From the NCBI GenBank assembly GCA_017882375.1, contig JADGPP010000016.1:1-48489 (forward strand): 48,489 nt of DNA, given 5' to 3'. Below the pieces are notes generated by a model. It was not told the DNA's origin. It was given only the letters and a program-made list of their open reading frames with translations, and searched no databases. This DNA is from Solirubrobacteraceae bacterium (GTDB lineage Bacteria; Actinomycetota; Thermoleophilia; Solirubrobacterales; Solirubrobacteraceae). The position numbers were made by a program, and so were the translations under genes. Below are positions 1 through 48,489 of this stretch, piece after piece (position 1 is the stretch's first letter; the number at the start of each line of letters is the position of its first letter).

Positions 1-110
1 CGCAACTCCTCCTGAGCAGCCTGCGGCAACCGCCTCGCGTCACGCTCCATGCCGCAGACACTACCAGCTCTGCCCGCTATTTACTACGACGGATTAGTAA
101 GAGGAGACTT

Positions 111-149
111 CGCCTTTGGGCAGCAGTCCGAACCCGCTGCCCAAAGGCG
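111..149. repeat. Perfect 14-bp hairpin, copy A of a structured element
   Basis: Arms 111-124 (CGCCTTTGGGCAGC) and 136-149 are perfect reverse complements around an 11-nt loop (125-135). The central 27 nt matches a second hairpin at 45864-45896 at 23 positions by eye, while the outer stem pairs differ but still pair. A weaker hairpin follows at 165-191. The flanking sequence 1-110 holds no gene I can support, only a short TTACTA/TAGTAA inverted repeat near 82-100. Function is unknown; a repeated extragenic element or small structured RNA is possible. Confidence 0.7.
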
Positions 150-249
150 GCCGAATCGCACCCAGTCGCGCCCAATCCAGCCTTGGGCGACAGCGTTCCG
201 GATCGCTACTATTCTCCGCAAGCGTGGCGCTTTCAGAGCGTCGGCGACG

Positions 250-372
250 CGTACCGCGCCCGACCGCGTGGCCGTTGAGATCGACCAGCTCGATCTGGCC
301 CATGTCGCTCGCGAACGGGCGCACCTCGTCCGGGTTCTCGAATCGCTTGCCAGCCAGCTCCGCCGTATTGAC
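250..372 (-). pseudogene. Remnant of the N-terminal part of a cupin-domain gene
   Basis: Read on the minus strand, this stretch encodes about 40 residues including NPDEVRPF, GQIELVDLNG and VGRGT. This resembles the start of a family of small actinobacterial cupin proteins, which normally continue with a Phe-Glu-Pro-Gly-Trp segment and the metal-binding cupin motifs. Here the similarity stops right after VGRGT and the frame runs into unrelated Arg-rich sequence. There is no proper start codon at the expected place (GTC at about 370-372) although a GGGGGCGG stretch precedes it. I read it as a truncated, dead gene. The family assignment is from memory of the motif and is moderate. Confidence 0.45.
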
Positions 373-647
373 CCGCCCCCTTTGGTATGTCTCGTTGGCC
401 CGACCATACCGCCGCCGCGACCGCGCGCGTTGAGATTTCGAGCCGGGCGGACCCGCGAATCTCGTGACCGGGCGCCGGTTGACGGTCAGAGCTGGGCACT
501 CATACCTCGCCAGGGCCAAGCGCTCCCGCCGGCGCCAGGCGCTCCGCCGCGCGCCCACCAGTTGAGCATCAAGTCTGCGACTGGTAGCTTGAAACAGATG
601 TTTCGATCGAGTGGAGGGCGGATGCCGCGGGGCCTCGCGGAAAGCCG
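373..647. other. Non-coding stretch, no gene seen
   Basis: Several overlapping open frames exist on both strands, but all have the Arg/Pro-rich composition expected of chance frames in GC-rich DNA. The promoter of the lipoprotein pair starting at 648 should lie at the right end; I see no convincing -35/-10 pair. Confidence 0.4.
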
Positions 648-1160
648 GTGAGGTCCGGCTGGATTCTGCGCGCCGCCTTGCCGTGTCTGCTCGCCGCAGG
701 TGTCGCCGGTCCGCTCGCCGGCTGCGGTAAAGCCGCCAACAAGAGTGCTCCGGCGGAACCGAGCGGGAAGGCAGAAGAAGGCAACGAACAAGCTGGAGCC
801 GAAAAGCAGGAAGAAGCGGTCGAAGCGGCCAAAAACCGCGAACTGCTCTCGGTGATCGAAGCCAAGAAGCGAGAAGAAGCGGCCGAAGCCGAGGCGAAGA
901 AGACCGAACACCTCGCCGCCGCCAAGGCGAAGAAGCGCGAAGAAACCGCTAAGAAGGAAGTCAAGAAGCGAGAAGCGGCTGCTGCCGCGAAGGTCAAGAA
1001 GCAAGAAGAAGAACTGAAGGCCGCGGCGAAGAAGCAACAGGAAGCCGCCAAGAAGAGGGAGGCGGAAGTGAAAAAGCAGGAAGCTGAACGCGCCGCCAAA
1101 CAACGGGTGACCACGACGAGCACGACGGCGACGCCGCCGGCCGGGGAAGCGGGGCAGTGA
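648..1160 (+). CDS. Lipoprotein with long Lys/Glu/Ala-rich helix
   Basis: Protein of 170 aa with a GTG start. Residues 1-26 form a lipoprotein signal peptide (RS...Arg, hydrophobic core, lipobox LAGC with Cys26). From about residue 40 to 150 the chain is almost only Lys, Glu, Ala, Arg and Gln in patterns such as AKKREE, with no Pro or Gly. That predicts one long charged helix or coiled coil, ending in a short Thr-rich tail. It is probably anchored to the membrane outer face and spans or spaces the cell envelope, but no enzyme domain is visible. 26 of 28 Glu codons are GAA, unlike the GAG-rich neighbours. The stop overlaps the next start by 4 bp (GTGA), so the two genes are co-translated. Confidence 0.75.
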   Translation: MRSGWILRAALPCLLAAGVAGPLAGCGKAANKSAPAEPSGKAEEGNEQAGAEKQEEAVEAAKNRELLSVIEAKKREEAAEAEAKKTEHLAAAKAKKREETAKKEVKKREAAAAAKVKKQEEELKAAAKKQQEAAKKREAEVKKQEAERAAKQRVTTTSTTATPPAGEAGQ

Positions 1161-1678
1161 TCGACGCGCATCGTCGGCCTGCGAAGTCTTCACCGCTGCA
1201 GCGCGCCGCCGTCCTCGGGCTGCTCCTGCTTGCGCTCGCGCTGCTCGCGGGCTGCGGCGAAGCCTCGGGAGGCTCGGAATCCTCAGGGGCAGAAGCGCAC
1301 GAAGAAACGGGCGTGGCGGGCGAAGAAGCGGCAGAACAGGCGACGAGAGCCAAGCAGCGCGCGGCGGAAGCCCGTTCGGTCAAAGCCGAAGAAGCGGCAC
1401 TGGCGGCAAGGCGTCGGAAGGAGGAAGCGGCGATCGCGCAGGCGCAGGCGCAGGCGCAGGCCGGAGGCTCGACCAGGAAGAAACACGTGCAGGGCTCGCA
1501 CAAACACTCGTCGAGCAAACACTCGGCGAGCAGCAAGGAAAAGAAGAAGAGCTCCAAGAAGACCAAGGGCTCGCCGGAAACCGCGGCGGAAAAAGCCGCC
1601 CGTCAGAAATTCGCCGCCGAAGAAGCGCAGGAAGTCGCGGCGTTCAAGCGCCGCCAAAAACAGGAAGGTGCGAGGTAG
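1157..1678 (+). CDS. Lipoprotein, Ala/Glu helix plus Lys/His/Ser-rich segment
   Basis: Protein of 173 aa with a GTG start overlapping the stop of the preceding lipoprotein gene by 4 bp. The signal peptide has a strong Leu/Ala core and lipobox LAGC (Cys33). After it comes an Ala/Glu/Gln/Arg-rich helical stretch (about 45-100) containing a QAQAQAQA run. A basic linker follows (about 104-140) rich in Lys, Ser and His (HKHSSSKH), then a second helical stretch to the C-terminus. The His/Lys segment might bind metal or acidic wall polymers; that is speculation. The organisation resembles its upstream neighbour, so the two may be paralogues or partners. No known domain is recognised. Confidence 0.7.
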   Translation: MIDAHRRPAKSSPLQRAAVLGLLLLALALLAGCGEASGGSESSGAEAHEETGVAGEEAAEQATRAKQRAAEARSVKAEEAALAARRRKEEAAIAQAQAQAQAGGSTRKKHVQGSHKHSSSKHSASSKEKKKSSKKTKGSPETAAEKAARQKFAAEEAQEVAAFKRRQKQEGAR

Positions 1679-1795
1679 TCCGCGAACGGCGCTTGCGCAC
1701 GGTCCGCCGGCACGGATAGCGTCAGCCGATCAGATCGCCGCGCGCGGGCTCGCAGGCGCGTGTGGCGAGGTCTTTCAAGCCAAGGGGGCAGGTCG

Positions 1796-2194
1796 ATGAT
1801 TCGCAAGCTTTCTCCAGCGCTGCTCGTCGTGCTCGCCTGCACAGCGCTGCTCGCCGGCTGTGGCAGCTCCGGCAGCAGCTCCAGCAGCACCGCCAAGACC
1901 GCCGGCTCGACGAGCTCGACGAGCTCGAGCTCAACGGCGACCAATGGCGCCGCAAAAGTCTCGGCCGCGGCTGTCGAAAAGTGCAAGCGCGGCGTAAGCG
2001 TGTTGCCGACGCTGTCGCAGGCGACCAAGAGCAGGCTCGAAGCGATCTGCGAGAAGGCCGCAAGCGGCGACGCCGCCGCCGCCCGCGCCGCCGCGCGCGA
2101 AGCGTGCGAAGAAATCGTCAAGGCCTCGCCGCTGCCCGCAGGTGCGGCCAGGGATCACGCGCTGTCGGGGTGCAAGTCGGCGGAAAAGAAGTAG
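1796..2194 (+). CDS. Small Ser/Thr-rich lipoprotein
   Basis: Protein of 132 aa. The ATG at 1796 is chosen over an upstream GTG at 1760 because AAGGGGG lies just before it and because it starts a perfect lipoprotein signal (MIRKL, hydrophobic core, lipobox LAGC with Cys22). A Ser/Thr/Gly linker (about 23-50) leads to a small helical domain with three spaced cysteines (CKRG, AICEKA, EACEE) plus a fourth near the end (SGCKS), suggesting two disulfides. The function is unknown. It is the third lipoprotein gene in a row, 117 bp after the second, so it is probably under separate control. Confidence 0.7.
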   Translation: MIRKLSPALLVVLACTALLAGCGSSGSSSSSTAKTAGSTSSTSSSSTATNGAAKVSAAAVEKCKRGVSVLPTLSQATKSRLEAICEKAASGDAAAARAAAREACEEIVKASPLPAGAARDHALSGCKSAEKK

Positions 2195-2209
2195 CAGGGG
2201 GGCGTCCGG

Positions 2210-2857
2210 CTAGCTTGCGCCGGGCGCCTGCTCGTCCTCTTCCTCGTCCTCGCCGTACAGCGACTCGCGCGCCAGCTCCTGGCCTTTGACGCCGAACAGC
2301 TTGATCTCCAGCAGGTCGTGGCGGTAGTCGTCGGGAGCGATCAGCGTGAAGCGCTCGCTGACGAGCTCGCACTGGTCGACCGCCAGGTTGGCCAGCTCGG
2401 CCGTCGCGACGCGCCCGCCGGAGACCAGCGGATGGCCCCACACGAGCGTCATCGCGGCGACCGCACCGGACTCGCCTCGCCAGCTGCCGATCACCTCGTC
2501 GCACAGGTCCAACTGCCAGTCGGGATTGCGCGCGGCCGTCTCCTCGGTGAAGTCGACGAACGCCGAGAAGTCGCTCGGTTGCCCGTCCTGCGGTGGGGGA
2601 ACGAAACGCACGTAGCCGAACAGCTCGTACCCGTTGGCCGTCAGCGACGTTCCCGGCACATACGTGCGCCCGTGCCAGCTGCGATCCGGATACCACAGGA
2701 TCTCGCCCGGCTCGCCGAGCTCCTGTGCGTCGACGTCGAGCTGGGCGACGCCGGCGAGGAACTCCTCGCCGAGGCGCTCCGCCCAGCGACCATAGGGGAG
2801 GTCCTCCTGCGGTGGCTCGGCGGCGAAGCGCGGTAGGAAGCGGTGCTCGGGCGCCAT
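2210..2857 (-). CDS. Conserved hypothetical protein
   Basis: Protein of 215 aa, acidic, with no signal peptide or membrane segment. It has a plausible globular composition (ILWYPDRSWHGRTYVPG, GYELFGYVRFV, VIGSWRGESG) and an acidic C-terminal tail (GEDEEEDEQ). I do not recognise the family. It converges with the lipoprotein gene at 1796-2194 (stops 15 bp apart) and is followed by galT 40 bp upstream on the same strand, so it may be the last gene of a thioredoxin-galT-hypothetical operon. The coding call rests on composition and the absence of a better frame. Confidence 0.7.
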   Translation of the reverse strand: MAPEHRFLPRFAAEPPQEDLPYGRWAERLGEEFLAGVAQLDVDAQELGEPGEILWYPDRSWHGRTYVPGTSLTANGYELFGYVRFVPPPQDGQPSDFSAFVDFTEETAARNPDWQLDLCDEVIGSWRGESGAVAAMTLVWGHPLVSGGRVATAELANLAVDQCELVSERFTLIAPDDYRHDLLEIKLFGVKGQELARESLYGEDEEEDEQAPGAS

Positions 2858-2897
2858 CGTCGGCCAGACTAGCCTGCCGCGGCGCGCGAGGAGTGCG

Positions 2898-3899
2898 TCA
2901 CACCTCGCGCAGCAGTGCGGCCGCGTGCTCGGGCGCGACGATGTTCAGGTTCAGATCGGTCGACAGCTCCAGTCCCGCGAGGTGCGTAAGTCGCGGCACG
3001 ACGTCGATGCGCCAGCAGAAGTGCTCGGCGCCGCGCGGTGCCGTGCGCACCCACATGTTCAGCGGCGGGCTCGCGCCGAGGTGGCGCGCCAGGCGCCGCA
3101 GACCGTCGTGCAGCAGCGATGCGCCGGATGGCCCGTCGAGCTCGAAGCGGGGCACCGGGCGCCGCGGCGCGAGCATCAGCTGGAACGGCAGACGAGACGC
3201 ATACGGCGCCATCAGCACGGCCTCGTCGTCGATCGCGACGATTCGCTCGCGCAGGCGCACCTCCTCGGCGACGAGGTCCCCGAGCAGGCTCTGGCCCATC
3301 GTGCGCGTCGCATACTCGGCCGCCCGCTCTCGCTCGCGCGCGACCGCCGCCGGAACGAACTGCAGCCCGTACAGCTGCGAGTGCGTGTGCGGCAGCGACG
3401 CGCCGGCCTGGCGGCGCTCGTTGACGATCAGCTGGACATACGCGCACTGCTCGTGCGCGCGCATGCGCTCGCGCCACACGTCCATCGCGGCGGCCACCTG
3501 CTCGACCGGCAGATCGGCCATCGACAGCACCGGCTGGGGCCCGTTGACGATCACCTCGTGCGCGCCGGTCGCCGGCAGCGAGCGAAACAGCTCGCCGCGT
3601 CCGTCGGGCTCCGCGCTGTCCTCGCCGGGGTCCGCCGGAGCGAGCGCCGGATACAGGTTTGGCACAACACGCACGCGCCAGCCCGGCGAGTCGGCAACGT
3701 CACTGCCCGGACGAACCGCGTAGAGCTCGGGCGGCGTGCGGTCCTCGTGCCCGTCGGCGAACGGGTCGCGCTCGGGGTCGATCGGCTCGGGCGCGCGCTC
3801 GCTCTCGGACAGGCTCGGAGCGCCGCCGGGACGGCGCGAGCGCTCGCCGGCGACGATCGTGCGGTGCCCGCTCAGCGGGTCGATGCGGATCTCAGGCAT
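2898..3899 (-). CDS. galT: Galactose-1-phosphate uridylyltransferase
   Basis: Protein of 333 aa in the HIT superfamily. It exchanges UMP between UDP-glucose and galactose-1-phosphate (Leloir pathway). The catalytic signature H-x-H-S-Q is present at 171-175 (LPHTHSQLYG), with the N-terminal IRIDPLSGHRTIVAGERS and the GAHEVIVN segments typical of the family. The zinc-binding CPFC seen in some members is replaced by DPFADG (about 45-50), so that metal site is absent. The start at 3899 is used because it begins MPEIRID; the longer frame has a non-conserved extension. It overlaps the upstream thioredoxin gene by 8 bp. A GalE-type epimerase lies far away at 43400. Confidence 0.93.
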   Translation of the reverse strand: MPEIRIDPLSGHRTIVAGERSRRPGGAPSLSESERAPEPIDPERDPFADGHEDRTPPELYAVRPGSDVADSPGWRVRVVPNLYPALAPADPGEDSAEPDGRGELFRSLPATGAHEVIVNGPQPVLSMADLPVEQVAAAMDVWRERMRAHEQCAYVQLIVNERRQAGASLPHTHSQLYGLQFVPAAVARERERAAEYATRTMGQSLLGDLVAEEVRLRERIVAIDDEAVLMAPYASRLPFQLMLAPRRPVPRFELDGPSGASLLHDGLRRLARHLGASPPLNMWVRTAPRGAEHFCWRIDVVPRLTHLAGLELSTDLNLNIVAPEHAAALLREV

Positions 3900-4494
3900 G
3901 CTTGACGCCGAGCGCGTAGCGCCTGACGTCCTCTTCCAGGCGCGCCTGGCTCGGATAGGGCCCCTGGCGAATGTACTGGCCGCCCGAGCGGTCATAGAAG
4001 ACCGTGACCGGCGTGAACGTCGAGTCGGTGATCGCCGTGCCTGCCGCGCCGCTGTGGTCGTAGTAGCTCGGATAGCTCACGGGGAAGCTGCGCAGGAAGG
4101 ACGCCCCTGCCGCGCGGCTCGTGTCAGCCGAATCGATGCCGACGAATGCCACCTGGCGCCCGAGCGACAGCGATGCCCGCTGAAAGGCGCCGAACTCCGA
4201 GCGACACGGCACGCACCACGAAGCCCACTTGTTGATCACGACAGGCTGCCCGCGCAGCGACGCCAGGCGCGCCCTGAGCGCTGCAAGCCCTCCCGGCAGC
4301 AGCTCGCTGGCCTGCGCATGCAAGCTCGCCAGCGGCGCCGGCGAGCCGGCGAGCCGCTCGCGCATCTGCGCGAGCGTCAACTTCGACGGCCGGGTCGGAG
4401 ACGGTGAGGAGCCTGCAAGTTCGACCAGGCCGACGACGAGCAGGGCGAGGACTGCGACCCCACCCGCCGCGATTGCCAGCCGTTTCGCCCTCAT
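3892..4494 (-). CDS. Membrane-anchored TlpA/ResA-like thioredoxin
   Basis: Protein of 200 aa. Residues 7-28 form one N-terminal membrane anchor; the rest is a thioredoxin fold facing the outside. The redox motif is WASWCVPC with Cys94 and Cys97, followed by RSEF, as in TlpA, ResA and CcmG proteins. A cis-Pro candidate lies in the STFTPVTVFYD segment. Such proteins reduce disulfides in the envelope, for example in apocytochrome c before heme attachment, which would fit the ccm genes in this window, though those are 9 kb away. The start was chosen at the Met preceding the anchor. It overlaps galT by 8 bp, so the two are co-transcribed. Confidence 0.85.
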   Translation of the reverse strand: MRAKRLAIAAGGVAVLALLVVGLVELAGSSPSPTRPSKLTLAQMRERLAGSPAPLASLHAQASELLPGGLAALRARLASLRGQPVVINKWASWCVPCRSEFGAFQRASLSLGRQVAFVGIDSADTSRAAGASFLRSFPVSYPSYYDHSGAAGTAITDSTFTPVTVFYDRSGGQYIRQGPYPSQARLEEDVRRYALGVKHA

Positions 4495-4713
4495 CGCGCG
4501 TAAGGGTGGCAGATCGTGTCCGGCTCGACGGAGCACCGATCGCTGCCGTCCGTCCGCGGCGACTTTCACCGCCACGCGACGTGCTATATCTTCAGGACAC
4601 GTAAAGCCGGTTCGCCTTGAGCATCCGGCGAACGCGTCAGCAGGACGCCAGTCGTTCTGAGCCACGCTGAAGCCACTTTCTGCGGCGGCTCCGTCTCGAA
4701 GTCCCGAGCCTCC

Positions 4714-7503
4714 ATGGCCGAGTCCACCTCAGTGGCCCTCGCGGTCGCGTCCATTCCAAGTTCCGCGGAAATCTCGCGTGCGGAGAAGCTCGTCCGCGAG
4801 CGCTTCCTGCACGAGGGCGAGGACCCCGCCGTCGCGCTGGCCGCGGGCTCACCGCGCCGGCTGGCGCTCGACGAGGCGCTCGCCGAGCTGCAGGCCGATC
4901 CGAAGGCCAAACATCCGTCGACCGCCTGGCGCCGGGAGTTCTCGCTGCTGCTCGGCCTCGAGCGCGTCCTCTCAGAGGACGCGCCGAAGCTGGCCGACGG
5001 CACCGTGCTCTCGGCCCACCAGGTCGACGCTCTGTCGGGCACGCTCGCCGCGCTGCTCGCAGCGGCACAGGTCAGCGCAGCCAACGGCAACGGACGAGCG
5101 GCCGCCTCGGCGTCGCCGGAACTGCTCGCCTCGGCGGACATCTTCGGTCCCGAGGACACCCCGTCGGCGAGCAACGGCGCGCCGGTCGCCGACGACGCGC
5201 CGCCCGGCGCCGATGCGTCCGACGAGGACGAGGACGAGCCGGAGGACGAGGAGGAGATCGACGAGGACGACGATGAGGATCTCGGTCCCGTCCAGCGCGC
5301 CGCGCCCGACGAGGACGACGACGAGGACGAGGACGACGACGACCTCGAGCCTGACGAGGACGACGATGAGGATGTCGCCGACGAGGAGCCCGAGTCCGAG
5401 GCCGACGAGGAGCCGCGCGACTGGGTCGAGGAGGGAGAGGACGAGGAGGAGTCGCTCGCCGACCTGCCCGAGGATCCCAACGCGGCCAAGCGCTTCTGGT
5501 TCGAGCACGCGACCGGCGCCGGCAAGACCGTCGCAGCGCTGGGTTTCGTCGAGGCTTCGCAGACCGGCGGCGTGTTGATCCTCACGCACCGGCGTAACCT
5601 CGTCGACCAGTTCAACGGCGAGCTGCGCCAGCGCGGCTACTCCAAGCGCATCAGCAAACCGCTGCTGAAGGGCGAGGACTCGCCCAAAGGGCCGGTCACG
5701 GTGGAGACGTATCAGTGGTTCGTGCGCAACGCCGGCAAGATCTCCAGCGCCTACACGATCGTCATCTGCGACGAGGCGCACACCGCGCTGGGCGAGAAGA
5801 CCAGTGGTGCGATTCGCGAGTGGACCGGTCCGATCTTCATCGGCATGACGGCCACCGGCGCGCTGATCGCCCGCCACGTCACCGATCTGTTCCCGACGCA
5901 GACCTCGCGCTTCGACCTCGCCCAGGCCGCCCGCCGCGGCGTGATCGCGCCGCTGCGCTGCGTGCGCATCTCTCCGGGCGTGGGCGTGCGCACGATCGCC
6001 AAGGTGCCGCTGCGCCGTGGCGAGGTGGACACCGAGTTCGACCAGGACGAGCTGGCGAAACTGCTCGATCAGCAGCCGTTCAACCTGGCCGTCGCCAACC
6101 TCTACCGCACGCGCTTCAACGGCGTGCCGGGCGTCGTCTATGCCGCCGGCGTGCGCCACGCCTACAACCTCGCCGAGGCGTTTCGTGCCGAGGGGATCAA
6201 GGCGCAGGGCGTCTCGGGCGAGACTCCCAAGCGCGAGCTCGCCGAGATCCTCGCGCGCTACGAGCGCGGCGACATCGACGTGCTGATCAACGCGCAGCTG
6301 CTCGCCGAGGGTTGGAACAGCCCGCGCGCGACCGTCTGCGTGCATCTCGCGCCGACTGCCTCCAAGCGCATCTACCAGCAGCGCGTCGGCCGTGTCACGC
6401 GCCGCCATCCCGGCAAGGAGGCCGGCCTCGTCGTCGATTTCGTGCACCCGGCGACCAAGCACGACGATCCGGTCGTCACGCTGCACTCGCTGCTCGACCG
6501 CGACGTCTACCGCGGCGGGGCGATCGTCGTCGGCCCGGTACGCCGCGGGCGCGGCCGGCGGATGCGCGTCGAGCGCCGGGTGCTGCCGGTGTGCGCGGAG
6601 GAGGAGCGGCGCTTCGCGGTCTTCGAGCGCGAGCTGTGGCGGATCGCCGTCGAGCACCTCGACTACGGCGAGCAGCACGTGTGGGCGGCGCTGGCCGGTG
6701 CGCGCGTCGCGCCGAGCGGCTGGCGCCGGGCGCGGGCGATGCTGCACTTCGACCGCACCGGCGAGCTCAAGAGCCGCTTCCTGATCACCGCCGTGCAGCG
6801 CAACAAGAATCCGCAGCTGCGCCTGCGCGCGCTCAGCGACATCCCCGCGCTGCGCGACCCCGACGCGTTCGATACAGCCATCGACATCATCGGCGGCTGG
6901 CCGCGCGACGAGCGCCGCGAGGCGAGCAAGATCATGCTGCGCGCGCTCGTCGAGCGGCGCATCGGGCGTCGCGACCAGGCCAACGCCTGGATCTGGCGCC
7001 TGGCCGAATACACGCGCGACGTGCACGAGGAGTACGCCGTGCAGCGCTGGCCGGAGACCAAGCGGCTACTCGGGCTGCTCGTCAACTCGGCCGGCGGCGC
7101 CCACGCGCGCAACGCCCGCCGCCTGATCCACGCCGCGCGCAAGCAGGACCGCCGTCTCGCCGCCGCGCTGCTCGCCGCCGCGCTGGCGCACTCGCCGGAG
7201 GCCGAGGAGGCGCTGCGCGGCGCGCGCACACGCATGGCACGCAAGCCGCCCGCGCTCGCTCGCGAGCTGCTGCGCAACTTCCCCAAGCGCCGCGCGCGCA
7301 ACTCGCGCAAGCGTCGCAAGGGCGGCTCAGGAGGAGCAGGCGCGGGTCGCGGCGGTCAGTCCAATGGCGTCGCCAACGTCGCCAACGGCTCAGTCGCCGC
7401 CGAGGCGGGCACAGCGAGCTCGGGCGCAAACGGGCGCAAGACGCCGCGACGCACGCCGAGCGAGGCGCGCACGAGCAGCGACGGCGGCGAGTCCGCCGCT
7501 TAG
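4714..7503 (+). CDS. SF2 (DEAD/DEAH-type) helicase with acidic insertion
   Basis: Protein of 929 aa. Helicase motifs: I, HATGAGKT at 265-272; II, CDEAH at 352-356; III, MTAT near 379; V, LAEGWNSP at 530-537; VI, QQRVGRVTRR at 555-564. A Q-motif-like segment (LSAHQVDAL, 99-107) lies about 160 residues before motif I instead of the usual 20 or so. Between them is an Asp/Glu-dominated insertion (about 157-255). The C-terminus after about 860 is a basic, Gly-rich, probably disordered tail (KRRARNSRKRRKGG). The family remodels DNA or RNA with ATP; its substrate here is unknown. It is transcribed alone, diverging from the thioredoxin gene across 219 bp, and its stop overlaps the stop of birA by 4 bp. 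Confidence 0.9.
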   Translation: MAESTSVALAVASIPSSAEISRAEKLVRERFLHEGEDPAVALAAGSPRRLALDEALAELQADPKAKHPSTAWRREFSLLLGLERVLSEDAPKLADGTVLSAHQVDALSGTLAALLAAAQVSAANGNGRAAASASPELLASADIFGPEDTPSASNGAPVADDAPPGADASDEDEDEPEDEEEIDEDDDEDLGPVQRAAPDEDDDEDEDDDDLEPDEDDDEDVADEEPESEADEEPRDWVEEGEDEEESLADLPEDPNAAKRFWFEHATGAGKTVAALGFVEASQTGGVLILTHRRNLVDQFNGELRQRGYSKRISKPLLKGEDSPKGPVTVETYQWFVRNAGKISSAYTIVICDEAHTALGEKTSGAIREWTGPIFIGMTATGALIARHVTDLFPTQTSRFDLAQAARRGVIAPLRCVRISPGVGVRTIAKVPLRRGEVDTEFDQDELAKLLDQQPFNLAVANLYRTRFNGVPGVVYAAGVRHAYNLAEAFRAEGIKAQGVSGETPKRELAEILARYERGDIDVLINAQLLAEGWNSPRATVCVHLAPTASKRIYQQRVGRVTRRHPGKEAGLVVDFVHPATKHDDPVVTLHSLLDRDVYRGGAIVVGPVRRGRGRRMRVERRVLPVCAEEERRFAVFERELWRIAVEHLDYGEQHVWAALAGARVAPSGWRRARAMLHFDRTGELKSRFLITAVQRNKNPQLRLRALSDIPALRDPDAFDTAIDIIGGWPRDERREASKIMLRALVERRIGRRDQANAWIWRLAEYTRDVHEEYAVQRWPETKRLLGLLVNSAGGAHARNARRLIHAARKQDRRLAAALLAAALAHSPEAEEALRGARTRMARKPPALARELLRNFPKRRARNSRKRRKGGSGGAGAGRGGQSNGVANVANGSVAAEAGTASSGANGRKTPRRTPSEARTSSDGGESAA

Positions 7504-8234
7504 CCGCCGCTCAGCAGGTGCACCTCGCCAGCGTCCAGCGTGGCGCGTCCACCGTCGGTGAGCGACACGACCAGCCGGCCCGCTCCGTCGATTCCCTGCG
7601 CGCGCCCGCGCCCGGCGCTCCACGTCACCTCGCGCCCGCGCAGCGCGTCGCGCGCCCGCCACGCCCGCAGCGTCTCATCGCTGGGCTGGGCCAGTCGTAG
7701 CTCCAGCGCGTCGATCAGCTGTGCAAGCGCCCGCTCGATGTCCGCGGGCATCAGACCGAGCGTCGCCGCGGTGCCGTGCAGCTCCGCCGGCAGATCATCG
7801 ACTTCAACTGCGACGTTGACGCCGATGCCGAGCACTGCCCAGCCCTCCTGCGGGCGCCCCTCGGCGAGGATGCCCGCGACCTTCACAAGGCCATCACCGC
7901 GTGCGAGCACGATGTCGTTGGGCCACTTGATCTGCGCCTGCTCGCCGGCGAGGTCGCACACCGCCACGGCGGCGATCAGCGGCAGCAGCGGCGGCACAGA
8001 GCCCGAAGGGCTCTGTCGCAGCACCAGCGACATCAGCAGTGCGCTGCCCGCCGGCGCCGACCAGCGGCGACCCTGCCGTCCGCGCCCGGCGGTCTGCTCG
8101 CAGGCGGTCACGAGCGTCCCGTGCGGAGCGCCGGCCAGCGCCAGCTCGCGCGCGCGGTCGCTCGTCGAGTCGGTGCGCCGCAGGTGCAGTCGTGGATGGC
8201 CCAGGCGCGGTCGGGCGCTCACCAGGCTGCTCAT
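7500..8234 (-). CDS. birA: Biotin--[acetyl-CoA-carboxylase] ligase
   Basis: Protein of 244 aa that joins biotin to the lysine of biotin carboxyl carrier proteins through biotinyl-AMP. The adenylate-binding loop GRGRQGR is at 50-56, KWPND at 103-107, and the catalytic Lys in LVKVAGILAE at about 116. The length and the start (MSSLVSARP) show there is no N-terminal helix-turn-helix, so it is a group I ligase that does not repress transcription. It is the last gene of the long minus-strand run, 13 bp after cobA-hemD. Its 3' end overlaps the helicase stop (TTAG). Confidence 0.92.
   Translation of the reverse strand: MSSLVSARPRLGHPRLHLRRTDSTSDRARELALAGAPHGTLVTACEQTAGRGRQGRRWSAPAGSALLMSLVLRQSPSGSVPPLLPLIAAVAVCDLAGEQAQIKWPNDIVLARGDGLVKVAGILAEGRPQEGWAVLGIGVNVAVEVDDLPAELHGTAATLGLMPADIERALAQLIDALELRLAQPSDETLRAWRARDALRGREVTWSAGRGRAQGIDGAGRLVVSLTDGGRATLDAGEVHLLSGG
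7996..8016. repeat. Perfect 9-bp hairpin inside birA
   Basis: ACAGAGCCC (7996-8004), loop GAA, GGGCTCTGT (8008-8016). It lies in codons for the QSPSGSV segment of BirA. The segment may be a poorly conserved loop of the protein, so the hairpin could have a role in mRNA or be chance. Confidence 0.5.
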
Positions 8235-8247
8235 CGCACCGCCGTCC

Positions 8248-9738
8248 TCACCGCGTGGCGGCGTCGGCGAGCAACGCCTGCAGCAGGCCTTCGATGTCGT
8301 GCGCGGAGGCCTCGACGTCGACCGTCAGCCCGTGCTCGCGCAGAGCCTCGCTGGTGACCGGTCCGATCGAGACGACGCGGGTCTGCGCTGAGAGCGAGCC
8401 ACCGTCCGCCCCCTCGCCGGCCGCGGCGAGGAAGTTGCGCACCGTCGAGGCAGAGGTGAAGGTGACGTAGTCGGCCGCAAGTGCCAGCGCGAGCGCGTCG
8501 GCGGAGAGCGGCTCGACGACGGTTTCGTACAGGTCGAGCACGTCGACGTCGGCTCCGCCCGCGCGCAGCGCGTCGGGCAGCGTCTCGCGCCCGCCGCGAG
8601 CGCGCGCAACGAGCGCGCGGGTCACGGCCACGTCCGCGAGCGCCTGCACCAGACCCTCGGCGACGAAGCGCTCGGGCACGATGTCCGCGGCGATCCCGTG
8701 CCGGGCGAGCGCATCGGTCGTGCCAGGGCCGATCGACGCGATCCGCGCGCCCGCCAGCGCGCGCGCGTCGCGACCTGCAGCGGCCAGGCGCTCGAACAGC
8801 TCGTTCGCCGCGTTGGGGCTGGTCACGCAGATCAGGTCGTATGCCGTGGGGTCCAGCGCCGGGCCCGGGAGCCTCTGCGTGCGCACGACGGGTGCCTGCA
8901 CGACGCGCGCGCCCAGCTCACGCAGGCTGCGCGCCAGGCCGCTGGCCTGCGCGCGGGCTCGCGTTACGGCCACCGTGCGTCCGGCGAGCGGCTTGCGCGT
9001 CGCCCACGCCAGCTGCTCGGCCAGGGCGGCCACGGCGCCGACGACGGTGATCGACGGCGAGCCGACGCCCTCGCGCTGGACACGCTCGGCGATCGTCTGC
9101 AGCGTCGCGCCGACCGTTCGCTGCGTGGGCAGGGTCCCGGCCTCGACGACCGCCGCAGGCTCGGACGGGTCACGCCCGGCGGCGATCAGCGAGCTGGCGA
9201 TCTGCGCGAGGCGGCCCACGCCCATGTAGAAGACCAGCGTGCCCGGAAACGCCGCGAGCGCCTGCCAGTCCAGCTCGCTGTCGTCGCCGGTTCGCCCGGT
9301 GACGAACGCCACCGCCGTCGCCAGCCCGCGATGCGTCACCGGGATGCCCGCGTAGGCGAGCGCCGCCACGCCGGCCGTCACGCCCGAGACGACCTCGAAG
9401 GGGATGCCCGCGGTGCGCAGCGTCAGCGCCTCCTCGCCGCCGCGGCCGAACACGAACGGGTCGCCGCCCTTCAGGCGCACGACCGACTTGCCCTCGAGCG
9501 CGCGCGCGAGCATCAGCGCTTCGGTCTGCTGCTGTGGCACCGAGTCGCCGCCGCCGCCCTGCTTGCCGGCGAACAGCAGCTCCGCGTCCGCGCGCGCGCC
9601 GTCCAGCGCCGAGTCGGGGATCAGCCGGTCATAGAGGATCACGTCAGCGTGCGCGATCAGCTCCAGCGCGCGCGCCGTGAGCAGTCCGGGGTCGCCGGGA
9701 CCGGCGCCGACCAGATAGACGCGCCCGGTCGTGCTCAC
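8248..9738 (-). CDS. cobA-hemD: Fused uroporphyrinogen-III C-methyltransferase / uroporphyrinogen-III synthase
   Basis: Protein of 496 aa with two domains. Residues 1 to about 245 are a SUMT methylase (VGAGPGDPGLLT near 10-21, RLKGGDPFVFGRGGEE near 89-104), which methylates uroporphyrinogen III twice to precorrin-2. Residues about 250-496 are the HemD fold (GRTVAVTRARAQ, ICVTSPNAANEL, SIGPVTSEAL), which closes hydroxymethylbilane to uroporphyrinogen III. One protein thus makes the branch-point compound and draws it into siroheme/cobalamin synthesis. The GTG start overlaps the vapC stop by 4 bp (GTGA). The precorrin-2 dehydrogenase for the next step is the first gene of the same run. Confidence 0.94.
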   Translation of the reverse strand: MSTTGRVYLVGAGPGDPGLLTARALELIAHADVILYDRLIPDSALDGARADAELLFAGKQGGGGDSVPQQQTEALMLARALEGKSVVRLKGGDPFVFGRGGEEALTLRTAGIPFEVVSGVTAGVAALAYAGIPVTHRGLATAVAFVTGRTGDDSELDWQALAAFPGTLVFYMGVGRLAQIASSLIAAGRDPSEPAAVVEAGTLPTQRTVGATLQTIAERVQREGVGSPSITVVGAVAALAEQLAWATRKPLAGRTVAVTRARAQASGLARSLRELGARVVQAPVVRTQRLPGPALDPTAYDLICVTSPNAANELFERLAAAGRDARALAGARIASIGPGTTDALARHGIAADIVPERFVAEGLVQALADVAVTRALVARARGGRETLPDALRAGGADVDVLDLYETVVEPLSADALALALAADYVTFTSASTVRNFLAAAGEGADGGSLSAQTRVVSIGPVTSEALREHGLTVDVEASAHDIEGLLQALLADAATR

Positions 9739-10124
9739 TCGCCAACCGGCCAGTGGTCGACATCGAGCTCGGGCATCGGGAAGTGCTTCGGGTTGCCTGT
9801 AGCCAGGCGCGCGTCGACGCCCAAAGCCGCTGCCGCGATCAGGCAGTCTGCCTGCGACAGCGTGACTCCCTTGCGCGCATAGTCCCTACGCCAGCGGCCC
9901 GCACGCTCGCCCTCGATGCGACCGAGGGAAGCGAGTTGGAGACCGTTGAGGAAGCGGGCGACGAGCGCCTGCTCCTCTGCGTGCGCCCCGCGCATGACCT
10001 CCTCGACGTTGACTGCGCAGATCCATGGCGCATGCTCTGCGCTGCGCAGGTCCCGCAAACGCGCGGCCGCGGAGCGGCCTCGCAGCGCGTCGATCAACAC
10101 GGTCGTATCGAGCAGCAGCGCCAA
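9735..10124 (-). CDS. vapC: VapC-type PIN-domain ribonuclease toxin
   Basis: Protein of 129 aa. PIN-domain acidic residues are in place: Asp6 (LLLDTTVLID), Glu41/Glu42 (NVEEVMRG), Asp93 (QADCLIAAAA), with Asn111 (ATGNPKHF) where a fourth polar or acidic residue is usual. PIN toxins cleave tRNA or rRNA with Mg2+. The only available start is TTG at 10124, 3 bp after the antitoxin stop. The stop overlaps the start of cobA-hemD by 4 bp, so the toxin is translationally linked to a tetrapyrrole enzyme, which is unusual. With its RHH partner it forms a VapBC pair placed between hemC and cobA-hemD. Confidence 0.88.
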   Translation of the reverse strand: MALLLDTTVLIDALRGRSAAARLRDLRSAEHAPWICAVNVEEVMRGAHAEEQALVARFLNGLQLASLGRIEGERAGRWRRDYARKGVTLSQADCLIAAAALGVDARLATGNPKHFPMPELDVDHWPVGE

Positions 10125-10127
10125 CGA

Positions 10128-10367
10128 CTAACCGACGCGCGCGGGGTCGCCCGAACGCTGCGCCGTCACCCAACCGGCGGGATCGTCGTCCCACTCGTGC
10201 TCGCGCCCGGCGAGCGCGCCCAAGCTCGCTTCGATGTCGTCCCAGCGACGTTCGTCCTCGAGCGCGCGGCGTACCGTCTCACCGATGAACGCACTGCGGC
10301 GACGTCGACCGACACGAGTATCCAGCTGTGCGACGAGGTCATCCTCGAGACTTATGTGCAGACGCAT
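10128..10367 (-). CDS. vapB: VapB-type ribbon-helix-helix antitoxin
   Basis: Protein of 79 aa starting MRLHISLEDDLVAQLD. This is the usual beta strand plus first helix of a ribbon-helix-helix DNA-binding domain, followed by RRRRSAFIGETVRRALEDE as the second helix. The C-terminal half (DDIEASLGALAGREHEWDDD) is acidic and suited to wrapping the toxin. The start at 10367 is preferred to one six codons upstream because MRLHISLEDD is the conserved family start. Such proteins bind VapC and repress their own promoter. The hemC stop lies 40 bp upstream, so a private promoter or operator could fit at 10368-10407. Confidence 0.85.
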   Translation of the reverse strand: MRLHISLEDDLVAQLDTRVGRRRRSAFIGETVRRALEDERRWDDIEASLGALAGREHEWDDDPAGWVTAQRSGDPARVG

Positions 10368-10407
10368 GGCCACAGGATAACACACACATCTCCAGGACTG
10401 TCAGCGG

Positions 10408-11331
10408 TTAGGTGGCGGCGGCCATCTGCGCTGCCTGCGCGAGCATCTCGGCCGCACCGACGGTGCGCAGCCGGCCGGCAAGCGCGCATCCGAGCGCCTC
10501 GGGCTCGGCGGATGCACCGTGCAGCTCGTCGCTGGCCCACGTGGAGCCGTCGGGCAGGCCCACCCACGCGCGCAGGCGCAAGGAGCCGTCGGCTGCCACG
10601 GCATGTGCGCCCAGCGGCGTGTCACAGCTGGCCTGCAGCGAGCGCGCGAGCGCGCGCTCGGCGAGCAGGCAGGCGAGTGAGTCCACGCAGCCGATCGCCG
10701 CGAGTGCCTCGTGCGCGGATGCGTCGTCGCTGCGCGCCTGCAGCGCGAGCGTTCCCTGACCGGGCGCGGGAACGAAGCGAAGCGGATCGAGCACGGCGCC
10801 GATGGCATCCTCGCGCCCCAGCCGTTGCAGGCCGGCGCGAGCGAGCACGACCGCATCGAGCTCGCCCCGCTGCAGCTTTGCCAGGCGCGTGTCGACGTTG
10901 CCGCGAATCGCAACCGGCTCCAGGTCCTCGCGCGCTGCCAGCAGCTGCGCTACGCGCCGCACGCTGCTCGTGCCCACTCGCGCACCGGGCGCGAGCGCGT
11001 CCAGGCTCGCGGCGCCGCACAGTGCGTCCTCGGCGCCCGCGCGCGGCGGCGCGGCGACGAGCGCGAGCCCGTCGACGGGCTCGCCGGGCACGTCCTTGGC
11101 GGAGTGCACGGCGACGTCGATCTCACCGCGCAGCAGCGCGCGCTGAAGCTCTGAGACCCAGCGCGACTTGTCCTCGCCGGGCGGGGACGTCTGCACTCCG
11201 GCGGACTCACGATCGCCGCGCGTGACGATCGGGACGATCTCGACGTCGCCCCGCTGGCCGGCTTGCAACCGGTCGAGCACCAGCCTTGCCTGTGCGAGCG
11301 CCAGCGCGCTCGCACGGGTGCCGATCCGCAT
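10408..11331 (-). CDS. hemC: Hydroxymethylbilane synthase (porphobilinogen deaminase)
   Basis: Protein of 307 aa that polymerises four porphobilinogen units into hydroxymethylbilane. The start MRIGTRASALALAQA is the family signature. HSAKDVP places the catalytic Asp at 80, GTSSVRR lies at 120-126, and Cys236 in SLQASCDTPLG carries the dipyrromethane cofactor. The C-terminal domain continues normally to the end. The ATG overlaps the hemA stop by 1 bp (TGATG), giving tight coupling. Its product feeds HemD, encoded two genes downstream after the VapBC pair. Confidence 0.96.
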   Translation of the reverse strand: MRIGTRASALALAQARLVLDRLQAGQRGDVEIVPIVTRGDRESAGVQTSPPGEDKSRWVSELQRALLRGEIDVAVHSAKDVPGEPVDGLALVAAPPRAGAEDALCGAASLDALAPGARVGTSSVRRVAQLLAAREDLEPVAIRGNVDTRLAKLQRGELDAVVLARAGLQRLGREDAIGAVLDPLRFVPAPGQGTLALQARSDDASAHEALAAIGCVDSLACLLAERALARSLQASCDTPLGAHAVAADGSLRLRAWVGLPDGSTWASDELHGASAEPEALGCALAGRLRTVGAAEMLAQAAQMAAAT

Positions 11332-12668
11332 CAGCGCTCGCGACGGCGGCGCAGGTCGTGAACCTCCGCAAGCTCCGTCGCCGGACGCTCCTGCGACGGG
11401 GCGTCCTCGCGCAGACCGAACAGCTGGCGCACGAGCTCCAGGCTGGCGTGACCGCGCTCCTCGGAAAGGCTGCGCAGGCGGATCGTCGGCTCGTGCAGCA
11501 GGCGGCCCATGACCGCACGCGCGACGGCTTCGATGCGCGCGAGATCGCGCGGTGACGCCGACTCCCAGCGCCCGGAGTTCTCGGCGAGCACCTGCTCGAC
11601 GAGGTCGTTGCCGTGCTCGCGCAGCGCGCTGACGGTCGGCAGCGTCTGCAGCTGGCCGAGCCAGCGCGCGAAGCGGTGGATCTCCTCCTCGACGATTTCC
11701 TGCGCGCGCGGCGCCTCGCTCTCGCGCGTGCTCAGATTGCGCGCGACGACCGCCTGCAGGTCGTCGATGTCGTACAGGCTGACCCCCTCCAGCTCGCCGC
11801 AGGCGGCCTCGATGTCCCGTGGCACGGCGATGTCGATCAGCAGCAGCGGACGCTCCGAGCGCTCGCGCATCACCTGCTCGAGCTCGTCGCGCCCGACGAT
11901 CGGGTGCGGCGAAGAGGTCGAGGAGAGCACGATGTCGGCGCCGAGCAGCTGCTCGGGCAGCCCGTCGAGCCCGACGACCGTGCCGCCGAAGCGCTGCGCG
12001 AGGCTGAGCGCGCGGTCGGCGTGGCGGTTGGCGACGAAGAACGTGCCCGCCCCCTGATCGGCGAGCGCGCGCGCGGTCAGCTCGCTCGTCTCGCCGGCCC
12101 CGAGCACGACGACGTGACGGTCCTCCAGCCCACCGAGGACGCTCAACGCGAGATCGACCGCAACCGACGGGATGCTCACACGGCTGGAGCCGATGCTCGT
12201 CTCCGTGCGCACGCGCTTGCCGGTCGTCAGCGCCGCCGCGAACAGCCGGTTGGACAGCGGGCCCGTGCAGCCGGCGTGCATCGCCGCCTCGTGCGCGCGC
12301 TTGACCTGCCCCTGGATCTCGGCCTCGCCGACGATCATCGACTCCAGACCGGCCGTCACGCGGTAGAGCTGGCGCGCGGCGTCGCAGTTGCGCGGCGAGT
12401 AGATCGCGTCGGCCAGCTCGGTCGGGCGGATCGCGGCACGCCGCGCGAGCAGCCCGAGCACGTCGGACTCCGCGCGCACCGGGTCGCCGACGACCAGGTA
12501 GACCTCGGTGCGGTTGCACGTGGAGATCACGACGGCCTCGCGCACCTCCGGCGTGGCGGTGGCCTGTTCGGCGAACTCGGTCGCCTGCTGCTCGGTGAAG
12601 GCCACGCGCTCGCGCAGCGCCACCGGCGCCGTCTTGTGCGAGATGCCGAGCGCCAGCAGCTCACTCAT
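11331..12668 (-). CDS. hemA: Glutamyl-tRNA reductase
   Basis: Protein of 445 aa that reduces glutamyl-tRNA(Glu) with NADPH to glutamate-1-semialdehyde, the first committed step of C5-type tetrapyrrole synthesis. The catalytic Cys51 is in STCNRTEVY, and GISHKTAPVALRE is at 8-20. The NADPH domain shows VVVLGAGETSEL, and the C-terminal dimerisation helices include HRFARWLGQLQ. Its start overlaps the ccmD-like stop by 4 bp and its stop overlaps the hemC start by 1 bp. The next pathway genes hemL and hemB are not in the window. Confidence 0.96.
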   Translation of the reverse strand: MSELLALGISHKTAPVALRERVAFTEQQATEFAEQATATPEVREAVVISTCNRTEVYLVVGDPVRAESDVLGLLARRAAIRPTELADAIYSPRNCDAARQLYRVTAGLESMIVGEAEIQGQVKRAHEAAMHAGCTGPLSNRLFAAALTTGKRVRTETSIGSSRVSIPSVAVDLALSVLGGLEDRHVVVLGAGETSELTARALADQGAGTFFVANRHADRALSLAQRFGGTVVGLDGLPEQLLGADIVLSSTSSPHPIVGRDELEQVMRERSERPLLLIDIAVPRDIEAACGELEGVSLYDIDDLQAVVARNLSTRESEAPRAQEIVEEEIHRFARWLGQLQTLPTVSALREHGNDLVEQVLAENSGRWESASPRDLARIEAVARAVMGRLLHEPTIRLRSLSEERGHASLELVRQLFGLREDAPSQERPATELAEVHDLRRRRER

Positions 12669-12895
12669 ACCAGCGTCGACTCCCGCTGCTGCGATTCGCC
12701 GGACTCCTGCGAGGCGGTCGCCTGCTCGCGCGCCAGCAGCTCGCCGAGATCGCGCTCCAGGCGCCTGGAGCGGATCGCCATGATCGCCACGTACACGAGC
12801 ACGAGCGCGAACAGCACGATGTATGCAGCGGCGACGTACTTCCCCGCCTCGTGCAATGGCAACGCCGGCAGCTCGCCAAGCGGCGCGGCGACCAT
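12665..12895 (-). CDS. ccmD: CcmD-like small membrane protein
   Basis: Protein of 76 aa with one membrane helix (about 18-41, GKYVAAAYIVLFALVLVYVA), then a basic RSRRLERDL segment and a polar tail. This matches the topology of CcmD, which stabilises the CcmABC-CcmE complex in cytochrome c maturation. The assignment rests mainly on position: its ATG overlaps the ccmC stop by 1 bp and its stop overlaps the hemA start by 4 bp. The sequence itself is weakly conserved in this family, so the name is an inference. Confidence 0.75.
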   Translation of the reverse strand: MVAAPLGELPALPLHEAGKYVAAAYIVLFALVLVYVAIMAIRSRRLERDLGELLAREQATASQESGESQQRESTLV

Positions 12896-13677
12896 CAGAT
12901 GCCCGGCCTCTCGGGCGCGTGCGCGGTCATTGCCGTTGCGTGCACGCTCGGCGCCGCGCTGCGTGCACGCGCCGGGGCGACGGCGACGGCTGTGCCCGCC
13001 CGGCGATCGGCCAGGCGGCGCAGCGCGCGCAGCTGTGCGCGCGTGTGCTTGGCCGTCAGCTCGTATTTGCACAGCGTCGTGAACAGCAGCGCGATGCCGA
13101 GCAGCGACACGAGGAACGTCAGCGCCATCTGCGACGGCAGGTTCGAGGTGGCACCGAGCACGCGCGGATGCACGTACGCGGTCGAGGCGCGCACCGCGAT
13201 GAAGTTCAGCGGCACGAAGGCCCCGGCGGTGACGGCGAACACCGATGCGTAGCGCGCCTGGCGCTCGGGGTCCTCGATCGCGAAGCGCAGCGGCTGGTAG
13301 GTGGCGTACAGCAAGAAGACGATCAGGAAGGAGACAAGCGTCGGCTCGTCCCACACCCACCAGTGCCCCCACGAGCCCTTCGCCCAGATCGAGCCGGTGA
13401 TCAGCGTGGCGACGCCGAAGATCAAGCTCATGTGGATCGCCACGTAGGAGTGCATGTCCCAGCGCGGATCGCGCGTGCGCAGATGCTGGATCGCGAACAG
13501 CCCGCCGGCGACGAAGCCGCACAGCGCGACGATCGCCAGCGGCACGTGCACGTAGAAGATCTTCTGCAAGAAGCCCTGTTCGGCTTCCAGCGGCGCGTAG
13601 AAGAACACGAGCGCCAGCGCGAGCGCCATCACGGCGACCGTCGAGATGCTCAGCGCGCGCAGACCCTTTCCATACAC
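12895..13677 (-). CDS. ccmC: Heme transporter/handling protein CcmC
   Basis: Protein of 260 aa with six predicted membrane helices. The tryptophan-rich heme-binding loop SWGHWWVWDEP (102-112) and flanking histidines (YVHVP at about 42-46 and AYVHPRV further on) are the hallmarks of the CcmC/CcsA family. CcmC loads heme onto the chaperone CcmE at the outer face of the membrane. The C-terminal about 45 residues (Ala/Arg/Thr-rich) extend beyond the membrane core. ccmB ends upstream only 7 bp away. CcmE, CcmF and CcmH are not in the window, so the system is completed elsewhere. Confidence 0.93.
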   Translation of the reverse strand: MYGKGLRALSISTVAVMALALALVFFYAPLEAEQGFLQKIFYVHVPLAIVALCGFVAGGLFAIQHLRTRDPRWDMHSYVAIHMSLIFGVATLITGSIWAKGSWGHWWVWDEPTLVSFLIVFLLYATYQPLRFAIEDPERQARYASVFAVTAGAFVPLNFIAVRASTAYVHPRVLGATSNLPSQMALTFLVSLLGIALLFTTLCKYELTAKHTRAQLRALRRLADRRAGTAVAVAPARARSAAPSVHATAMTAHAPERPGI

Positions 13678-13684
13678 GGGTTTT

Positions 13685-14359
13685 TCAGTCCTCCAAGAGG
13701 AAATCGAACAGGGCGTAGGCGATCAGCCCGAACACCAGATCATAGAGGCCCAGCGTCAGCAGCCAGCGCGTCGGGGGATCGCCGGCATGGCCGAGCGTGA
13801 GCAGCGGAGACGTCGCTCGCGCGCCGCCGATCACGATCGGCACGAGCAGCGGCAGCGCCAGCAGCGGCCCGAGCAGATCGCGCGCGCGCGTGCGCACGGC
13901 GAGCGCGGCCACCAGCGTGCCGATCGCCGCGATGCCGAGGTCGCCGAGAGCGAGCACGCCGAGCAGCTGCGGCATCGCCTGCCCGAGCGAGGGGCCGAGC
14001 AGCAGCAGCGCGAAGGCGGGCACGGCGACGATCTCCAGCGCAACGAGGTAGGCCAGCAGCGCGAGCGCCTTGGCGACGAGCAGCGCCGTGCGCTCGACGG
14101 GAGCGAGCAGGAAGCCGTCGAAGCCGCCCTGGTCGGCGTCGGCGACGAACAGGCGGTTGATGCCGAGGATCGCCGCGAACAGCAGCGTCACCCAGAGGAT
14201 CCCCGCGGCCAGGTCGCCGTCGACGCTGCTGCGCTGCAGCGCAAAATGAAAGACGACGAATGTCGTCACGGCGAACAGCGACATGCCGGGAACCGACTCC
14301 AGCGTGCGCAGCTCCACGAGCAGCTCCTTGCGCAGCAGCGCGCCGACGGTGCGTCTCAT
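13685..14359 (-). CDS. ccmB: Heme exporter membrane subunit CcmB
   Basis: Protein of 224 aa with about six hydrophobic helices and no catalytic domain. The N-terminus (LLRKELLVELRT) and the segment NRLFVADADQGGFDGFLLAPVE match the CcmB family. It pairs with the CcmA ATPase to release holo-CcmE from CcmC. It overlaps ccmA by 4 bp and precedes ccmC by 7 bp. Confidence 0.92.
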   Translation of the reverse strand: MRRTVGALLRKELLVELRTLESVPGMSLFAVTTFVVFHFALQRSSVDGDLAAGILWVTLLFAAILGINRLFVADADQGGFDGFLLAPVERTALLVAKALALLAYLVALEIVAVPAFALLLLGPSLGQAMPQLLGVLALGDLGIAAIGTLVAALAVRTRARDLLGPLLALPLLVPIVIGGARATSPLLTLGHAGDPPTRWLLTLGLYDLVFGLIAYALFDFLLED

Positions 14360-15033
14360 CGGTACAGCTCGACGATCTCCTCGGCGCGCAGCTCGCCGGC
14401 CGCGCGCAGCAGCGCCGGGCGCCCGTCGCGCAGGCCGAGCACGACGTCGGCCTCGGCCAGCCCGCCGCCCGGGTCGTGGCTGCAGATCACGCGCGTGCGC
14501 CCCGACGCGGAGCCGATCAGCGGATCGACGAGCTCCACGGCGGCGGGGTCGAGATTCGAGCGCGGCTCGTCGAGCAGCAGCAGCTCGGGGTCGTGCAGCA
14601 CCGCGCGCGCGACCGCCACGCGCTGGACCATCCCGCGCGAGAGCGAGCGCAGCGGCTCGTCGGCGCGGTGCTCCAGGCGCACGCGCGCAAGCAGCTCCTC
14701 GACGCGCCCCGCCGCCACGTCGTGCAGGCGCGCGTGGAAGCGCAGGTTCTCGCGCGCGGTCAGCTCGCGATAGAGCAGCGGCTCGTGCCCCAGCAGGCCG
14801 ATCCGCCCGCGCACCGCCCAGGCCTCGCCGGGCAGCCTTGCGCCGAGCACGCGCACCTCGCCCGCGTGCGGGCGCAGCAGCGTCGCGAGCACGCGCAGAA
14901 GTGTGGTCTTGCCCGCGCCGTTGGGCCCGAACACGACGAGCGTCTGGCCCTGGAGCAATGACAGCGAGACGCCGTCCAGTGCCTCGCGCTCACCGTAGTG
15001 CCGAGAGAGCCCCTCGACCTGGACGGCAGCCAC
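14356..15033 (-). CDS. ccmA: ABC transporter ATPase CcmA
   Basis: Protein of 225 aa and one ABC domain. Walker A is GPNGAGKTT (36-44). The signature is SLSRGMVQRVAVARA, where the usual SGGQ is SRGM as in other CcmA proteins. Walker B is LLLLDEP, followed by NLD. The H-loop is CSHDP. The start is GTG at 15033, 2 bp after the stop of the precorrin-2 dehydrogenase gene. It provides ATP hydrolysis for heme delivery in cytochrome c maturation together with CcmB and CcmC encoded next. Confidence 0.92.
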   Translation of the reverse strand: MAAVQVEGLSRHYGEREALDGVSLSLLQGQTLVVFGPNGAGKTTLLRVLATLLRPHAGEVRVLGARLPGEAWAVRGRIGLLGHEPLLYRELTARENLRFHARLHDVAAGRVEELLARVRLEHRADEPLRSLSRGMVQRVAVARAVLHDPELLLLDEPRSNLDPAAVELVDPLIGSASGRTRVICSHDPGGGLAEADVVLGLRDGRPALLRAAGELRAEEIVELYR

Positions 15034-15035
15034 GC

Positions 15036-15806
15036 TCAGGCTCTCGACACCTGCGGCGTTCGCTGCATCTGCGCCCTCGCGATCAGCTCGCGCACGGCGC
15101 CTTCGCCCTGGCCGCTGGCGGCGCCGTCGCCGCGCAGCAGCTCGATCGGGTCGGGGTCGCCGTTGACGATGCCCTCGAAGAACTCCTTGCGGTCTCTATA
15201 TGTAGGCAGCGTGCCCTTGGCCCAGCCGCGCACCTCGTTGAGCAGCACGGCCAGGCGCGCGTAGGGCTCGCCGAACTGCCCCTCGATCTCCCTCTTCATC
15301 CGCTTTGCCAGCGCCGGCGAGGCGCCGGCGGTGGAGATCGCGATCGCCAGCGGTCCGCTGCGCACGATCGCCGGCAGGATGAAGTTGCACAACGGCGGCA
15401 CGTCGACGACGTTGGCCAGCATCGCGCGCCGCTCGGCGTCCTCGAACACGGCGATGTTCACGTCGGTGTCGTCGGTCGCGGCGATCACGATGAAGGCGCC
15501 CTGCAGGTCGGCCGGACCGGCGTACCGGCGGCGCTGCCACTCGATCGAGCCCTCGTCGGCGTACTCGCGCAGCGCCGGCTCGGCGTCAGGCGCGATCAGC
15601 GTGACCTGGCCATCGCAGGCGAGCAGGCCCTCGACCTTCTCCAGGCCGATCGACCCGCCGCCAACGACCACGCAGCGCCGGCCGGTGAGCTTCAGGCAGG
15701 CGATGTAGAAGGGCGTGTCGAGCATCCCCTGCACGCAGCTCTGATCGCAGATCCCCTTGCGCAGCTGGCACACGCACTCCTTTCCTGCATAAGCCTGGGC
15801 GGGCAT
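15036..15806 (-). CDS. Precorrin-2 dehydrogenase / sirohydrochlorin ferrochelatase-type protein
   Basis: Protein of 256 aa if started at 15806. From residue 28 it matches the CysG N-domain/Met8p/SirC family: [19 protein letters not shown] (NAD-binding Rossmann strand), [26 protein letters not shown] and [13 protein letters not shown]. It oxidises precorrin-2, made by CobA, to sirohydrochlorin and may insert iron. The first 27 residues hold four cysteines (C11, C13, C20, C24) and are not part of the usual fold. An alternative ATG at 15725 would remove them, but the GGGG next to it is too close to serve as a ribosome site. It is the first gene of the hem/ccm run. Confidence 0.85.
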
Positions 15807-15865
15807 CGTTCAAGGGTAGTGCAGCGCATGTGCGCACATCTGCTCGGAGAGGTCAGCAGCGGTGT

Positions 15866-15959
15866 CTCTTCGCACGTGCTGCGATAGCCATGGTATATGC
15901 AGGCAGCAGGCGGAAACACCGCTTGTATATACCTTTGCTACCGCTGCACGCGCGAGCAG
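15866..15959. repeat. Long imperfect inverted repeat upstream of the hem/ccm run
   Basis: Arm 15866-15898 and arm 15927-15959 (33 nt each) are complementary at 26 of 33 positions by eye. They include a perfect inner 7 bp (GGTATAT/ATATACC) and a nearly perfect GC-rich outer part around a 28-nt loop. A competing pairing exists: AGCGGTGT (15858-15865) with ACACCGCT (15916-15923), the latter lying in the loop. The repeat sits in the leader of the minus-strand run that starts at 15806. It could be an attenuator or a protein-binding site; no known riboswitch class is recognised. Confidence 0.7.
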
Positions 15960-15983
15960 GGAGCCACATCCTCTCTCGAGGCC

Positions 15984-16081
15984 GGCAAGGTCGCATGCGA
16001 CCTTGCCCGAGGCCGCACACGTGCGGCCTCGCACGCAAGCGCACATGTGCGCTTGCGCCAGGTGGCACATGTGCCACCTGG
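15984..16081. repeat. Array of four consecutive 24-bp palindromes
   Basis: Units: 15984-16007, 16008-16031, 16034-16057 and 16058-16081. Units 1, 3 and 4 are perfect palindromes and unit 2 is perfect except for its central AC. As RNA each makes a 10-bp stem closed by the tetraloop CATG (units 1, 3, 4) or CACG (unit 2). The stems differ in sequence: they start GGCAAGGTCG, CGAGGCCGCA, CGCAAGCGCA and CCAGGTGGCA. The array lies between the end of the aldehyde dehydrogenase-like gene and the leader of the hem/ccm run. It can act as a strong terminator, an operator array or a cruciform-forming element. Confidence 0.9.
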
Positions 16082-16104
16082 AACAGCTGTCACCTGGAAC
16101 AGCT
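16073..16104. repeat. Two tandem 16-bp repeats
   Basis: GCCACCTGGAACAGCT (16073-16088) and GTCACCTGGAACAGCT (16089-16104) differ at one base. They abut the stop codon of the gene at 16105 and the first copy overlaps the right arm of the last palindrome, so the array probably grew from this duplication. Confidence 0.8.
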
Positions 16105-17739
16105 CTAACGCGGCAGTCCCCGCCCGAGCGCCCGCGCACCGATGCGCGCGAGTGCCAGCGCGCCGTTGCGCCAGGCGTGCTCGCGGTCGGGCTCGCGACT
16201 GGAGCGCATCTTGGCGACCGAGCGCGCAGCGCGCGTGGTCAGCTCGTCGTAGGGGCCCCACCACAGCCCGCGGGCGGCGGCGGGATCCCAGGTGATCAGC
16301 TTCTCCTGCGCGCATGCACGCAGCCCGGCCGCGCCGAGCGTGCGCCCGAGCCCGCCGCCCGCGGCCGCGCCCCACGGGCCGCGCGAGACCGTCGGGCACG
16401 GCAGGTGGTCGTTGCACCAGACCATCCCGGCGTGCAGCTCGCGCGCGATGCGCAGGGCCTGGTAGCGGTCGGCCGTCCACACCGACGCGCCGAGCGCGTA
16501 GTCTGAGTCGTTGGCCAGTTCGATCGCCTCGCCGATGGAGTCGACGGCCATCACCGCGAGCACCGGTCCCTCCAGCGGCTCGCGCATCAGGCGCATCTCG
16601 TGCGTGACGCCGGTGATCACCGCGGGCGCGTAGAAGGAGCCCGCCTCACAGCCCGCCGGGCTGACCGGTCCGCCGCAGTGCAGCGTCGCGCCGTGGGAGA
16701 TCGCGTCGGCCACGAGCACGCTGACGTGCTCCAGCCGGCGCGGCGAGGCCAGCGGCCCGACGTCGGTGCGCGGATCGGCCGGGTCGCCGACGCGCAGCGC
16801 GGAGGCGGCCGCGACGAGCCCGTCGACGAACCGCTGGTGGATCTCCCGCGAAACGTACACGCGCTCAACCGAGCCGCGCGCCTGGCCGGCGCCCGCGCAG
16901 CCGGCCCACAGCGCGCCGTCGACCGCGCGCGCCAAGCGCGCGTCGGTGAGCACGAGCATTGCGTCCTTGCCGCCCAGCTCGACCGTCACCTCCTTCTCGC
17001 GCGAGACGCCCTCGCCGGCGACCACGCGCCCGACGGCCGGCGAGCCGGTGAAGAGGATCTTGTCGACCGGCGATTTGGCCAGCGCTATCCCCACGTCGGC
17101 TCCGCCGTGGGCGATCCGCACGAGCCCCTCGGGCAGGCCGGCACGGGCGAGCACGCGCGCGATCCGCTCGCCGGCGAGCGCCGCGCGCGCGGCCGGCTTG
17201 AAGGCGACGCCGTTGCCCGCGAGCAGCGCGCCGGCGATCTGCCCGAGCGGCTGCGCAAACGGCGCGCTGCCGGCGCCGATCACGCCGACGACGCCGTAGG
17301 GCTCGAAGGCGACGCGCGCGCGCTTGGCCAGCGACATGCCGCGACTGATGCCGACGCGCCGGCCGCCGAGCAGGTCGGCGCCGTCGTCGGCGATCCAGAT
17401 CAGCGCGTCGATCGCCGGCAGCAGCTCCAGCGCGGCGATCTCCGCGGCCGGGCGACCCTGCTCGCGCGCCAGCGCGGTCGCGAGCTCGTCGAAGTCGTCG
17501 ATCACCGCTTGGGCCATGCGGCGCATGTAGCGGGCGCGGTCTTGCACGCGCAGCAGCGCCCACAGCGGCTGCACCTTGGCGACCTCCGCGACGACCTCCG
17601 GGATTCGTCGCGGCGCGGTCGCCTGCACGCTGCCCAGCGGCTCGCCGGTGGCCGGGTCGCGCGCCTGCAGCGTGTTTGCCGCGGCGGCCTCGCCGACGGT
17701 CGCGCTCAGGCCACGGGGCTCGCTGGGAATAGCGCTCAT
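16105..17739 (-). CDS. Aldehyde dehydrogenase homologue lacking catalytic residues
   Basis: Protein of 544 aa with the full ALDH-superfamily fold: FKPA near 180, FTGSPAVGR near 230-238, VELGGKDAM at 253-261 (general-base Glu254), VERVYVS at 291-297. The residue that should be the nucleophilic Cys, in the AGQ-x-C position, is Arg288 (AGQARGSVER). The oxyanion Asn of the usual W-N-Y-P is Ser158 (GAGSAPF). The later E-E-I-F-G-P motif reads EPLEGP, and the C-terminal P-W-G-G-x-K-x-S-G is PWGAAAGGG. It may be inactive as a dehydrogenase and serve a binding or structural role. Compare the intact enzyme at 33461. It has a roughly 50-residue C-terminal extension. Confidence 0.85.
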   Translation of the reverse strand: MSAIPSEPRGLSATVGEAAAANTLQARDPATGEPLGSVQATAPRRIPEVVAEVAKVQPLWALLRVQDRARYMRRMAQAVIDDFDELATALAREQGRPAAEIAALELLPAIDALIWIADDGADLLGGRRVGISRGMSLAKRARVAFEPYGVVGVIGAGSAPFAQPLGQIAGALLAGNGVAFKPAARAALAGERIARVLARAGLPEGLVRIAHGGADVGIALAKSPVDKILFTGSPAVGRVVAGEGVSREKEVTVELGGKDAMLVLTDARLARAVDGALWAGCAGAGQARGSVERVYVSREIHQRFVDGLVAAASALRVGDPADPRTDVGPLASPRRLEHVSVLVADAISHGATLHCGGPVSPAGCEAGSFYAPAVITGVTHEMRLMREPLEGPVLAVMAVDSIGEAIELANDSDYALGASVWTADRYQALRIARELHAGMVWCNDHLPCPTVSRGPWGAAAGGGLGRTLGAAGLRACAQEKLITWDPAAARGLWWGPYDELTTRAARSVAKMRSSREPDREHAWRNGALALARIGARALGRGLPR

Positions 17740-17778
17740 GTGCGAGCGATTATCGCTCTTGCCGGCCGCCGGCAGCGG

Positions 17779-19152
17779 CTATCGCTGGTGGTGATCGCGT
17801 GCCTCGCGAATCTCGCGCAGGCGCCGCTGCAGCTGGGCCTCGGCCTCGTCGGGCTCGTAGAAGCGCGCGCCGGCGACCTCGTCGGGCAGCAGCGGCTGCG
17901 GCGAGGCGTGGCCGGGGTGGCCATGCGGGTTGTCGTAGTCGGCCTGCTCCTGGCCCGGCCTGGGACCGGAGCGCAGCCACGGCGGCGCGGGCTGCGCTCC
18001 GTGCTCGCGCACGTGGCGCTGGGCGGCGCCGAGCGCCCGCCCGGCGGCGTTTGACTTGGGCGCGAGCGCCAGGTAGATCGCGGCCTGCGCGAGCGCGTAG
18101 CGCGCCTCGGGCAGGCCGACGTGCTCGACGGCGGCCGCGGCCGCCGTCGCGACAGACAGAGCCGCCGGATCGGCGTTGCCGATGTCCTCGGAGGCGAGGA
18201 TCACCATCCGCCGCACGATGAAGCGGGGATCCTCGCCGCCCTCGAGCATCACCGCCAGGTAGTACAGCGACGCATCGGGATCGGAGCCGCGCGTGGCCTT
18301 GATCCACGCCGAGGCGTAGTCGTAGTGGCGATCGCCCTTTTTGTCGTACAGGACCGCGCGCCGCTGCAGCGCATCCTCGACACCGGCGAGCGTGACGCTC
18401 CCGCCGGCATCGCCGGCCTCGCCGGCCGTCGCCACGGCGAGCTCGAGCGCGTTGAGCGCGGTGCGCGCGTCGCCTTCGCTGCGCGCGGCGAGGAAATCGA
18501 TCGCCTCGTCGTCGACCTCGGCCTCGGACGCGCGCCGCAGCAGCTCGCCGACCTCCTCGGCGGTGAGCGCCTGCAGTGCATACACGCGCATGCGCGAGAG
18601 CAGCGCGCCGTTGACCTCGAACGCGGGGTTCTCGGTGGTCGCGCCGATCAGCGTGAGCACGCCCTCCTCTACGGCCGGCAGCAGCGCGTCCTGCTGGGCC
18701 TTGTTGAAGCGATGGATCTCGTCGAGGAAGAGGATCGTCTGCGCCTCCGGCGCGCCGCGCTCGGCCAGCGAGCGCCGGTGCGTCGCCCGCTCGATCACCG
18801 CGCGCACCTCCGCGCGTCCCGCCTGCACGGCGCTGAGCTCCTCAAAGGCCGCCCGCGAGTGCTCGGCGATCAGCCGCGCGAGCGTCGTCTTGCCCGACCC
18901 GGGCGGGCCGTACAGCACCATCGAGTGCGGACGGCCGTGCTCGATCGCGCTGCGCAGCGCCGAGCCGTCGCCGAGCAGATGCGACTGCCCGACAAAGTCA
19001 TCCAGGGTGCGCGGGCGCATGCGCACGGCCAGCGGGCGCGCGTCGCGCGTGTCGCTGTCGTCGGCGGCCGCTCGCCGACCCGTGCCGCCGTCTGACTCGG
19101 CCCCCGCGCCAGGCTGGCGAGAATCCGGATCGTCATCGAACAGTGTCTCCAC
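17779..19152 (-). CDS. rarA: Replication-associated recombination protein A (AAA+ ATPase)
   Basis: Protein of 457 aa with a GTG start at 19152 (METLFDDD); a longer frame exists but adds non-conserved sequence. It is the MgsA/WRNIP1 family, related to clamp loaders, acting at stalled replication forks. Visible features: MRPRTLDDFVGQSHLL (45-60), Walker A GPPGSGKT (82-89), Walker B LFLDEIHRFNKAQQDALLP, sensor GATTENPAFEVNGALLSR, then the RarA-specific C-terminal part WIKATRGSDPDASLYYLAVM and ASEDIGNADP. No SD sequence is clear before the GTG, so the exact start is uncertain. The gene stands alone, 39 bp before the ALDH-like gene. Confidence 0.93.
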   Translation of the reverse strand: METLFDDDPDSRQPGAGAESDGGTGRRAAADDSDTRDARPLAVRMRPRTLDDFVGQSHLLGDGSALRSAIEHGRPHSMVLYGPPGSGKTTLARLIAEHSRAAFEELSAVQAGRAEVRAVIERATHRRSLAERGAPEAQTILFLDEIHRFNKAQQDALLPAVEEGVLTLIGATTENPAFEVNGALLSRMRVYALQALTAEEVGELLRRASEAEVDDEAIDFLAARSEGDARTALNALELAVATAGEAGDAGGSVTLAGVEDALQRRAVLYDKKGDRHYDYASAWIKATRGSDPDASLYYLAVMLEGGEDPRFIVRRMVILASEDIGNADPAALSVATAAAAAVEHVGLPEARYALAQAAIYLALAPKSNAAGRALGAAQRHVREHGAQPAPPWLRSGPRPGQEQADYDNPHGHPGHASPQPLLPDEVAGARFYEPDEAEAQLQRRLREIREARDHHQR

Positions 19153-19400
19153 CCTGCGCAGTATCGCGCGCCCATCCCAGATCAGAAGGCGAAGCGCGAT
19201 GACCGGACAAGATAGGACTGCCGGCGCTGCATGGATCTCGCAGCGGACGTCGTAAGGCGACCCGCAGTTTGGTCTGCGCCCGCCGCGGGCATCTAGGTTG
19301 ACGGAAGGTGTGCGTAAACGAATGTCGAAGTCTCGCTTTGAGCGCATCCGCCGCGGAGCGTTAGAGTGTCGAAATCTGCATTCTCATGAGGAGGCGTCAG

Positions 19401-21068
19401 GTGCGTAAGGGTTCTAAATGGTCGTCGATAGTTGTCTTCGCGCTGCTTCTGTCTGTGCTGCTGGCCGCGTGTGGGAGCTCGTCCAGCAGCTCCACGAGCA
19501 GCGGCTCCTCGTCGGGCGCTACGAAGACCGTCACCAACCTGATGGGCACCGCGCCGGACTATCTGGACCCTGGCCTCGGCTACACGACCCAGGCAGCCGA
19601 GCCCGACTGGATCTCCTACACCGGCCTGGTCACCTATGCGCACGCCAAGGGGGCGCCCGGCACCAAGTTGATCCCTGGCGTCGCCGAAAGCCTCCCGCAG
19701 ATCTCCGCCGACGGCAAGACCTACACGTTCACGCTGCGCAAAGGGCTCGTGTACTCCAACGGCAAGCCGGTCAAAGCCAGCGACTTCGCCTACACGATCC
19801 AGCGCTCGATGAAGCTGAACTGGGGCGGCAAGTCGTTCTTCACCGGCAACATCGTCGGCGCCGAAGCGTTTGATGGCGGGAAGGCCAAAAGCATCTCCGG
19901 GATCGAATCCGACGATACGTCGGGCAAGATCACGATCCACTTGGTCGCTCCGTACGGTGCGTTCGCGAACGTCCTCGCCTTCCCCTCGGCCGGGCTGGTG
20001 CCGACGGGGACTGCAGTGAGCAACCTCTCGAACAAACCCCCTCCCGGCGTCGGCCCGTACATGATCACGAACGTCGTTCCCAACCAATCCTTCTCAGCGG
20101 TGAAAAATCCCTACTGGGCCAAGGAGGAAATTCCGGGAATCCCGGCCGGGCACGTGAACATCAACGCGAAGATCGTGACAAACACCCAGGCTGAGGCCGA
20201 GCAGGTGCTCACCAACTCGGCGGACGTGTTCGACTGGGCCGACACGCTGCCCTCATCGATCCTGCAACAGGTGCAATCGCAGGCGTCCGAACGCTATGCC
20301 AAGGAACCGACCGTCTCAACCTTCTACTTCTTCCTGAACACGAAAAACAAGCCGTTCAGCAGTCAGAAGGTCCGCGAAGCGGTCGCGTACGCGCTCGACC
20401 GCCGCGCTCTCTCACGCCTGGACAGCGGCTTCTTGGCACCGGCATGTTTCTTCTTGCCTGTCGGCATGATCGGACACCCGACCGGCTCGTGCCCGTTCGG
20501 GGACCCCAGCGGCGCGCCGAATCTGACGAAGGCCAAGAAACTGATCACAGAATCGGGGATGGCCGGCACCTCGGTGACCGTCTGGGGTGAGACCAGAGAA
20601 CCGCGACGCGAATACGTCGACTACTTCGCCAGCGTGCTCAACTCGATTGGTCTGAAGGCCAACGAGAAGATCATCGCGGACGCGACCTACTTCTCGACCA
20701 TCGGCAACCTGAAGCTCAACCCGCAGGCAGGCTTCGCGGACTGGAATCAGGACTTCCCGAACCCGTCGGACTTCTATCTGCTGCTCGACGCGAAGTCGAT
20801 CCAGTCGACCAACAACCAGAACTTCGGCCAGGTCAACGACCCGCATATCCAGAGCGAACTGGCTGAGCTCAACAAGGTCCCGTCGACAAAGCTCGAATCC
20901 GTCGCCTCCCGCTGGCAGGCGCTCGACGAATATGTAGCGAAGAAGGCTTATACGGCTGTGTACGGTTACGAGGATGACCCCAAGTTCATGTCAAACCGCA
21001 TAAACTTCGGCAGCGCCATCTTCCACCCCGTGTACGGCAACGACTGGACGTCTTGGCAGCTCAAGTAG
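19401..21068 (+). CDS. Peptide ABC transporter substrate-binding lipoprotein
   Basis: Protein of 555 aa in SBP family 5 (OppA/DppA type). The GTG at 19401 is chosen because AGGAGG lies at 19389-19394 with 6 nt spacing; the ATG at 19386 overlaps that site. The signal peptide ends in lipobox LAAC (Cys24), followed by a Ser-rich linker. Domain markers: LDPGLGYTTQ, YTFTLRKGLVYSNGKPVKASDFAYTI in two parts, FYFFLNTKNKPFSSQKVREA and AVAYALDR. It binds peptides outside the membrane and delivers them to the permeases encoded next. It leads the operon 19401-25381. A TTGACG at about 19299-19304 may be a -35 element, but I see no clear -10. Confidence 0.93.
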   Translation: MRKGSKWSSIVVFALLLSVLLAACGSSSSSSTSSGSSSGATKTVTNLMGTAPDYLDPGLGYTTQAAEPDWISYTGLVTYAHAKGAPGTKLIPGVAESLPQISADGKTYTFTLRKGLVYSNGKPVKASDFAYTIQRSMKLNWGGKSFFTGNIVGAEAFDGGKAKSISGIESDDTSGKITIHLVAPYGAFANVLAFPSAGLVPTGTAVSNLSNKPPPGVGPYMITNVVPNQSFSAVKNPYWAKEEIPGIPAGHVNINAKIVTNTQAEAEQVLTNSADVFDWADTLPSSILQQVQSQASERYAKEPTVSTFYFFLNTKNKPFSSQKVREAVAYALDRRALSRLDSGFLAPACFFLPVGMIGHPTGSCPFGDPSGAPNLTKAKKLITESGMAGTSVTVWGETREPRREYVDYFASVLNSIGLKANEKIIADATYFSTIGNLKLNPQAGFADWNQDFPNPSDFYLLLDAKSIQSTNNQNFGQVNDPHIQSELAELNKVPSTKLESVASRWQALDEYVAKKAYTAVYGYEDDPKFMSNRINFGSAIFHPVYGNDWTSWQLK

Positions 21069-21121
21069 AAGGGTGAGTTCTACGGGTGCGCCAGTGCGCG
21101 CCCCGTAGGACCCGCGTACGC

Positions 21122-22165
21122 ATGGCCAGCGAAGCCGCCATCGGTACAGACCGCGACGGCGCCGAGGCGTCTGGATTCCCGGCGGGCCCGGACCTCGTTC
21201 ATCCTGGCATCGGGCCGTACCGGCTGGCCTGGAGACGCCTGCTCCGCAATCGCGTGGCGTTGTTCTTCGGAGGGTTGTTCATCCTCATCGTCGTCCTCTG
21301 CCTGCTCGCGCCGGTCTACGCCAACGACATCGCCCACACCGGACCTAACGTCAATCACATCACCGACGTGGTGAAGGTCAACGGGAAGTCCGAGGAAGTC
21401 GTCTCGAGCACGGGGCTGCCGATCGGTCCCACCTGGCAGGGGCGCTTCCTGTTGGGCGCCGACAAGAACGGACGCGACGTTGCCGTGCGACTGCTCTACG
21501 GTGGTCGGAATTCGCTCGAGGTCGGCGCCATCGCGACGCTGATCACGATGGTCCTGGCGGTGATCGTCGGGCTGCTCGCCGGCTACTTCAGGGGCTTCAC
21601 CGATGGAGTGCTGTCGCGGCTCATGGACATCATCTGGGCCTATCCGGCGCTGTTGCTTGGTGTCGCGCTCGGGGTCATGCTCGCCGTCAGCGGGATCAAC
21701 CTAGGGCTGTTCGAACTGCGAGGGGGCTCGCTGTTGATCCCGGCGCTGATCGTCGGCGTCGTCTACATCCCCTATGTCGCGAAGCCGATCCGCGGCCAGG
21801 TGCTCGGTCTACGCGAGCGCGAGTTCATAGACGCGGCCCGGGTTCAGGGGCTGGGCAACCTGCGAATCATGCTCGGCGAGATTCTCCCCAACCTGGCGTC
21901 GACGATCATCGTCTTCGTGCCGCTGATGCTCGCCAACTCGATCCTGCTCGAGGCCTCGCTCTCCTTCCTCGGCGCCGGCGTCCAGGCTCCCAACTCCTCC
22001 TGGGGAACGATGATCAGCGATGGCACCAGATACATTCCGGCGGCGATCCATCTCGTGCTCGTACCGGGGCTGATGCTCGTCGCGGCGGTGCTCGGCGTCA
22101 ACGTCTTCGGCGACGGCGTTCGCGACGCGCTCGATCCGCGGGCGCGGATCAGGATCGAGCGCTGA
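21122..22165 (+). CDS. Peptide ABC transporter permease, DppC/OppC type
   Basis: Protein of 347 aa. The N-terminal OppC segment (AWRRLLRNRVALFFGG) leads to the first membrane helix, then a loop containing LGADKNGRDV, then five helices. The EAA loop that contacts the ATPase is visible as EFIDAARVQGLGNLRIMLGE followed by ILPN. The start ATG at 21122 follows an AGGA at some distance. The stop overlaps the next start by 1 bp (TGATG). The DppC-type gene precedes the DppB-type gene, the reverse of the common order. Confidence 0.93.
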   Translation: MASEAAIGTDRDGAEASGFPAGPDLVHPGIGPYRLAWRRLLRNRVALFFGGLFILIVVLCLLAPVYANDIAHTGPNVNHITDVVKVNGKSEEVVSSTGLPIGPTWQGRFLLGADKNGRDVAVRLLYGGRNSLEVGAIATLITMVLAVIVGLLAGYFRGFTDGVLSRLMDIIWAYPALLLGVALGVMLAVSGINLGLFELRGGSLLIPALIVGVVYIPYVAKPIRGQVLGLREREFIDAARVQGLGNLRIMLGEILPNLASTIIVFVPLMLANSILLEASLSFLGAGVQAPNSSWGTMISDGTRYIPAAIHLVLVPGLMLVAAVLGVNVFGDGVRDALDPRARIRIER

Positions 22166-23115
22166 TGGCTCGCTTCGTCATCCGCCGTGTGTCCTCGATG
22201 ATCGCCGTGCTGTTCGCGATCTCGGTGTTGACCTTCCTGATCTTCCAGGCGATCCCCAACGGGGACCCCGCCCTGCGTCTCGCGGGTCGCCTGGCAACGC
22301 CCCAGACGATTCAGGATGTGCGGCGCCAGTGGGGCTTTGACAAGCCGCTGTATGTTCAGTACTTCAAGACGATGGGCAAGATCATCGATGGCCAGGTGAT
22401 CTCCTATCAGCAACAGCAGAACGTCGAGGACGAAATCGCGCACGACCTCCCGGTGACGATCTCGCTCGCGGTCGGATCGGCCGTCATCTGGCTGGTGATC
22501 GGGATCATCTTCGGGGTGCTCAGCGCGGTCCGAGCAGGCCAGTGGCTCGATCGCCTGCTGACCGTGATCGCGATGTTCGGCGTCTCGATGCCCGTCTTCT
22601 TTCTGGCCGCGCTGCTCGACTACTACCTGGGCTACAAATGGGGCCTGTTCCCGATCGGCGGTTACGTCAAGTTGACCAGCAACCCTTGGGGCTGGCTGAC
22701 GCACCTGATCCTGCCGTGGGCCTCGATCGTCGCGCTCTCCGTGGGCGTCTATTCGCGCGTGCTGCGATCCAACGTGCTCGACACGCTGGGCGAAGACTAC
22801 GTGCGCACCGCGCGCGCAAAGGGACTGTCGGAGCGTCGCGTCCTGCTCCATCACGTGCTGCGCAACAGCCTCGTCCCGATCGTCTCGTTGTGGGGGCTTG
22901 ACCTCGCCGCGCTGTTCGGAGGGGCGACGCTGTTGACCGAGTCCGTCTTCAACCTGCACGGCGTCGGTCAGTACGCGGCGGAATCGATTGGTCACCTGGA
23001 TGTCCCGCCAATCCTCGTGATAACGATGCTCACCGCGTTCTTCGTCGTGGTCTTCAGCGCCCTGACCGACATCGTCTACGCGGCTCTCGACCCGCGAATC
23101 CGGCTGACCGGATGA
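22165..23115 (+). CDS. Peptide ABC transporter permease, DppB/OppB type
   Basis: Protein of 316 aa with six membrane helices. It starts MARFVIRRVSSMIAVLFAIS, the typical DppB first helix, and has the PNGDPALRLAG loop and the EAA coupling loop EDYVRTARAKGLSERRVLLH followed by HVLRN. With the DppC-type subunit it forms the channel. It overlaps its neighbours by 1 bp upstream and 4 bp downstream. Confidence 0.93.
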   Translation: MARFVIRRVSSMIAVLFAISVLTFLIFQAIPNGDPALRLAGRLATPQTIQDVRRQWGFDKPLYVQYFKTMGKIIDGQVISYQQQQNVEDEIAHDLPVTISLAVGSAVIWLVIGIIFGVLSAVRAGQWLDRLLTVIAMFGVSMPVFFLAALLDYYLGYKWGLFPIGGYVKLTSNPWGWLTHLILPWASIVALSVGVYSRVLRSNVLDTLGEDYVRTARAKGLSERRVLLHHVLRNSLVPIVSLWGLDLAALFGGATLLTESVFNLHGVGQYAAESIGHLDVPPILVITMLTAFFVVVFSALTDIVYAALDPRIRLTG

Positions 23116-24218
23116 GCTCCGCCGACCATCACTCGCCTGATGCGAGCGGGGCGGCAGACAGCTCGCGCGAGCAGGGCGAAAGGCTGCTCACGGTCGAGGA
23201 TCTGCACGTGTCCTTTGCGACCGAGGAAGGATTGGTCAAAGCCGTCGACGGCGTCTCCTTCGCAGTCGATCGTGGCGAGGTCGTGGCGATCGTCGGCGAG
23301 TCCGGCTCGGGCAAGACGGTCACGGCGATGACGCTGATGGGTCTCACGCGCTCGCCGAACGCCCGCTTCGAGGGCACGGCGCTGTACGAGGGCACTGAGC
23401 TCGTCAACGCCTCAGACGGACAGCTGCGGCGGATTCGCGGGGCGGAGATCGCGATGGTCTTCCAGGATCCGATGAGCTCGCTCAATCCCGTGCACCGCAT
23501 AGGCGAGCAGATCATCGAGCAGATCCGCGCCCACGAGGGCTCAGTGACCCACGGGCAGGCCCGCGAGCGCACGGTGGAACTGATGGAGCGCGTCGGCATC
23601 CCGCGCGCCGCCGAGCGCGTGCGCTCTTACCCGCACGAGTTCTCCGGCGGGATGCGCCAGCGCGTGATGATCGCGATGGCGCTCTCCTGCTCGCCCAGCC
23701 TGCTGATCGCCGATGAGCCCACGACGGCGCTCGATGTCACGATCCAGGCGCAGATCCTGCAGGAGCTGGCGACGCTGCGCGAGCAGACGGGTGCGGGCAT
23801 TCTGCTCGTGACGCACGATCTCGGCGTGGTCGCCGACATCGCCGATCGCATCGTCGTCATGTACGCCGGACAGGTGGTCGAGCAGGGGACGCTCGACGAG
23901 CTCTTCTATGACCCTCAGCACCCCTACACCTGGGGCCTGCTCGGGTCAATCGCACGCCTCGACCGCGACCGCTCCGAGCGTTTGCCGGCGATACCCGGGC
24001 TCCCGCCCTCGCTTCAGGATCCCGCCGCAGGCTGCCACTTCAGGCCTCGCTGCCCGCATGCGTTCGAGCCGTGCACGGAGCTGCCGACGCTCACATCGCG
24101 CCTCAGCGAGTCGCCCGACCACCTCGACCGATGCTGGCTGGAGCCCGCGCGCAAGCGCGAGCTGCGGAAGGTCATGGGACGCATCGGCCTTCAGGCCGAG
24201 GAGACGCCCAGCCGATGA
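23112..24218 (+). CDS. Peptide ABC transporter ATPase, DppD/OppD type
   Basis: Protein of 368 aa. Walker A is GESGSGKT, Q-loop [11 protein letters not shown], signature FSGGMRQRV, Walker [14 protein letters not shown]-loop LLVTHDLG. The C-terminal oligopeptide-transporter extension has a Cys-containing motif ([15 protein letters not shown]), in which four cysteines may bind a metal or Fe-S centre as seen in some DppD proteins. It works with the following DppF-type ATPase as a heterodimer. Overlaps of 4 bp on both sides show tight operon coupling. Confidence 0.94.
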
Positions 24219-25381
24219 GCGCTCCCGAGTCTCCTTCGAGCGCCGACCTCGACGCGCCGGCGAGCCGGTCGCGCACACGGACCTCCGAGCCCGCAGCGCC
24301 GCGGCGCGACGTACCGCTGTTGGAAGCCGAGCACCTGCGGGTCCTCTTCCCGGTGCGCGCCGGCGTGCTGGGACGCACCCGTGAGCATGTGCACGCGGTC
24401 GACGACGTCACGCTGTGGTTGGACGAGGGCGAGACGCTCGGCGTCGTCGGCGAGTCTGGCTGCGGCAAGACCACGCTGATCCGTACTCTCGCGCGCCTCG
24501 TGGCGGTGACGGCGGGCATCATCCGCTTCGACGGCCAGGACATCACGAGGGCCTCGCGAGGCGAGCTGGAGCCTGTGCGTCGCAAGCTGCAGATGGTCTT
24601 CCAGGACCCTCAGGCGTCGCTCAACCCGCGCAAGCGGATCGGACAGATCCTGGCCACTCCGCTGCGACAGCGCGGCGTGCAGCGCGCCGAGATCGAGGAC
24701 GGCGCGCGCGAGCTGCTGGCTCGCGTCGGCCTGAACCCCGAGCACCTGAGCCGCTATCCCCACGAGTTCTCCGGCGGGCAGCGCCAGCGCATCGGCATCG
24801 CGCGGGCGCTGGCGATGAACCCACGCCTGATCATGCTCGACGAGCCGGTCTCGGCGCTCGACGTCTCGGTGCAGGCGCAGGTCATCAATCTGCTCGACGA
24901 GCTCCAGGACGAGATGCAGCTGAGCTACATGTTCGTCGCGCACGACCTCTCGGTCGTGCGCCATGTCTCTGACCGAATAGCCGTGATGTACCTCGGCAAG
25001 ATCGTCGAGAGCTCACCCGCCGAGGAGCTTTACACGAAGCCGATTCACCCATACACCGCAGCGCTCCTGGCGGCCGTCCCGATCCCCGATCCACGGGAGA
25101 ACCGGCGGCGTGATCGCAGCGTCGTGCAGGGAGAACCACCGAACCCGATCACCCCGCCTCCCGGGTGCCGCTTTCACACACGTTGTCCGCGCGCGACTGA
25201 CATCTGCCGCGCGGTCGAGCCGCTGCTCGCGTCGTATCCGAGCGGCCATCTCGCGGCATGCCATCATCCGCTGAACGTGACCGAGGCCGAGCTGCTGAAC
25301 GTGACCCGCTCAGACGCGAGCCCGTTGAGTGCCGGCTCGGAGCTGCCGTCGTCACAGGGATCGGCCGATAGGTCCCCTTGA
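24215..25381 (+). CDS. Peptide ABC transporter ATPase, DppF/OppF type
   Basis: Protein of 388 aa. The first 35 residues are a Ser/Ala/Arg-rich leader, then LLEAEHLRVLFPVRAG. Walker A is GESGCGKTT, Q-loop VFQDPQASLNPRKR, signature FSGGQRQRIG, Walker B LIMLDEPVSALD. The C-terminal family domain contains GCRFHTRCPRATDIC, with cysteines as in DppD, then a Ser-rich tail. The ATG overlaps the dppD-like stop by 4 bp. It is the last transporter gene; an M20 peptidase follows 66 bp later. Confidence 0.94.
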   Translation: MSAPESPSSADLDAPASRSRTRTSEPAAPRRDVPLLEAEHLRVLFPVRAGVLGRTREHVHAVDDVTLWLDEGETLGVVGESGCGKTTLIRTLARLVAVTAGIIRFDGQDITRASRGELEPVRRKLQMVFQDPQASLNPRKRIGQILATPLRQRGVQRAEIEDGARELLARVGLNPEHLSRYPHEFSGGQRQRIGIARALAMNPRLIMLDEPVSALDVSVQAQVINLLDELQDEMQLSYMFVAHDLSVVRHVSDRIAVMYLGKIVESSPAEELYTKPIHPYTAALLAAVPIPDPRENRRRDRSVVQGEPPNPITPPPGCRFHTRCPRATDICRAVEPLLASYPSGHLAACHHPLNVTEAELLNVTRSDASPLSAGSELPSSQGSADRSP

Positions 25382-25447
25382 CATGAGCCGACGCAGGCAC
25401 GCACCGCCGCGCGCGGTGACCTCCCACGACATGCGATCCTCGCGGCA

Positions 25448-26779
25448 ATGAGCGCCCACTCCGCAGGCGCGGAGGCGCGGGAGCTGCTCAGCCGGCTCGT
25501 CGCCTTCGACACGGTCAACCCGCCGGGCAACGAGCGCGCGGCGCAGGAGTACCTCGCCGATCATCTGCAGCGGGCGGGCTTTGACTGTGAGCTGCTCGGT
25601 GCCGAGCCGGGGCGGCCGAACCTGCTGGCGCGCCTGCGTCCGGCCGACGGCCCGCCGCCGGATCAGCCGGCCGGCGGCGGTCCGACGCTGTGCCTTCTCG
25701 GGCACGTCGACACGGTGCTCGCGGACGCGTCGGAGTGGACGCACGACCCGTGGTCGGGGGATGTCGTCGATGGCTATCTGTGGGGCCGCGGCTCGCTGGA
25801 CATGAAGTCGCAGGTCGCCGCGGAGATCGCCGCGGCGGCTTCGCTGGCGCGCTCGGGCTGGCGCCCGGCCGGTGGAGAGCTGCTGATCGCGGCGGTCGTC
25901 GACGAGGAGACCGGCGGATCGCTGGGAGCGGAATGGATCACCAAGACGCACCCGGAGAAGGTCCGCTGCGATCTGCTCGTCAACGAGGGCGGCGGCGGCT
26001 TCTTCGAGTACGCGGGCAAACGCTGCTACGGCGTGTGCTGCGCGGAGAAGGGGGTGTTCCGCTTCACGGTGACGACCGACGGCGTCGCCGGCCACGCGTC
26101 GATGCCGGGGATGGGCGACAACGCGCTGCTGAAGATGGCGCCCGTGCTCGCGCGCCTGGCAGAGCGCCAGCCCTCCTACGAGCTGACCGACGAGCCGCGC
26201 GCGCTGCTGGCGGGGATCGGTGAGGACCCCGCGGACGCGAGCGGCTCGATCGCGCGACTGCGCGAAGCCGAGCCGATGCTGGCGACGATGTTCGAGCCGA
26301 TGTTCGGCGTGACGTTCACGCCGACGCGCATCGCCGCGTCGGAGAAGATCAACGTGATCCCCAGCCGCGCCGAGCTGAAGGTCGACTGCCGCGTGCCGCC
26401 GGGGCTGGGCGAGCAGGAGGTGCGTCGCGGGATCGCCGAGGTGCTCGGCGACGACGGCTTTCGCATCGACTTCACCGAGCGCGTGAAGGGCAACCGTTCG
26501 CCGATGCAATCGGCGCTGATGGACACGATCATCAATTGGATCGGCGAGCGCGATCCCGGTGCCGCGGTCGTGCCGGTGATCCTGCCCGGGTTCACCGACT
26601 CCCGCCACTTCCGCTCGGCGTTTCCCGAGTGCGTCGCCTATGGCTTCTTTCCCCAGCGCCACCAGTCGATGCTGCAGACGGCGCCGCTGATACACGGCGC
26701 CGACGAGCGCATCGACGTGCGCGACCTGCAGTTCGCCACGGAGTTCTACGTCGACCTGGCGACGCGCGCGCTCGGCTGA
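25448..26779 (+). CDS. M20-family zinc peptidase/deacylase
   Basis: Protein of 443 aa resembling ArgE/DapE/carboxypeptidase G2. Metal ligands and catalytic residues are visible: His86 and Asp88 (LGHVDTV), Asp118 (GRGSLDMKS), Glu153/Glu154 (VDEETGG), and a late His in the LIHGADERID segment. The dimerisation (lid) domain is recognisable from FTVTTDGVAGHASMPG. It removes an N-acyl group or a terminal residue from a small amide. Its place right after a peptide importer suggests it hydrolyses imported peptides, but the substrate cannot be read from the sequence. Confidence 0.9.
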   Translation: MSAHSAGAEARELLSRLVAFDTVNPPGNERAAQEYLADHLQRAGFDCELLGAEPGRPNLLARLRPADGPPPDQPAGGGPTLCLLGHVDTVLADASEWTHDPWSGDVVDGYLWGRGSLDMKSQVAAEIAAAASLARSGWRPAGGELLIAAVVDEETGGSLGAEWITKTHPEKVRCDLLVNEGGGGFFEYAGKRCYGVCCAEKGVFRFTVTTDGVAGHASMPGMGDNALLKMAPVLARLAERQPSYELTDEPRALLAGIGEDPADASGSIARLREAEPMLATMFEPMFGVTFTPTRIAASEKINVIPSRAELKVDCRVPPGLGEQEVRRGIAEVLGDDGFRIDFTERVKGNRSPMQSALMDTIINWIGERDPGAAVVPVILPGFTDSRHFRSAFPECVAYGFFPQRHQSMLQTAPLIHGADERIDVRDLQFATEFYVDLATRALG

Positions 26780-26819
26780 GACCGTCGTCGCAAGGGGCGT
26801 GCGGCGCGCGCTGCGGACG

Positions 26820-26849
26820 TTTGCGCAGCTTTGCGCAGCTTTGCGCGGG
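26820..26849. repeat. Three tandem 10-bp repeats upstream of the ftsH-like gene
   Basis: TTTGCGCAGC at 26820-26829 and 26830-26839, and a degenerate third unit TTTGCGCGGG at 26840-26849. The spacing is one helical turn, 75 bp before the likely start at 26924, so it could be an operator or a slippage product. Confidence 0.7.
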
Positions 26850-26923
26850 ACTGGCCGAAGACTCCCTGCGATTTAGCGGGAGTAGCCCTCGCAATCGAAC
26901 ATTCGATTAGCGATACTCGACCG

Positions 26924-28621
26924 ATGCCAAGGATGGTGTACTTGCTGGAGCGGGTGAACGCGGGAGTGGAATCGGTCGTTCGCGGCGTGATCGGCGCACC
27001 GTCGCGACACCTCGCAGACGCGCTGGTGACCTACGGTCACACCTCGCACGCGCTCGTGCCGGTCGCGAGCGCGGCGCCCGTCGCGGCGGCGGCGCCGCAG
27101 ACCTCGCTCGTGCAGGACATCCAGACGTGGGCCTACAACTGGTCGCCGGTCGTGATGATCCTGTTCTTCACGGCGCTGCTGTTCGTGATGTGGCGGACGC
27201 TGAAGGTGATGCCGCGGGTCAAGCCGCAGCAGATCAAGCCGGCGTCGAACCAGTCGGTCTCGTTCGCCGACATCGCCGGCGTCGACGAGGCGAAGGCCGA
27301 GCTGGAGGAGATCGTCGAGTTCCTGCGCGATCCCAAGCCGTTTGCAAAACTGGGGGCGAAGGTGCCCAAGGGCGTGCTGCTGCACGGGCCGCCGGGCACC
27401 GGCAAGACGCTGCTGGCGAAGGCCGTCGCGCACGAATCTGGCGCGCAGTTCTTCGCCCAGTCGGCGTCCTCGTTCGTGGAGATGTTCGCCGGGCTCGGCG
27501 CGGCGCGCATCCGCCGGCTGTTCGCGATCGCGCGCAAGCACGAACCGGCGATCATCTTCATCGACGAGCTCGACGCCGTCGGCGGGCGGCGCGGGTCGGA
27601 CATCTCCGGCGAGAAGGACCAGACGCTCAACCAGCTGCTCGTGGAGATGGACGGCTTCGCCGGCAGCGGCCGCGTCGTCGTGATCGCCGCCTCGAACCTG
27701 CTCGACAAGCTCGACCCGGCGCTGCTGCGCCCGGGGCGCTTCGACCGCCAGGTGTTCGTCGTGCCGCCGGATGTGCGCGGCCGCGAAGGCGTGCTGAAGG
27801 TGCACACGCGCGACAAGCCGCTGGCGGACGTCGACCTCGGCATCATCGCGCAGCAGACCAGCGGCCTGACGGGCGCGGATCTCGCGAACATCTGCAACGA
27901 GGCGGCGATCTTCGCGACGCGGCGCAAGAGCGCGACGATCGCGATCGGCGACTTCGACTCGGCGATCGAGCGCGTGATCGCCGGCGTGCAGTCGCGGCGC
28001 GTGCTCAACTCGCACGAGAAGCACGTCGTGGCCTTCCACGAGGCCGGGCATGCGCTGTGCGGCGAGCTGCTGCCGTCGGTCGATCGCGTGCACCGCATCT
28101 CGATCGTCCCGCGCGGGCAGGCGCTCGGCTACACGCTGAACCTGCCGGCCGAGGACCGCTATCTGAAGACGCGCGAGGAGCTGCTCGACTACATGACCGT
28201 GCTGCTCGGCGGGCGCGCGGCCGAGCAGGTCGTGTTCGGCGCGATCACCACCGGCGCCTCGGACGATCTCAAGCGCGTCGCCTCGATCGCCCACCAGATG
28301 GTCCACGACTTTGCGATGGGTACAGCGGGCATGGGACGCTCGCCCGACGGCGACGTGCAGCTGTCAGAGACGACGCTGCGCATCCGCGACGAGGAGCGCC
28401 AGGATCTCGTCGAGGAGGCGCGGCGTGCGGCGCAGCGGATGATCATCGCGCACCGCGCCGAGCTCGACGCGCTGGCGCACGAGCTGCTCGAGCGCGAGGT
28501 GCTCGAGCGCGACTCGATCGAGCGGATCATGGCCGGCGTGCCGCGCCTGGAGCGCGCCCCGGGCGTCGGCCTGCGCGTCGTCGCGGCGGCGAGCGCAAGC
28601 GACGCGATCTCGCACGAATAG
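26924..28621 (+). CDS. ftsH: FtsH-type AAA+ zinc metalloprotease, short form
   Basis: Protein of 565 aa. Only one membrane helix is clear (about 73-93, WSPVVMILFFTALLFVMW); the N-terminal 70 residues are Ala/Val-rich and do not resemble the usual periplasmic domain. AAA module: Walker A GPPGTGKT (155-162), pore loop FVEMFAGLGA, Walker B IIFIDELDA (210-218), GRFDRQVF. Protease: HEAGH at 372-376 and the third zinc-ligand region TGASDDLKRV. The family degrades membrane and regulatory proteins. The start at 26924 is the first plausible ATG; one at 26933 is also possible. It is smaller than classical FtsH and may be a paralogue. Confidence 0.9.
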   Translation: MPRMVYLLERVNAGVESVVRGVIGAPSRHLADALVTYGHTSHALVPVASAAPVAAAAPQTSLVQDIQTWAYNWSPVVMILFFTALLFVMWRTLKVMPRVKPQQIKPASNQSVSFADIAGVDEAKAELEEIVEFLRDPKPFAKLGAKVPKGVLLHGPPGTGKTLLAKAVAHESGAQFFAQSASSFVEMFAGLGAARIRRLFAIARKHEPAIIFIDELDAVGGRRGSDISGEKDQTLNQLLVEMDGFAGSGRVVVIAASNLLDKLDPALLRPGRFDRQVFVVPPDVRGREGVLKVHTRDKPLADVDLGIIAQQTSGLTGADLANICNEAAIFATRRKSATIAIGDFDSAIERVIAGVQSRRVLNSHEKHVVAFHEAGHALCGELLPSVDRVHRISIVPRGQALGYTLNLPAEDRYLKTREELLDYMTVLLGGRAAEQVVFGAITTGASDDLKRVASIAHQMVHDFAMGTAGMGRSPDGDVQLSETTLRIRDEERQDLVEEARRAAQRMIIAHRAELDALAHELLEREVLERDSIERIMAGVPRLERAPGVGLRVVAAASASDAISHE

Positions 28622-28668
28622 CGTTGCCAAGCGCGGCGAGCTCGTGCTCGCCCAATAGACTGCGGGGC

Positions 28669-29088
28669 GTGTTCAAGCGCATCGACCACATCGGCGTCGC
28701 CGTCGAGCAGATAGAGCCGGCGCTGGCGCTCTACCGAGACAGCTTCGAACTCGAGCTCGCCCACCGCGAGGTCGTCGAGGAGCAGGGCGTCGAGGCGGTC
28801 CTGCTGGACGTCGGCGAGAGCCACGTGGAGCTGCTCGCGCCGCTCGGCGCCGACACGCCGGTGGGGAAGTTCCTCGCCAAGAACGGCCCCGGGCTGCACC
28901 ACGTGGCCTACCAGGTGCAGGACATCGACGCGACGCTCGGCGCGCTCAAGCAGGCCGGCGTGGCGCTGATCGACGAGACCCCGCGCGCCGGCATCCGCGG
29001 CTCGCGCGTCGCCTTCGTGCACCCGCGCGCGACCGCCGGCGTGCTCACCGAGATCGTCGAGCCGGCCGCCGGCGCGGGAGCGCACTGA
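28669..29088 (+). CDS. mce: Methylmalonyl-CoA epimerase
   Basis: Protein of 139 aa with a GTG start. It belongs to the glyoxalase/VOC fold. Metal-binding signatures: RIDHIGVAVEQIEPAL (first His), ESHVELLAPLG (Glu), GLHHVAYQVQDID (His) and GVLTEIVEP (Glu). It interconverts (2R)- and (2S)-methylmalonyl-CoA in propionate and odd-chain or branched amino acid breakdown, before the B12-dependent mutase, which is not in the window. The stop overlaps the next start by 1 bp. Confidence 0.92.
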   Translation: MFKRIDHIGVAVEQIEPALALYRDSFELELAHREVVEEQGVEAVLLDVGESHVELLAPLGADTPVGKFLAKNGPGLHHVAYQVQDIDATLGALKQAGVALIDETPRAGIRGSRVAFVHPRATAGVLTEIVEPAAGAGAH

Positions 29089-29306
29089 TGGCCGGCGGCA
29101 AGCAGCACATCAGCGTCGGCTTCCAGGGTGGGCAGGTGCTCTCGCTGCGCGTCGGCGACGATCAGCTCAAGGCGCTGCAAAAGGTGCTCGGCAACACCGG
29201 CTGGCACGAGCTCCAGACCGAGGAGGGGCCGGTGCGGTTGGATCTTGCGCAGCTTGTCTATGTTCGGTCGGAGAGTTCCGACCTACGAGTAGGCTTCGGC
29301 ACCTAA
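29088..29306 (+). CDS. Small conserved hypothetical protein coupled to the epimerase
   Basis: Protein of 72 aa whose ATG overlaps the epimerase stop (TGATG). The composition is that of a small beta-rich domain (QHISVGFQGGQVLSLRVGDD, then LVYVRSESSDLRVGFG), with no signal or membrane segment and no cysteines. I do not recognise the family. The tight coupling suggests co-production with the epimerase; a terminator-like hairpin follows its stop. Confidence 0.65.
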   Translation: MAGGKQHISVGFQGGQVLSLRVGDDQLKALQKVLGNTGWHELQTEEGPVRLDLAQLVYVRSESSDLRVGFGT

Positions 29307-29325
29307 CGCGCCGCTGAGCGGCGCG
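29307..29325 (+). terminator. GC hairpin right after the stop codon
   Basis: CGCGCCGC, loop TGA, GCGGCGCG forms an 8-bp stem directly after the stop at 29306. No long T tract follows (AGACTTTGT). It ends the epimerase pair and precedes the 45-nt repeat. Confidence 0.6.
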
Positions 29326-29332
29326 AGACTTT

Positions 29333-29377
29333 GTCCTCCCTCGCTCATGTGCGGAGCACATTTCGCTCACTGCGTCC
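29333..29377. repeat. 45-nt extragenic hairpin repeat, copy 1
   Basis: It matches 31116-31160 at 39 of 45 positions by eye. It contains the hairpin ATGTGC-GGA-GCACAT flanked by TCGCTC on the left and TTCGCTC on the right. In copy 2 the outermost stem pair A-T is replaced by G-C, a compensating change. It lies just after a terminator-like hairpin. Confidence 0.8.
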
Positions 29378-29413
29378 GCGTCTCGCTTGCTCATCGACCC
29401 GTTAGGGAGAGTT

Positions 29414-30007
29414 ATGTCCCCTGACGAACAACTACTGCGGATCGCGCGGACTTGTGGGCATACGGCTGCGCTGGAGCGGGCGGTTGGGCGGTTTACGCTG
29501 CTCGGGGAGCATGCGGGGGTGTGGTTGGCGATCGGGATCGCGGGGCAGGCGGTCGATCCGCCGCGGCGGGAGGGCTGGTGGCGGGCGACCGGGACGGTGG
29601 CGGGCGTGTATGTGCTGAACACGGCGATCAAGTTGGTCGTGCGCCGCCGCCGGCCGCGGCTGACCGGACTGCCGCCGGTGATCGGCACGCCGACGATGCT
29701 GAGCTTTCCCAGCGCGCACGCCTCGACGGCGTTCGCCGGCGCGCTGGCGTATTCGCGGGTCGGGCTGCCGGCTGCGCCGCTGTATGCGCTTGCGGCGGGG
29801 CTGGCCTACTCGCGCCTGTACCTCGGCGTGCACTACCCCTCCGACGTGCTCGCCGGGGCGCTGCTCGGCACGGCCGTCGCGGCTTGGCGAAGCGACGGCG
29901 GCGACGAGCCGGGGGGGCCTGTGCAGCCGTCGGGCGCGGGCGTCGGCGCGAGCTCCAACGGCCACGCGCGCCTGCCGCACGATCCGCTCGCGCCGAGGCT
30001 GGCATGA
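29414..30007 (+). CDS. PAP2-family membrane phosphatase
   Basis: Protein of 197 aa. The ATG at 29414 is chosen because GGGAGAG lies 4 nt upstream. Phosphatase motifs: KLVVRRRRPR (C1), FPSAHAST (C2, with PSAH for the common PSGH) and SRLYLGVHYPSDVLAG (C3, catalytic His and Asp). The segments between are hydrophobic helices. The family dephosphorylates lipid phosphates such as undecaprenyl diphosphate or phosphatidylglycerol phosphate at the membrane. The polar tail after about residue 165 is variable. The stop overlaps the ychF start by 4 bp. Confidence 0.88.
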   Translation: MSPDEQLLRIARTCGHTAALERAVGRFTLLGEHAGVWLAIGIAGQAVDPPRREGWWRATGTVAGVYVLNTAIKLVVRRRRPRLTGLPPVIGTPTMLSFPSAHASTAFAGALAYSRVGLPAAPLYALAAGLAYSRLYLGVHYPSDVLAGALLGTAVAAWRSDGGDEPGGPVQPSGAGVGASSNGHARLPHDPLAPRLA

Positions 30008-31089
30008 GCACGCGCATCGGCATCGTCGGCATGCCCAACGCCGGCAAGTCGTCGCTGTTCAACGCGCTGACGAAGGCCGGTGTCGAGGCGGCCAACTATC
30101 CGTTCACGACGATCGAGCCGAACGTCGCCGTCGTGCCCGTTCACGACGAGCGCCTGGAAGCGGTCGCACAGACGGTCGGCGCGTCGGAGATCGTCTGGGA
30201 CACGGTCGACTTCCACGACATCGCCGGCCTCGTCGCCGGCGCGCACGAGGGCGAGGGGTTGGGCAATCGCTTCCTCGCCAACATCCGCGAGACGGACGCG
30301 ATCGTGCACGTGGTGCGCGCCCACGGCGACGAGAACGTCGTGCACCCCGAAGGCAGCGTCGACGCGCTGCGCGACATCGAAACGATCGAGACCGAGCTCG
30401 TGCTCGCCGATCTCGAGCAGGCCGAGCGGCGCCTGGAGCGCGTCACCAGGCAGGCTCGCGGCGGCGAGCGGGCGCTGATCGCCGAGCAGGCGTGGCTGGC
30501 GCAGGTCGTCGCCGAGCTGCAGGCCGGTCGCCCGGCGCGCGGCGTGGCGCTGTCCGAGGAGGCGCCGAACGCCGCCCGCGATCTCGGCTCGCTCACCGCC
30601 AAGCCGGTGCTGTTCGTCGCCAACGTCGACGAGGGCTCAGAGGAGATCCCCGCCGCGATCACCGCGCACGCGCAGGCGCAGGGCGCAGGCGCCGTGGCCG
30701 TCTCCTCGCGCATCGAGGCCGAGCTCGCCGAGCTCGAGGACGACGACGCGGCGGCGATGCGCGAGGAGCTCGGCGTCAGCGAGTCAGGGCTGCAGCGCGT
30801 CGTGCGCGAGGCATTTGCGCTGCTGCGCCTGATCGCCTTCTTCACCGCCGGCGAGGCCAAGCCTGCGCAGTCCTGGCACCTGCGCCAGGGGCTCACCGCG
30901 TGGCACGCCGCCGGCGAGATCCACTCCGACATCCAGAAGGGCTTCGTGCGCGCCGAGGTGATCGGCTGGCGCGAGCTCGTCGACGCCGGTGGCTACGCCG
31001 GCGCGCGCGAACGCGGCACGCTGCGCCTGGAGGGCCGCGACTACACGATGTCCGACGGGGACGTGATCACCGTCAAGTTCACGCCCTAG
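30004..31089 (+). CDS. ychF: Redox-regulated/ribosome-binding ATPase YchF (OLA1 family)
   Basis: Protein of 361 aa. G1 is GMPNAGKSSL (9-18), followed by NYPFTTIEPNVAVVPV, DIAGLVAGAHEGEGLGN (G3 region) and VLFVANVDE in the place of the usual NKxD, as is normal for this ATP-preferring family. A coiled-coil arm (about 130-190) and the C-terminal TGS domain (FFTAGEAKPAQSWHLRQG and so on) are present. The protein binds ribosomes and affects stress responses. It is coupled to the PAP2 gene by ATGA overlap. A frame that is open further upstream is chance. Confidence 0.95.
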   Translation: MSTRIGIVGMPNAGKSSLFNALTKAGVEAANYPFTTIEPNVAVVPVHDERLEAVAQTVGASEIVWDTVDFHDIAGLVAGAHEGEGLGNRFLANIRETDAIVHVVRAHGDENVVHPEGSVDALRDIETIETELVLADLEQAERRLERVTRQARGGERALIAEQAWLAQVVAELQAGRPARGVALSEEAPNAARDLGSLTAKPVLFVANVDEGSEEIPAAITAHAQAQGAGAVAVSSRIEAELAELEDDDAAAMREELGVSESGLQRVVREAFALLRLIAFFTAGEAKPAQSWHLRQGLTAWHAAGEIHSDIQKGFVRAEVIGWRELVDAGGYAGARERGTLRLEGRDYTMSDGDVITVKFTP

Positions 31090-31091
31090 CG

Positions 31092-31115
31092 GCCGCTGGC
31101 ACGGCGCCAGGCGGC
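31092..31115 (+). terminator. GC hairpin after ychF
   Basis: GCCGCTGGC and GCCAGGCGGC pair with one bulged base just after the stop at 31089. There is no T tract. The second copy of the 45-nt repeat begins at the next base. Confidence 0.45.
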
Positions 31116-31160
31116 GTCCTCAGTCGCTCGTGTGCAGAGCACACTTCGCTCCCTGCGTCC
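31116..31160. repeat. 45-nt extragenic hairpin repeat, copy 2
   Basis: Hairpin GTGTGC-AGA-GCACAC at 31130-31144 inside the same flanks as copy 1 at 29333-29377. It lies between the ends of the converging ychF and exonuclease genes, again right behind a stop codon and a GC hairpin. Confidence 0.8.
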
Positions 31161-31185
31161 TTGCCTGGCTTGGCCAGCGAGAGCG

Positions 31186-32085
31186 CTAGGCGAGCTTCTC
31201 GAGCCGGTCCGCCAGGCGGCGCATTCCCAGCTCGCGCGCGTGGCGCGCGCCGCCGGCGAAGTCCGTCGGGCCGTCCGGCGGCGCCTTGACGTCGATGCGC
31301 TGGAGCGTTGCGATGTGCTTGAACGCGCGCAGCAGCTCGTCGTTCTCGCGCAGCGCCGCCGCTGCGCGCGGGCGCATCTCGTCGTCGTCGCGGCGGACCT
31401 TGTCGACGAGCGCGTGCGCGGCAGCGAGCACGTCCTCCAGCGAGCCGTAGCGGCGCAGCAGCTCGGCCGCCGTCTTCGCGCCGATCCCCGGCGCGCCCGG
31501 CAGGCCGTCGGAGGGGTCGCCGCGCAGCGCGATGAAGTCGGGCACGAGCGCCGGCTCCACGCCGTAGCGCTCGCGCACCTGCGCCGGGCCCAGCTGCGCC
31601 GTCTCGCCGCCCTTGCGCAGCTCGAGCACCGCCACGCGCTCGCTCACAGCCCCGTACAGATCGCGGTCGCCGGTCATCAGCAGCGCCCGACCGCCGCGCT
31701 CTTCCTCGGCGCGAGCGAACGAGAACATCACGTCGTCGGCCTCCAGGCTGTCGCTGCCGCTGACCACCCAGCCGAGGCTCGCCAGCAGGTCCGGCGCGCG
31801 CTGCCACTGCCACGCCAGCTCCGGCGGCATCGGATCGCGATGGGCGTGGTAGGCCGGGTACAGCTTCACGCGGTAGTCCGCCTCCTCCGCCCCCGTGCAC
31901 GCCACCACACATCGCGGACGCGCCGTCAGGCGCGCATCTAAAAATCCCAAGATCGCATTGACCGTTCCCAGCAGCGCGTTCACAGGACGATCCTCCGGGC
32001 CGACGATCGATTTCGGCAGAGCGAAGAATGAGCGGTAGAGCAGCCACGGAACGTCTGCCGTCAGCAGCGGCGCAGGGGCGGGCAT
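31186..32085 (-). CDS. 5'-3' exonuclease (flap endonuclease-like)
   Basis: Protein of 299 aa homologous to the N-terminal nuclease domain of DNA polymerase I, here free-standing. Features: LLTADVPWLLYRSFFALP (metal-binding Asp, with V-P where G-S is usual), GSDSLEADDV and TGDRDLYGAV (acidic cluster), and the helix-three-turn-helix GLPGAPGIGAKTAAELL that grips the DNA backbone. It would remove RNA primers or flaps. The start at 32085 begins MPAPAPLLTAD; a longer frame upstream is not conserved in style. It converges with ychF. Confidence 0.92.
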   Translation of the reverse strand: MPAPAPLLTADVPWLLYRSFFALPKSIVGPEDRPVNALLGTVNAILGFLDARLTARPRCVVACTGAEEADYRVKLYPAYHAHRDPMPPELAWQWQRAPDLLASLGWVVSGSDSLEADDVMFSFARAEEERGGRALLMTGDRDLYGAVSERVAVLELRKGGETAQLGPAQVRERYGVEPALVPDFIALRGDPSDGLPGAPGIGAKTAAELLRRYGSLEDVLAAAHALVDKVRRDDDEMRPRAAAALRENDELLRAFKHIATLQRIDVKAPPDGPTDFAGGARHARELGMRRLADRLEKLA

Positions 32086-32158
32086 GCCGCGCAGGTTACG
32101 GCGGCCACGACGGCTTCGGCCGCCTGGGCACAGCGAGTCGCGCGGCTGCCGGCCGGTT

Positions 32159-33283
32159 TCAGCTCGGTGCCTGGGTGCCGCCGCTGGCTGCCACCGCGCC
32201 GCCCGTGCCGGTCGCGGTGCCATCGGCGGGCGAGGAGCCGTTGCCGCCCGAGGCCGAGGCGGCCGACGCTTCCGCCGGTGGCGCCGACGCCCCGCCTCCC
32301 TGGCTTGTGCTCGGCGCGCCGGGGGCCGCTGCGGGGGCGGGGCTGGCCAGTGGCGACCATCCGCTGCGGTCGGGCTGTGGCTTGACGCTCTGGCCTTCGC
32401 GCGTGCTGAAGTACGCCCACGCGCTGTACAGACCGAGCCGCACCGCCAGTTCCCCGCCGCCGACGAGCGTGCGCCCGCCCGATCCGAGCACGTAGGCCGA
32501 GACGATCCGCGGCGAGAAGCCGCGCTGGACGACTTCGATGCCCTGAAAGCTCCCGCGCAGCAGACCGTGCAGGCGCGACGCCGCGGCGGCGAAGCTCATG
32601 GCGACCTTCCACGCGTGCAGGTCGCCGCGCTCGTACTGGTCGACCACGCCGCGCAGCCACGGCTGCGGCTGTGACCCGGTGAAGGAGCTCTCGATGTTCT
32701 CCGTGCGCCCGCCCGAGCTGGCGAAGAAGTACGTGACCGCCGGGCGCCCCTGGTAGGTGACGATCTGCCCGGCGGTCGCGGCGACGGCGGCGTCGGTCTG
32801 CGGCGTCTGCGCGGCCACGCCGCGATAGACCTGCGAGCGCGTGTCGGCGTACACGTCAAAGCGCGTCCCGCCCGCGTGCGCCGTGAGCGCATACGTGCGG
32901 CTCGCCACCGCCTGCGCCTCCAGCGCGGCCAGCGGCCAGCTCGCGGAGACCTCGGCCGAGACCACGCCGCGCACGTACGTGTCCAGCGCGATCTTGCGCA
33001 CCTTGCCGCCCATCAGCACGCGCACCTGCGCGCCCGCGGGGGCGGTCCCGATCGATGTGCCCGTGTAGTAGTGGGCGAGGATCTGCTGGTAGGAGAAGCC
33101 GTGTTCGGCATAGCCGAGCGCGCCCTCCTGGCTCATGCCGACGCCGTGCCCGTAACCGCCGCCGGAGATCACCAGGTCCGATGCGCGTGCGGCGCTCGCG
33201 CACAGCAGCGTTCCCGCGAGCGTCGCGGCGAGAAGGGTCAGGAGGCGATGGGTGCGGTGGTAGGTTGGTCTGATGGTGAGCAT
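32159..33283 (-). CDS. Secreted SpoIID/LytB-domain protein
   Basis: Protein of 374 aa. The N-terminal signal peptide (about 12-36, LLTLLAATLAGTLLCASAARA) is followed by GGGYGHGVGMSQEGALGYAE and the SpoIID core DTYVRGVVSAEV with LEAQAVASRTYAL. Later comes TYFFASSGGRTEN. In Bacillus SpoIID is a lytic transglycosylase that removes stem-less glycan strands; LytB relatives modify autolysins. No sporulation genes are seen here, so a cell-wall remodelling role is likelier. The last about 70 residues are Ala/Gly/Ser/Pro low complexity. The start follows the first Met before the signal. It diverges from the ALDH at 33461. Confidence 0.88.
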   Translation of the reverse strand: MLTIRPTYHRTHRLLTLLAATLAGTLLCASAARASDLVISGGGYGHGVGMSQEGALGYAEHGFSYQQILAHYYTGTSIGTAPAGAQVRVLMGGKVRKIALDTYVRGVVSAEVSASWPLAALEAQAVASRTYALTAHAGGTRFDVYADTRSQVYRGVAAQTPQTDAAVAATAGQIVTYQGRPAVTYFFASSGGRTENIESSFTGSQPQPWLRGVVDQYERGDLHAWKVAMSFAAAASRLHGLLRGSFQGIEVVQRGFSPRIVSAYVLGSGGRTLVGGGELAVRLGLYSAWAYFSTREGQSVKPQPDRSGWSPLASPAPAAAPGAPSTSQGGGASAPPAEASAASASGGNGSSPADGTATGTGGAVAASGGTQAPS

Positions 33284-33460
33284 CCGTGCTCCGCGTGGCT
33301 CATTCTTGGCGACCGCTCGGGTGCTCGGGCGGATCGCCGCGCACCTACCCTCGATCGGAGCGACGCAATCGCAGCCTGAGCGCCGCCCCCGCAGGACGGC
33401 CATTCGTTTGATTGGTGCAACCTTTGCTGCGCCTGGCGCGCGGGAGCCTTTCCGTCGCGG

Positions 33461-34939
33461 ATGAGCGAGCGGGCCTCACAGCGCAGCGAGCAGGCGGCTG
33501 CCCTCGAGCGCGTTCCCAAGCAGCTGTACATCGGCGGTCGCTGGCGCGACGCCTCCGGCGCGGGCACGCTGGCGGTCGAGGATCCCTCGACCGGGGAGAC
33601 GCTCGTTGAGGTCGCCGACGCCCCGCCCGACGACGCCATGGCGGCACTCGCGGCGGCCGCCGAGGCACAGGCCGAGTGGGCCGCGCACCCGCCGCGCGAG
33701 CGCGGCGAGATCCTGCGCCGGGCCTACGAGATGATCGTCGCGCGCAGCGAGGAGCTGGCGCTGCTGATGACGCTGGAGATGGGCAAGGCGCTGGCCGAGT
33801 CGCGCGCGGAGATCTCCTACGCGGCCGAGTTCTTTCGCTGGTTCTCCGAGGAGGCCGTGCGCATTCACGGCCGCTACATGGTCAACACCACCGGCAAGGG
33901 CCGGATCATCACGATGCGCCAGCCGGTCGGGCCGTGCGTGTTCGTCACGCCGTGGAACTTCCCCACCGCGATGGGCACGCGCAAGATCGCCCCGGCGATC
34001 GCCGCCGGCTGCACGATCGTCGTCAAGCCGGCGCAGCAGACGCCGCTGTCGATGCTCGCGCTCACGCAGATCCTCGAGCAGGCCGGCCTGCCGGGCGGCG
34101 TGCTCAACGTGATCACCGCCAAGCGCTCCGGCGAGGTGATCGAACCGCTGCTGAAGGACCCGCGCACGCGCAAGCTCTCGTTCACCGGCTCCACCGAGGT
34201 GGGGCGCAAGCTGATCGAGCAGTCCGCCGAGCAGATCCTGCGGGTCTCGATGGAGCTCGGCGGCAACGCGCCGTTTCTCGTGTTCGCCGACGCCGACCTC
34301 GACGCCGCCGTCGAGGGCGCGATGCTGGCGAAGATGCGCAACGTCGGCGAGGCCTGCACGGCGGCCAACCGCTTCCACGTGCACGAGTCGCTGGCCGACG
34401 AGTTCGCGCGGCGGATGGCCGAGCGCATGGGCGCGCTGAAGGTCGGCCGCGGCACCGACCCGGACACCGACGTCGGACCGCTGATCGACGAGAGCCAGCG
34501 CAGCAAGGTGGCCGAGCTGGTCGACGATGCCTCACAGCGCGGCGCCAGTGTGCTGCTCGGCGGCGAGCCCGTCGGCGAGCGCGGCTACTTCTACGCGCCG
34601 ACCGTCCTCGCAGACGTCCCGCACGACGCGCGCCTGCTCGACGAGGAGATCTTCGGCCCGGTGGCGCCCGTCGCCACCTTCACCTCAGACGAGCAGGCGA
34701 TCGAGGCGGCCAACCGCACCGAGTACGGGCTCGTCGCCTACGTGTACACGCGCGACCTCGACCGTGCCTTCCGCGTCTGCGAGGCGATCGAGACGGGCAT
34801 GGTCGGTCTCAACCAGGGCGTCGTGTCCAACCCCGCCGCCCCGTTCGGCGGCGTCAAGCAGTCGGGCTTCGGCCGCGAGGGCGGCTTTGAGGGGATCGGC
34901 GAGTATCTCGAGACCAAGTACGTGGCGCTGGCAACTTAG
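33461..34939 (+). CDS. gabD: NAD(P)-dependent aldehyde dehydrogenase, succinate-semialdehyde type
   Basis: Protein of 492 aa with intact catalysis: Asn166 (TPWNFP), Glu265 (SMELGGN) and nucleophile Cys299 (VGEACTAANR), with FTGSTEVGR as nucleotide-binding loop. The sequence style (QPVGPCVFVTPWNFP, MELGGNAPF) is that of succinate-semialdehyde dehydrogenases. Its position before a benzoylformate-decarboxylase-like gene suggests it may instead oxidise the aldehyde made by that enzyme, for example an aryl aldehyde. The gene symbol is by similarity only. It starts a co-oriented cluster that runs to 40767. Confidence 0.9.
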   Translation: MSERASQRSEQAAALERVPKQLYIGGRWRDASGAGTLAVEDPSTGETLVEVADAPPDDAMAALAAAAEAQAEWAAHPPRERGEILRRAYEMIVARSEELALLMTLEMGKALAESRAEISYAAEFFRWFSEEAVRIHGRYMVNTTGKGRIITMRQPVGPCVFVTPWNFPTAMGTRKIAPAIAAGCTIVVKPAQQTPLSMLALTQILEQAGLPGGVLNVITAKRSGEVIEPLLKDPRTRKLSFTGSTEVGRKLIEQSAEQILRVSMELGGNAPFLVFADADLDAAVEGAMLAKMRNVGEACTAANRFHVHESLADEFARRMAERMGALKVGRGTDPDTDVGPLIDESQRSKVAELVDDASQRGASVLLGGEPVGERGYFYAPTVLADVPHDARLLDEEIFGPVAPVATFTSDEQAIEAANRTEYGLVAYVYTRDLDRAFRVCEAIETGMVGLNQGVVSNPAAPFGGVKQSGFGREGGFEGIGEYLETKYVALAT

Positions 34940-34963
34940 CGGCTGGGCGTTAGGCTCTATCGC

Positions 34964-35248
34964 ATGAGCGAGAGCGCGCCCTTCAGCGCCGAGGATGCCC
35001 GTGCTGCCGGCGAGCGGATCGGCATCGACTGGGCGACATCGCCGTTCGACGTCGAGCAGTTTCGGATGGGGATGGACGTCGAGCTCGAGCACGGCACGCG
35101 TGATCTGCAGACCAACGTCACCGACGACGACGTCAACGTGACCGCGAAGATCGCGCGCGCACACCTCAACGAGTTCCCGGACTACTACACCCGCCTGGCC
35201 GTGATGGAGGCCGAGGCGCAGGCCTACTGGGCGGCGCAGCGCGAGTAG
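34964..35248 (+). CDS. DUF5661-type small protein
   Basis: Protein of 94 aa, acidic and soluble. It has the recognisable pattern FSAEDARAAGERIGIDW, FRMGMDVELEHGTRD, TNVTDDDVNVTAKIARAHLN and EFPDYYTRLAVMEAEA. I recall this as DUF5661; no function is known to me. It is 24 bp downstream of the ALDH and 74 bp before the decarboxylase, in the same direction. Confidence 0.8.
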   Translation: MSESAPFSAEDARAAGERIGIDWATSPFDVEQFRMGMDVELEHGTRDLQTNVTDDDVNVTAKIARAHLNEFPDYYTRLAVMEAEAQAYWAAQRE

Positions 35249-35322
35249 CGTTCGCCCCGCGCTGTCCACGCGCTCGGGCACGTCGGTAGCCTTCGCCCGA
35301 TGAGCGCGGGGAGAGGCCGGCG

Positions 35323-36924
35323 ATGACGACCGTTCGCGACGCATCGTTCGAGCTGTTTCGCAGGCACGGGATGACGACGATCTTCGGCAATCCGGGATCG
35401 ACCGAGCTGCCGATGCTCGGCCCGTTCCCGGATGACTTCCGCTACGTGCTCGGGTTGCAGGAGGCGGTCGCCGTGGGGATGGCCGACGGGTTCGCGCAGG
35501 CCAGCGGCAACGTCGCGCACGTCAACCTGCACACCGCGCCGGGAGTCGGCAACGGCGTCGGCGCGATCTTCAACGCGCGCGCAAACCGCGCACCGCTGCT
35601 GGTGACGGCCGGTCAGCAGGCGCGCTCGCTGATCACGATGCAGGCCAACCTGACAAACCGCGATGCGATCGAGGTGCCCAAGCCTTACGTCAAGTACAGC
35701 CACGAGCCGCCGCGCGCCGCCGACGTGCCGTTCGCGCTGGCCCAGGCGATCCACAACGCGACGCTGCCCCCGGCGGGGCCGGCGTTCGTGTCGATCCCGA
35801 TGGACGACTGGCTGGTCGAGGTGCAGCCGGTCGACTACGCGTCGCAGATCACGCGCACCGTCGGCGGGCGCGCGCAGCCCGAGCCGGAGCAGATCGCCGC
35901 CCTGGCCGAGCGGCTGCGCGCCGCCGAGCGGCCGGTGTTCGTGGCCGGGCCCGACATCGACGCCTCCGGCGGCTGGGATGCGGCGGTCGAGCTCGTCGAG
36001 TCCCAGCGCCTGCCCGTGTGGGCCTCGCCGCCGACCGGAGGCAGTCGCATCGGCTTTCCCGAGTCCCATCCGGCGTTTCAAGGGATGCTTCCGCCGGCCG
36101 TCGGCCCGCTCGCGCAGACGCTCGCCGGCTATGACCTGGTGCTCGTCGCAGGGTCGTCGGTGTTCCCCTACTACCCGAACATCCCCGGCGACTTCCTCGC
36201 CGAGGGAACGACGCTGGTGGCGATCACCTGCGACCCCGACGAGGCCGCGCGCGCGCCGATGGGCGAGGCGATCGTCGCCGACGTCGCGCTGACGCTGCGC
36301 GCGCTCGCCGACGCGCTCTCCGGTCCGTGCGATCGTCAGCCTCCACCCGCGCGCGAGGAGCTCGAGCCGCTCCAGGCGGGCGAGCTGCTGTCGGGCGGAG
36401 AAGTGCACGCGACGCTTGCCGAGCTGTTCCCAGCGGAGGGGATCGTCGTGCTCGAGTCGCCGTCGAGCACCGCCGCGCTGCGCAATCGGCTGCGCCTGTC
36501 GCGCCCGGGCTCCTACTACTTCAGCGCCAGCGGCGGCCTCGGCTTCGGCCTGTCGGCGGCCGTCGGCGTTCAGCTCGCCCAGTCGCAGCGCCAGGTTGTG
36601 TGCGTGCTCGGCGAGGGCTCTGCGCAGTACGCGATCACGGCCTTCTGGACGGCGGCGGCCTACGCGGTGCCGGTGAAGTTCCTCGTGCTGCGCAACAACG
36701 AGTACTCGATCCTCAAGTGGTTTGCGACGCTGGAGAACGTGACCGGCGCGCCGGCGCTCGATCTGCCGGCGCTGGACGTGGCCGCCACGGCGCGCAGCTA
36801 CGGCGTGCCTTCGAGCAGCGTCTCCGGCCGCGACGAGCTGCACGCCGCGCTGGCGCAGGCGCTGGCGCAGGACGGCCCGCAGCTGGTGCAGGTCGACGTC
36901 GCACCGGGGATGGCGCTGGCTTGA
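35323..36924 (+). CDS. mdlC: Benzoylformate decarboxylase-like ThDP enzyme
   Basis: Protein of 533 aa. Residues matching Pseudomonas BFDC active-site positions: Ser26 (NPGSTELP), Glu47 (GLQEAVAVGMADG) that activates thiamine diphosphate, and His70 (NLHTAPGVGNG). The second BFDC histidine (281) aligns with Tyr284 (VFPYYPN), a change that may alter substrate or product. The ThDP/Mg motif is GEGSAQYAI followed by RNNEYSILK. The family decarboxylates 2-oxo acids to aldehydes. Flanking genes supply a 2-hydroxyacid dehydrogenase (next, overlapping by 4 bp) and an aldehyde dehydrogenase. Confidence 0.88.
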   Translation: MTTVRDASFELFRRHGMTTIFGNPGSTELPMLGPFPDDFRYVLGLQEAVAVGMADGFAQASGNVAHVNLHTAPGVGNGVGAIFNARANRAPLLVTAGQQARSLITMQANLTNRDAIEVPKPYVKYSHEPPRAADVPFALAQAIHNATLPPAGPAFVSIPMDDWLVEVQPVDYASQITRTVGGRAQPEPEQIAALAERLRAAERPVFVAGPDIDASGGWDAAVELVESQRLPVWASPPTGGSRIGFPESHPAFQGMLPPAVGPLAQTLAGYDLVLVAGSSVFPYYPNIPGDFLAEGTTLVAITCDPDEAARAPMGEAIVADVALTLRALADALSGPCDRQPPPAREELEPLQAGELLSGGEVHATLAELFPAEGIVVLESPSSTAALRNRLRLSRPGSYYFSASGGLGFGLSAAVGVQLAQSQRQVVCVLGEGSAQYAITAFWTAAAYAVPVKFLVLRNNEYSILKWFATLENVTGAPALDLPALDVAATARSYGVPSSSVSGRDELHAALAQALAQDGPQLVQVDVAPGMALA

Positions 36925-39869
36925 AGACGCGCGCGCGGCCGCTGTTCGCACCGGACACGCGGCGGATCGGTCGTCCGCCGGGGCCGGCGACGCCAGATCG
37001 CGCGCCCGACTCGCTGGCTGCGGGAACGCCGCAGCCGCTGCGCGACGACCTCGTCGCGCTGCTCGGCTGCGAGCGCGTGCTGTGCCGGGCGATCGACCTG
37101 ATCGCCTATGCCTCCGACGCCAGTCCCTACCGCCGCTTCCCGGCGGCCGTGGTGATGGCACACGACGCGGCTGACGTCGGCAAGGTTCTCGGCTACGCGC
37201 GGCGGACGGGCACGCCCGTCAACTTTCGCGGCGGCGGGACGAGCCTCAACGGGCAGGCGCAGACGGACGGGATCATGATCGACGTGCGCCGTTGGTTCTC
37301 GGGCGTGAAGATCGAGGACGCCGGCGCGCGCGTGAGGCTGCGGGCGGGGACGCTGCTCGGCGTGGCCAACAGGGTGCTCGAGCGCCGCGGCTTCAAGCTC
37401 GGCCCCGACCCGGCCAGCAAAGACATCGCGACGATCGGCGGGGTGATCGCCAACAACTCCGGCGGCATGCGCTGCGGCGTGGCCTGGGACCCCTACTCGA
37501 CCGTCGAGTCGATGACGCTCGTGCTCGCCTCGGGCACGGTCATCGACACGGCGGCGGCGGACGCCGAGCAGCGTTTCGCCGCAGCCGAGCCCGAGCTCGC
37601 TCGCGGCCTGCTGCAGCTGCGCGAGCAGCTGCTCGCCGACGAGGCCCTGTCACAGCGGGTCCGGCGCAAGTACGAGATCAAGAACGTCACCGGCTATAGG
37701 CTGTGCGCGCTGCTCGACGCCGACACGCCGCTGGAGATCTTCCGCCGCCTGGTCGTCGGCTCGGAGGGCACGCTCGCGTTCATCGCCGAGGCGGTCATGC
37801 GCACGCGGCCCGAGCCGGCGCAGGCGACGCTCGCGTGGGCGCACTTCGCGAGCATCGACGCCGCGGCCGACGCCGTGCCGGGACTGGTCGCGGCGGGCGC
37901 GCGCGCGACGGAGCTGATGGTCGCCCCCGCGCTGATCGCGGCTGCGTGGAACATGGACGGCTGTCCGGAGTACTGGCGCGAGCTGCCGTTGCAGTCGGCC
38001 GCGCTGATCGTCGAGTTCGGCGGCGAAGACGCGCGCGAGCTCGAGGCGGGCGAGGCTGCCGCCGAGCAGGCGCTGGCCGGTCACGAGCTGATCCGACCGC
38101 TGCAGTTCTCGCGCGCGCACGAGGAGATCGAGCTGACGTGGACTGTCCGCGAGGGGCTGTTCGGCCTGGTCGGGCGGCTGCGACCGCTCGGCTCCGCGCT
38201 GATCATCGAGGACGTGTGCGTGCGTCCCGAGCGGATCGCCGAGTGCGCTCGCGACCTGCAGGCGCTGCTCGCCAAGCACGAGTTCCTCGTCGGCGTCGCC
38301 GGGCACGCGTCGGCCGGCAACCTGCACTTCCAGCTGACGCCCGACTTCTCAAAGCCCGAGGATCTGCAGCGCTACGAGCGGTTCATGGAGGAGCTGGTCG
38401 AGCTGATCGTCGGCAAGTACGACGGCTCGCTGAAGGCGGAGCACGGCACGGGCGTGAACATGGCCCCATACGTCGAGCGGGAGTGGGGCGCGAAGGCGAC
38501 GGAGATGATGTGGCAGATCAAGCAGCTCGCCGATCCGCTCGGCGTGCTCAACCCGGGCGTCGTGCTCAACCGCGACCCGGGCGTGCACCTCAAGCACCTC
38601 AAGAGCCAGCCGCAGATCGAGGAGCTCGCCGCGCACTGCGTGGAGTGCGGCTTCTGCGAGCCCGTCTGCCCGAGCCGCAACACGACGACGACGCCGCGCC
38701 AGCGGATCGTCATCCGCCGCGAGATGGCGCGCCAGCCGGAAGGCTCGCCGGTCTTCGAGGCGTTGCTGGCCGACTACGAGTACGACGCGCTGCAGACCTG
38801 CGCCGCCGACGGCAGCTGCCAGGGCGCGTGCCCGGTGGCGATCGACACGGGCGCGCTGATGAAGGAGTTTCGCCGTCGCGAGCGCAGCGACCGCGAGGAG
38901 GCCGTGGCGCTCACCGTCGCCGAGCGCTACGCGGCGGTCGAGCGTGCCGCGCGCGCGGGGCTCGGCGCCGCCGGCGCCGTCGCGGCGATCGCCGGCGAGC
39001 GCCGTGTCGCGAAGCTGGGAGAGCTGCTGCGCCGGCGCGTCAGCAGCGAGCTGATCCCGGCGCTGCCCGCCAAGCTGGCGCCGCCGGCCTGCGCACAGCT
39101 TCCGCAAACCGCCCGCAAGGAAGCTGTCGCGGTCTACCTGCCGGCCTGCATCAACCGCATCTTCGCCAATCCGCCGGGCGTTGCGCAGAAGCCGTCGCTC
39201 CCCGACGCGCTGGTCGCCGTCTCCGCGCGCGCGCAGATGCCGGTGTGGATTCCGCCGGACGTCGCCGGGCACTGCTGCGCGACGCCGTGGAGCTCGAAGG
39301 GCTACCGGCGCGGGCAGGATCGCATGGCCGCCAAGACGGCGGCTGCGCTGTGGCGCTGGAGCGACGGCGGGGCGCTGCCGGTCGTGATCGACGCGAGCTC
39401 GTGCGCGCTCGGGTTGCTGGCGGACATCGCGCCTCGCCTGCCCGAGCAGGAGCGCGAGCGCTTCGGGCAGATCGAGGTGCTCGACTCGATCGCCTGGGCG
39501 CACGACCGCCTGCTGGCCGGGCTGACGGTGACGCGCAAGGTGCCCAGTGCCGCCGTGCACCCGACGTGCTCGGCCGCACAGCTCGGCCTCGCGGACAAGC
39601 TGCAGGCGATCGCCCGCGAGCTGGCCGACGAGGTCGTCGTCCCGATCGCGAGCACCTGCTGCGGCATGGCCGGCGACCGCGGGCTGCTGCACCCCGAGCT
39701 GCCGGCGTCGGCGATGCGCGACGCCGCCGCGGAGCTGTCGGCGACGCAGATCGACGAGCACCTGTGCAGCAACCGCACGTGTGAGATCGGCCTGCAGCAG
39801 ACGACGGGAGCACCGTACGCCTCGTTCGTCCTGCTGCTCGAGCGGCTGACCCGGCCGCCCGCTCGGTGA
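36921..39869 (+). CDS. FAD/4Fe-4S D-2-hydroxyacid (D-lactate type) dehydrogenase
   Basis: Protein of 982 aa. The start is taken as TTG at 36921, which overlaps the decarboxylase stop (TTGA) and is the only start near the fold. Order: PCMH FAD-binding domain (NFRGGGTSLNGQA, DIATIGGVIANNSGGM), FAD-oxidase C-terminal domain (AGHASAGNLHF, HGTGVNM), two Cys clusters for 4Fe-4S centres (CVECGFCEPVCPS from Cys573; CAADGSCQGACPV from Cys627), and a C-terminal CCG-type domain (HCCATPW, STCCGMAGDRG). It oxidises a D-2-hydroxy acid and passes electrons to the respiratory chain. Coupling to a 2-oxo acid decarboxylase suggests sequential steps. Confidence 0.9.
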   Translation: MKTRARPLFAPDTRRIGRPPGPATPDRAPDSLAAGTPQPLRDDLVALLGCERVLCRAIDLIAYASDASPYRRFPAAVVMAHDAADVGKVLGYARRTGTPVNFRGGGTSLNGQAQTDGIMIDVRRWFSGVKIEDAGARVRLRAGTLLGVANRVLERRGFKLGPDPASKDIATIGGVIANNSGGMRCGVAWDPYSTVESMTLVLASGTVIDTAAADAEQRFAAAEPELARGLLQLREQLLADEALSQRVRRKYEIKNVTGYRLCALLDADTPLEIFRRLVVGSEGTLAFIAEAVMRTRPEPAQATLAWAHFASIDAAADAVPGLVAAGARATELMVAPALIAAAWNMDGCPEYWRELPLQSAALIVEFGGEDARELEAGEAAAEQALAGHELIRPLQFSRAHEEIELTWTVREGLFGLVGRLRPLGSALIIEDVCVRPERIAECARDLQALLAKHEFLVGVAGHASAGNLHFQLTPDFSKPEDLQRYERFMEELVELIVGKYDGSLKAEHGTGVNMAPYVEREWGAKATEMMWQIKQLADPLGVLNPGVVLNRDPGVHLKHLKSQPQIEELAAHCVECGFCEPVCPSRNTTTTPRQRIVIRREMARQPEGSPVFEALLADYEYDALQTCAADGSCQGACPVAIDTGALMKEFRRRERSDREEAVALTVAERYAAVERAARAGLGAAGAVAAIAGERRVAKLGELLRRRVSSELIPALPAKLAPPACAQLPQTARKEAVAVYLPACINRIFANPPGVAQKPSLPDALVAVSARAQMPVWIPPDVAGHCCATPWSSKGYRRGQDRMAAKTAAALWRWSDGGALPVVIDASSCALGLLADIAPRLPEQERERFGQIEVLDSIAWAHDRLLAGLTVTRKVPSAAVHPTCSAAQLGLADKLQAIARELADEVVVPIASTCCGMAGDRGLLHPELPASAMRDAAAELSATQIDEHLCSNRTCEIGLQQTTGAPYASFVLLLERLTRPPAR

Positions 39870-39945
39870 ACGCGTAGTTGAGGCACGCCGCTGCCGGGCG
39901 AGCTTCGTATCGTCTAACGCTCACGAGCGAGACAGGGAGCGGCAA

Positions 39946-40767
39946 ATGGCGACGAAGACGTGGTTCATCACCGGCACCTCGCGCGGCTTCGGCCGCGAGT
40001 GGGCGCAGGCGGCGCTGAAGCGCGGCGACAACGTGGCCGCCACGGCTCGAAGCGTCGACGCACTCTCAGGGCTCGTTGACACCTACGGCGATGCGGTCCT
40101 GGCGCTGGAGCTTGACGTCACCGACCGCGCCGCCGACTTCGACGCGGTCGCGCGCGCACACGACCACTTCGGCCGTCTCGACGTCGTGGTCAACAACGCC
40201 GGCTACGGTCTGTTCGGCGCGATCGAGGAGGTCAGCGAGGAGCAGGCGCGCGCGCAGATCGAGACCAACCTGTTCGGCGCGCTGTGGGTTACGCAGGCGG
40301 CGCTGCCGTACCTGCGCGAGCAGCGCAGCGGGCACATCATCCAGGTCTCGAGCATCGGTGGCATCGCGGCGTTCGCGGGGATCGGCCTCTACCACGCGTC
40401 CAAGTGGGGCCTTGAGGGTTTCAGCGAGGCGCTCGCGCAGGAGGTCGCGGAGTTCGGCATCCACGTGACGCTGGTCGAGCCCGGTGGCTTTGACACCGAC
40501 TGGCGCGGCAGCTCGGCCGTGCGGGCTGAGCCGATCGAGGCCTATGAGGACGCCCGCCGGCAGGTGGCCGACCGTCGCGCGCAACTGCCGCAGGGCCGCA
40601 CCGACGCGACCGGCGCGGCGATCCTGCAGATCGTCGACGCCGAGGATCCGCCGCTGAGGGTCTTCTTCGGCGCGCCGCCGCTGCAGATCGCCAAGGAACG
40701 CTACGCGCAGCGCCTGAAGACGTGGGAGGAATGGAACGACCTGTCGGTCGCCGCGCAGGGCGGCTAG
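39946..40767 (+). CDS. Short-chain dehydrogenase/reductase
   Basis: Protein of 273 aa, classical SDR. TGTSRGFG at 10-17 binds the cofactor (Arg13 and Arg36 may favour NADP), NNAG at 83-86, catalytic Ser135 or 136 (VSSIGG), Tyr149 and Lys153 (YHASK). The remainder (EPGGFDTDW and after) resembles retinol-dehydrogenase-like or oxidoreductase members of broad specificity. GGGAGCGGCAA precedes the ATG. It is 76 bp downstream of the 2-hydroxyacid dehydrogenase and might reduce or oxidise a product of that pathway; the substrate is unknown. Confidence 0.88.
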   Translation: MATKTWFITGTSRGFGREWAQAALKRGDNVAATARSVDALSGLVDTYGDAVLALELDVTDRAADFDAVARAHDHFGRLDVVVNNAGYGLFGAIEEVSEEQARAQIETNLFGALWVTQAALPYLREQRSGHIIQVSSIGGIAAFAGIGLYHASKWGLEGFSEALAQEVAEFGIHVTLVEPGGFDTDWRGSSAVRAEPIEAYEDARRQVADRRAQLPQGRTDATGAAILQIVDAEDPPLRVFFGAPPLQIAKERYAQRLKTWEEWNDLSVAAQGG

Positions 40768-40876
40768 GCCGTGTGCGCGGCCGCGGAGACGGCAGGACGC
40801 AAGCGGGCATCGTGCAGCGCTGCGTGCAGCTCTGCACGCGATCGGCCGCCGTCCTTGTCTATAGAGTGCCGCGGCA

Positions 40877-41584
40877 ATGCCAACCAGACATGCCTTCACC
40901 ACCGCGCCGCTGCTCGTTCTGCTGCTGCTCGCCGTGGTCATCGCCGGCTGTGGCGGCTCGTCCTCTGGCAACGGCGTGGCCGACAAGACACCCGCGGAAA
41001 TCCTGGCGGCCACCAAAGGCGCCACCGACGCGGCGACCTCCGTCCACGTGGCCGGCTCGATCGTCAGCGAAAAATCGCCGATCACGCTGGACATGAACCT
41101 GCTCGCGGGCAAGGGCGGTAGCGGCAAACTCTCCGAGAACGGCCTGGCGTTCGAATTGATCCAGGTCGGCGGCACGGTCTACATCAAAGGCAGCCCGGCG
41201 TTCTACAAACACATCGGCGGCACGGCCGCCGCGCAGCTGCTGCAGGGCAAGTGGCTGAAGGCGCCATCGAGCGACGCGAGCTTCGCCTCGCTGAGCCAGC
41301 TCACCGACCTGCGTCAGCTGGTCGACCAGACGCTGACCAATCATGGCTCGTTGAAGAAGGCCGGGACGACGACCGTCGACGGGCAGAAGGTGGTCGGCAT
41401 CACCGACACCACCAAAGGCGGCACGCTGTACATCGCGACCACCGGCAAGCCCTATCCGATCGAGATCTCCAAGGGCGGCGCGGGCGGGGGCAAGATCACA
41501 TTCGATCGCTGGAACAGCACGGTCACGCTGGCGGTGCCGGCGAACGCGATCGACGTCGCTCAGTTGCAGTCCTCCCGCAAATAG
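40877..41584 (+). CDS. LppX/LprAFG-like lipoprotein
   Basis: Protein of 235 aa with signal peptide and lipobox IAGC (Cys25), a Gly/Ser linker, then a beta-rich domain: ATSVHVAGSIVSEKSPITLD, GGTVYIKGSPAFYKHIGG, TTTVDGQKVVGITDT and GGTLYIATTGKPYPIEI. This is the half-barrel pattern of the LppX/LprG family, whose mycobacterial members carry lipids or lipoglycans across the cell envelope. It has its own terminator-like hairpin at 41603. A TATAGA at 40859-40864 may be a -10 box. Confidence 0.82.
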   Translation: MPTRHAFTTAPLLVLLLLAVVIAGCGGSSSGNGVADKTPAEILAATKGATDAATSVHVAGSIVSEKSPITLDMNLLAGKGGSGKLSENGLAFELIQVGGTVYIKGSPAFYKHIGGTAAAQLLQGKWLKAPSSDASFASLSQLTDLRQLVDQTLTNHGSLKKAGTTTVDGQKVVGITDTTKGGTLYIATTGKPYPIEISKGGAGGGKITFDRWNSTVTLAVPANAIDVAQLQSSRK

Positions 41585-41602
41585 CGCCCGAACATTCGTC
41601 CA

Positions 41603-41620
41603 GAGCCCCTTCCCGGGCTC
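41603..41620 (+). terminator. Hairpin after the LppX-like gene
   Basis: GAGCCC, loop CTTCCC, GGGCTC: a perfect 6-bp stem 18 nt after the stop. No T tract follows. The rest of 41621-41847 shows no gene I can support. Confidence 0.5.
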
Positions 41621-41847
41621 ACGAGGGCTGCACGCCGCGCCGAACGCGTGCTTGCCGGGGAACGTGAGCGTCTCCAACCCCCGATCTATCCGTGAGCGGA
41701 GTTATCCAAGCCAGCTTTCGACGACCCGCTCAGCGCGGGACCTCTCAGACGCGCCTGGACGGCGCGTCGCCTTCGCCCAATGCCGCCCCGCGGCGAACCG
41801 CCGAGAACGCCGGTCTGTCCAGGGATCGGAGGGGTAAGCTCGACGGC

Positions 41848-43389
41848 GTGGGGCAATCTCCAAAGCCGCCGCGCAGGCGCAAGGAGCCTGGCCACGATGC
41901 ACGGCGCGCGACTCCCGCGCTCCTGTGGGCTCCGTGGGCGGCGCTTGCGCTCGCCGCAGTCGCCGGCGCCTTCGTGATGGCCGGATCGGCGATCGAGTTC
42001 GTCTGCATCGCCGTGCTGGCGGTCGCCACGATAGTGCTCGGATGGCGTTTTGGCGAGAGTCATCGCAGCGCGCTCGAGCAGGAGATCGACGGACGCTCGC
42101 ACGAGTTGCGCCGCGCGCTGTCAGAGCTCGAGATCGCGCAGACGGAGACCGTGCGGCGACTGTCGATGGCGGTCGAGTTCCGCGACGAGGACACGGGCGC
42201 TCACATCGAGCGCATCGGGCGACTCTCGACGCTGCTGGCCGAACAGATCGGAATGGACGCGGACTTCTGCGAGCAGCTGAGCCACGCGGCTCCGCTCCAC
42301 GACGTCGGCAAGGTTGCGATTCCCGATGCGATCCTGCTCAAGCCAGGGCCGCTCACTCCCGAGGAGCGCGCGATCGTCGAGACGCACGCCGAGGAGGGCC
42401 ACAGGCTGCTGCGCGGATCCTCCTCCTCGATCCTCGAGCTGGCGACGACGATCGCGCTCAGCCACCAGGAGAAGTGGGACGGGACCGGCTACCCGCGCGG
42501 GCTGACCGGAGAGGCGATCCCGATCGAGGGACGGATCGTGGCGATCGCCGATGTGTTCGACGCGCTCACCAGCGACCGCGTCTACCGCAAGGCCTTCCCC
42601 GTGGCGGAGGCGGTGCAGATGATGCGCGAACAGCGTGGCCGCCACTTCGACCCGGTGCTGCTCGACGCCTTCATGGAAGTTCTCGAGAACTCGGGACCGG
42701 ACGCGCGCGAGAAAGAGCGCGCGGATCCGAGCGCGCTCGTCGAGAGCACGCTGGAGACCTACGGGAAGGCGCTCGAACGGGGCGACGCGGAGACCGCCGA
42801 GGGCGCGATCGCGACGGCGATCGAGGACGGGATCCCGGCGACGACACTGCACGGCGAGGTACTCGCCCCGGCGTTGCTTCGCATCCGCGAGCTGCGCGCG
42901 GCCGGCGAGATCGACAGCGACCGCGAGCGCCTGGCCAAGGGGATCACGCGGCGTGTGCTGGCGACGCTGTATCGCTACATGATCGGCAACACCGAGCCGA
43001 CGCGCGAGCGCGTGCTGCTCGCCGGCATGGAGGGCGACGAGCATGCGCTGGAGCTGCAGATGATGCACGACCAGATCGCCGCGGCGGGCTTTGAGACGGT
43101 GTTCGAGGCAGACCTCTCCGGCGAGCGCCTGCGCGCGACGGTGGCAAGCCAGACCCCCGACGTGATCGTCCTCGGCGCGACCGACGGCGAGGACCGCGAG
43201 GCGATCGGGCGGGCGGTCGGGGACCTGCACGCGGCGCACCCGGAGGTGCCGATCGTGCTCGGCGGAGCAGCCGTCGGCGGGGCGCTGCCGGTCTCTCAGA
43301 ATGGGATGAGGGTCCTCGAGCGCATCGACGAGGCGGTCGACGCGGTGGAGGAACAACTCGCCACGCGCCCACGCGCCGCATCGCTGTAG
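41848..43389 (+). CDS. HD-GYP phosphodiesterase fused to a cobalamin-binding domain
   Basis: Protein of 513 aa with a GTG start (GGAGGGG 13 nt upstream; a longer frame from 41692 is less likely). Order: basic N-terminus, two membrane helices (about 25-45 and 48-66), a short coiled coil, HD-GYP domain with HDVGK at 151-155 and HQEKWDGTGYP at 206-216, then a B12-binding module: four-helix cap (about 295-378) and Rossmann part (about 385-510) with DEHALE at 397-402 in place of D-x-H-x-x-G. HD-GYP domains hydrolyse cyclic di-GMP. The C-terminal part could sense cobalamin. In the cap the CarH-type Trp and the His of Glu-His are Arg residues, so ligand contacts would differ. Confidence 0.82.
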   Translation: MGQSPKPPRRRKEPGHDARRATPALLWAPWAALALAAVAGAFVMAGSAIEFVCIAVLAVATIVLGWRFGESHRSALEQEIDGRSHELRRALSELEIAQTETVRRLSMAVEFRDEDTGAHIERIGRLSTLLAEQIGMDADFCEQLSHAAPLHDVGKVAIPDAILLKPGPLTPEERAIVETHAEEGHRLLRGSSSSILELATTIALSHQEKWDGTGYPRGLTGEAIPIEGRIVAIADVFDALTSDRVYRKAFPVAEAVQMMREQRGRHFDPVLLDAFMEVLENSGPDAREKERADPSALVESTLETYGKALERGDAETAEGAIATAIEDGIPATTLHGEVLAPALLRIRELRAAGEIDSDRERLAKGITRRVLATLYRYMIGNTEPTRERVLLAGMEGDEHALELQMMHDQIAAAGFETVFEADLSGERLRATVASQTPDVIVLGATDGEDREAIGRAVGDLHAAHPEVPIVLGGAAVGGALPVSQNGMRVLERIDEAVDAVEEQLATRPRAASL

Positions 43390-43399
43390 ATTGCCCGGC

Positions 43400-44362
43400 G
43401 TGACCTCGCGCGCGATCGTCACCGGCGGAGCCGGCTTCATCGGCTCACACGTCGTCGATGCGCTGCTCGGCAACGGCTACGAGGTCACCGTCGTCGATGA
43501 CCTGTCCTCCGGCGATGCCCGGCGTGTGGACTCCGCGGCGGAGCTGCGCGAGCTGGACATCGTCGACTTCGACCGGCTGTGTGCGCTGGTGGAGGAAGTC
43601 AAGCCGGATGCGATCTTTCACCTGGCGGCGCAGGCCAGCGTGGTCGCTTCGGTGGCGAACCCCGGACGCGACTGCGAAGTGAACGTGAAGGGCACGCTCA
43701 ACGTCGTCGAGTCGGCCGGGCGCTGCGGCGCTCCGGTGGTGTTCACGTCGACCGGCGGGGCGCTGTACGGCGACGACGCGCCGATGCCGACGCCCGAGGA
43801 CCGCATACCGTCTCCGCTGTCGCCCTACGGCGCGTCCAAGCTCGCGGCCGAGGCGTACGTGAACACGTGGTCGCTGTCGTCGGGCATCCCCCATGCCGTA
43901 TGCCGGCTCGGCAACGTCTACGGGCCGCGCCAGAACCCGCACGGCGAGGCCGGGGTCGTGGCGATCTTCTCCAACCACCTGTACACCGGCAAAGCGCCGA
44001 AGCTCTACGGGCACGGCAAGCCGACGCGCGACTACGTGTACGTGGGCGACGTCGTCAAAGCTCTGCTGGCCGCGTCGGGCAAGTCGGGCACGTACAACAT
44101 CGCCACCGGCGTGGAAACCGACGTCGCGACTATTTGGCGTGAGCTGCAGAGCGCTGCAGAGCAATCCGCTGCGCCAGGCGCGGCCGGCGACCCCGCGGCG
44201 CTGGAGCCGGAGCTGGCCGATCTGCGCCCGGGCGAGCTGCAGCACAGCCGCCTGGACATCGGTCGTGCCCAGCAGGAGCTCGGCTGGCACCCCGAGGTCC
44301 CGATCGACCAGGGCCTGCGCATGACCTACGACGCACTCGTCGAGGGGTTCGAACAGGACTAG
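43400..44362 (+). CDS. NAD-dependent nucleotide-sugar epimerase/dehydratase (GalE-like)
   Basis: Protein of 320 aa, extended SDR. TGGAGFIGSHVVDALL binds NAD; FTSTGGALYGDD, the catalytic YxxxK in SPYGASKLAAEAY, and NVYGPRQNPHGEAGVVAIF are family marks of UDP-glucose/UDP-galactose 4-epimerases. The start is GTG at 43400; TTG at 43391 is also possible, and no SD is clear. It follows the HD-GYP gene by 10 bp, so the two are probably co-transcribed. It could complete the Leloir pathway with galT at 2898, or make wall sugar precursors. Confidence 0.85.
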   Translation: MTSRAIVTGGAGFIGSHVVDALLGNGYEVTVVDDLSSGDARRVDSAAELRELDIVDFDRLCALVEEVKPDAIFHLAAQASVVASVANPGRDCEVNVKGTLNVVESAGRCGAPVVFTSTGGALYGDDAPMPTPEDRIPSPLSPYGASKLAAEAYVNTWSLSSGIPHAVCRLGNVYGPRQNPHGEAGVVAIFSNHLYTGKAPKLYGHGKPTRDYVYVGDVVKALLAASGKSGTYNIATGVETDVATIWRELQSAAEQSAAPGAAGDPAALEPELADLRPGELQHSRLDIGRAQQELGWHPEVPIDQGLRMTYDALVEGFEQD

Positions 44363-44424
44363 CCGGATGTGCGATTCGCGGTGCGAGCGGTGGCGTCAGC
44401 CGCGCGCGTGCCGAGGTTAAGCAC

Positions 44425-45429
44425 ATGAGCATCGCCCGCAAGCCGCTGATCGTGGCGGCCACGAGTGTCGCGGCGCTCTCGTTCGTCTCCGCTGCGCAGG
44501 CCGGCACCAACGGCGGCGCAGCAGCGCCGTCGGCGCCGCTCTCCGGCGGCAGCGAGTACGGCCTGAGCGCGCCGACGAGCATTGCGCACCCGGTCGTCAC
44601 GAGCCTGAGCGCTCCCAGCACGTCGGTTCCCGGCCGCCCGCCACGCGTGACGCTGCGCATCGACGAGGCGCACGTCGACACGGTCAACGCGACGGTCGCG
44701 GTCAGCGACCTGTCGACGCGCAAGGCGGCGATCGTCGTGAGCCTCGGCTGGGTGCACACCGGCCACACGCTGTCGGTGAGCTGGCCGCGCGGCGCGACGC
44801 TGAAGGCGGGCAGCTACCACGTGAGCGTGAGCGCGCACGACCATCACAGAAGCAGCCTGACGCGCGGCGCGCATAGCTCCGGCGTGACCGCGCTGACGGT
44901 AGCCGCGCCCACCCCGGCTCCCGCGCCCGCACCTGCGCCGACACCGGCGACCCCGGTCGTCGAAGCCGGGGTGCCGAGCCCGGCGCAGACGGTGGCAAGC
45001 GGCGCGGTCTTCCCCGTTGCCGGGGCACACAGCTTCGGCGGCCCGGACAATCGCTACGGCGCCCCGCGCAGCGGCCACGTCCACGAAGGCCAGGACGTCC
45101 TCACGGCCGAAGGCACGCCGGACGTCGCACCGCTGGCGGGAACGATCACGAGCACCAGCTATCAGGCCGGTGGCGCCGGCTACTACGCCGTCGAGCACAC
45201 CGACATCGGCTTCGATCTCGTCTTCGCCCACTGTCAGGCGTCGTCGTTGGCGGTCGGCGCCGGCCAAGCCGTCGCGGCCGGACAGGCCCTGTGCTTGGCC
45301 GGTCAGACAGGCGACGCGACCGCCCCGCACCTGCACTTCGAGATGTGGGTCGGCGGCTGGTATGCGCCCGGCGGGCACACGATCGATCCGCTGCCTTACC
45401 TGGAAGCGTGGGAACAGGCTGGCAAATGA
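44425..45429 (+). CDS. Secreted M23-family peptidase
   Basis: Protein of 334 aa. Signal peptide 1-26 (ending AAQAG), an immunoglobulin-like or linker region (about 55-155), a Pro/Ala-rich spacer (PTPAPAPAPAPTP), then a C-terminal M23 (LytM-type) domain with zinc ligands in HVHEGQD and HLHFEM. M23 enzymes cut peptide bridges of peptidoglycan. The N-terminal beta-rich region may bind wall polymers. The gene stands alone, 121 bp before tRNA-Phe. Confidence 0.88.
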   Translation: MSIARKPLIVAATSVAALSFVSAAQAGTNGGAAAPSAPLSGGSEYGLSAPTSIAHPVVTSLSAPSTSVPGRPPRVTLRIDEAHVDTVNATVAVSDLSTRKAAIVVSLGWVHTGHTLSVSWPRGATLKAGSYHVSVSAHDHHRSSLTRGAHSSGVTALTVAAPTPAPAPAPAPTPATPVVEAGVPSPAQTVASGAVFPVAGAHSFGGPDNRYGAPRSGHVHEGQDVLTAEGTPDVAPLAGTITSTSYQAGGAGYYAVEHTDIGFDLVFAHCQASSLAVGAGQAVAAGQALCLAGQTGDATAPHLHFEMWVGGWYAPGGHTIDPLPYLEAWEQAGK

Positions 45430-45550
45430 GCTGGGCGCAGGGCCGCAGGACCCGCGGCTCGCTCGCCGTAGGACCCGCGGCGCGCAGCCGAGAACACGCG
45501 CGCGCCCGCATCGAGCCGGTAGCATCGGGCCGGGTCGAAGGTCGACCAGC

Positions 45551-45623
45551 GGCGAGATAGCTCAGTTGGTAGAGCACACGACTGAAAATCGTGGTGTCCC
45601 GGGTTCGAGTCCCGGTCTCGCCA
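45551..45623 (+). tRNA. tRNA-Phe (GAA)
   Basis: A 73-nt cloverleaf. Acceptor stem GGCGAGA (45551-45557) pairs with TCTCGCC (45616-45622), discriminator A45623. Anticodon stem CACGA/TCGTG encloses loop CTGAAAA, giving anticodon GAA. The T arm is CCGGG-TTCGAGT-CCCGG. CCA is not encoded beyond the terminal CCA overlap. Antisense open frames over it are artefacts. Confidence 0.97.
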
Positions 45624-45662
45624 TTTCTAAAGATGCCTGCAAGTGGGCAGCTTTCGGCGAGT

Positions 45663-45678
45663 AGCCAAACGGCTTTTT
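45663..45678 (+). terminator. Weak intrinsic terminator of tRNA-Phe
   Basis: AGCC, loop AAAC, GGCT followed by TTTT. The stem is short; a GC-poor pocket surrounds it. It lies 40 nt after the tRNA. Confidence 0.4.
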
Positions 45679-45707
45679 GGGCGCGCTGAAAGGGCTGTTT
45701 TGCACGC

Positions 45708-45740
45708 CACGTCCTTTTCACGTCCTTTTCACGTCTTTTT
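45708..45740. repeat. Three tandem 11-bp repeats
   Basis: CACGTCCTTTT at 45708-45718 and 45719-45729, and CACGTCTTTTT at 45730-45740. They lie between tRNA-Phe and the tRNA-Met remnant. Iteron-like or recombinase-accessory sites are possible; so is slippage. Confidence 0.75.
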
Positions 45741-45863
45741 CAGGGAAGGATGTCGAGGCAGGCGCCGCGCAATTGGGCTTGAGCTCGCCCGCGGGGCCGG
45801 CCCGAGATAGAGGGGTGGCTTCCCGCGCGGCGGATAACATCATAAGTGCCGACCGAGGCGCTC

Positions 45864-45896
45864 GTATGGGCAGCAATCCCGAGCCGCTGCCCATAC
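45864..45896. repeat. Perfect 11-bp hairpin, copy B of the structured element
   Basis: Arms 45864-45874 (GTATGGGCAGC) and 45886-45896 pair perfectly around an 11-nt loop. The central TGGGCAGCA and GCTGCCCA blocks are identical to copy A at 111-149. A second hairpin TCGGCC/GGCCGA follows about 25 nt later. The stretch 45741-46020 otherwise holds no gene I can support. Confidence 0.7.
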
Positions 45897-46021
45897 ACCG
45901 ACGGCGAGGACGGCTAAGAATCGGCCTCGACGGGCTGGTTTGGCCGAAGCGACTGCACGATGTGGAGGGGAGAGGCGGCGATCGACTTCTTGCCGCGCAG
46001 AACAAGAGCGTGTTTCGGTAT

Positions 46022-46065
<44 letters not shown>

Positions 46066-46070
46066 TGCAG

Positions 46071-46096
46071 GAAAGCCCTCCAAATGGAGGGTTTTC
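46071..46096 (+). terminator. Intrinsic terminator behind the tRNA-Met fragment
   Basis: CCCTCC (46076-46081), loop AAAT, GGAGGG (46086-46091), TTTT; flanking A/T pairs lengthen the stem. The T tract is the target of the insertion sequence that begins at 46098. Confidence 0.75.
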
Positions 46097-46097
46097 T

Positions 46098-47628
46098 GTA
46101 AGCGTTCAGTCGCCCAGGGGGACATAACTCCGCTCTGTCGAATATCGGCGTGTGGAGCGCGCCGAGGCGGAGGCGATCTATGACCAGGGCCGTGAGGCCG
46201 TCGTCGAGGTCCTGCTGGCGATGGATCGCCGCATCCAGCAGCTCGAGGCCCATGTCGCCCGCCAGGATGAGCGGATCGCAAAACAGGACGAGCGGATCGC
46301 CCAGCTCGAGCGCCGGCTGAACCGCTCCTCGAAGAACAGCTCACAGCCGCCGAGCGCCGACGGGCCGGGCGCTCCGAAGCGCAGCAAGGACCCCTCGGGA
46401 CGCCCACGGGGCGGACAGATCGGCCACGAGGGCAAGGGACGACCGTTCCTGCCGGCGTGGGCGGTGGATGAGGTGGTCGAGCATTGGCCCGAGCACTGCT
46501 CCTGCGGTCACGTGTTCGGCGAGGACGAGCGTGTGGCGGTCGGCGATCCGCTGCGCCATCAGGTCGAGGAGCTGCCGCTCATCACGATCAAAGTCACAGA
46601 GCACCGCGCCCAGCGGGTCCGCTGCCCGGGTTGCGAAGAGCGCACGCGGGCAGAGCTTCCACGCGAGGTCTCTCAGAGCGCCTTCGGCCCGCGTCTTGAA
46701 GCCGCGATCGCGACGCTCTCGGTCCGCAACCGCGTCTCGCGCCGCGATGCGGTCGAGCTGTGCGAGGAGCTGTTCGGCTCGCGGATCTCGACCGGCACGG
46801 TGGACGGGATCCTCACGCGCGCCGGCGAGGCGCTTTCAGACCCACACGCCGATCTGCTCGAGCGCCTGCGTTGCGCTCATGCCGTGAACATGGATGAGAC
46901 CGGCTGGCGGACCGCCGGAGAGCGTCGCGCCCTGTGGGGCATCTTTGACGATCGCCATGGCTACCTTCACGTCGCAAAGGACCGCCACGAAGACCGTGCC
47001 AAGGAGCTCTTGGCGGACACGAAGGCGATCGTGACCTCTGATCGCTGGTGGGCCTATTCGCATCTGCCCCTGGCGCGTCGCCAGCTCTGCTGGGCCCATT
47101 TGAAGCGGGACTTCGCCGCCCACGCCGAGGGCCTCGGCACAGAGAAGGAGTTCGGGCAACGAGGCCTTGAGCTGTGCGACCGCGTCTTCTGGGCCGCTGA
47201 GGTCTTCAAGCACACCCGCGATCGAAGGGCTCTTGAGCTCACCGTCCGGCGGCTGCAGCGCGAATACAAGCCGCTCATCCGAGGCTATGCGGCGAAACGT
47301 GCACGCAACCGCCACTGCCGTGGCATGGCCCGCAATCTCCTGAAGGCCTGGCCGGCGCTGTGGACGTTCGCCAAGCACCCCGGTGTCGAGCCCACCAACA
47401 ACCACGCCGAGCGGGCCCTGCGCTCAGCGGTCATCTACCGCAAGATCTCCCTCGGCAGCCAATCTGAAGCCGGGGAGCTGCGGACGGCCCGGCTGTTCTC
47501 GGCGCACACTACCTGCCGCCTTCAAGGGCGCTCGCTGTTCGTCTACCTCACCGATGTGATCGGCACCCATGCCCGTGGGGACCCCGTTCCGCTGCTCAGC
47601 TAAGTGCGCCGGGCGACTGAACGCTTAC
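46098..47628 (+). mobile_element. Complete IS66-family insertion sequence
   Basis: Terminal inverted repeats are perfect over 18 bp: GTAAGCGTTCAGTCGCCC at 46098-46115 and its reverse complement at 47611-47628. An 8-bp target duplication GGTTTTCT flanks it (46090-46097 and 47629-47636), the size expected for IS66. Length is 1531 bp. It carries only the transposase gene (tnpC); the accessory tnpA and tnpB of classical IS66 are absent, as in the ISBst12-like subgroup. The intact ends, duplication and frame indicate recent insertion. Confidence 0.95.
46152..47603 (+). CDS. IS66-family transposase (TnpC)
   Basis: Protein of 483 aa with a GTG start. The N-terminal coiled coil (MDRRIQQLEAHVARQDERIA) is followed by the Ser/Pro-rich NRSSKNSSQPPSADGP of IS66 transposases, a Cys zinc-binding pair (HCSCGH, RCPGCEER) and the DDE core: first Asp in NMDETGWR, second Asp in VTSDRWWAYSH, Glu in NNHAERALRSAV. 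The C-terminal RTARLFSAHTTCRLQGR is typical. It is intact and probably active. Confidence 0.95.
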   Translation: MERAEAEAIYDQGREAVVEVLLAMDRRIQQLEAHVARQDERIAKQDERIAQLERRLNRSSKNSSQPPSADGPGAPKRSKDPSGRPRGGQIGHEGKGRPFLPAWAVDEVVEHWPEHCSCGHVFGEDERVAVGDPLRHQVEELPLITIKVTEHRAQRVRCPGCEERTRAELPREVSQSAFGPRLEAAIATLSVRNRVSRRDAVELCEELFGSRISTGTVDGILTRAGEALSDPHADLLERLRCAHAVNMDETGWRTAGERRALWGIFDDRHGYLHVAKDRHEDRAKELLADTKAIVTSDRWWAYSHLPLARRQLCWAHLKRDFAAHAEGLGTEKEFGQRGLELCDRVFWAAEVFKHTRDRRALELTVRRLQREYKPLIRGYAAKRARNRHCRGMARNLLKAWPALWTFAKHPGVEPTNNHAERALRSAVIYRKISLGSQSEAGELRTARLFSAHTTCRLQGRSLFVYLTDVIGTHARGDPVPLLS

Positions 47629-47636
47629 GGTTTTCT

Positions 47637-47930
47637 TGTTGGAGCAGAGTGTGTGGAGACGCCCGGTGGGGTGCAAACGGGGTGCAATCTCCGAAAAAAG
47701 CGTGGGCTTGTCGCTGCGGTCGAGGCGCACCGAAACGCCAGGCTCGCGGGTGCACGGCCGGCGTACGCGGCCGGCGTACGCCCTGCTCGATGCGCCTGTG
47801 GGGTGCGAAAACCCGATCGTGCGTCCGTGCGGGCGCTTTGGGACTGTCTGAGCCCATAGCGTGGCTGGCTCTATCGATCGTGGGAGGGGCCGGTGCTGGC
47901 ATCGTTGCTGTACGTGATGTTGGGCGGGTG
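47637..47930. other. Intergenic stretch between two insertion elements
   Basis: No gene is supported. It holds two GGGGTGCAA repeats (47668-47676, 47679-47687) and a tandem pair of 13-bp units CGGCCGGCGTACG (47755-47767, 47768-47780) that together create a 9-bp inverted repeat GGCGTACGC. The left end of the next element should lie here; I could not define its terminal repeat. Confidence 0.55.
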
Positions 47931-48489
47931 ATGACGCTCGTGTTGCTGTGCTTTGGCTCGTCGGACTACAAGGAGCTTGAGATCGTCGTCCTGCGCCATG
48001 AGCTCGCTGTGCTGCGCCGGCAGGTATCGCGCCCGGCGGTGCGGCCCGCTGACCGTGTCTTCTTGGCTGCGGCGAGCCGGCTGATCCCCCGGGCGCGATG
48101 GCGCTCGTTCTTCGTGACCCCGGAAACGCTGCTTGCGTGGCACCACCGGCTCGTGGCCCGCCGCTGGACCTATCCAGGGAGACGTCCCGGGCGTGCCAAG
48201 ATCAGCCGGGACGTTCGTGAGCTGGTTCTGCGGCTCGCGCGGGAGAACCCGCGATGGGGGTACCAGCGGATTGCCGGCGAGCTTCGCGGCCTCGGGGTCC
48301 TCATCTCAGCCACGACCGTCCGTGAGCTCATGAAGACCGCCGGAATTGGACCCGCCGGACAGCGCGGCGGGATCCCCTGGCGCCAGTTCGTCCGCGGCCA
48401 GGCACACAGCGTCATCGCGTGCGACTTCTTCACGGTCGACACGATCACGCTGCGGCGGATCTACGTGCTGTTCTTCATCGAGCTCTCAA
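47931..48489 (+). CDS. rve-type (integrase core) transposase, partial at window end
   Basis: The reading frame starts at ATG 47931 (GTG 47928 also possible) and is still open at the last base, giving at least 186 residues. Visible: KELEIVVLRHELAVLRRQV, HHRLVARRWTYPGRRPGRAK, the helix-turn-helix part NPRWGYQRIAGELRGLGV, and the start of the DDE core with first Asp in VIACDFFTVDT. This matches the integrase-core transposases often annotated near IS3/IS481 types. The rest, including the other catalytic residues and the right end, lies outside. Confidence 0.85.
   Translation, partial: MTLVLLCFGSSDYKELEIVVLRHELAVLRRQVSRPAVRPADRVFLAAASRLIPRARWRSFFVTPETLLAWHHRLVARRWTYPGRRPGRAKISRDVRELVLRLARENPRWGYQRIAGELRGLGVLISATTVRELMKTAGIGPAGQRGGIPWRQFVRGQAHSVIACDFFTVDTITLRRIYVLFFIELS

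What the first reader, a model, noticed from the sequence alone, without database searches (positions are those of the whole stretch)
15984..16081. Four consecutive 24-bp palindromes with a shared centre and different arms
Seen: four units of exactly 24 bp within 98 bp, three of them perfect palindromes and one perfect but for two central bases. The centres are CATG, CACG, CATG, CATG while the ten outer bases of each arm are unrelated between units. Four chance perfect palindromes side by side are not plausible, so structure is selected or actively generated. Known terminators do not come as arrays of variable perfect palindromes, and CRISPR repeats have constant rather than variable stems. 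Inference: a protein-binding array, an RNA hairpin string that insulates the hem/ccm run from the upstream gene, or a product of template-switching that repairs quasi-palindromes. A constant loop with barcode-like stems is the most novel pattern in the window.
Basis: seen in the sequence. Interest (0 to 1): 0.82.

Follow-up and report, generated by a model that had tools for sequence, protein, structure and literature searches.

The report
Self-correcting arrays of perfect DNA palindromes
The four palindromes belong to a previously unreported (as far as I could search) family of short repeats scattered through a group of soil bacteria, where each 24-base unit keeps its centre CATG and stays perfectly symmetrical while its arms mutate freely, even when it sits inside essential protein genes.

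Summary
Observation confirmed: three perfect 24-bp palindromes and one with an unpaired central dinucleotide, end to end. They are one copy of a dispersed family confined, in my searches, to four genera of Solirubrobacteraceae. In 109 arrays (396 units) the unit is 24 bp, the centre is CATG in 375 of 389 cases, and the arms vary but pair: 0.3% wobble-type mismatches against 6% G-U in tRNA stems of the same loci. Twenty-two sites are shared by two or more species. There, arm positions change in 13-47% of unit comparisons, nearly always on both sides at once; the C-G of the CATG changed in 0 of 290. Eleven arrays lie in frame inside leucyl-tRNA synthetase, an ABC-F ATPase and diaminopimelate decarboxylase (25 of 25 spacings exactly 24 bp), so they are not terminators. 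Free arm sequence excludes an ordinary protein-binding array. Best reading: REP/RPE-like palindromic elements whose arms evolve in concert by hairpin-templated copying (template switching), with the CATG apex held by an unidentified recogniser. The pattern is shown; the mechanism is inferred. RAYT transposase is missing from 23 of 24 congeners. New variant of a known kind.

The parts
15984..16007 (.). Unit 4 (gene-distal, type C): perfect 24-bp palindrome, centre GCATGC
   Evidence: orthologous unit GTCAGGGTCGCATGCGACCCTGAC in G002
16008..16031 (.). Unit 3 (type B): 24-bp palindrome, arms 10 bp perfect, centre CACG on + strand (one-sided change of CATG)
   Evidence: the G002 orthologue has CATG; the dyad pair changes only on one side in orthologous units
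16032..16033 (.). 2-bp spacer CA between units 2 and 3; 23-26 bp centre-to-centre spacings are common outside coding sequence
16034..16057 (.). Unit 2: perfect 24-bp palindrome, centre ACATGT; no counterpart in the 3-unit G002 array
16058..16081 (.). Unit 1 (type A, next to the upstream gene's stop): perfect 24-bp palindrome, centre ACATGT
16082..16084 (-). Boundary trinucleotide GTT (minus strand) directly abutting the type A unit; recurrent at one end of many arrays
16067..16098 (.). Two copies, period 16, of boundary plus half unit (ACATGTGCCACCTGGA / ACAGCTGTCACCTGGA): a local duplication of the array end
   Evidence: sequence
16105..17739 (-). Aldehyde dehydrogenase family gene; its stop codon lies 23 bp from the array
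15036..15806 (-). Precorrin-2 dehydrogenase / siroheme synthase N-terminal domain gene downstream; first gene of the hem/ccm run

Best explanation
The feature is one copy of a dispersed family of palindromic elements in Solirubrobacteraceae: two to seven (mostly three or four) contiguous 24-bp perfect palindromes in the conserved order A-B-C(-D), bounded at one end by GTT. Each unit, as single-stranded DNA, folds into a 10-bp hairpin with a CATG apex. Shown: the arms stay complementary while their sequence turns over; changes appear on both arms together; the CATG is fixed; many sites are inherited across species; some copies are translated in frame (open frame with frame-preserving spacing). 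Inferred: the arms are kept identical by hairpin-templated DNA synthesis (template switching / quasi-palindrome correction during replication), so that a mutation in one arm is copied to the other or erased. CATG and the unit length are held by an unidentified sequence- or structure-specific recogniser, probably connected with how the element was dispersed. The element is tolerated mainly at gene 3' ends and in protein linkers, and is most likely selfish or neutral rather than a regulator of the neighbouring genes.
For: Family: single-unit and three-unit covariance models find arrays in 19 of 24 congeners and 33 of 232 genomes of the order, only in four genera of one family, and in 1 of 396 sampled genomes of the phylum, the query itself. 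Fixed form: arm exactly 12 in 274 of 396 units, centre-to-centre 24 in 196 of 287, centre CATG in 375 of 389 regardless of a centre criterion. Arms: 99.2% paired, 164 cells changed on both sides versus 37 in shuffles. Orthologous units: 585 double changes, 88 single, 35 unpaired; about half of the double changes are transversions with no wobble route. Per position, arms changed 13-47%, the C-G of CATG 0 of 290, the A-T dyad 6 of 290 and always one-sided. Wobble-type mismatch 12 of 3519 array pairs versus 28 of 466 tRNA stem pairs. Unbiased 400-kb scan of G002: CATG-centred sites are bimodal, 19 with 9-10 pairs, 3 with 8, no decaying arrays. In-frame copies: LeuS, ABC-F, LysA. Template switching as a maker and keeper of perfect stems is published (PMC8794818; PMC6649704).
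Against: No enzyme was found, and template switching was not observed, only inferred from divergence; strong selection for a perfect DNA hairpin could leave much the same pattern. Among double changes transition-type ones are more frequent (50%) than among flank mismatches (30%), so a G-T intermediate route may contribute. Template switching alone does not explain why CATG and the 24-bp length are fixed or why units stand in arrays. Positional placement at gene 3' ends (22 convergent, 7 divergent against a background of 63 and 88) would also suit a 3'-end RNA function. Unit pairing between orthologous arrays was by best match, so some pairs may not be true orthologues.
Confidence: 0.55

Rival explanations
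1. Perfect symmetry is kept by selection alone: an unknown DNA-hairpin or cruciform-recognising protein (for example the mobilising recombinase or a nucleoid protein) needs a 10-bp perfect stem with a CATG apex, and imperfect copies are lost.
For: Fixed CATG apex and fixed unit length point to recognition. Structure-only stems with a sequence-specific apex are typical of hairpin recognition. DNA folding z = -10.
Against: Changes of C-G to G-C pairs (149 of 585) must pass through a mismatch that selection of this strength would remove. Almost no intermediates are seen even at outer positions. Copies in essential genes in several species show no obvious shared cellular role.
Confidence: 0.25
2. 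RNA hairpin strings at gene 3' ends: transcription terminators, operon insulators or mRNA stabilisers without a U tract.
For: Median distance to the nearest stop codon 19 bp; convergent enrichment, divergent depletion. Very stable RNA fold.
Against: 11 of 109 arrays lie inside open reading frames, including leuS and lysA, with reading frame preserved. Wobble-type pairs are nearly absent. No preferred orientation and no U tract. Three arrays in the whole own genome are too few for a general terminator.
Confidence: 0.12
3. Protein-binding array: tandem operators for a dimeric DNA-binding protein.
For: Common palindromic core RCATGY; tandem spacing of about two helical turns.
Against: Arm positions carrying all four pair types are still complementary in every unit (columns 8/23), which sequence-specific binding cannot require. 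Arrays occur inside coding genes and beside unrelated genes. A true operator-like CATG palindrome in the same genus (GTATNNCCATGGNNATAC) shows the opposite pattern, conserved arms.
Confidence: 0.03
4. Assembly artefact or chance.
For: All genomes with arrays that I examined are draft assemblies, mostly MAGs (titles).
Against: About 0.02 expected by chance in the window; the same family occurs in 33 assemblies, at 22 shared sites, and in frame in genes.
Confidence: 0.01

Closest known systems
REP / REPIN / BIME elements (GTAG-tagged, mobilised by RAYT; also CGTC REPs without a known transposase)
   Same: 20-40 bp palindromes in many copies, often grouped, mostly extragenic at gene 3' ends, stems vary while pairing is kept; some REPs lie in genes (PMC3733652, PMC3116915)
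   Different: No GTAG or CGTC tag: instead a fixed CATG apex, variable stems, perfect pairing without GT, head-to-tail arrays of three or more different units; Y1 transposase family absent from 23 of 24 congeners
Rickettsia palindromic elements (RPE) and relatives
   Same: Palindromic elements inserted in frame in unrelated protein-coding genes as well as between genes (as described in PMC6649704, citing Ogata 2000 and Claverie 2003)
   Different: RPEs are reported to lose repeat identity over time (PMC6649704); here perfection is kept across species. RPE sequences were not compared directly
Coding inverted repeats of nematomorph mitochondria
   Same: Perfect arms, shared positions between species with changed sequence, no excess of imperfect copies; the authors favour repeat conversion or template switching (PMC6649704)
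   Different: Mitochondrial, up to 142 bp per arm, no fixed apex, no arrays, no dispersed family consensus
Mitochondrial hairpin elements (repetitive hairpin-forming elements of sponges, double-hairpin elements of fungi)
   Same: Dispersed short hairpin elements with divergent sequences and patchy distribution (PMC2800124)
   Different: Organellar, intergenic, not compared by sequence here
Template-switch mutation / quasi-palindrome correction
   Same: Predicts simultaneous matching changes on both stem arms and creation of perfect stems (PMC8794818, PMC8604942)
   Different: A mutational process, not an element; does not predict a fixed CATG or a 24-bp unit

Membership tests
REP (GTAG type) with RAYT | Conserved GTAG (or variant) tetranucleotide at the foot of the stem | tested here: not met
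   Array edges show GTT at one end and a pyrimidine-rich end at the other
REP (GTAG type) with RAYT | IS200/IS605-like tyrosine transposase (Y1_Tnp) in the genome | tested here: not met
   PF01797 found in only 1 of 24 congeners, not in array-rich G002, G005, G014, G022
REP (GTAG type) with RAYT | Many dispersed palindromes, mainly extragenic | tested here: met
   109 arrays, 11 in genes; 5 arrays in 400 kb of G002
CGTC REP | CGTC/TGTC tag and 8-9 bp stems starting with A-T pairs | tested here: not met
   Units are 10-bp stems with GC-rich feet
Rickettsia palindromic element-like insertion | Same element in frame in several unrelated protein genes and between genes | tested here: met
   LeuS, ABC-F ATPase, LysA; 36 of 36 units in one frame, 25 of 25 spacings 24 bp
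Rickettsia palindromic element-like insertion | Sequence relation to RPE families | not tested
   No RPE sequences were fetched; the model matches only Solirubrobacteraceae among genomes sampled from this phylum
Intrinsic terminator | Hairpin followed by U tract, outside coding sequence | tested here: not met
   No U tract at the edges; copies inside essential coding genes
CRISPR array | Constant repeats separated by variable spacers, cas genes nearby | tested here: not met
   Contiguous units with variable stems and no spacers; neighbours are metabolic genes
Structured RNA (Rfam) | Match to a curated family | tested here: not met
   Only a tRNA at 45551-45623 in the window
Element maintained by template switching | Simultaneous matching changes on both arms with few single-arm intermediates | tested here: met
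   585 double versus 88 single changes; per-position table
Element maintained by template switching | Direct observation of arm conversion in a lineage or an assay | not testable with these tools
   Only one genome per species is held

The most novel reading that the evidence does not exclude
A dedicated, still unknown enzyme system in these bacteria recognises the CATG apex of a 10-bp hairpin and rewrites one arm from the other (and so disperses or extends the arrays), making each unit a self-repairing mobile hairpin that can live inside essential genes; it would be a mobile-element mechanism unlike RAYT/REP.
Probability: 0.25. Interest if true: 0.9.

Novelty: new variant of a known kind. Interest (0 to 1): 0.74.

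Why it matters
Palindromes kept perfect while their sequence turns over put a long-standing question (do stems evolve by two independent steps or by one copying event?) into a natural set of hundreds of replicated short hairpins in one bacterial family, with orthologous sites and in-gene copies as controls. It also adds a bacterial case of palindromic elements living in frame inside essential enzymes, and the fixed CATG apex points to an enzyme waiting to be found.

Tried and rejected
Blast of the array against the own genome finds only itself because arms vary. Rfam: nothing. RAYT/Y1 transposase as driver: absent in 23 of 24. Viral contigs: no exact copies of two unit consensus patterns. CATG avoidance (restriction) as cause of the centre: CATG and GCATGC occur at expected frequency in the own genome (1.03, 1.02). 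Terminator role: rejected as general because of coding copies. Recent transposition inside one genome: only slightly more identical left arms within a genome than between genomes at different sites (2.6% versus 1.1%), so weak. Literature on this family: none found. The Rickettsia papers themselves are not held (for one of them). Two structure strings sent to the count of structure pairs were malformed; the first try at the array statistics had a script error and gave no arrays (redone).

Full report
1. Observation. The window (contig C94 of a 3.57-Mb Solirubrobacteraceae draft genome; relatives named) holds at 15984-16081 four 24-bp palindromes, three perfect and one with an unpaired central dinucleotide. 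They lie between an aldehyde dehydrogenase gene (stop 23 bp away) and a precorrin-2 dehydrogenase gene, both on the minus strand. As DNA or RNA the strand folds into exactly four 10-bp hairpins with 4-nt loops.

2. It is a family. A short core search found two more arrays in the same genome, with other arms but the same centre, at C4:7504-7623 and C45:163-232. A covariance model of one unit finds only these three arrays in the own genome at good E-values but dozens of units in congeners. Arrays have an order of unit types, here called A, B and C, and a GTT at the A end. A three-unit model hits 19 of 24 congeners with E down to 1e-16, 33 of 232 genomes of the order, all in four genera of one family, and of 396 genomes drawn from the phylum only the query genome. 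The large runs used strict filters, so weak copies elsewhere are not excluded.

3. Form. From 109 distinct arrays (396 units): three units in 55 arrays, four in 31, range two to seven; perfect arm exactly 12 in 274 units; centre spacing 24 in 196 cases, 23-26 in nearly all others. Searching the array spans for palindromes with any centre gives CATG in 375 of 389 and RCATGY in 371. Because the arrays were found with a model that rewards pairing, I checked bias by scanning 400 kb of one genome (G002) for every CATG: 19 sites have 9-10 of 10 pairs, 3 have 8, and the rest follow a chance-like distribution; 17 of the 19 are in five arrays of three or four units, and no half-decayed arrays appear. 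Partly degenerate units do exist elsewhere (for example in L257 and L317).

4. How the arms evolve. In 25 aligned arrays 99.2% of cells pair, with 164 double-sided changes against 37 in shuffles and at most 21 in slid controls. Twenty-two sites are shared by two or more species, up to seven, judged by homologous DNA on both sides; at these, arms differ 585 times on both sides, 88 times on one side and 35 times unpaired. Per position, arms change in 13-47% of unit comparisons, the C-G pair of CATG in 0 of 290, the A-T dyad in 6 of 290 and only one-sidedly. GT or AC mismatches make up 12 of 3519 inner pairs; G-U makes up 28 of 466 pairs in tRNA stems parsed from the same loci (Fisher p 7e-18). 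Half of the double changes are transversions, which have no wobble intermediate; transitions are nevertheless more frequent than in the flanks (50% against 30%), so a minor stepwise route is possible. Arrays at orthologous sites are only slightly more alike than arrays elsewhere (mean best left-arm difference 2.8 against 3.2-3.3 of 12): arms turn over almost to saturation while the sites persist.

5. The site in the window. The same site carries arrays in G000 (window), G002 (three units) and G005 (six units). Between G000 and G002 three units correspond, with six double changes and no single-arm change; only the central dinucleotide of unit 3 differs on one side (reading). Congeners G003, G011, G012, G013, G017, G020 and G022 have a short spacer without array here, and G009 a longer one without array. 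A small two-protein tree groups G000 and G009 (0.999) with G002 (0.895), so inheritance with loss is the simplest reading. All three arrays of the own genome are at sites shared with other species.

6. Copies inside genes. Eleven arrays lie within open frames: leucyl-tRNA synthetase in four species, a ribosomal-protection-like ABC-F ATPase in six, diaminopimelate decarboxylase (LysA) in one. All 36 units are read with CAT as a codon (x-AHA-x peptides) and all 25 spacings are exactly 24 bp, against 173 of 262 multiples of three outside genes (p = 7e-5). In LysA the array is a clean insertion: the matched segment is 67 residues in G007 and 33-39 in most other congeners compared, with G021 (58 residues, no array motif) the exception. 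In LeuS it sits in a variable linker. So the element is most likely translated and tolerated, and a chain of strong terminators at these places is implausible. Translation itself was not measured; it is read from open frames and frame-preserving spacing.

7. Position. Outside genes 64 arrays are between tandem genes, 22 convergent and 7 divergent, against 316, 63 and 88 for other gene pairs of the same loci; the median distance to the nearest stop codon is 19 bp. This is the usual placement of tolerated extragenic repeats and does not need a regulatory role. The gene models come from a simple codon-usage predictor of my own.

8. Mechanism. Step by step: hairpin-capable units with fixed CATG (shown); arms change together (shown); wobble intermediates nearly absent (shown); one-step copying of one arm from the other by template switching in replication (inferred; the process and its ability to make and keep perfect stems are described in PMC8794818, and arm conversion is the explanation favoured for nematomorph coding palindromes in PMC6649704); recognition of CATG by an enzyme or other factor (inferred from conservation alone); dispersal of whole A-B-C elements in the past (inferred from shared order and boundary across sites). 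RAYT, the mobiliser of REPs, is absent from 23 of 24 congeners. Plain selection for a perfect DNA hairpin remains the main rival.

9. Novelty. No paper on such arrays was found in the open library; subscription literature was not searchable. The kind (dispersed palindromic elements, some in frame in genes) is known from REPs and Rickettsia; the variant (arrays of perfect 24-bp palindromes, fixed CATG apex, concerted free arms, in genes and between them) is new as far as I could check.

Noticed in passing
L082:4905-4922, L419:2136-2153, L423:12559-12576, L435:767-784 and 11269-11286, L059:14984-15001: A second CATG-centred palindrome that stands alone and has conserved arms, GTATNNCCATGGNNATAC, occurs in 12 fetched loci (some overlap); it looks like an ordinary operator of a dimeric regulator. 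It is absent from the window within 2 mismatches.
   Followed up: partly
window 15870-15955: A 35-nt imperfect inverted repeat (80% complementary, 16-nt loop) between the array and the precorrin-2 dehydrogenase start, in a spacer that is far longer than in several array-free congeners.
   Followed up: no
L073:112-165 (own genome C45): A half-deleted older unit (GTTCCACCCGGCGCATGCGC followed by unrelated DNA) precedes the intact array; the orthologous site in G022 (L227) has the complete unit, so arrays can be truncated and rebuilt.
   Followed up: partly
L232 and L285: Two units have the centre TATA instead of CATG (GTATAC), a paired change of the central C-G, beside or inside otherwise normal arrays.
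   Followed up: no
L300, first unit of its array: This unit is badly degenerate (CCTCGTCTCTCATATGAGAGGGAG) while its neighbours are perfect, a rare case of decay.
   Followed up: no
window 18126-18149: An isolated perfect 24-bp palindrome CGACGGCGGCCGCGGCCGCCGTCG without CATG, inside a coding region; probably chance in GC-rich sequence.
   Followed up: no
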